From a virus, in the IMG/VR virus record IMGVR_UViG_3300043436_002669, positions 1-27,340 of that record: a DNA stretch of 27,340 bases; one strand, 5' to 3'. Position 1 is the stretch's first letter; every line of letters starts with the position of its first letter. This document shows, piece after piece, positions 1 through 27,340 of the stretch. A program made the position numbers and the translations under genes. The notes below the pieces were generated by a model. That model saw nothing but the letters and a program-made list of their open reading frames with translations, did not search any database and had not been told where the DNA came from.

Positions 1-166
1 ATGATCGGCGGTGTGCGTCTATGCAGTATGTCATTAGACCTGTATCCTTGTTGTAGATAACGAGGTCTTGTGGTATGTAGTCTACTCCGCAGAACAATGC
101 GGCTACTGCTTCGCTGACGCTGATCGCATCTTCATCGACCAGCTGTATGTCTTTTCTATATCTCAT
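1..166 (-). CDS. Partial hypothetical protein (N-terminal 55 residues)
   Basis: An open frame begins at ATG 166 and runs left off the window edge without a stop (MRYRKDIQLVDEDAIS...). No family is recognised. The visible part is mixed acidic and hydrophobic, with no signal peptide or membrane segment. The start is chosen because it lies just behind a member of the repeated double-hairpin leader (HP1 226-247, HP2 197-215) and an A-rich stretch, as for the other leftward genes. The gene is therefore the last visible one of the leftward cluster. There is no Shine-Dalgarno sequence. Function unknown. Confidence 0.6.
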   Translation of the reverse strand, partial: MRYRKDIQLVDEDAISVSEAVAALFCGVDYIPQDLVIYNKDTGLMTYCIDAHRRS

Positions 167-196
167 TTGTTTATTTCTATTCTTATTTGTTTTGCG

Positions 197-264
197 TGTT
201 CATACCATATGAACAGCGTGCTACCCTTATTCGGTTGACCGAATAAGAGTAGTATCGCTAATCA
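197..264 (-). promoter_or_regulatory. Leftward leader copy 1 (two hairpins)
   Basis: HP1 is 226-247: CTTATTCGG, loop TTGA, CCGAATAAG. The outer CTAC/GTAG bases also pair, so 13 of 14 stem positions match. HP2 is 197-215: TGTTCATA, CCA, TATGAACA, with perfect 8-bp arms. The shared TGATTAGCG motif (leftward sense) lies at 256-264. The element ends about 30 bases before the ATG at 166. There is no T-tract after either hairpin, so an intrinsic terminator is unlikely. Confidence 0.8.
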
Positions 265-274
265 TGTAGAGGGA

Positions 275-808
275 TTACATTTTCAGATAGTCAAGGTTGC
301 GTTGGGCTGACTCGATTGCATCTTCCGTAGTGAACGGGCGATGCCAGTTCTTGAGTGGGTCTTCGCCAGTCTTGGCACAATACAAATCATACAATGCCCA
401 GCACCTAAAGGAGTGCAGTATCCTGCCTTGGCAACCCGCCTGTCCGAGTTCGATGAGAGTGACCTCATCTATCTCGTCACCTTCACGCTCATCGAATCCT
501 GCTATCGGTTGGTAGTCACCACATCCAACGATGCTGTCCTGATAAACTACATACCAATGCTTGCCGTCCTTACGACCCATGCTGACATACTGAATATCCA
601 TATGCCAACTTTCTGGGCAACACCTGTCATCGCAAGGCCAAGGTACTGCGACATCCTCGGCATCAGACTCCCACTCGAAGTCACCTTCTGGCGTGCCATC
701 GAACAAGCCTTCGAGTGTGGGGGTTTCGAGGTTGTCGATCTTGTCTGCATAAACAGACTCAACCTCATTGGTCAGCTCTTCTATTATTTGTTTTTGTTCT
801 TTAGTCAT
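275..808 (-). CDS. Hypothetical acidic protein, 177 aa
   Basis: ATG at 808 follows the leader motif AACAAATAGAAAT, and the stop at 275 lies just before leader copy 1. The protein is strongly acidic in its first half (many D/E around residues 20-55). It has a central Cys cluster (DDRCCPESWH) and further Cys residues, and is rich in W and Y. No known domain is recognised and no membrane segment is seen. Leftward orientation is favoured over the equally long opposite frame (341-874) because start and stop sit exactly between two leader copies, as for its neighbours. Likely an accessory or early protein; function unknown. Confidence 0.75.
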   Translation of the reverse strand: MTKEQKQIIEELTNEVESVYADKIDNLETPTLEGLFDGTPEGDFEWESDAEDVAVPWPCDDRCCPESWHMDIQYVSMGRKDGKHWYVVYQDSIVGCGDYQPIAGFDEREGDEIDEVTLIELGQAGCQGRILHSFRCWALYDLYCAKTGEDPLKNWHRPFTTEDAIESAQRNLDYLKM

Positions 809-824
809 ATTTCTATTTGTTTAC

Positions 825-891
825 TGCTCAAACCATATGAACAGCGTGCTACCCTTATTCGGTTGACCGAATAAGGGCAGGTCGCTAATCA
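825..891 (-). promoter_or_regulatory. Leftward leader copy 2 (two hairpins)
   Basis: HP1 is 854-875 (loop TTGA) and extends to 11-bp arms with CCC/GGG (852-877). HP2 is 825-843 in a degenerate form. In leftward RNA sense the arms are TGTTCATA and TTTGAGCA around TGG, which keeps six pairs, one of them a G.U wobble. The upstream gene's TGA stop (889-891) is part of the repeated TGATTAGCG motif. Confidence 0.8.
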
Positions 892-1293
892 CTTATTGTA
901 TTTGACGAGGTAGCCTGTTGCGGCGAGTGGTTTGACCCATCTATCACTTACATCTCGTATCTCCCAGAACTCTTCACCCGCAAGCATTTTATTGCGGCGC
1001 GTCTCTTTTCTGTCCGCTTCCTCTACCTCTACGAGTTCGAACTTCGTGTCCTGCGATTCGTAATACTCACGCAAGGCATCCCTATCTGTGGATATCATGC
1101 TGTTAACAGGCTCGAACCCAATGTCGGGCGACCCCCACCAGAAGACTAACTCCCATAGTTTAAATTCTTCCTCGACTCTCCGACTTACATACTCTGCATC
1201 GGCTAGAATATCTTTTAGTTCTTCTTCCATGTAGTAAACACTAGACAGCAGTCCGCGAATACTCATTGCTAATTCTTCGATTTCTTTTTTCAT
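889..1293 (-). CDS. Hypothetical protein, 134 aa
   Basis: No family recognised. The start at 1293 (MKKEIEELAMSIRGLL) is preferred over the upstream in-frame ATG at 1332. The upstream ATG lies inside hairpin HP2 of leader copy 3, whereas 1293 follows the A-rich sequence AACAAATAGAAAC seen before other leftward starts. The first 50 residues look helical or coiled-coil (EELKDILADAEYVSRRVEEE). A Trp-rich stretch follows (LWELVFWWGSPD), then a charged C-terminal half. The stop TGA overlaps leader copy 2. Function unknown. Confidence 0.75.
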   Translation of the reverse strand: MKKEIEELAMSIRGLLSSVYYMEEELKDILADAEYVSRRVEEEFKLWELVFWWGSPDIGFEPVNSMISTDRDALREYYESQDTKFELVEVEEADRKETRRNKMLAGEEFWEIRDVSDRWVKPLAATGYLVKYNK

Positions 1294-1322
1294 ATTCTGT
1301 TTTGTTTCTATTTGTTTCTGCG

Positions 1323-1385
1323 TGTTCACCATGAACAGCGTGCTACCCTTATTCGGTCAGCCGAATAAGGGCAGGTCGCTAATCA
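1323..1385 (-). promoter_or_regulatory. Leftward leader copy 3 (two hairpins, HP2 shortened in both arms)
   Basis: HP1 is 1348-1369 with loop TCAG. HP2 is 1323-1337: TGTTCA, CCA, TGAACA. Compared with copies 1 and 4 it has lost two bases from each arm, so pairing is kept. The previous gene's stop (1383-1385) again forms part of TGATTAGCG. Confidence 0.8.
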
Positions 1386-1757
1386 TATCTGGTTCTGTTC
1401 CAGATCTACGCGCATCAGATGTTGCCCGACCTCTCGAAGGTCTCGGCTGAAGTCAAGCACCACGCCTTGCGCCTTGTTTAGGTGCGCTGTCCAGTCACCG
1501 AATGAGTGTCCGCCGATGTTAGCTGGCGAGTATTCCACATCATCTCCATCCCTATCGAACTCTATGGATATGGTGGTCAGATCAAACTCAAACTCCAGAT
1601 GAACCTTTATCGGGCATCTGGTTTCGGATATCGTCATCTTCACATACCATCTATGTCGTGCATTGGTGCTGATGTTTAATGTCGCATCATACTTATCAGA
1701 TATCTTGAACATCTCGCTCAAGAACTCTTGGACTACTACTTTTTCTGATTCTAACAT
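1383..1757 (-). CDS. Hypothetical protein, 124 aa
   Basis: ATG at 1757 follows AACAAATAGAAATAAAC without a Shine-Dalgarno sequence. The sequence has alternating hydrophobic residues (VKMTISETRCPIKVHLEFEF, then LTTISIEF), which suggests a beta-rich fold, with an amphipathic helix at each end. No domain is recognised. It lies between leader copies 3 and 4 and appears to be a single-gene unit. Function unknown; probably a small early phage protein. Confidence 0.75.
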   Translation of the reverse strand: MLESEKVVVQEFLSEMFKISDKYDATLNISTNARHRWYVKMTISETRCPIKVHLEFEFDLTTISIEFDRDGDDVEYSPANIGGHSFGDWTAHLNKAQGVVLDFSRDLREVGQHLMRVDLEQNQI

Positions 1758-1779
1758 ATGTTTATTTCTATTTGTTTAC

Positions 1780-1846
1780 TGCTCATACCATATGAACAGC
1801 GTGCTACCCTTATTCGGTTAACCGAATAAGGGCAGGTCGCTAATCA
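1780..1846 (-). promoter_or_regulatory. Leftward leader copy 4 (two hairpins; HP1 fully palindromic)
   Basis: HP1 is 1809-1830 with centre TTAA, so all 22 bases are self-complementary. HP2 is 1780-1798. In leftward RNA it is TGTTCATA, TGG, TATGAGCA, with one G.U wobble replacing a pair. TGATTAGCG (leftward sense) contains the stop of the 47-residue gene. Confidence 0.8.
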
Positions 1847-1987
1847 TTTGCCTATGACTGGCATCATCACGACATTGCCATACAAGACTGGCGTTGGCGT
1901 TGCTAACTTGTCGAGCGCATCACGGCTCGCAAGATAGATGATGGCGGCGTCAACCGACGCCGTGCTTGTGGTCGCGTCAATGTTCAT
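1844..1987 (-). CDS. Small hypothetical protein, 47 aa
   Basis: This frame starts at ATG 1987, overlaps the stop of the upstream gene (ATGA at 1984-1987) and stops with the TGA inside leader copy 4. It begins MNIDATTSTASVDAAIIYLA and ends PVIGK. The overlap implies translational coupling in a three-gene unit headed by the gene at 2348. Its first four residues (MNID) and the surrounding bases are identical to those of the upstream neighbour, which points to a duplicated junction. No domain; function unknown. Confidence 0.6.
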   Translation of the reverse strand: MNIDATTSTASVDAAIIYLASRDALDKLATPTPVLYGNVVMMPVIGK

Positions 1988-2136
1988 GGCTTTACCTCTC
2001 CGTATTCGATTTCATGACCCTTCACAATCAGGTCAAGGGCATCATTGTATTCCATCCCATAACGAGACGCGAATTCTTCAACGGTTAGGACGTTATTGAA
2101 CCATTCGATAAATGCTTCGTGAGGGTCAATGTTCAT
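1984..2136 (-). CDS. Small hypothetical protein, 50 aa
   Basis: The start at 2136 (MNIDPHEAFIEWFNNV) overlaps the upstream stop as ATGA, so it is preferred over a longer frame from 2262. The protein looks helical; residues 17-40 (LTVEEFASRYGMEYNDALDL) could form a small helix-turn-helix-like pair, but this is weak. It is the middle gene of a coupled trio (2348, 2136, 1987) and has no leader of its own. Function unknown. Confidence 0.65.
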   Translation of the reverse strand: MNIDPHEAFIEWFNNVLTVEEFASRYGMEYNDALDLIVKGHEIEYGEVKP

Positions 2137-2146
2137 GGCTTTACCT
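2125..2146. repeat. 22-bp direct repeat at a gene junction (second copy 1976-1997)
   Basis: GTCAATGTTCATGGCTTTAC plus two more bases occurs twice, 149 bases apart, each time spanning a TGA/ATG overlap between leftward genes. It encodes the end of one protein (KP, stop) and the start of the next (MNID). Confidence 0.8.
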
Positions 2147-2348
2147 TCACTTGATTGAACGCTTCGGCGAGGGACACGCCGAAAGGTTGACGAGTTGTCA
2201 CGCTTGTCACGACAGGCGTGTTTCGGGTCACGGCAATCTCTTGCCAGCATCCGTTGATCCAACCCATGTCCTTGATGACCTTGGGTTTGACGATGTTCTC
2301 TTCGATGAGCGCGAAGAATCGCGCATGCTCTATTGTTCTTCTTTTCAT
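2133..2348 (-). CDS. Small hypothetical protein, 71 aa
   Basis: ATG at 2348 follows AGAAAAACAA and leader copy 5. The sequence (MKRRTIEHARFFALIEEN...) has a basic N-terminus, a central GWINGCWQEIAV segment and a C-terminus ending VKVKP. No family is recognised. First gene of a three-gene unit joined by ATGA overlaps. The next gene also ends in VKP, consistent with partial duplication at the junctions. Confidence 0.65.
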   Translation of the reverse strand: MKRRTIEHARFFALIEENIVKPKVIKDMGWINGCWQEIAVTRNTPVVTSVTTRQPFGVSLAEAFNQVKVKP

Positions 2349-2362
2349 TTGTTTTTCTCTAT

Positions 2363-2408
2363 GCGGGTTGATAACCGCTTGCTACCCTTATTCGGTTAGC
2401 CGAATAAG
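2363..2408 (-). promoter_or_regulatory. Leftward leader copy 5 (HP1 conserved, HP2 of different sequence)
   Basis: HP1 is 2387-2408 with loop TTAG. At the usual place of HP2 there is an unrelated hairpin (2363-2378, GGTT/AACC around GAT plus an outer GC pair step). The pairing capacity is kept while the bases differ. Confidence 0.7.
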
Positions 2409-2423
2409 AGCAGACAGCGACCA

Positions 2424-2510
2424 TCACCATGAGCCATTCAGATGCTGAATGACTATGACGAGGTAGACGGCAATGATGATGCCGACAATGAATGCGAGTA
2501 TTTCTTTCAT
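2424..2510 (-). CDS. Single-pass membrane microprotein, 28 aa
   Basis: ATG at 2510 overlaps the upstream stop (ATGA). The peptide is almost entirely one hydrophobic segment: MKEILAFIVGIIIAVYLV followed by IVIQHLNGSW. A short charged N-terminus, about 20 membrane-spanning residues and a polar tail fit a small inner-membrane peptide. The longer frame from 2624 lies wholly inside the upstream gene and is rejected. No family can be assigned at this length. It could modulate the host membrane or be an accessory holin-like factor, but that is speculation. Confidence 0.6.
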   Translation of the reverse strand: MKEILAFIVGIIIAVYLVIVIQHLNGSW

Positions 2511-2752
2511 GGGCGGTGTCTGATGAATTGAACTTGATAGTCGAGATCCTCGTCCTCTACGAGGGCTTTGACTAATCCGTTTTTGGCTTTGGACAACCTT
2601 CTGATTGTCCCCGACACTTCCCACTTCTGGGGTTTCCCATGCTCGTCATGAACGAGGAATGAGTGATAGTCGGTGACGACTCCGACTTTGAGCAGGGGTG
2701 ATGATTTGAGATAGACCTCAAACCTAGTGGTTGGCATATTTTTCTTTATCAT
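2507..2752 (-). CDS. Hypothetical protein, 81 aa
   Basis: The sequence contains RFEVYLKSSPLLKVGVV and VSGTIRRLSKAKNGL, consistent with a small beta-barrel-like fold, and ends DYQVQFIRHRP. The start may be ATG 2752 or ATG 2737; the latter is preceded by ATAAAGAAAAAT, resembling the A-rich pre-start sequence of other leftward genes. It is the first gene of a two-gene unit with the membrane microprotein and lies behind leader copy 6. No family recognised. Confidence 0.65.
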   Translation of the reverse strand: MIKKNMPTTRFEVYLKSSPLLKVGVVTDYHSFLVHDEHGKPQKWEVSGTIRRLSKAKNGLVKALVEDEDLDYQVQFIRHRP

Positions 2753-2777
2753 GATTCTGATATTTGAATGTGGAATC

Positions 2778-2845
2778 CTGTATCCTGTAAGGGTTGGACT
2801 TGCAGGATACAGGGTGCAGGATTCTTATTCGGTTGACTGAATAAG
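2778..2845 (-). promoter_or_regulatory. Leftward leader copy 6 (HP1 with one mismatch, HP2 replaced by CCTGTATCCTG hairpin)
   Basis: HP1 is 2824-2845 with loop TTGA and one changed base in the right arm. HP2 is replaced by a stronger hairpin, 2778-2812: CTGTATCCTGTAAG, 7-base loop, CTTGCAGGATACAG, 13 of 14 positions pairing. It lies between the stop at 2848 and the start at 2752/2737. Confidence 0.7.
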
Positions 2846-2847
2846 GA

Positions 2848-3270
2848 TTACAGGCGAGCGGCGATGTTTGCCATGAGTTTGACAAGCTCACCCTTGGGCA
2901 TTTGCGACAGGTCAACATCGCTCGCTTTTGTTGGCTTGCCTTGGCTTGCCTTGGGCTTGTCGCTTGCCTTGCGACCACCACCAGCGGCGCGGGCGCGGAA
3001 GATGTTCTTCTCGCCTTTGCTTTCGTACAATCTCACGCCCGCCTCAACGATAGTTTCCATCGCCCATCGGCGATCATAACCTTTGCTCACGGCATGAGTG
3101 ATGAATGCCTCGCGAAAAACGAGAGGCTCAACCTTGCCGTGGTACTTATTCCATAAAGCCATGAGCGTATCCATCAGGATCACTTCGGCTTTATGCACAC
3201 CGAGCATTGCCGTATCCAATACGGAGAAGTCGATTGTGATGTTTTTGTTTTTGTTTTGTTTTGCTTTCAT
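2848..3270 (-). CDS. Hypothetical protein, 140 aa, Lys-rich
   Basis: The start at 3270 (MKAKQNKNKNITIDFSVLD) is chosen because the longer frame from 3369 would translate through the HP1 dyad of leader copy 7. The N-terminus is Lys/Asn-rich. Residues about 15-85 appear globular and helical (VLDTAMLGVHKAEVILMDTLMALWNKYHG). The region around residues 95-125 is basic and low complexity (GGGRKASDKPKASQGKPTKA), which suggests a DNA- or RNA-binding tail. It is the first gene of the leftward cluster. No family recognised. Confidence 0.7.
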   Translation of the reverse strand: MKAKQNKNKNITIDFSVLDTAMLGVHKAEVILMDTLMALWNKYHGKVEPLVFREAFITHAVSKGYDRRWAMETIVEAGVRLYESKGEKNIFRARAAGGGRKASDKPKASQGKPTKASDVDLSQMPKGELVKLMANIAARL

Positions 3271-3304
3271 GTTTTGCTTTCTACTTTTGTTTTTGTTTTT
3301 GCTA

Positions 3305-3366
3305 GGTGAGGGAAGCGATGCGTCAAATCTTATTCGGTCAGCCGAATAAGCGCATCTCCCCTCACC
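3305..3366 (-). promoter_or_regulatory. Leftward leader copy 7: extended stem-loop at the head of the cluster
   Basis: HP1 is 3329-3350 with loop TCAG. It is enclosed by further complementary arms: GATGCG/CGCATC (3317-3322 and 3351-3356) and GGTGAGGG/CCCTCACC (3305-3312 and 3359-3366). In leftward sense a TTGACG followed 16 bases later by TAGCAA lies inside the element and could be a weak promoter for the cluster. Confidence 0.65.
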
Positions 3367-3576
3367 CACTAGGGGAATCCATACCTCTAACCGCCACGCT
3401 TAAAGCATATCGCAAAAGCTATTTGAACCCTGAATCCTGATGCCTGAACAAGGAAACAGGATACAGGCTACGGGTAGGGTTTGGGTTTTTTGGCTACAGG
3501 GTTCCGATAGGAACCATGCTTGAGAAAAAATAATTTTACTTGACAAATAAGGTGTTGACACGAGAGTATAACCTCT
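3367..3576. promoter_or_regulatory. Divergent control region
   Basis: No gene is seen here. It contains a hairpin CCTGAATCCTG/CAGGATACAGG (3429-3439 and 3457-3467), a dyad GGTTCC-GATA-GGAACC (3500-3515), and a TTGACA at 3540 with a TATAAC at 3567 ahead of the gene at 3577. The 21-base spacing between these two boxes is too long for a standard sigma70 promoter; a second TTGACA at 3555 is too close. A rightward promoter is likely but its exact boxes are uncertain. Confidence 0.5.
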
Positions 3577-3810
3577 ATGAGCGACAAGGAATCCTACTAC
3601 GAGCGGTTCAAAGAGGAGCGTAAAGCCTACCAGAAGGCGTATTACACCAAGAATAAGGAGTCGCTGAAGCGCAAAAAGGAGTTGGACGCAACTCTAAAAC
3701 CGGAAAAAGTGAAAAAAGTGCAGGAATACCAGCACAATTATTACTTGACAAACCGCCAGAAGCTACTGGAGCGCAAGAGGTTACGCTATCGGGAAGAAAA
3801 ATCTGCGTAA
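3577..3810 (+). CDS. Small Lys/Arg-rich helical protein, 77 aa
   Basis: The protein has repeated units of the type AYYTKNKESLKRKKEL and NYYLTNRQKLLERKRLRY. This pattern (Y-Y-x-x-N-x-x-x-L-x-x-K) is typical of the basic helical N-terminal extension of phage HNH endonucleases, and a similar stretch is present in the HNH gene at 10498. No HNH core follows, so this may be a stand-alone DNA-binding remnant or a small nucleic-acid-binding protein. The start lies 4 bases after TATAAC, so the mRNA may be leaderless. Function unproven. Confidence 0.65.
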   Translation: MSDKESYYERFKEERKAYQKAYYTKNKESLKRKKELDATLKPEKVKKVQEYQHNYYLTNRQKLLERKRLRYREEKSA

Positions 3811-4186
3811 CTGTACCCTGTACCCTGTATCATGTGACCTGTTTCATGTGTCACGTAGCCTAAAAGGGTACAGTGTGTAGGATACAAGACAAAGTGGACG
3901 CTTTGTGTACAGTTTTTGATACGTTAGCACATTTCGCGGACGGACAGGCGCGGTAAACGGTTCCGGTTACAGGATTCAGAAACAATTGGACACGACTTTT
4001 GGGCTCCAAATAAGGTAGAAATTGAAAACGCTAAATGTCTGAAAACTTTTAGAGAGTGTGCTAATTCATAATAACTCAATAATTCAATTAATACTGAATT
4101 ACTGAAGTATTATGAATTACCTAAAGGCTAGAGAATTATATATATGGCTGTGCAAAAATCAATTTCTACCTTTTTTAAGAAATAAC
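3811..4186. other. Non-coding, AT-rich region; candidate replication origin
   Basis: No gene is supported across these 376 bases. The left part holds a hairpin with arms ACTGTACCC/GGGTACAGT (3810-3818 and 3866-3874). The right part (about 4020-4150) is markedly AT-rich. It contains nested inverted repeats, TAATTCATAATA/TATTATGAATTA (4062-4073 and 4108-4119) around TAATTCA/TGAATTA (4080-4086 and 4095-4101), and a TATATATA tract (4138-4145). The position between divergent gene blocks fits an origin or a regulatory hub; this is inference. Confidence 0.45.
4062..4119. repeat. Nested AT-rich inverted repeat
   Basis: The outer arms are a perfect 12-bp match with a 34-base interior; the inner arms are a perfect 7-bp match with an 8-base loop. 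All arms share the word TAATTCA or its complement. Confidence 0.8.
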
Positions 4187-4214
4187 TTGACGAATGGGTG
4201 GGTTCGGGTATGGT
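4187..4214 (+). promoter_or_regulatory. Sigma70-like promoter
   Basis: TTGACG at 4187-4192, 16-base spacer, TATGGT at 4209-4214. The ATG at 4221 lies 7 bases after the -10 box, so the transcript would start at or next to the start codon. Confidence 0.6.
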
Positions 4215-4220
4215 CGTCCC

Positions 4221-4787
4221 ATGACTGAGACCAAACGACACCGCTACGGTGACATCCGCGAGAACGGCGACGTCTTCATTTGCTACAGGCCATCATGTAG
4301 GGGCGGCGAGTATTGGGTTACGGCTGAACGCTTCACTTCGCTTAAGCTCAAATCTGCGGTTCGCCGGAACGAGCGCAAAGAATTGAGGTCCAAGAAGCCG
4401 AAACGGATTACGATCTACACCCATCCTCAGTTGCGAGTGCGCCCCTTTAAGACCCGCCCGTTCAGACAGAAACGAGAATTAACTCAGAAAGAATTTGACA
4501 CGCTGCCCTTTGGCCCCTATACCGCTCCCACCATGACAACACTACAAGACATGACCATAATCCCGAACTACTCGAAGTACGCCATCACTCCTGCTGGCAC
4601 AGTGCATCGTGTTACACCTGCAACACGCGGACGCACTGCTGGTTTGCAGCATCGCGTTACGCCCGTCATTCATCCGAAGGGCCATCAGTGGTGTGTGCAG
4701 ATCACAGATGACAACGGCAAGCGCAAACGCATTCCGATCAAGAAGTTGATGGAAGAGGTGTACGGCAACGCTGAAACTATTTCTTGA
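4221..4787 (+). CDS. NUMOD4-like DNA-binding protein, 188 aa
   Basis: The start at 4221 (MTETKRHRYGDIRENGDVF) is preferred over the in-frame ATG at 4194, which lies inside the promoter. The N-terminal 40 residues (GDIRENGDVFICY...) resemble a short module found in phage HNH-associated proteins. The middle is very basic. The C-terminal 75 residues (IIPNYSKYAITPAGTVHRV ... KGHQWCVQITDDNGKRKRI) match the pattern of a NUMOD4 DNA-binding module (Y-x-I-x-x-x-G-x-V, then W-x-V-x-I-x-x-x-G-K). No HNH catalytic motif is visible, so it is probably a DNA-binding protein or a degenerate homing endonuclease. The stop overlaps the next promoter. Confidence 0.7.
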   Translation: MTETKRHRYGDIRENGDVFICYRPSCRGGEYWVTAERFTSLKLKSAVRRNERKELRSKKPKRITIYTHPQLRVRPFKTRPFRQKRELTQKEFDTLPFGPYTAPTMTTLQDMTIIPNYSKYAITPAGTVHRVTPATRGRTAGLQHRVTPVIHPKGHQWCVQITDDNGKRKRIPIKKLMEEVYGNAETIS

Positions 4788-4811
4788 CTTATTCGATAGG
4801 TTATCTACGCT
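4784..4811 (+). promoter_or_regulatory. Sigma70-like promoter
   Basis: TTGACT at 4784-4789, 16-base spacer, TACGCT at 4806-4811; the ATG at 4818 is 7 bases downstream. The -35 box overlaps the stop of the preceding gene. Eighteen bases (4775-4792) are identical to the portal promoter. The spacer carries CTTATTCG, as in the leftward HP1 dyad. Confidence 0.65.
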
Positions 4812-4817
4812 CGATTT

Positions 4818-5102
4818 ATGCCTAATTCGTTTCAAGACACCGTAGAATCACGCCTCGCACAGGCCCTCGATTCAGAGAGAAAGAAAAAACAAAAAGAGTA
4901 CTTTCTTGCTCGGGAGAAAGCATTTGATGAGCTTGGTATGGAGATGGTAGAGTCCGCAGAAAAATCACCTAAACTCAACCCAAGTGGTAAAGCAAAATTT
5001 GATTACTATCAAGATCCGCTTTTAGGTAAGCCATTAGGTGTGGTCGCACAACCAGATGCTCGCCACGCAGCAAGACTTCGAGGGGCGGCTGCGCGGAAAT
5101 AG
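4818..5102 (+). CDS. Small hypothetical protein upstream of portal, 94 aa
   Basis: The sequence starts MPNSFQDTVESRLAQALDSE and continues with a charged, probably coiled-coil helix (KKKQKEYFLAREKAFDELGMEMVE). The C-terminus is basic and alanine-rich (ARHAARLRGAAARK). No domain recognised. Predicted to be leaderless because the -10 box ends 6 bases before the ATG. Its place directly before the portal suggests a role in head assembly or packaging, but the sequence alone does not show this. Confidence 0.75.
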   Translation: MPNSFQDTVESRLAQALDSERKKKQKEYFLAREKAFDELGMEMVESAEKSPKLNPSGKAKFDYYQDPLLGKPLGVVAQPDARHAARLRGAAARK

Positions 5103-5120
5103 CGCGGCTAGAACTATTTC

Positions 5121-5148
5121 TTGACTTATCCGATAAGCTCTTTACGAT
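5121..5148 (+). promoter_or_regulatory. Sigma70-like promoter of the portal gene
   Basis: TTGACT at 5121-5126, 16-base spacer, TACGAT at 5143-5148. The spacer contains CTTATC-C-GATAAG (5125-5137), a perfect dyad that could be an operator. The GTG at 5157 is 9 bases after the -10 box. Confidence 0.65.
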
Positions 5149-5156
5149 ACTACGCT

Positions 5157-7403
5157 GTGACGCAAAATCCGCCTATGGTTCCATCTGGTCTGAACGAGTT
5201 CGACCTGCTTAACCTCGACCCGCAAACTCTGACGCCACCGGAATCCCGTATCCGTGACGTTAGGGCTGCAAGCTCGATCTATGACACTCTGCGCAAAGCC
5301 GACGAGAAGTCATCGAGCAACCGCGCACGTGTTGATGCGATGTTTGACGGTGCGGCACCTTACGACCAACGGGTCTTGTACTCGACTGGTCAAGGCAACC
5401 GGACCAACTTGAACTTCGGTGAGGCCCAGCGTTTGCTTGACGTTTCGATGTCTGCGTACGTTGACCTCTACACCAGCTTGCAGCAACTGATGCGGGTGTC
5501 GGTCACGGTCGGCGAGCCAGCCGAGCGACAAGAGGCGGAGGACCTTATTGCTGAGGAGTTGACGCAGACCTTGCGTGAGTGGCCCGAGTTTCATTCCAAC
5601 TTCCTGCGCCTTTGTACGGAGTTCACGAAGCACGGTGTCGGCGTGTCTTACTTTGAAGATCCGAAGAGCTGGCGCTTTCGTGTTTGCGGTCTGACCGACT
5701 TCCTTATACCGAGGCAAACCCCTGCATCCGAAGAGTCAATCGAAGTTGCCTGTGCCCGCCGCCAGTATCTGCTTCACGAGCTTTACGGCTTCATCAAGAA
5801 CGAAGAAGCCGCTGCGAAGATGGGCTGGGACGTTGACGAAGTGAAACGTATCATCTCGAAGAACGCACGTACTACTGGCCGTAACGGCAGCAACACCTAC
5901 GCCGATTGGGAAGTGACCCAACGCGAGATGAAGAACAACGATTTGTATACCGGTCTCGAAAACACTACGGTGTCTGTGATCCACATGTGGGTCCGTGAGT
6001 TCGACGGCAGTGTGTCGCTTTTGATGTTTGGCGAAGAGACACCGAAGTCTTTCTTGTTCCGCAAGAACTCGATGTTTGAGAAACCAGAACATGCCTACGT
6101 GATGTTCTCTTACGGTGTCGGCACCAACGGTACCTACCATTCGGTGCGCGGTTTGGGCAACCGGATCTTCAACCACATCCAGACCAGCAACCGCATTCGT
6201 TGTCAGATGATTGACTCTGCGATGATGGGCGGTGCCGTGATGATCCAACCGGAAACGCAGCGTGCGCTTGAGGACTTGTCGTTCACGATGTATGGGCCAT
6301 ACTCGATCCTTTCGCCTAACGTCCGTATCGTCGAGAAGGCCGCGCCGAACTTGACCAACACGATGCAGCCAGCACTTGCTGACCTGCAAAACCAATTGGC
6401 AATGAACGTTGACCTTGTGTCAACTTACGGCAACCAAAGCAGCCCGTACCGTAACAATCTTCAGACCGAACACGACCTCGCGGTATCGAGCCGCTTGACT
6501 GGTTCGACCATTAACCTTTTCTACTCCAGCTGGTCTCGCTTGCTTCGTGAGATCGTACGCCGGATCATTACCAACCCACAGCGTGATGAGTACGTCACAC
6601 GCTTCTACAAACGTTGCGAAGAGCGCGGCATCAGCAAAGAAGTCATCGCCTCGATCAACCATGACAAGACTGTCGCAGTACGCGCTATCGGTGCAGGTTC
6701 CGCCGCGAACCGCTTGCTTGCCTTGCGCGAACTTAACCAGATTGCCGGTAGCTACGACGAGGTCGGACGCCGCAACCTTATCCGCGACATCACTTCGGAA
6801 CGGGTTGGTCGTGATCTGGTGGACCGCTACGCGCCAGCAAATCCGGAGCCACGAATGACCGTCGATGCGAAGATTGCGTTGCTAGAGAATCAGGCTATGC
6901 AGTCCGGCCAGCCCGTTGCCGTTCTCGATAGTGAGCTACACGGAATGCACCTCCGCATGCACGCCCCACTCCTGCAACAATTGGTCGGCGGCATCCAGTC
7001 TGGAGAAGTCGATCCGATGCAGTCGCTTCCGCTTGTTGAGGCTGTGTACCAGCATTGCGCTGAACACACCAACTACCTTGCCGCTGATCCTTCTGCCAAA
7101 GCCGAAGTTGCCGAGATGAAGCAGCTTCTGCAAATCGCCGAAGAAGTCATTACCAACTTCAACCGTAAGCTGCAAGCCGAGCAACGCAAGGCTATGGAAG
7201 CTGGTCAAGTCGAAGGCGGACAGGAAGGGCAGCAAGGCCCGACGCCTACCGAACTCAAGATGCAAGAGCATCAGCTTAAGATGCAGATCGCCCAACAGAA
7301 GGCTGAGATCGAAATGCGCATCAAGCAAGCGAAGGCAGACCAAGACCTTGCACTCAAGGATGCAGAGCGTGCGCTGAAACTTTCTGGCAACGTTACTCAA
7401 TAA
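5157..7403 (+). CDS. Portal protein, about 748 aa
   Basis: Forms the ring at the capsid vertex through which DNA is packaged. Length and position (before scaffold and capsid genes) fit. The N-terminal region has the portal-like text YDQRVLYSTGQGNRTNLNFG followed by a long helical region, a central domain, and a Gln/Lys/Glu-rich C-terminal coiled coil (QLKMQIAQQKAEIEMRIK) like the extended C-terminal barrel or tail of large podoviral portals. The longest frame opens with TTG at 5121, but that codon is the -35 box, so GTG 5157 or ATG 5175 is the likely start. No Shine-Dalgarno sequence is present. The specific portal family cannot be fixed without a search. Confidence 0.9.
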   Translation: MTQNPPMVPSGLNEFDLLNLDPQTLTPPESRIRDVRAASSIYDTLRKADEKSSSNRARVDAMFDGAAPYDQRVLYSTGQGNRTNLNFGEAQRLLDVSMSAYVDLYTSLQQLMRVSVTVGEPAERQEAEDLIAEELTQTLREWPEFHSNFLRLCTEFTKHGVGVSYFEDPKSWRFRVCGLTDFLIPRQTPASEESIEVACARRQYLLHELYGFIKNEEAAAKMGWDVDEVKRIISKNARTTGRNGSNTYADWEVTQREMKNNDLYTGLENTTVSVIHMWVREFDGSVSLLMFGEETPKSFLFRKNSMFEKPEHAYVMFSYGVGTNGTYHSVRGLGNRIFNHIQTSNRIRCQMIDSAMMGGAVMIQPETQRALEDLSFTMYGPYSILSPNVRIVEKAAPNLTNTMQPALADLQNQLAMNVDLVSTYGNQSSPYRNNLQTEHDLAVSSRLTGSTINLFYSSWSRLLREIVRRIITNPQRDEYVTRFYKRCEERGISKEVIASINHDKTVAVRAIGAGSAANRLLALRELNQIAGSYDEVGRRNLIRDITSERVGRDLVDRYAPANPEPRMTVDAKIALLENQAMQSGQPVAVLDSELHGMHLRMHAPLLQQLVGGIQSGEVDPMQSLPLVEAVYQHCAEHTNYLAADPSAKAEVAEMKQLLQIAEEVITNFNRKLQAEQRKAMEAGQVEGGQEGQQGPTPTELKMQEHQLKMQIAQQKAEIEMRIKQAKADQDLALKDAERALKLSGNVTQ

Positions 7404-7408
7404 ATTAT

Positions 7409-7437
7409 TTGACAAATCGCGAACTTCGTGGTTTTCT
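7409..7437 (+). promoter_or_regulatory. Possible sigma70-like promoter
   Basis: TTGACA at 7409-7414, 17-base spacer, TTTTCT at 7432-7437. The -10 box is weak, but the ATG at 7444 is again 7 bases downstream, the same distance as at 4221 and 4818. Confidence 0.5.
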
Positions 7438-7443
7438 TCATTC

Positions 7444-7734
7444 ATGTTTGCCAACAAACCAGTTACTCCAATAACAATTGATCGGTGGTTTAATGACCCT
7501 CAATCAGCGCCGAGACTAAGGGAAATAATTGAGAACCCTTATTTTGAACTAGCAGCAGCTACTCTCCTTTCGGCATCCCGCCCCACTTTTTCTAACTTGG
7601 GTGACCCCGAACGGAACTCCCAAAGACAAGCGTGGTTGGCCGGATACCATGACTTCCTGAACGATCTCATTAAGCTGACCAAACAACCTGTTGCTAAGAA
7701 CAATAACCCAGATGAATGGGCCCACTACGAATAA
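7444..7734 (+). CDS. Small hypothetical protein between portal and scaffold, 96 aa
   Basis: The sequence begins MFANKPVTPITIDRWFND and carries the conserved-looking segment RQAWLAGYHDFLNDLIKLTK near residues 58-78. Small genes in this place, often with a similar AGYH...L..L motif, are common in podovirus head modules, but I cannot name a function. It ends 3 bases before the scaffold start, so the two are probably co-translated. Confidence 0.75.
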   Translation: MFANKPVTPITIDRWFNDPQSAPRLREIIENPYFELAAATLLSASRPTFSNLGDPERNSQRQAWLAGYHDFLNDLIKLTKQPVAKNNNPDEWAHYE

Positions 7735-7737
7735 CAT

Positions 7738-8874
7738 ATGAGCACACCAACACCTGAATCAGCGCCCGCTTCGGACGCCGCCACTCCTGCCGACAACGGT
7801 GGGTTCGTCGAATCCCTTGACTCGTACTTCGCGTCGATGGAAAACCCCGCACCGGAGCCTACCCCAGAACCGACGCCGGAGCCCAAGGAAACCGCACCGG
7901 AGCCCAAGGAAACCACGCCGGAACCCTCCGACAGCAAGCAAGACGCCCTTGCCGAACTCGATTCGGTCGAGCCTAAAGACTGGACACCGGAAGCAGCTCG
8001 TCGATTCAAGGAACTCAAAGCCGAACTCAAGACCTACCGCAGTAGGTCTGAGGAACTGGAGCAAGTCGCGGCTCAAAAGGAAAGCCGACTTCAGGAATTG
8101 GAAGCACTCGCCAACAATCCAGAGTACCAGCAACTCCAAGATCGGATCGCTGAGTACGAGAAGAACATGCTCGTCACGAAACTGGAGCAGAGCCACGCCT
8201 ACCAGACCCTTGTTGAGCAGCCACTCGCCAACCTCGTACAGGAAGCCGATAACATTGCCGAGAAGTACTCGCTCGATGCCGGTACCCTACTCGAAGTAAT
8301 CGCTACCGATGATGAGGCCGTACAAGAAGAACAGCTTTCTGAGCTACTCGCCAACGCCAGCGACCGCGATAAGTTCCGAGTCTACAAGATCATCGAAGAG
8401 GTCCGCCCCATCCTTGAACAGCGTCGCGTCCTACAAGAGCACGCTGAGGCGGCTCTGCGCGAAGCTGAGGAGCTTGACAGTGTTCGGAACCAGCAAAGCC
8501 TTATCGAGCGTGTGCAACAGCGTCAGGAGGCTGCTAACGCAGTTGCTGACAAGCTCAAGAACAAGCTCACGTTCCTTTCCGGCATGGAGGGTGTGGACCT
8601 TTCGGCCTACGCCAAAGAAGCGGCAGAGCTTGATCCCTCTACCCTTGACCCTGTAACCGGAACCTATCATGCGATGGCCGCAAAGCTGTTGCCGAAGATG
8701 GCTGCTCAGTACATCAGCCTCCAGAAGGAGATCGATTCCCTTACCGATCGTCTTGCGGAGTACGACCGTGCTACGCCGAGAGCCGGAGGTGGATCGCTTG
8801 CTACGGCTGGCGCACCTGTCACCGCTGACGGCAAGTCATTCCTTGATGCGGTCACTGCTGCATTTGGTCGCTAA
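7738..8874 (+). CDS. Scaffolding protein, 378 aa
   Basis: Predicted to guide procapsid assembly. It lies between portal and major capsid protein. The N-terminal 65 residues are low-complexity and Pro/Glu-rich (repeats of PEPT and PEPKET), followed by long coiled-coil helices from about residue 85 to 290 (RRFKELKAELKTYRSR, EELEQVAAQKESRLQELE), and a Gly/Ala-rich C-terminus ending SFLDAVTAAFGR. High helix content, acidity and this order are typical of phage scaffolds. No protease motif is seen. The start follows the previous stop by 3 bases, with no Shine-Dalgarno sequence. Confidence 0.85.
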   Translation: MSTPTPESAPASDAATPADNGGFVESLDSYFASMENPAPEPTPEPTPEPKETAPEPKETTPEPSDSKQDALAELDSVEPKDWTPEAARRFKELKAELKTYRSRSEELEQVAAQKESRLQELEALANNPEYQQLQDRIAEYEKNMLVTKLEQSHAYQTLVEQPLANLVQEADNIAEKYSLDAGTLLEVIATDDEAVQEEQLSELLANASDRDKFRVYKIIEEVRPILEQRRVLQEHAEAALREAEELDSVRNQQSLIERVQQRQEAANAVADKLKNKLTFLSGMEGVDLSAYAKEAAELDPSTLDPVTGTYHAMAAKLLPKMAAQYISLQKEIDSLTDRLAEYDRATPRAGGGSLATAGAPVTADGKSFLDAVTAAFGR

Positions 8875-9124
8875 TCAAATTCGACAGCTTCGTACAAATT
8901 TGTATTGACAACTAATGCGATTTGTACGAAGCTACCCGCAACCCCAAAAGTTGCGACACCGACGGTCCGCTCCGTACCAGCCAAAAGCAAACACGGTTCT
9001 AGTAGGTGAGACACTTGAAAGGTAACTTGAAGCTAAGGCCCATGCGCCTGTCGCCCCGCTTCTGCGACACCCGTGTATTCTTTAACTTTAACAACCTTTT
9101 AACTTTTAACTACCTACTACTACT
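8875..9124 (+). promoter_or_regulatory. Long leader of the major capsid gene
   Basis: These 250 bases hold no supported gene. They start with a perfect inverted repeat AGCTTCGTACAAAT/ATTTGTACGAAGCT (8886-8899 and 8920-8933) whose 20-base interior contains TTGACA (8905-8910). A hairpin TGTCGC/GCGACA follows near 9050-9070. The stretch before the ATG is a T/A/C tract of TTTAACTTT-type repeats and CTA triplets. No good -10 box follows the TTGACA at the correct distance. A structured or protein-bound leader for the most abundant virion protein is the likely role. Confidence 0.5.
8886..8933. repeat. Perfect 14-bp inverted repeat
   Basis: The arms are 8886-8899 and 8920-8933 with a 20-base interior. 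No T-tract follows on either strand, so it is not a standard terminator; an operator or RNA stem is possible. Confidence 0.85.
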
Positions 9125-10420
9125 ATGGCTATTAACGCTGGACAACTTTTCGCACAAACTGATGCGAACACCGCAATCGATACGATCCTTACACAAGAGG
9201 CTAACCGTATCGGTCAGGACATTCATCGCCGCACGCTTCACGTGTCTCCTTGGATGGACCTCATCAAGCAGACTTCCTTTCCTGACGGAATGGGCTACAC
9301 CCTCGGAACTCTGATCTACGACCGTGCTCTCCCGACCACGACTGCTAACGGCTCGACCCTTGGCACGAACTGGATCGACGTCGGTGGCGCGACTTCCGAG
9401 TCGCTTGTCACTTCGAGCACTCTCGATCAAATCATCACTGGTTCCAAAGACACCAACATCGGTGCTGGCACCAACAACGCTAACGGCAAGTCGTTCATCT
9501 CGTTCGCTCGCCAACTCAAGCAGTACTCGCTCAAGCGTGCTACCGTTGAGTCTCCTCGTATCAACGTGGAAGACCTTCGTTTCGCCGCTTATCGCACCGA
9601 GCAGCTCCGCGCTGTTATGGATGCGCTTACCGACGCGACCAAGTACTCGTGGGAAGAGCGTTATCGTGACGAGTATGACCGTATCTGCGCTAACTACGTG
9701 ATCTGTGAGCCGACTGGTACTGTCATCACTTCGACTGGTAAAGAAGGCAACGCTTCCGCTGACATCGACTTCGGTGCTGCTGGTGCTACTCCTTCCGCCA
9801 ACATCTCGAACAAGATCCTTGACTCGATCTACTTCCGCTTGGTCCGTGCCGGAGCTGGTACGAACGCCTACGGTCGTGAGAACGCACGCCCTGTCTTCGC
9901 CCTTGTCTGCTCGTCGGAAGCATCCTACGCGCTGCAAACCGAAGCTGGTTTCCGTGACGACGTTCGCTACAACAACGCGAAGGTCTCGGAACTCATCGCT
10001 CCGCTTGGTGTTGAGAAGTCCTTCCGTGGTTTCTACCACTTGATCGACGACCTCGCTCCTCGCTTCACCGATGACGGCGACGGCAACCTCACCCGCGTTC
10101 TGCCCTACACCGCTTCGAGCGGCGTGGTCACTCCTAACGCCTCGTACGAGACAGCCCCGATCGAAGCTGCTTACATCCTTCACCAAGACGTGATGGAGTC
10201 GCAGATCCCTGAGCCCATCAGCGGTTCTAACGGACTCACCTTCGATCCCGTCAACTATCGCGGTAAGTTCGCTTGGAAGAACATCCCTTCCATCGACCTC
10301 AACCCCGATGGCACAGTCGGCTTCTTCCGTGGTGTTCTTGCTTCCGCCTCGAAGCCCATCAAAACCGAGTTCGGATTTGTGGTCTTGTTCTCGCGGACAA
10401 GCACAACTCCTGCCGCCTAA
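9125..10420 (+). CDS. Major capsid protein, 431 aa
   Basis: Assigned from position directly after the scaffold, size, and a strong terminator behind it. The sequence (MAINAGQLFAQTDANTAIDT) has a helical N-terminus, then RTLHVSPWMDLIKQTSFPDG, typical of the N-arm of HK97-fold capsid proteins, and a long alpha/beta core with ERYRDEYDRICANYVI. Codon use is strongly biased (for example CGT for Arg, GGT for Gly), as expected for a highly expressed gene. The start is preceded by CTACTACTACT rather than a Shine-Dalgarno sequence. The exact capsid family cannot be fixed by eye. Confidence 0.88.
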   Translation: MAINAGQLFAQTDANTAIDTILTQEANRIGQDIHRRTLHVSPWMDLIKQTSFPDGMGYTLGTLIYDRALPTTTANGSTLGTNWIDVGGATSESLVTSSTLDQIITGSKDTNIGAGTNNANGKSFISFARQLKQYSLKRATVESPRINVEDLRFAAYRTEQLRAVMDALTDATKYSWEERYRDEYDRICANYVICEPTGTVITSTGKEGNASADIDFGAAGATPSANISNKILDSIYFRLVRAGAGTNAYGRENARPVFALVCSSEASYALQTEAGFRDDVRYNNAKVSELIAPLGVEKSFRGFYHLIDDLAPRFTDDGDGNLTRVLPYTASSGVVTPNASYETAPIEAAYILHQDVMESQIPEPISGSNGLTFDPVNYRGKFAWKNIPSIDLNPDGTVGFFRGVLASASKPIKTEFGFVVLFSRTSTTPAA

Positions 10421-10430
10421 TCAAACTAAT

Positions 10431-10467
10431 AAAGGGTTCCAGCTTAGTCAGCTGGAGCCCTTTATTA
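10431..10467 (+). terminator. Terminator hairpin after the capsid gene
   Basis: AAAGGGTTCCAGC (10431-10443), 7-base loop, GCTGGAGCCCTTT (10451-10463). The arms pair fully with one G.U wobble and are followed by ATTATA, giving a U-rich though not pure tail. It lies 11 bases after the capsid stop. Confidence 0.75.
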
Positions 10468-10497
10468 TAGATAAAAAATTCCCACTCTTGTCGAGTT

Positions 10498-11142
10498 ATG
10501 AAATTAGTTAGAGGAACATACTGTGAGATAAGAAAACTTTATTTCTGGAAGATGTGGAATGGCAAAGAGAAATGGGTCTCACTTGAGGAGTTAGAGGAAA
10601 GAAAAGCCAAAGCAGCCAGACAAGCAAGAGAGTTACGCGCAAAAAATCCAGAGAGGGAGGTCCGTTACCGCCGAAAATATTACTATAGAGATGTAGAGAA
10701 ATCTAGGCGCTATCTAAAAGAATGGAGGCAGAAGAATTTGGAAACGCGAAGGGAGCAACAGCGAGAATATAATCGACATAAAAGACTTACAGATCCTTTA
10801 TTTCTGGCTAAAGGAAGGATTAGGGGTAGGCTTAGAAAAATGTTGCAGCTAAAAAAGTTCACTAAAAGAAGCAGAACTTCAGATATAATCGGTTGTTCTT
10901 GGGGGCAATTGAAAGACTATATCGAGAATCAATTTGTGAGTGGTATGGCGTGGGATAATAGGAGTCTTTGGCATATTGACCACATTGTTCCTCTATCTTC
11001 TGCAAAGACCGTAGAAGAACTAGAGAAACTCTGCCACTACACAAACCTCCAGCCATTATGGGCTTCAGATAACATGAGTAAAGGAGCCAAATTGATCCTT
11101 GACAAACCTCTCGAAAAAGAAGAAAGTATCTCTGCACAATAA
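10498..11142 (+). CDS. Free-standing HNH endonuclease, 214 aa
   Basis: Cuts DNA with an HNH active site. The motif WHIDHIVPL (H159, D161, H162) is followed by NLQPLWASDNMSKG (N183 and downstream N), the classic HNH core of phage homing endonucleases. The N-terminal 110 residues are a basic helical region with Y-R-R-K-Y-Y-type repeats for DNA binding. The gene is clearly more AT-rich than its neighbours and uses AGA/AGG for Arg, a sign of recent acquisition. It is inserted behind the capsid terminator, between virion genes. No intron or intein boundaries are visible. Confidence 0.9.
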   Translation: MKLVRGTYCEIRKLYFWKMWNGKEKWVSLEELEERKAKAARQARELRAKNPEREVRYRRKYYYRDVEKSRRYLKEWRQKNLETRREQQREYNRHKRLTDPLFLAKGRIRGRLRKMLQLKKFTKRSRTSDIIGCSWGQLKDYIENQFVSGMAWDNRSLWHIDHIVPLSSAKTVEELEKLCHYTNLQPLWASDNMSKGAKLILDKPLEKEESISAQ

Positions 11143-11149
11143 CTGTGTA

Positions 11150-11163
11150 GTTAATCGATTAAC
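11150..11163. promoter_or_regulatory. Perfect 14-bp palindrome
   Basis: GTTAATCGATTAAC lies between the HNH gene and the gene at 11181, 17 bases before the ATG. It could be an operator; TAAATAT directly before the ATG might be a -10 box. Function unproven. Confidence 0.45.
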
Positions 11164-11180
11164 CCCAACCATCTAAATAT

Positions 11181-11576
11181 ATGCCTCCGACCTTGGATGA
11201 CCTGCCAACTCTTGCAACGAATTCGTCGCCAACTGGTGACGACCTTATTCCTGTTTACGACCTTACGGCGACTGGCTCGTCGAAAGTCCGTAAACTCCCA
11301 CTGAACCAGATCAATGGTCTTAGTTCTGACGATGTTGTAACCGACACTGATGCTGGTAACATTACCATCGCTTCCCGTGTACTGGTTATCTCAGGCGGTA
11401 CTACAAGCGCCATCACCCTGCCCGCCGCTTCCGGTGCGCTTCGTGAGCTGTTTGTAATCAATGACGGTTCAGGCACGGCTACCCTGCCAACTCTTGCCGC
11501 CGGAACCGAAGCTGTTACTGCGGGCACTTCAGCCCACCTTCTCAGCAATGGGACTGGTTGGTATCGTGTATCCTAA
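11181..11576 (+). CDS. Probable virion protein, fibre-like, 131 aa
   Basis: The N-terminus is DDLPTLATNSSPTGDDLIPVYD followed by a segment (SSKVRKLPLNQINGL) typical of phage tail-fibre and decoration proteins that begin with a D-L-P/T-x-A pattern. The C-terminal half is Ser/Thr/Gly/Ala-rich with alternating beta-like residues and ends LLSNGTGWYRVS, a common trimeric fibre ending. It is probably a small structural or capsid-decoration protein. The gene is followed by a terminator-like hairpin. No catalytic motif. Confidence 0.65.
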   Translation: MPPTLDDLPTLATNSSPTGDDLIPVYDLTATGSSKVRKLPLNQINGLSSDDVVTDTDAGNITIASRVLVISGGTTSAITLPAASGALRELFVINDGSGTATLPTLAAGTEAVTAGTSAHLLSNGTGWYRVS

Positions 11577-11587
11577 ACCCTAATAAG

Positions 11588-11625
11588 CACCCTGTAGCCT
11601 AAAAACTACAGGGTGTACCCTTTTT
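11588..11625 (+). terminator. Terminator-like hairpin
   Basis: CACCCTGTAG (11588-11597), 8-base loop, CTACAGGGTG (11606-11615), perfect 10-bp arms, then TACCC and five T. The next start codon (11626) follows the T-tract directly, so it could also attenuate or lead that gene. Confidence 0.6.
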
Positions 11626-12048
11626 ATGGCAAATACTCAAGCAGGACTCGGGGCTCAACTGAACTCCAATTATTTGAAGCAAAAAGCAACCCGCGCTAGT
11701 GCTGCTGATCCTAGATTCTCAAGCCAGACTAGCGTTGTAAACGTTAATGGCACTCCGATAACCAACCGCAGAGATCAAATTATGTTGGGTGAGAAGTACT
11801 CCCCCAATGCTAGTGCTGTTGGTCGTTTCGACCGCGCTGCTGCAAGAATCGCTGATAGAATAGCCGGAACTAGGGCTGCGCGGGTTCAGCGTGTAGATCG
11901 TGTAGTCGGCGGGGAACTCCGTGCCGCGAACCCTATTATACTTGGTGGTTCTATTGGCTCTTTGGGTGGTACACGAATTGGACTTAGTTCAAGTGGTTAT
12001 GGTGACGGGTATAGACAAACATATTGGAGCGCACCGAGTTTGCGATAA
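11626..12048 (+). CDS. Hypothetical protein, 140 aa
   Basis: Begins MANTQAGLGAQLNSNYLKQK. The middle is basic and Ala-rich (RFDRAAARIADRIAGTRAAR) and probably helical; the C-terminal 40 residues are Gly/Ser-rich (ILGGSIGSLGGTRIGLSSS) and aromatic. No family recognised. It is the only gene of the region whose start directly follows a terminator T-tract. Its position between capsid and lysis genes suggests a minor virion or assembly protein. Confidence 0.65.
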   Translation: MANTQAGLGAQLNSNYLKQKATRASAADPRFSSQTSVVNVNGTPITNRRDQIMLGEKYSPNASAVGRFDRAAARIADRIAGTRAARVQRVDRVVGGELRAANPIILGGSIGSLGGTRIGLSSSGYGDGYRQTYWSAPSLR

Positions 12049-12129
12049 TTAAACCTTACAAATCTCTTTACAAAAGGTTCCAGATCTGCCAACCTATTTC
12101 TGTAACCGAAAACATCAATTTCCAAAACA

Positions 12130-12366
12130 ATGCCCGCCTACATTCCAATGCCCGAAGGTCTTCAGCTTCCTGAAGAACCACAATTTGATCTTCCTGTAAC
12201 CTTTGAGGTGCGTGACAATATGCTCTACGCTCTTGCTGTTGGGGGCCTACCTGTTCCGCAAGAGGGCGAAGAGCCTGAAGAGATGGAAGAGGAAGCACCA
12301 GAAGGCGGAGAAATGGATTTCATGGCGGCTGTCGAAGCTGGTATGAAGAAACCACAACCCAAATAA
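12130..12366 (+). CDS. Acidic protein, paralogue A of the pair around the lysis genes, 78 aa
   Basis: The N-terminal half reads YIPMPEGLQLPEEPQFDLP, then VTFEVRDNMLYALAVGGLPVP. It aligns residue by residue with the gene at 13292 (IPLPDGIALPED..., FLLRGDKLMALELDGKPVP), so the two are paralogues. The C-terminal half is strongly acidic (EEPEEMEEEAPEGGEMD) and ends MAAVEAGMKKPQPK, matching the partner's LVAIERAMKPSKRS. No known domain. It directly precedes the small membrane-protein genes. Confidence 0.75.
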   Translation: MPAYIPMPEGLQLPEEPQFDLPVTFEVRDNMLYALAVGGLPVPQEGEEPEEMEEEAPEGGEMDFMAAVEAGMKKPQPK

Positions 12367-12370
12367 CATT

Positions 12371-12523
12371 ATGAAAACTACCGCACTAGGCATTTTAACC
12401 ATCATTGCAACGCTCGCTAACGTGGGCGTGCAAGTCCTTAAAGGCGGCGCACCCGATCTGATGGGCGCGTTTGCCGCCGTAACTGCCGGAATCGGCCTTA
12501 TCAAAGCCCGCGACAACAAGTAA
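12371..12523 (+). CDS. Small hydrophobic phage protein, 50 aa (holin candidate 1)
   Basis: MKTTALGILTIIATLANVGV, a polar bend (GGAPDLMG), then a second hydrophobic stretch AFAAVTAGIGLIKARDNK. Such short proteins ending in GLI-A-K/R-D-N are common in tailed phages, often next to lysis genes. Two weak membrane segments could make it a holin or an antiholin partner. Its stop overlaps the next start (TAATG), so translation is coupled. The start is 4 bases after the previous stop. No Shine-Dalgarno sequence. Confidence 0.65.
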   Translation: MKTTALGILTIIATLANVGVQVLKGGAPDLMGAFAAVTAGIGLIKARDNK

Positions 12524-12699
12524 TGACTACAGACCAAGGCAAGGACTTTCTACACGGCGTAGCCGGTACGGTAGCCCCTGCCCTTGGGGTTGTTACTTCG
12601 TTTCAAGAGCAGCTGGAATGGGGCTTGCGCATGACCTCACTGACGATTGGTATTGTCGTGGGGCTGCTTTCCCTGTTCCGACTGCTTAAGAAACTCTAA
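12523..12699 (+). CDS. Small membrane protein, 58 aa (holin candidate 2)
   Basis: An N-terminal polar and weakly hydrophobic region (DFLHGVAGTVAPALGVVTSF) is followed by a clear membrane helix, MTSLTIGIVVGLLSLFRLLK, with a basic C-terminus (LKKL). Size, one membrane segment and position directly before the endolysin gene fit a holin that releases the amidase to the cell wall. The neighbouring 50-residue protein is a competing candidate. Confidence 0.65.
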   Translation: MTTDQGKDFLHGVAGTVAPALGVVTSFQEQLEWGLRMTSLTIGIVVGLLSLFRLLKKL

Positions 12700-12740
12700 A
12701 TAGGTCAAGTGTAACACGACCTACAACGTAGATCCTAAAC

Positions 12741-13295
12741 ATGAGCACCATTGGAATCTGCATCGGCCACAGTCGCTCCGGCGATAAGGGTGCTGTCAAC
12801 ACAAAAGGTGCAAGCGAACACACCTTCAATAGCAAAATTGGACACCTTACCGCCGATTTGCTACGAAAAAAGGGATATACAGTGCATGTTGTTGACGAAT
12901 ATAAGGGGGGTTCCTACTCCTCAGCGATCTGCTGGCTATCGGACCACCTTGCAAAACTCGGCGTAAATGTGGCTGTTGAGCTGCACTTTAACTCTGCCGG
13001 ACCGTTCGCTCAAGGCCATGAGTGGTTGCACTGGTTCCGTAGCACAAAGGGGCAGCGTCTGGCATCCTGTTTCAATCACGCTTTTAAGGAATCCTTTCCA
13101 GAAGCTCGTGTACGCGGCGTCAAGTCCGCTGATAAAGAGGACAGGGGCAGCTTGTTCCTGCGTATTACCCGTTGTCCAGCGGTTATTCTTGAGCCTTTCT
13201 TCGGTTCCAATAAGTCCGAAACGGACTTTTATACAGCCAACCAAACCAAGATGGCGGAGTGTTACGCCAAAGCCCTAACCGATTACTTGACATGA
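12741..13295 (+). CDS. Endolysin: N-acetylmuramoyl-L-alanine amidase (Amidase_3 type), 184 aa
   Basis: Cleaves the bond between muramic acid and the peptide stem of peptidoglycan at the end of infection. The zinc ligands of Amidase_3 enzymes are visible: H10 in GICIGHSRSG, E26 in GASEHTFN, H82 in VELHFNS, and the catalytic Glu E151 in VILEPFFGSN. The protein consists of the catalytic domain only, with no cell-wall-binding domain and no signal peptide, so it needs a holin. Its stop overlaps the next start as ATGA. A palindromic stretch GGTC...GACC (12702-12720) lies upstream. Confidence 0.92.
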   Translation: MSTIGICIGHSRSGDKGAVNTKGASEHTFNSKIGHLTADLLRKKGYTVHVVDEYKGGSYSSAICWLSDHLAKLGVNVAVELHFNSAGPFAQGHEWLHWFRSTKGQRLASCFNHAFKESFPEARVRGVKSADKEDRGSLFLRITRCPAVILEPFFGSNKSETDFYTANQTKMAECYAKALTDYLT

Positions 13296-13603
13296 AAGGA
13301 ATGATCCCACTGCCCGACGGCATCGCCCTACCGGAAGACGCTTCGACCAAACCCTTTAGCCTTAGTGGTATGTTCCTACTCCGTGGGGACAAACTGATGG
13401 CTCTTGAACTTGACGGAAAGCCTGTACCCTGCGGTGAGTATGAGGAGGAAGAGGGTGAAGAAGAGGAAGAAGGCGGTGAGGGAAAAGAACACGGCTGCTG
13501 CGGGGCATACAAGGAAGGCGAGATGTGCAAGGACTGCCCCAAACAAGAAGGCGGGTTCCTTGTTGCTATTGAGCGAGCAATGAAACCCTCAAAACGTAGT
13601 TGA
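13292..13603 (+). CDS. Acidic Cys-containing protein, paralogue B of the pair around the lysis genes, 103 aa
   Basis: The start at 13292 overlaps the endolysin stop (ATGA), so the genes are translationally coupled. The N-terminus MKGMIPLPDGIALPED and the segment GDKLMALELDGKPVP match the protein at 12130. The middle is a run of Glu and Gly; unlike its paralogue it then carries a cysteine cluster HGCCGAYKEGEMCKDCP, which could bind zinc. The C-terminus is LVAIERAMKPSKRS. No family recognised. Coupling to the endolysin makes a role in lysis or its timing possible, but it could be virion-related. Confidence 0.75.
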   Translation: MKGMIPLPDGIALPEDASTKPFSLSGMFLLRGDKLMALELDGKPVPCGEYEEEEGEEEEEGGEGKEHGCCGAYKEGEMCKDCPKQEGGFLVAIERAMKPSKRS

Positions 13604-13628
13604 CAAAGCACTTAACACTGCCTATCCT
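13600..13628 (+). promoter_or_regulatory. Sigma70-like promoter of fibre cassette 1
   Basis: TTGACA at 13600-13605, 17-base spacer, TATCCT at 13623-13628. The GTG start at 13636 is 8 bases downstream, so a leaderless transcript is predicted. Confidence 0.65.
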
Positions 13629-13635
13629 GTAGGCC

Positions 13636-13968
13636 GTGAGCGCAGCAAACTACGATCTCTCCATCTCTTGCGGCGAGGACTTCAACTTCACGTTGCGAGT
13701 CCTTGACGCCTTTGACGATCCAGTTAATTTTGGCGGATCTACTTTTATTGCAGAGATCCGCGAGGAGCACAAGAAGCCCCTTATTGCAGCCTTTACTATT
13801 ACTAGTGAAGGCAACGGCACTCTCAAGTTTGTTTTAACGGATACCCAAACAAAGCTCATTAGCCCCACTCGAAAGTACAAGTGGGACTTCTTTTGGACCA
13901 AAGCTGACGTAACAACTAAACTTCTTTACGGCAGCGTGACTTCTGTAGCGAATATCAGTAATCTATAA
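13636..13968 (+). CDS. BppU-like small tail protein, 110 aa (cassette 1)
   Basis: Begins with GTG: SAANYDLSISCGEDFNFTLR. The pattern of a short beta-strand, aromatic residue, PVNFGGSTFIAEIRE, and later YKWDFFWTKADVTTKLLYGSV is that of the immunoglobulin-like N-terminal domain of baseplate upper protein (BppU) and related small phage proteins. It is paralogous to the protein at 17814 and, like it, sits immediately before a large fibre gene. Its stop overlaps the fibre start (TAATG). Likely it links or chaperones the fibre; family level only. Confidence 0.7.
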   Translation: MSAANYDLSISCGEDFNFTLRVLDAFDDPVNFGGSTFIAEIREEHKKPLIAAFTITSEGNGTLKFVLTDTQTKLISPTRKYKWDFFWTKADVTTKLLYGSVTSVANISNL

Positions 13969-16900
13969 TGGCCTCTAACGAAACATCAAAGTATAAGCTG
14001 TCTGTAGTTGAAGGTACAGAGCTTCAGTTGTCACTCAGCGGTCCTGCTGGTCCTGCTGGTGTGTCGGGCACAATCACGACTAGCACAAGCACAAACCTTA
14101 CTGGCTACATTTTCGGCAACGGAACCAACATTGCTGGCGCGACTGCTGCTGCTAGTGGGGCAACTGCTGATACGCTTGTACTGAGAGATTCATTAGGCGC
14201 AGCTTCTTTTGCTACATCAGCAGTAGCTAGTGGAGCTGCAATTACTGGAACTAATTCTAGTTCAGGGATTGGAGTGCGTGGTTCGTCGGGTTCTGGTATT
14301 GGGGTTTATGGTCAATCAAACCTTGGTGATGGGGTTAGTGGGTCCAGCAGTTCTAATAATGGTGGCAAATTTTCATCAACTGCGGGAAATGGATCAAGAT
14401 CTTCCTCTATCGAAGGGACTGGTGCTGTTTCAGAAAGTCTTAGTGGAGCATTACACCATGCGTTCGGAGGTGGCGGCAACGACCGTTCCGCCGTCGAACG
14501 CGTCCGTGGATGGTTCGTCTGGTTCTTTGGATCTTTCACTGGTCGCCTGAAGACCGCCGATATCACGGCAAACCGTGAATGGACCCTGCCAAACGCATCA
14601 GGAACCCTGACTCTTGATTCCCACACCCACGTTATTTCTGACGTAACCGGACTCCAGACGGCCTTAGATGATAAATCGCCAGCACCAGCAAGCTCTTTCG
14701 ATCTCACATATACAGGAACTCTACCAGTTCCTATGATCCCAATCCTCACGACTACTCCGCTGAGAGATGCTATGTTGGGCGCGTCCGGCTCTCAAGCAGC
14801 GACTTTGCGTAGCGGCAAGTGGGTTACAGGCATTAGCATTACTGGTTCTAACAATCCAACAATCGACAGTCTTACAACTTTATCTTCTTCAGATATAGTA
14901 GGTATTAGAGATTCTTTTGGTCTAACTAGTTTAACTAAACTAACCACTGTTAGTTTTCCGGCTTTAGCTTCTATTGGTGGCGGTTTTAACTTTAGTGGTG
15001 GTGGAAGTATGAACGCTGTGACCACTGTTAGTTTTCCTGCTCTAGCTTCTGTCGGCAGCAGTTTTAACATTACTAGTGGTCTTGGTGGCAATTTAAACTC
15101 CCTTACCGCTGTTAGTTTTCCGGCTCTGGCTTCTGTTGGTGGTGTTTTTAGCTTTAATGGTGGTGCTACTAGTAATATACGATCCCTTACCACTGTTAGT
15201 TTTCCGGCTCTAGCTTCTGTCGGTAGCAGTTTTTCCTTTAGTGGTGGTGGAAATATGAACGCTCTGACCACTGTTAGTTTTCCGGCTCTAGCTTCTGTTG
15301 GCAGCGGTTTTAACTTTGGTGGTAGTACTAATATGCACTCCATTACCGCTATTAGTTTTCCGGCTTTAGCTTCTATTGGTGGCGGTTTTAACTTTAGTGG
15401 TGGTGGCAATATACCCTCCCTCACTACTGTTAGTTTTCCGGCTCTAGCTTCTGTTGGCGACACAATGACCTTTAATAGTGCTGGCTTTATATACTCTTTA
15501 ACCACTGTTAGTTTTCCGGCTCTAGCTTCTGTCGGCGCTAGTTTTACCATTAACGGTGTTGGCTCTATGCCCTCTTTCACTACTCTACTAATAGGTTCAG
15601 GGTTAAAACATATCAATGGAAATTTTGCTAGTGGAAACGTAAATCTTGATGGGCACAACGCGTGGTCAGCTGGCGCATACTATCCATCATATACATCGTT
15701 CACCGCACCTGCATCGGCCTTCTCTTCTACCGGAACAACGTGTACTGTTACCCTTACAGATCATGGACTTCAGACGGGTAGTTTAATTACAGTCTCCGGC
15801 CTTACAGGAACAACAGCGGGAACTCACCCCTTTAACACTAATACAACTGCTCCAGTTGCAATTACCAGAATTAGTTCCAGTCAATTCTCGTACACTATAA
15901 CTGCAACTACACTGATAGCGACAGGCACAGCAACGATTCAAAGGCAGGGAGCCACTGTCACGCCGATCACTAAAAACGGTAGAAAATATATTTGTACCAC
16001 TGCCGGAACGTCTGGCGCGACAGAGCCTACATGGCCTACAACAATAGGTAACACTGTTGCAGACGGCACTGCTGTTTGGACATGCTCAGAGATGTCTCAG
16101 GCTAATATCTTATCGAGACTAGACGCGCTAAATGGAACCAACCAAACAACCACTTACGGCGCTAACCGCTTTATAAATATAGCACCAGCCACTTTAATTA
16201 CGATCAACAGTATCGCTACAGCTTCTGGAACAGCTACGATTACAACCGCAACGAACCACGGAATAACAACAGGCACACAAGTTGTAATTTCTGGTTGTAC
16301 GGGAACTGCTCTGAGATACAACGGTGTGTGGACCGTAACTTCAACCGGATTAACTACGCTCACAGCAACTGTCCCAACAGACTTAAATGGTGTTGCGGGA
16401 GCCGGAACTATGAGGCTTACAACTGCCGCCCCTCAATATACTGGTATCCTCCCAATTGCTTCGACGTCAATAGTCGGAGCAGCGTCAGATTCCCACGCCA
16501 TATTTTCGAACACTCAATTACTAGATTCAGATTCAGGAACGGTGCTGCCCGTTTTCCCTGCTGGAATTTACACACGCAACGGAACAACAAATGGCTTTGC
16601 AAAATACTCCTGTGTTGAAAATGGATGGGACATTTGGTACGATACGACAAGACAACGTTGGGCGAACACACCGTCTGCATCTACTGGCAACACCACAGTA
16701 GTTAGTGACTATCCAAATACCCCACGGGCTGTTGCGATTTCTTCAACATCTACAGCTAATCCGGCGGTCATTACATCTTCTGTTGCCCACGGTATTGCAA
16801 CAAATGCAGTATTTACTGTTGTAATTGAAGGGTGCTCGAACGCAGCATTGAATGGATCATGGACTGCTAAATCTACTGGCACAGCGACCTTTGAAATTCC

Positions 16901-17342
16901 AGTAAGTGGAGCAGCAGGAGCAACAACAAATAGCGGTACAGTTGCTGTCCTAAACCAATCCTTGAATCAAGGCAGACTTATGAGCACAACTGTTGCCGCT
17001 CCGATTCAGGGAGTCCAACAAACAATAACCCTCAACAGCCACGGATTTTCTAACGGGGATTTCATTCATTTTTACGGCGCTGTTGGAACTCAAGCTACTA
17101 GCTGTACTGACCTAAATACCAGTGCTACAGTTAAAAGCACTACCTCAGCTATTACAGTAATTGACGGAAACTCTTTTAGTTGCGTCCGCTACGCGAATAC
17201 CCAACCGTTTATCGGAAGTTATACGCTCACCACTCAGCCCCATATGCGAGATACGACTGTAAACGACGTGGCTTACTATACGGCACTTAAACTCCGCGCA
17301 AAAGGAGTAGCAACACTCCTATACGGAATCACAGGACTTTAA
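13968..17342 (+). CDS. Tail fibre / receptor-binding protein 1 with leucine-rich-like repeats, 1124 aa
   Basis: Predicted host-binding fibre. It starts with a short collagen-like GPAGPAG at about residue 25, then Gly/Ser-rich repeats (SGIGVRGSSGSGIGVYG) and HVISDVTGLQTALDD, a common fibre motif. Residues about 326-540 hold eight repeats of 26-28 residues, each with SFPALASxG, similar to BspA-type leucine-rich repeats. Three or four C-terminal modules follow with a HG(L/I)xTGxxVxISG...NGxWxVT pattern resembling the FCCH-like domain of phage fibres, plus ICTTAGTSGATEPTWPTT. No catalytic motif. The start overlaps the previous stop. Confidence 0.85.
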   Translation: MASNETSKYKLSVVEGTELQLSLSGPAGPAGVSGTITTSTSTNLTGYIFGNGTNIAGATAAASGATADTLVLRDSLGAASFATSAVASGAAITGTNSSSGIGVRGSSGSGIGVYGQSNLGDGVSGSSSSNNGGKFSSTAGNGSRSSSIEGTGAVSESLSGALHHAFGGGGNDRSAVERVRGWFVWFFGSFTGRLKTADITANREWTLPNASGTLTLDSHTHVISDVTGLQTALDDKSPAPASSFDLTYTGTLPVPMIPILTTTPLRDAMLGASGSQAATLRSGKWVTGISITGSNNPTIDSLTTLSSSDIVGIRDSFGLTSLTKLTTVSFPALASIGGGFNFSGGGSMNAVTTVSFPALASVGSSFNITSGLGGNLNSLTAVSFPALASVGGVFSFNGGATSNIRSLTTVSFPALASVGSSFSFSGGGNMNALTTVSFPALASVGSGFNFGGSTNMHSITAISFPALASIGGGFNFSGGGNIPSLTTVSFPALASVGDTMTFNSAGFIYSLTTVSFPALASVGASFTINGVGSMPSFTTLLIGSGLKHINGNFASGNVNLDGHNAWSAGAYYPSYTSFTAPASAFSSTGTTCTVTLTDHGLQTGSLITVSGLTGTTAGTHPFNTNTTAPVAITRISSSQFSYTITATTLIATGTATIQRQGATVTPITKNGRKYICTTAGTSGATEPTWPTTIGNTVADGTAVWTCSEMSQANILSRLDALNGTNQTTTYGANRFINIAPATLITINSIATASGTATITTATNHGITTGTQVVISGCTGTALRYNGVWTVTSTGLTTLTATVPTDLNGVAGAGTMRLTTAAPQYTGILPIASTSIVGAASDSHAIFSNTQLLDSDSGTVLPVFPAGIYTRNGTTNGFAKYSCVENGWDIWYDTTRQRWANTPSASTGNTTVVSDYPNTPRAVAISSTSTANPAVITSSVAHGIATNAVFTVVIEGCSNAALNGSWTAKSTGTATFEIPVSGAAGATTNSGTVAVLNQSLNQGRLMSTTVAAPIQGVQQTITLNSHGFSNGDFIHFYGAVGTQATSCTDLNTSATVKSTTSAITVIDGNSFSCVRYANTQPFIGSYTLTTQPHMRDTTVNDVAYYTALKLRAKGVATLLYGITGL
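14944..15590 (+). repeat. Array of eight LRR-like coding repeats
   Basis: Eight units of 78-84 bases, each with a nearly constant core encoding SFPALAS. Units 1 and 6 share 55 identical bases (14950-15004 and 15352-15406), well above the identity with their direct neighbours. Confidence 0.85.
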
Positions 17343-17346
17343 TCTT

Positions 17347-17538
17347 ATGAGATATCAAGTAATACACGACGGAACTAAAGTGCATTCATTGTTTCTATCC
17401 GAAACTGTTGGCAAGTCCTTGCAGGAATGCGAAGAAGAAATCGCAGCCCTTAACTTAGACTACGACGAAGAAGAAATGGAACAATTTCGACAGGACGACG
17501 CTTTAATCTCCCTTGACCAACCACCCCAAACCCTATAG
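17347..17538 (+). CDS. Small acidic protein, 63 aa
   Basis: Starts MRYQVIHDGTKVHSLFLSET, with a beta-like N-terminus, then an acidic helix (LDYDEEEMEQFRQDDAL) and a Pro-rich tail. It lies 4 bases after the fibre stop and 9 bases before the next gene, without a Shine-Dalgarno sequence. No domain recognised. Position after a fibre gene could indicate a fibre assembly chaperone, but nothing in the sequence proves it. Confidence 0.65.
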   Translation: MRYQVIHDGTKVHSLFLSETVGKSLQECEEEIAALNLDYDEEEMEQFRQDDALISLDQPPQTL

Positions 17539-17547
17539 ACTCTTATT

Positions 17548-17802
17548 ATGACTGACACAATCCTCAAACAAAATGCCGGACGCGGCGGTGCTGTAATCGT
17601 GACCGCTACAACCGTCCCTGCTGGTAATTACTGCGCTATGCAGTGGGTTACTTCCGGCACAATTACAACGGCCCTAAACGCACCGCTCCTTACCGGAACC
17701 CAAACGTCGATCACCTATCCAGCACTACTCCGCATTGATACCCCTATTACTGGCGGTACTGGTGTAATCACCGGAACCGCTATCTTCTACAAAGCTATTT
17801 AA
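17548..17802 (+). CDS. Small beta-rich protein, 84 aa
   Basis: MTDTILKQNAGRGGAVIVTA, then Thr/Gly/Ala-rich beta-like sequence to GTAIFYKAI. This resembles small structural proteins found beside phage fibre genes. No membrane segment or catalytic motif. It lies between the two fibre cassettes; function unknown. Confidence 0.65.
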   Translation: MTDTILKQNAGRGGAVIVTATTVPAGNYCAMQWVTSGTITTALNAPLLTGTQTSITYPALLRIDTPITGGTGVITGTAIFYKAI

Positions 17803-17813
17803 GCTGAACTAAA

Positions 17814-18176
17814 ATGCTCGCCGCTAACTACGATATCACAATTGATCGCGCTGCCGAATACAACTTCGTGCTGACGATCCAGAATCAGGCTGGTGCTGCC
17901 GTCAATATTGGCAGTGCTACGTTCTATGCTGATATCCGTGAGACGGCTACTAAGAAAGAGGTAGTCTCATTTACGGCGACTGTTCTCAATAGCGGCGTAA
18001 ACGGACAGGTTTCCTTAGCCCTTACAGAGGCAAATACCCTACTGCTTAAACCAGCTGGAGATTACGAGTACGACATCTTCATGCGTCGCGGAACAGTCAT
18101 GGAGCGTCTTATTTACGGTTCCGTAATCGTACGAGCCAACATCACTAAAGGAGTTCCAGTAGACCCAATCAGTTAA
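17814..18176 (+). CDS. BppU-like small tail protein, 120 aa (cassette 2)
   Basis: Paralogue of the protein at 13636: both have AANYDxxI, then VNxGxxTFxAxIRE and a C-terminal LxYGSVxxxANI. Here: [56 protein letters not shown]. The Ig-like fold of BppU N-terminal domains is the best guess. It precedes fibre 2 by 4 bases. Compared with cassette 1 it lacks an obvious own promoter. Confidence 0.7.
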
Positions 18177-18180
18177 TACC

Positions 18181-20229
18181 ATGCCATCAGATACCTACAT
18201 CTTGACCATCTCAGACGCTGGCGTTTCAGTTCCGTCCAGCCACGCCAGCACCCACATTACTGGTGGTAGCGACGTGATCCCAACTGCGACATCGAGCACT
18301 AGTGGCTTGATGAGCCCCGCGATCTTTGACCAACACGTCACCAATACCGCCAAAGTCTCAAACGCCACCCATACTGGCGACGTGACTGACGCGGCTGGCG
18401 TCCTTACCGTTAAAAAGATCAACGGCGTCTTGATGGAAAGTCTCGCTACAGGCATCGTCAAGAATACAACTGGAACAGGCGCACCTTCAATTGCTATCGC
18501 TGCTGACTTCCCCCCACTTAACCAAAATACAACAGGTAATGCTGCTACCGCAACCAGAGCAACAAACCTTGCTAGTGGTTCTGCTGGTTCTGTGCCGTAT
18601 CAAACAGCGGCGAACACAACTGCGATGTTGTCGGCTGGTACGGCTGGTCAATTCTTAAAGTCCAACGGCGCAGCGGCTCCTGTTTGGGGTGCTGTCAATA
18701 TGTCTACCGATCTGACAGGTACACTGCCTGTTGATAAAGGTGGCACTGGCGCAGCTATTCTTTCCGGTATTGTTAAAGCAAACGGAACAAATGCTTTTAC
18801 CGCTGTGCCCGAACCAGCTGGAGATCTGGTCGGCACTACTGCAACACAAACGCTGACCAATAAAACTCTCGGCAGTGGTACAACAGTTACAGCTCTCGGC
18901 ACACCAAACTCCGGCACACTTACAAATTGTACTGGACTTCCAATTACTACCGGAACAACAGGAACTCTTTCTGTAGCCAGAGGCGGTACTGGAGTTCCTA
19001 CTTTAACTGGCATCGTTAAAGCAAATGGAACAGGTGCTTTTACTTCTGTAACTGAACCCGCTGGAGATCTGGTCGGCACTACTGCAACACAAACGCTGAC
19101 CAATAAAACTCTCGGCAGTGGTACAACAGTTACAGCTCTCGGCACACCAAACTCCGGCACACTTACAAGCTGTACTGGTTTGCCAATAAGTGGTCTAGTG
19201 TCTTCAACATCAACTGCGTTGGGTGTCGGTTCTATTGAACTCGGACATGCAACCGATACAACAATCTCAAGAGTTTCGGCGGGAAGGATCGCCGTTGAAG
19301 GTGTTAACGTTGTTACTGCGAGTTCAACCGATACTTTAACGAACAAAACGCTCGATGATCCAGTATTGGGGACTCCTACATCTGGCACTCTTACAAACTG
19401 TACTGGACTCCCGATTGATGGCGGGACAACCGGAACTCTGCCAATTTCAAGAGGTGGTATCGGGGAGACAACATTTCTGTCTAGCGGTAATCTTTACTAC
19501 GATTCTTCGACAGAAGAAATCACCATTGCAGAAGCATCCGGTCCTTTGGATGTATCGGGTGGGGGGACTGGATTAACAACTACAACAGCGCGAGCAATTC
19601 TTATTGGCGGCTCTTCTAGCAGCGGCCCGTTGTCTCAAATGACGACTGGAACATCTGGTCAGCTATTGTTGAGTCAAGGTTCTGCTGCTAACCCAACATG
19701 GCTTTCTTCCGGTACAACTGGTCAGATCCTTACTAGTGCCGGAAGTGGATCTAATCCGACATGGACTACACTTAATAACACCAGATCTTACGCAGTGCTT
19801 TCTCAATCATCGGGGTCAACAGCACAGGCGCTCACTACTTCATTTGCTCAATTAACCGGATCTGGAGCCACTCTCGATTCCGCTGTTTCTTCTGGTTTCA
19901 GCGGAACGGGCTATACTCTCACATACACCGGAACCACTACGGCTCTCTTTAAAATTGATGCTCGCTTAGATCTGACTGGAGCCGCCGCTAATGATGTGGT
20001 TGCAGTTAGAATTTCCAAAGGGACTAACCCTATCTCCGCCTCAGAGAGTCGCAACTTTACTGGCGGAACAATAAGTGGTACTGATAACAACCATTTGGTT
20101 TCTTTATCAACCTCATATATTGTCTCATTGGCGACCAACGAAACGGTAACAGTTTACATTGCTTCCGGCACAAATAGTGGTTTTAATGTTATTGTGCGGC
20201 GGATGGAAATGATAGCAACTCAAGTATAA
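18181..20229 (+). CDS. Tail fibre / receptor-binding protein 2, 682 aa
   Basis: A low-complexity Thr/Gly/Ser fibre with many phage-fibre motifs: [48 protein letters not shown]. Residues about 213-329 contain two copies of an 81-residue module, with 109 bases identical at the DNA level. The C-terminal ~140 residues ([20 protein letters not shown] ... [16 protein letters not shown]) look like a compact beta head of the C1q/TNF-like type common at fibre tips. It probably forms a trimeric fibre or fibre tip together with the 17814 protein. No enzymatic motif. Confidence 0.85.
18817..18925 (+). repeat. 109-bp perfect direct repeat in fibre 2 (second copy 19060-19168)
   Basis: The two copies are identical and 243 bases (81 codons) apart, so recombination between them would delete or add exactly 81 residues in frame. 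Confidence 0.85.
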
Positions 20230-20230
20230 C

Positions 20231-22936
20231 ATGCCAGTCTCTCAATTACCACAAGCCCCGTATAGGCAAGACCGCAAGATCTTCCCCACACCGCTTGTCG
20301 GTGATGTCTTGTTCAGTGAAGTACGTGACGGCAACCGTACGAATCTTCCCGAATACGGCACGCCTCATCCGAATACTACGAAGTGGCCTAACCACAAATT
20401 GGTGTTCATTAAGCCTGTTGATATCGAGCGAAACGAGATCTTTGAGTTTTTCTATGCTGCCGACAGAGAGAATCAGGATCTCTACAACTTCTCTGTTGGC
20501 TATAGGAACATAATTGGTAACGTCGGTGGTAGAGAGTTCCGCGTTATTCAACGCTCTTATGTGACTCCACGCGAAGGGTTTGAGCCCCTCGATATTGCAT
20601 TTGGCACACCAATGCCAAACATACCAGAGGGTAAGTTTGATGGCGTTGATTACATATTCTTTGACCGCCAACAACAACGCATCGAGCAGCAGGAACTAGA
20701 CTCTTTGTATGTGGCCGAAGTGCATACGTATGTTGAGACAGCGTTTCTGGAGTATAAACTATCTTATGCTGCTGATCGAGTTGACCCGCTACCAGACCGC
20801 TTTAGGACATCAATCCAGCAGGAGATCACCGAAGAAATCGCTGAAGGTCTTGCAGAGATGCCGCAGCTTTCTGGCTCGGAACTCAGTAAAAAAGAAGACC
20901 AACTTAATCCGGATGTAAAACTCATTCGCACTGTATCTAGGGCTACCCCGACAAGTGGCGTGAAACTGGACGGTGTTGTTTACGATAACGTAACTGGTAG
21001 GTCGCTTGAGTCTGACGAGGTTGTCTATCCTAGGGGCACAGACGTAAATGGTGCTGGTAAAGTCGAGGATCTATTTGCCAACCCAAACAATCCTTTCTGG
21101 GGTCAACAAGCAGACGGTTCGTTTTTTATTGGAGACCAGATTTCGGACGACTGGTTCTTACTCAAGAAACAGTTTGTAGCACCGACTAATGCTGTCAATT
21201 CGCTGTCCAATCCGGCTAAGAAAAGGTTCCTTCAGCGCGTTACTCCGTTGGGTACGGACATCCTATTCTACGAAATCGGCTCTATGCCGACAACTACGCC
21301 GACCTACGGCAGTGCCCACTACGATATCGCCAACTGGCCTAACCATAAGTTGATCTATATCGTACCGGAAGGCGACTCCGGCATCCTGTATCGGTTTTAC
21401 TATGCCGCAGACAGGAACAATCAAGACCTATACAACTTTGTTGACGAGGACGGAAGGGCTCTTACAAGAACCTACATTATTCCGAGGGCTCAGTATTTGA
21501 ATAGAGCTTCGTACAACGCGACCATACCGACAGTCGGTACGTCCGCTGATCCGCAGTTTGGTTCATCTGATGCTGTGTATGGCGGATTTGTTTTTGTAGG
21601 TGAAAACATTGAGAAGGCGCCGGAACCACTCGATAACCTCTATGTAGTTATTGAGCGTGTCTATCTACCTAAAGTGCGTACGTCTATAAAGTACGATGAC
21701 AATATCGAGAAAGCTGTGTCTGTAACACAGACGATTATTAAAAAAGGCACAGGACCTACGGTACAAAACTCCGTTGGTGTCACTGTGCAGGTAGAGAACG
21801 TAAATAATTGGTACGATATTGAGACTGTCTCACGTATTGTCGGTCTTGAGAGTATGTTCGACAGCAACGGTAAGTTTATACCGATTCGCCTACCTGACAT
21901 ACCAAAAGATGTAAACTACAACTTCCCGAATAGACTTAACTCAGTAGATATTAAGTTTGTTTCGGCGACTACTACCAACCCTAACAGTGGTTCGACAAAT
22001 ACCGATACTGCATACTATATAGATTACGATCTCCAGAGTCCGCCTTCCGGTCCTTATGCTGCCAAAATGATTCGGTTTTTAACCGACGACCCACAAGCGA
22101 TTAAAGCGCAGTATCCTGTAGTTCAGTTGCACCCAAAACGCGAGACAATTGGTATCGCAACAGCTATTGATGGCAATGCTAACGCGCAACAGATTGAATT
22201 ACCCTCCTCTATACACGGCCCAATTGACATCACTATTAATGATAGCGATGTAGATTTAACCGGATTGAATTACGCCGTTACTCCGGACCTGCCAGTATCT
22301 GCTGACTTCTTCACGCTTATGGCTGGTGGGGATTTTGTCGCAGGTTACGAAGTAAGCAAAACAATACTGAATCTATATGAGGTAAGTGTGGTTTTAATTA
22401 ATATCGATGGTCTTTATACAAATAAATTTGTAACTTCTACCACTGGTCAGACAAGAGCCAGACATGTATTGAATAATCTTGAGCCAGCTTGGGAGTTAGT
22501 AAAAAACCAGACAATCTATACAGGTTCGAGTATAAGATCCATACAAGACATATATGTATACAAACAAGCGGAAGTAACTGTATCGTTCTCTAGTCCTTAT
22601 GGGTCTTTGACAATAATTTGTCCGGCTCTTTCTAAAGCAGTAGTCTCCTACAACTACATACAAAGTCTTGTTAATGGTCAGTGGTCTGGTAATGACGGCT
22701 CGCAGTATGAGCAACAAGCGCAGGTAATAGGTCAGAATAACCATGCTATTCTTAAATCCAGACCAGCTACGTTCATCGCATCGAAACTACAAAAGGATAG
22801 CAATTTAAATCCGTATTTTATTTTTGATTCAGATGGGGTGGCACTGCTATCTACCTCGATTAAGTCTCCAGCGCCGACATTCGGAATGACGTCGCCGACT
22901 GGCGGCACTTCCGTACTGGTAAACGTAACCATTTAA
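20231..22936 (+). CDS. Large tail-region protein with internal duplication, 901 aa
   Basis: No family recognised. Two homologous modules are visible. The first, about residues 20-170, has GDVLFSEV, PNTTKWPNHKLVFIKP, FFYAADRENQDLYNF and RSYVTPR. The second, about 340-490, has GTDILFYEI, YDIANWPNHKLIYIVP, FYYAADRNNQDLYNF and RTYIIPR. Each is followed by a helical or extended region. The last 200 residues are beta-like, and the DNA there (from about 22200) is more AT-rich than before. Size and position between fibre and adaptor genes suggest a structural tail or baseplate component. It follows the fibre 2 stop by 1 base. Confidence 0.7.
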   Translation: MPVSQLPQAPYRQDRKIFPTPLVGDVLFSEVRDGNRTNLPEYGTPHPNTTKWPNHKLVFIKPVDIERNEIFEFFYAADRENQDLYNFSVGYRNIIGNVGGREFRVIQRSYVTPREGFEPLDIAFGTPMPNIPEGKFDGVDYIFFDRQQQRIEQQELDSLYVAEVHTYVETAFLEYKLSYAADRVDPLPDRFRTSIQQEITEEIAEGLAEMPQLSGSELSKKEDQLNPDVKLIRTVSRATPTSGVKLDGVVYDNVTGRSLESDEVVYPRGTDVNGAGKVEDLFANPNNPFWGQQADGSFFIGDQISDDWFLLKKQFVAPTNAVNSLSNPAKKRFLQRVTPLGTDILFYEIGSMPTTTPTYGSAHYDIANWPNHKLIYIVPEGDSGILYRFYYAADRNNQDLYNFVDEDGRALTRTYIIPRAQYLNRASYNATIPTVGTSADPQFGSSDAVYGGFVFVGENIEKAPEPLDNLYVVIERVYLPKVRTSIKYDDNIEKAVSVTQTIIKKGTGPTVQNSVGVTVQVENVNNWYDIETVSRIVGLESMFDSNGKFIPIRLPDIPKDVNYNFPNRLNSVDIKFVSATTTNPNSGSTNTDTAYYIDYDLQSPPSGPYAAKMIRFLTDDPQAIKAQYPVVQLHPKRETIGIATAIDGNANAQQIELPSSIHGPIDITINDSDVDLTGLNYAVTPDLPVSADFFTLMAGGDFVAGYEVSKTILNLYEVSVVLINIDGLYTNKFVTSTTGQTRARHVLNNLEPAWELVKNQTIYTGSSIRSIQDIYVYKQAEVTVSFSSPYGSLTIICPALSKAVVSYNYIQSLVNGQWSGNDGSQYEQQAQVIGQNNHAILKSRPATFIASKLQKDSNLNPYFIFDSDGVALLSTSIKSPAPTFGMTSPTGGTSVLVNVTI

Positions 22937-22940
22937 AACA

Positions 22941-23345
22941 ATGGGGGATAGATACTATTCAGACGAGTTTGGTGATAGGCAATCCTACCACAGGGATATG
23001 CTACAAATGCAGCGCGATCAACGGAAGGCGGAAGCGAGATCCAACCGAGATGCTAGACGAGATGAGCAGCAAAAAGCCAAAGACGACCTCTTTAATGGTA
23101 AAAAAAGAGAGATTGCAAAAAGCACTACAGGAGATAACAAGCAAAGGAATGGTGCTGAGGATGACGTTAAACAGGTTAAAAAAGACCAAAAGAACGGCGG
23201 AGCCGGAGCCGGAGCCGGAGCTGGTGGAGCCTACGACGATTCAGAGTTGCGTGCTTTGATTACCGCTCTTGAGAGCAGACTTAATTCAGCTTCAATCGAC
23301 GCACAGTGCGGTGAGGGCTCCGTTACCGTTACCTTGAACCTTTAA
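22941..23345 (+). CDS. Charged coiled-coil protein with Gly-Ala linker, 134 aa
   Basis: The first 85 residues are highly charged and helical (MQRDQRKAEARSNRDARRDE). A Gly/Ala linker (GGAGAGAGAGG) is encoded by tandem GGAGCC hexamers at about 23197-23226, followed by a short acidic helix (DDSELRALITALESRLN) and a beta end (CGEGSVTVTLNL). No domain is known to me. It lies directly after the 901-residue protein and may be a structural partner; function unknown. Confidence 0.65.
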   Translation: MGDRYYSDEFGDRQSYHRDMLQMQRDQRKAEARSNRDARRDEQQKAKDDLFNGKKREIAKSTTGDNKQRNGAEDDVKQVKKDQKNGGAGAGAGAGGAYDDSELRALITALESRLNSASIDAQCGEGSVTVTLNL

Positions 23346-23351
23346 TTTAAT

Positions 23352-23813
23352 ATGGCGACATATGTGTCTACTACCTATTGCCCGTCGTGCTGCACTGATT
23401 TTCAATTGACAATTAAATACGATTGGTCTGGAACCGGAATGCGTGATCTTGATACGAAAACAACAGCATTTGGTGAATCCGTTGGGTGGAGCTGTGGAGG
23501 TAGTGGGACATATGTTCAATGGATTAGTGGAGATAATAGAGGGTTGAATGGATTTGAGCAGGTTGATATTCTTGTAGATACGGCTAGAACTAATGAACTA
23601 TGGACATCTAGCTATAATATACAATGCTTTGCTGGGTGGTATGCGCCATCGGGAGGATCAGGGCCAGCTAATTTAATTGTAGAATATAAAAATAAAACCA
23701 AAAACAAATCTATATCTCCGGGTAGCCAAAGTGGATGCGCTTCAACAGCAGTTGCAACGGTAACGGTTTATTCAACAATACAACCAGATGGAAGCTACTT
23801 CGAGATCGTGTGA
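23352..23813 (+). CDS. Cys-containing beta-rich protein, 153 aa
   Basis: Begins MATYVSTTYCPSCCTDFQLT and has the segments GMRDLDTKTTAFGESVGW, YVQWISGDNRGLNG, FAGWYAPSGGSGPANLIVEY and QSGCASTAVATVTVYS. The regular alternation suggests a beta-sandwich. Six Cys residues are present (CPSCC, SCGG, QCF, GCAS). The gene is more AT-rich than its neighbours. I recall similar text in phage and bacterial proteins but cannot name a family. Probably a minor virion or receptor-associated protein. Confidence 0.6.
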   Translation: MATYVSTTYCPSCCTDFQLTIKYDWSGTGMRDLDTKTTAFGESVGWSCGGSGTYVQWISGDNRGLNGFEQVDILVDTARTNELWTSSYNIQCFAGWYAPSGGSGPANLIVEYKNKTKNKSISPGSQSGCASTAVATVTVYSTIQPDGSYFEIV

Positions 23814-24162
23814 GTTTTTCGTGGATGGTCGCTGCGGTCTTGGATACCACAACGGCAAGCCTCACGCTGGCAACTGCCGCGCCTGTATCGCAGCAGGTGA
23901 AAACAACCGCGAGCATGCCAATCGTCTGCCAACCTTTGCCGCGCAGATAAGATCAGCAACATCTGCTGCTGCAAGATTTGCCAAGTCTAGGTTCGCTCAA
24001 ACCGAACCTGATACCCTTGCTGTCCGAATCGAAACCTGCCGATCCTGCGACCTATGGGACGCAGCAGGAATGCGCGGCACTGGCCGCTGCAAGAAATGCG
24101 GGTGTTCCACACAAGCCAAATTAAGAATGGCTACCGAAAAGTGCCCCATTGGCAAGTGGTAA
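23788..24162 (+). CDS. Zinc-ribbon-like Cys-rich protein, 124 aa
   Basis: Two cysteine clusters are visible: C8, C16, C30, C33 (SCEFFVDGRC, NCRACIAAGE) and C84, C87, C101, C104, C106, C119 (ETCRSC, RCKKCGCS, EKCPIGKW). The C-terminal cluster ending CPIGKW is a frequent phage/bacterial zinc-ribbon pattern. The linker is Ala/Arg-rich and helical. The start overlaps the preceding gene by 26 bases in another frame. It probably binds zinc and may bind nucleic acid or another protein; the exact role is unknown. Confidence 0.7.
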   Translation: MEATSRSCEFFVDGRCGLGYHNGKPHAGNCRACIAAGENNREHANRLPTFAAQIRSATSAAARFAKSRFAQTEPDTLAVRIETCRSCDLWDAAGMRGTGRCKKCGCSTQAKLRMATEKCPIGKW

Positions 24163-24170
24163 AGAATTAC

Positions 24171-24199
24171 TTGACAACTGATAGCCGACAACCTACCCT
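24171..24199 (+). promoter_or_regulatory. Sigma70-like promoter before the adaptor operon
   Basis: TTGACA at 24171-24176, 17-base spacer, TACCCT at 24194-24199; the ATG at 24210 is 11 bases downstream. The preceding bases (AATTAC) resemble those before the other -35 boxes. Confidence 0.6.
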
Positions 24200-24209
24200 C
24201 TGACCTGTA

Positions 24210-24338
24210 ATGAAAGCTAAGACCAAAAAGCAAGTAGCCTACCTGCTCAGTAAAGTCAGCCCCCTCAGTAATAAGGAGCAGGGCAAACTGAAGGGTGAGC
24301 TTCACAGCGGTGAAGTCAAAACCAAACCCAAAAAGTAA
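24210..24338 (+). CDS. Small Lys-rich protein, 42 aa
   Basis: MKAKTKKQVAYLLSKVSPLS, then NKEQGKLKGELHSGEVKTKP and KK. Small basic proteins with YLLS-x-x-SPL...L-K-x-EL-x-S-G-x-V-K occur beside head-tail genes in several podoviruses, as I recall; function unknown. The stop overlaps the next start (TAATG), so translation is probably coupled to the adaptor gene. It is the first gene after the promoter at 24171. Confidence 0.7.
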   Translation: MKAKTKKQVAYLLSKVSPLSNKEQGKLKGELHSGEVKTKPKK

Positions 24339-25282
24339 TGCCCGCCACTACGGTAAATCAGCTGGTTCCGATGCTCAGTCAGTACATCGAACCAGACGGC
24401 GAGTTCAAGACAAGCCTTAATCAGGTCTTGTCTCGTATCTACAACATGGGGACTTACCGTGATCTTACTATCCAGTACAGTCTGCCTGTTGTTGACAATT
24501 GCGTTACGCTGCCGGACGAAGCCGATTCGGTACTTCACACCATTGTGGATAACCAGCCAGTGCCCGTCCGTTCTTTGTGGCACGACTTCAAATCGGTCGG
24601 CATGGGGGTCGGCGCAGCTGACCTTACATGGGGTCTGGTTGACGCTGGTTTTCACCCGTTGAAGCGGTTGATTACTACCGCTACCGATACTTTGCACATT
24701 GTTCCGTCCGACCAGTCACCGACGAAAACCAATTTCAATCCTAATGACGGCGGCGAGATCGTGGTCACAGCGACAGATGGCGATAAGATTTATCAGTCAA
24801 CCACCGATACCGTATCCGACAACGATGTGCCTCTCACGTTTGCAGAGGACATTAACGCTGTGATTAGTATCCGCTTCGACGGTCTTACGGATGCCTACGA
24901 CATCCGAACTACTGCGGGCAATTCCGATACCACAATTGCCACAGTCGGACCGGATTCCGGTGTCACTCGCTATCGTAGGTTCAGACTGAACCGCTCGACC
25001 AACGACGAGACTGTCGTTCATGTTCTCTGCAAACGAGCCTTCCAGCCTGTGCGCTCCGATAACGACATCGTGTATGTCGGAAATGTCGGTGCTCTAAAGC
25101 ACGGTATGTTGGGTCGTTTGATGGAGGACAATGCCGACATCGAACGCTCCGAATATCACTGGAACAAGTGCATGCAGCTGATGGAAGAGGAAGCCGCTAC
25201 CTCAAGGGGTGCTGCTATTCCGAGGTTGAATGTCGATCCATATGGTACTGGCAACCTTAATCGTATTTACCAACTGTACTAA
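24338..25282 (+). CDS. Head-tail adaptor / tubular tail protein-like, 314 aa
   Basis: Predicted to sit below the portal and connect head and tail. The N-terminus VNQLVPMLSQYIEPDGEFKT and the C-terminus (GALKHGMLGRLMEDNADIER, then SEYHWNKCMQLMEEEAA) match the pattern of phage adaptor or tubular-A proteins, where the last helix pair contains AL(K/R)xGxL...EDN...A...W. The middle is a beta-rich insertion with T/D repeats (TDTVSDNDVPLTFAEDI). The gene overlaps the next by one base. Exact family uncertain. Confidence 0.7.
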   Translation: MPATTVNQLVPMLSQYIEPDGEFKTSLNQVLSRIYNMGTYRDLTIQYSLPVVDNCVTLPDEADSVLHTIVDNQPVPVRSLWHDFKSVGMGVGAADLTWGLVDAGFHPLKRLITTATDTLHIVPSDQSPTKTNFNPNDGGEIVVTATDGDKIYQSTTDTVSDNDVPLTFAEDINAVISIRFDGLTDAYDIRTTAGNSDTTIATVGPDSGVTRYRRFRLNRSTNDETVVHVLCKRAFQPVRSDNDIVYVGNVGALKHGMLGRLMEDNADIERSEYHWNKCMQLMEEEAATSRGAAIPRLNVDPYGTGNLNRIYQLY

Positions 25283-25806
25283 TGATAGTCATTAAACCTT
25301 CCGGTGAAGACCGGAAACAAGCACGCGCTGAAGCCAAAGCGATGGGTGTGCTCAGGGGCTCAATCGCAAGAGGTCGGGGCAACGAGATTGGAATGATGGG
25401 CGAGATGCTTGTCCACCGCGAGATCGGAGGCAGCAGGGTAGGCGACATAAACTTCGCTTATGACATCACTATGCCAGACGGCGTAACCATTGACGTGAAA
25501 ACGACTAAGGCCGCTAGTGTGCCGGAACCCCATTATGTGGCTCGCGTGTACGGTGCAGAGTCCAGTGCAGAAAAGATAGGCAGCAAATGTGATGTCTACT
25601 ATTTCGTTAGGTGTAACCAACAAATGACTCTCGCCACTATTATTGGTTGGTTGCCAGCAAAAGAGTTTATTGCGAAAGCAACCTTCCTGCCTAAAGGCAA
25701 TGTCGATCCGAATGATGGAAAGCTATCTTTCTCTGATGAGTTTGTGGTACCCATCTCAGAACTGAACCCGCCCTCCGTGAAGATCACGAAGAAGCGGGTT
25801 CGTTAG
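25282..25806 (+). CDS. PD-(D/E)XK nuclease-like protein, 174 aa
   Basis: The core motif is visible: E41 in MMGEMLVHREI, D61 in FAYDITMPDG, and D71-V-K73 in TIDVKTTK, then a beta-strand PHYVARVYG. This order (E...D...DxK) is that of PD-(D/E)XK nucleases that cut DNA with Mg2+. A basic N-terminus (DRKQARAEAKAMGVLRG) may bind DNA. It is coupled to the adaptor gene and ends 4 bases before the convergent helicase gene. It could act in DNA repair, concatemer resolution or host DNA breakdown; substrate unknown. Confidence 0.75.
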   Translation: MIVIKPSGEDRKQARAEAKAMGVLRGSIARGRGNEIGMMGEMLVHREIGGSRVGDINFAYDITMPDGVTIDVKTTKAASVPEPHYVARVYGAESSAEKIGSKCDVYYFVRCNQQMTLATIIGWLPAKEFIAKATFLPKGNVDPNDGKLSFSDEFVVPISELNPPSVKITKKRVR

Positions 25807-25810
25807 TTTC

Positions 25811-27340
25811 TTAGAAGTCGCCACCTTGATCGATGTCGTACGCCTCTGAGAGATCGATCTCCCAGATCTTGCCGCCACCTTGACCCTTGCTCCGTACAGG
25901 CCGTACGTTCTTGTTGTGCTGACTTACCTCTTCGAGTACCGTCATGCCGCGACGGACAAACTCCAGATTTCCGCTGTTGCCGACGCTACGACCGCCGTTA
26001 CATTCTTGTAGCACAACGGTGAACTCAGTAAGAGTGCCGCGCCACTTGGTAAGAGATACGGTTTCACGGACCTTCTTAGCGAAGAACTCGACCATCTCCG
26101 CAATAGCAGAACGCGAGCTATTGTCGTAAGCTGCGGCTTCGATGAATGAGTCAATGTAAGTCTTAACGCCAAATCGGTTGGAATCCTTTATCTCAATCGG
26201 TACCTGCCAGTCGTAAAGCCACTTGAGGAAGAACGGCAGTTCGGTGTTGATCGTGTTCTCGACGAACTCGTTTGAGCCGAACTTCACCTTGTGTCCGCTG
26301 TTGATACGCAACGCAATGATCTTGTCTCGGTTGCTGCTGTCAAGTGACGGCAGAGCGGCAAGGGAGTTGGCATCAAGGTTGAGGGACATCATAACCCTAC
26401 CGGACCAAGGCAACGGAATAGCGTCCGCATACTTCGCATGGTACTCAAGTCTAGGGTTGGCTACACACCTCTTGGTAAGCTCGACGAACTTGCGCTGATC
26501 GGCGTAGGTCGCTGCTGCTGTCTGGTCGTCCACCACCCAAGCGGCAGATCCGCAGAGGTCACGGTTAAAGCTGGTCTTGCCTGACAGATAGTCCGAGGCA
26601 TCACTAAACCCGCCGACCGAAGCACCAATAATTTTGTTGGTGAGTAAGGTCTTACCGTGTCCGGCTGGTCCCAATAGGATCATCAGTTGCCCTTGATCGA
26701 GTCGGCATTCAAGCACCGCTTTGTACAGGCGTTGGAACCACGCTAGGAAATACGGCAGCGTTTCCTTGCCGTCACTGTCCTTTGCAAAGAACGGCATGAG
26801 ATATGAATGAATCCACGGCCAGTTAGCTGGATCTCCATTGTCAGCTGGCTGCACGGCGTTTGCCCTACAGTTGTTGAGAATCTTTCTGCCGTAGTAGTCA
26901 ACCACTCGCTCTTTGGAGAACACGACAGGCGCGACCTCTTCGACACGGCAGTCGTTGGAGATAGTGAGGATAGCTTGTTCGATCTCCGATACCGTTTGGT
27001 TCTTCTTGAGCTTAGGGCTGAATCCAGCCTTACGGAGTTCGAGCACCAGTTGTTCTTTCGGTATTGCCACAGGTCCGCCGTTAAGGAGTTTGTAGAATGA
27101 CTTTCCGTTGAACCAGTACTGGTCTAGTAGAGTAGACAGTTTCTTCTCCTCGTACTGGTCAACGAACTTCTTACCGAAGATCGAACCCCACGACTTGAAC
27201 CCTGTACCCGCACGGTCTGAGTAGCAGATCATTCCGTCTTCCCGTACCTGACAGCCGTCGCGGTCGATGCCGTCGTCAATCCAGAACAGTGGTCCGCGAG
27301 CACCTACGGTGAACTCACCTTTCCATCGGTTCGGGAACTT
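25811..27340 (-). CDS. SF3/D5-like DNA helicase (primase-helicase C-terminal part), partial
   Basis: Unwinds DNA at the replication fork using ATP. The frame is open from the right window edge, so the N-terminus (possibly a primase domain) is missing; 509 residues are visible. Motifs: Walker A GPAGHGKT (26648-26671), Walker B AAWVVDDQ, sensor-like VMMSLNLD, and an Arg-containing SNRDKI motif. This order is that of superfamily 3 AAA+ helicases of the pox D5 / phage P4 group. The region before it (residues about 40-110) is like the D5-N domain. The stop lies 4 bases from the convergent gene. It is the only replication gene in the window. Confidence 0.85.
   Translation of the reverse strand, partial: KFPNRWKGEFTVGARGPLFWIDDGIDRDGCQVREDGMICYSDRAGTGFKSWGSIFGKKFVDQYEEKKLSTLLDQYWFNGKSFYKLLNGGPVAIPKEQLVLELRKAGFSPKLKKNQTVSEIEQAILTISNDCRVEEVAPVVFSKERVVDYYGRKILNNCRANAVQPADNGDPANWPWIHSYLMPFFAKDSDGKETLPYFLAWFQRLYKAVLECRLDQGQLMILLGPAGHGKTLLTNKIIGASVGGFSDASDYLSGKTSFNRDLCGSAAWVVDDQTAAATYADQRKFVELTKRCVANPRLEYHAKYADAIPLPWSGRVMMSLNLDANSLAALPSLDSSNRDKIIALRINSGHKVKFGSNEFVENTINTELPFFLKWLYDWQVPIEIKDSNRFGVKTYIDSFIEAAAYDNSSRSAIAEMVEFFAKKVRETVSLTKWRGTLTEFTVVLQECNGGRSVGNSGNLEFVRRGMTVLEEVSQHNKNVRPVRSKGQGGGKIWEIDLSEAYDIDQGGDF

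Follow-up and report, generated by a model that had tools for sequence, protein, structure and literature searches.

What does an inverted repeat that recurs ahead of the leftward genes of this virus do, and which product may read it? The window, meaning the whole stretch of DNA that was analyzed, is an entire IMG/VR record of 27,340 bases and is itself a fragment. The repeat CTTATTCGG-N4-CCGAATAAG, whose core site is a 22-bp palindrome, was present in seven copies (Table 1). Six of them were perfect, one (copy 2824) carried a mismatch, and no eighth copy was found anywhere in the window. Dinucleotide shuffles gave a mean of 0.01 copies and none of 100 shuffles reached seven, which confirmed the copies listed by the first-pass annotation.

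The same annotation had placed a dyad ahead of each leftward gene with its own start, and none at starts that overlap the preceding gene. This arrangement held: the dyads lay 38–71 nt from the start codons, and the genes starting within the preceding gene (2510, 2136, and 1987) were without one. At four boundaries the dyad began 13–15 nt past a stop codon, and the leader running from the hairpin to the next ATG was A-rich and unstructured. Intrinsic termination, with a G+C-rich hairpin and a U tract, was rejected since no terminator-like site occurred at any dyad, in agreement with the earlier view that these are not standard terminators. Upstream of the first leftward gene (gA) there was a single leftward sigma-70-like match, a weak one (GTGTCA-17-TAAAAT, 3561–3533).

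Table 1. Coordinates of the dyads and associated features in the window.
Feature	Position	Strand	Distance to start codon (nt)	Description
Dyad 1	226..247	(-)	59	Boundary-hairpin tip; RNA-model hit 210-264; precedes gene starting at 166
Dyad 2	854..875	(-)	45	Boundary-hairpin tip (838-891); precedes gene starting at 808; conserved block contains upstream stop 889-891
Dyad 3	1348..1369	(-)	54	Boundary-hairpin tip (1332-1385); precedes gene starting at 1293; upstream stop 1383-1385
Dyad 4	1809..1830	(-)	51	Boundary-hairpin tip (1793-1846); precedes gene starting at 1757; upstream stop 1844-1846
Dyad 5	2387..2408	(-)	38	Boundary-hairpin tip (2371-2426); precedes gene starting at 2348; upstream stop 2424-2426
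Dyad 6	2824..2845	(-)	71	One half-site imperfect (CTTATTCAG); no extended stem; directly downstream of gA, before gene starting at 2752
Dyad 7	3329..3350	(-)	58	Upstream of gA, inside outer inverted repeat (about 3301-3370)
Separate conserved hairpin	2777..2813	(-)		Loop TCCAACC, after gA; outside the dyad family
gA	2848..3270	(-)		First leftward gene, 140 aa, pI 9.9; candidate regulator recognizing the dyads
Conserved divergent intergenic block	3530..3576	.		Holds the sole leftward sigma-70-like match upstream of gA

At five copies (226, 854, 1348, 1809, and 2387) the pairing reached 18 bp with an internal loop, an extension that the first-pass annotation had overlooked. In these copies and their counterparts in relatives, the stem comprised a 9-bp core, five further pairs, a small internal loop and four outer pairs. 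The hairpin block of the five copies contained, or came closely after, the stop codon of the upstream gene. Copy 2824 had its mismatch within the core, and copy 3329 had a different outer repeat (GATGCG...CGCATC and GGTGAGGG...CCCTCACC), in place of which relatives carried other complementary arms. The flanks of copies 2824 and 3329 were unrelated to those of the other copies.

Covariation was assessed over 22 distinct cassettes (alignment A5). Paired cells made up 96% of the stem, and the stem cells comprised 365 Watson-Crick, 25 G-U, 1 A-C, and 5 other combinations, the pair counts allowing the outer helix of two relatives to be offset by one column. Changes on both sides occurred at eight stem pairs, and the stem covariation was 0.368, compared with 0.143 in shuffled alignments and at most 0.082 when the stem was slid. 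RNAalifold recovered the same core stem. Sense-strand folds had z-scores of -5.8 to -7.0, and the sense fold was stronger than the antisense fold in four of five cases. The G-U and A-C counts are non-independent and amount to 5 vs. 1 by position and type. Because G-T and A-C departures are equivalent in duplex DNA, the G-U excess on the leftward strand pointed to selection on the leftward transcript. Compensatory changes on one strand conserved the base pairing of the intercistronic hairpin, and these patterns point to a boundary stem under selection for pairing in leftward RNA. The dyads are real, lineage-specific gene-boundary elements with constraint at the RNA level. Sub-threshold resemblances of the cassettes to Rfam miRNA families were rejected as chance hairpin likeness.

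Four other IMG/VR records (G001–G004) were found by the dyad pattern, and a 66-kb relative (G009) was found via the gene at 3577. In the related records of 60, 45, 20, 59, and 66 kb, all dyad copies fell within the same leftward cluster and were not common in genes or in rightward regions, the outcome that the annotation had named as a refutation. G009 had the same boundaries, but with CTTATTCCG-TTGA-CGGAATAAG dyads, and the portal of a phage with CTTATTCCG/CGGAATAAG at the same boundaries was 98.6% identical. Over bases 1–899, G009 and the window shared 97% identity, yet both dyads there differed by the same two mirror-image bases, and their flanks were almost unchanged. In nearly all G009 copies CCG/CGG replaced CGG/CCG in one or both half-sites; the copies before and after gA, which have unrelated flanks, followed the change in at least one half-site. 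Since copies with unrelated flanks shared the arm change, homogenization of whole cassettes is not an easy explanation, whereas a common reader is. One record, G003, combined CCG and a 5-nt centre at three boundaries with CGG next to gA, as would a recent recombinant; this mixture counts against a reading of the sites by gA.

A further relative, G010, had rightward genes near-identical to those of the window, but its sites were GTCWAG-N5-CTWGAC, present in nine exact copies that all lay in the leftward cluster. A phage with such sites instead was 98% identical. The capsid-protein alignment found 75 loci in viral contigs, and at several of them this region held a hairpin family peculiar to the locus. 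The gA protein query against viral contigs yielded no further relatives, and DNA similarity among 50,697 phage records yielded none. There were no portal matches, the terminase matched one remote uncultivated record, and the DNA polymerase had remote matches only. The sole cellular hit lay in an Acidimicrobiaceae MAG, on a contig that may be a stray viral one. Contigs L043 and L044 were rejected as further CTTATTCCG-dyad relatives because they were unrelated.

The site type was accompanied by the family of the first leftward gene. The gA family (115–169 aa, strongly basic, pI 9.8–10.4) was found in eight phages (the window, G001–G004, G009, L054, and L057), each of which had CTTATTC/CTTAGTTAG cores; a weak match occurred in L075. 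A second family, gA2, was found in seven phages (L055, L060, L062, L063, L067, L071, and L074), all with GTCWAG-N5-CTWGAC sites, so that gene family and site type agreed in 15 phages. The hairpin with the TCCAACC loop followed the first gene in both types alike. On the portal tree the type changed at least four times and was scattered as in shuffles, not clustered. Gene and site were concordant in all four independent pairs (p = 0.125), too few for significance, and gene and sites share one 3–5 kb block, where linkage alone could yield joint switching.

A predicted helix of gA also varied with the half-site. It read YD[RK]RWAM in five phages with CGG next to gA and Y-x-x-KW-x-G (YSNKWAG, YSTKWLG, YCDKWAG) in three phages with CCG or CTTAGTTAG, an association noticed after the fact (Fisher p = 0.018). 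The gA of G003 carried YD[RK]RWAM. Neither gA nor gA2 belonged to a Pfam or PHROG family, and neither matched a solved structure in Foldseek at E ≤ 0.001. Their mutual alignment covered 43 columns at a probability of 4%, and no relationship is claimed. Both models, of modest confidence (pLDDT 70 for gA and 68 for gA2), showed an N-terminal domain made of helices, joined by a disordered linker to helices at the C-terminus; in gA of the window the linker was basic and led to a C-terminal helix. Since relatives exchange the site sequence along with the first leftward gene, gA probably encodes the regulator that reads the dyads, and is a credible candidate for it.

We therefore favor, at a probability of roughly 55%, an explanation in which the dyads are dispersed, stoperator-like recognition sites of an autoregulatory protein encoded by gA, mostly displayed on an RNA hairpin. 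The gA protein would recognize the dyads scattered through the leftward operon. The site upstream of gA would allow autoregulation, and the site right after gA, together with one at each later non-overlapping boundary, would let gA tune each following cistron in the manner of mycobacteriophage stoperators. At most boundaries the site doubles as the tip of the 18-bp hairpin of the leftward mRNA, between the upstream stop codon and the A-rich leader. From the sequences we infer that gA binding would repress or tune expression and that the hairpin may insulate or stabilize each cistron. The first-pass annotation had offered three roles. Sites for a binding protein gained support from the concerted changes and from the candidate protein, whose family goes with the type of site. 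The covariation and the G-U bias favored RNA hairpins, a role compatible with the first, at five of the seven copies, whereas sites for a phage RNA polymerase were not supported.

The dyads may instead be RNA elements throughout, which is possible but on the whole unlikely. The hairpins would then act through host factors in the processing, protection or insulation of the individual cistrons on a single leftward mRNA, the likeness of the copies would come from cassette duplication or recombination, and gA would merely be a linked neighbor. The stem covariation with its G-U bias, the placement of the dyad between stop codon and A-rich leader at four boundaries, and the freely varying loop length would all be expected. 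In addition, the cassette flanks are repeated too, and gene content differs between cassettes. However, copies 2824 and 3329 have the arm sequence of the other copies despite their unrelated flanks, and they follow its change at least in part. The arms are identical within a genome although the outer arms are free to vary, and the gA2-type sites, some of which lie within genes, show no similar RNA signature.

Those gA2 sites are rigid, fixed 17-bp palindromes in both orientations, some of them within coding sequence including the gA2 gene itself, and they look like DNA operators. This raises the alternative that the dyads are simply operators or stoperators for gA in DNA, with the RNA pairing as a by-product of the palindrome. 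The half-sites change in concert, as they would under such a reading, and stoperators provide a precedent (PMC6550527). Nevertheless, we consider it improbable: a palindrome in DNA does not account for 25 G-U against 1 A-C in the leftward RNA, nor for outer arms paired far beyond the 22-bp core. The gA boundary sites look RNA-constrained, and in some gA phages their centres range between 4 and 8 nt, more variation than a rigid dimer on DNA would accommodate, which speaks against the favored explanation as well. The gA sites seem best explained as serving both as operators and as intercistronic hairpins.

Hairpin promoters of the N4 type, one per unit for a phage RNA polymerase, were very improbable. 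A dyad does stand upstream of each unit, and a 3,852-aa protein of a relative recalls the N4 virion RNA polymerase in size only; the giant proteins, however, matched no RNA polymerase family and had neither motif B nor motif C. The stem sequence differed between near-identical phages and the centre length varied between copies, and the promoter scan found 3 matches against 7.0 expected, with no promoter-like hexamers at the dyads. Least credible of all were recombination sites of a gene-cassette array, either integron attC-like or for a tyrosine recombinase: each cassette does join a stop codon and a hairpin in one orientation with differing gene content, and the gA and gA2 models bear a weak, recurrent likeness to tyrosine-recombinase core-binding domains (Z 4–5, a lead only, since such values mean nothing for helical bundles), but no PF00589 integrase was found in nine records up to 66 kb, which may be incomplete, in a search that included positive controls, and the conserved part lies at the tip, not at the base as in attC, with a centre of unfixed length.

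Intercistronic hairpins are known from the early region of T7, where RNase III sites separate the early genes of one transcript. The predicted hairpins here are similarly placed; the T7 sites, however, are not known to change their sequence along with a linked gene of the phage. The lambda N protein is a small basic protein with phage-specific cognate boxB hairpins, of which there are two or three, and recognizes the loop. The candidate gA is likewise a small basic protein with phage-specific hairpins, but here it is the stem that is conserved, with variable loops.

In Cluster A mycobacteriophages such as L5 and Bxb1, stoperators and repressor vary together, and stoperators are 13-bp asymmetric sites bound by monomers genome-wide in temperate phages (PMC6550527, PMC9283540). 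The dyads resemble them as dispersed short sites with one candidate regulator gene, mostly in one orientation relative to transcription, whose consensus differs together with the regulator between close relatives, although here binding is predicted and gene and sites are linked. In contrast, the dyads are palindromes of 22 bp (17 bp in gA2 phages), are confined to the gene boundaries of one leftward cluster, and form RNA hairpins. Two unrelated candidate regulator families alternate, no integrase was found in the nine records, and, by the Pfam and PHROG comparisons, gA and gA2 showed no homology to an immunity repressor of the L5 gp71 type.

The extended start-associated sequences (ESAS) of Cluster K mycobacteriophages are inverted repeats just upstream of some non-structural genes; their consensus differs between subclusters, their function is unknown, and differing binding specificities have been suspected (PMC3203893). 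Repeats upstream of gene starts with a lineage-specific consensus were also found here. However, a 13-bp element accompanies ESAS at the ribosome-binding site, while departures in the ESAS repeats were judged not to support RNA pairing (PMC3203893). Here the leaders were A-rich and lacked the 13-bp GGGATAGGAGCCC start element, the departures strongly supported RNA pairing, and a candidate cognate gene was identified. The system in the window belongs to neither group, since it differs in the symmetry of its sites, in protein family, and in the elements that accompany the sites.

A bolder proposal, which we regard as doubtful, is that in each gap between cistrons of the phage's early mRNA the small basic gA protein recognizes a hairpin specific to that genome, and that near-identical phages evade or exclude one another by exchanging the protein together with all its hairpins. 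If true, the gA hairpins would be a private post-transcriptional address for the early operon of each phage. The favored explanation, gA as reader of the dyads, would carry the stoperator concept over to a group of uncultivated phages and tie stoperators to RNA structure. Phages that otherwise share 98% identity would trade a regulator and all its gene-boundary sites as a single module, offering a natural experiment on how specificity shifts jointly in one protein and its many scattered sites. gA and gA2 would be two new, testable candidate families of nucleic-acid-binding proteins with predicted target sequences.

Behind the first leftward gene there was a second hairpin, with the loop TCCAACC, which was present alike in phages of the gA type (gA being the candidate regulator that would read the dyads, the short inverted repeats heading the free-standing leftward genes) and of the gA2 type (an unrelated first-gene family, in phages with GTCWAG-N5-CTWGAC sites). 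This hairpin appears to be a conserved RNA element in its own right. Around the divergent region (window 2777-2822, 3430-3475, and 3810-3890) there were numerous intergenic repeats that followed the pattern CCTGTATCCTG / CAGGATACAGG, and they were found in relatives too. In the divergent region of the related record G004 (L020 8044-8134), ARAGORN detected a tRNA-like structure whose anticodon was not clear. In more distant relatives, the same leftward region contained further private hairpin families. The longer of the two giant proteins listed had no significant match in the family search.

Features of the window and of its relatives
Feature	Location	Remarks
TCCAACC-loop hairpin	window 2777-2813	after first leftward gene; loop nearly fixed, stem variable but complementary
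TCCAACC-loop hairpin in relatives	L047 3968; L055 3735; L060 3765; L062 3864; L071 2767; L072 2657; L106 2945	
Private hairpin family	L061, L064, L069	CTTGTCAC/GTGACAAG
Private hairpin family	L068	GAGTTAGC
Private hairpin family	L076	CTTAGTGC; outer arms complementary and copy-specific
Private hairpin family	L077	CTGTAATA
Private hairpin family	L081	TCGGTTTAAT
Private hairpin family	L107/L121	GGAGGCTGGACTA
Giant protein	L033 6010-17568	3,852 aa
Giant protein	L022 613-9750	3,045 aa

The gA2-type phages retained a GTCWAG-N5-CTWGAC site within the gA2 gene itself (L055 3900, L060 3924, L062 4030, and L071 2925), in the stretch coding for a disordered linker. One of them, L062, possessed a single gA-style cassette (3374-3426; 39 bits in the RNA model of the boundary cassettes) with an altered core, which directly adjoined a gA2-type site and is possibly the relic of a switch. 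The gA of the window (2848-3270) contained a 12-residue insertion, VRLYESKGEKNI, immediately after the putative recognition helix, and this insertion was missing in its closest relatives.

In the related record G009, nearly all of whose dyads are of the CCG type, an extra copy further down (L034 ~5,285) displayed the other core, TTATTCGG-TTAA-CCGAATAA; it preceded a gene starting at L034 5270 and was the sole CGG site of that genome. Window 889-1757 and L034 ~7,500-8,090 of G009 were each flanked by two matching boundary cassettes, the intercistronic stems with the dyad at the tip, and between them the window had two genes (starts 1757 and 1293), whereas G009 had one different gene. The boundary cassettes may serve as recombination joints for the exchange of genes.
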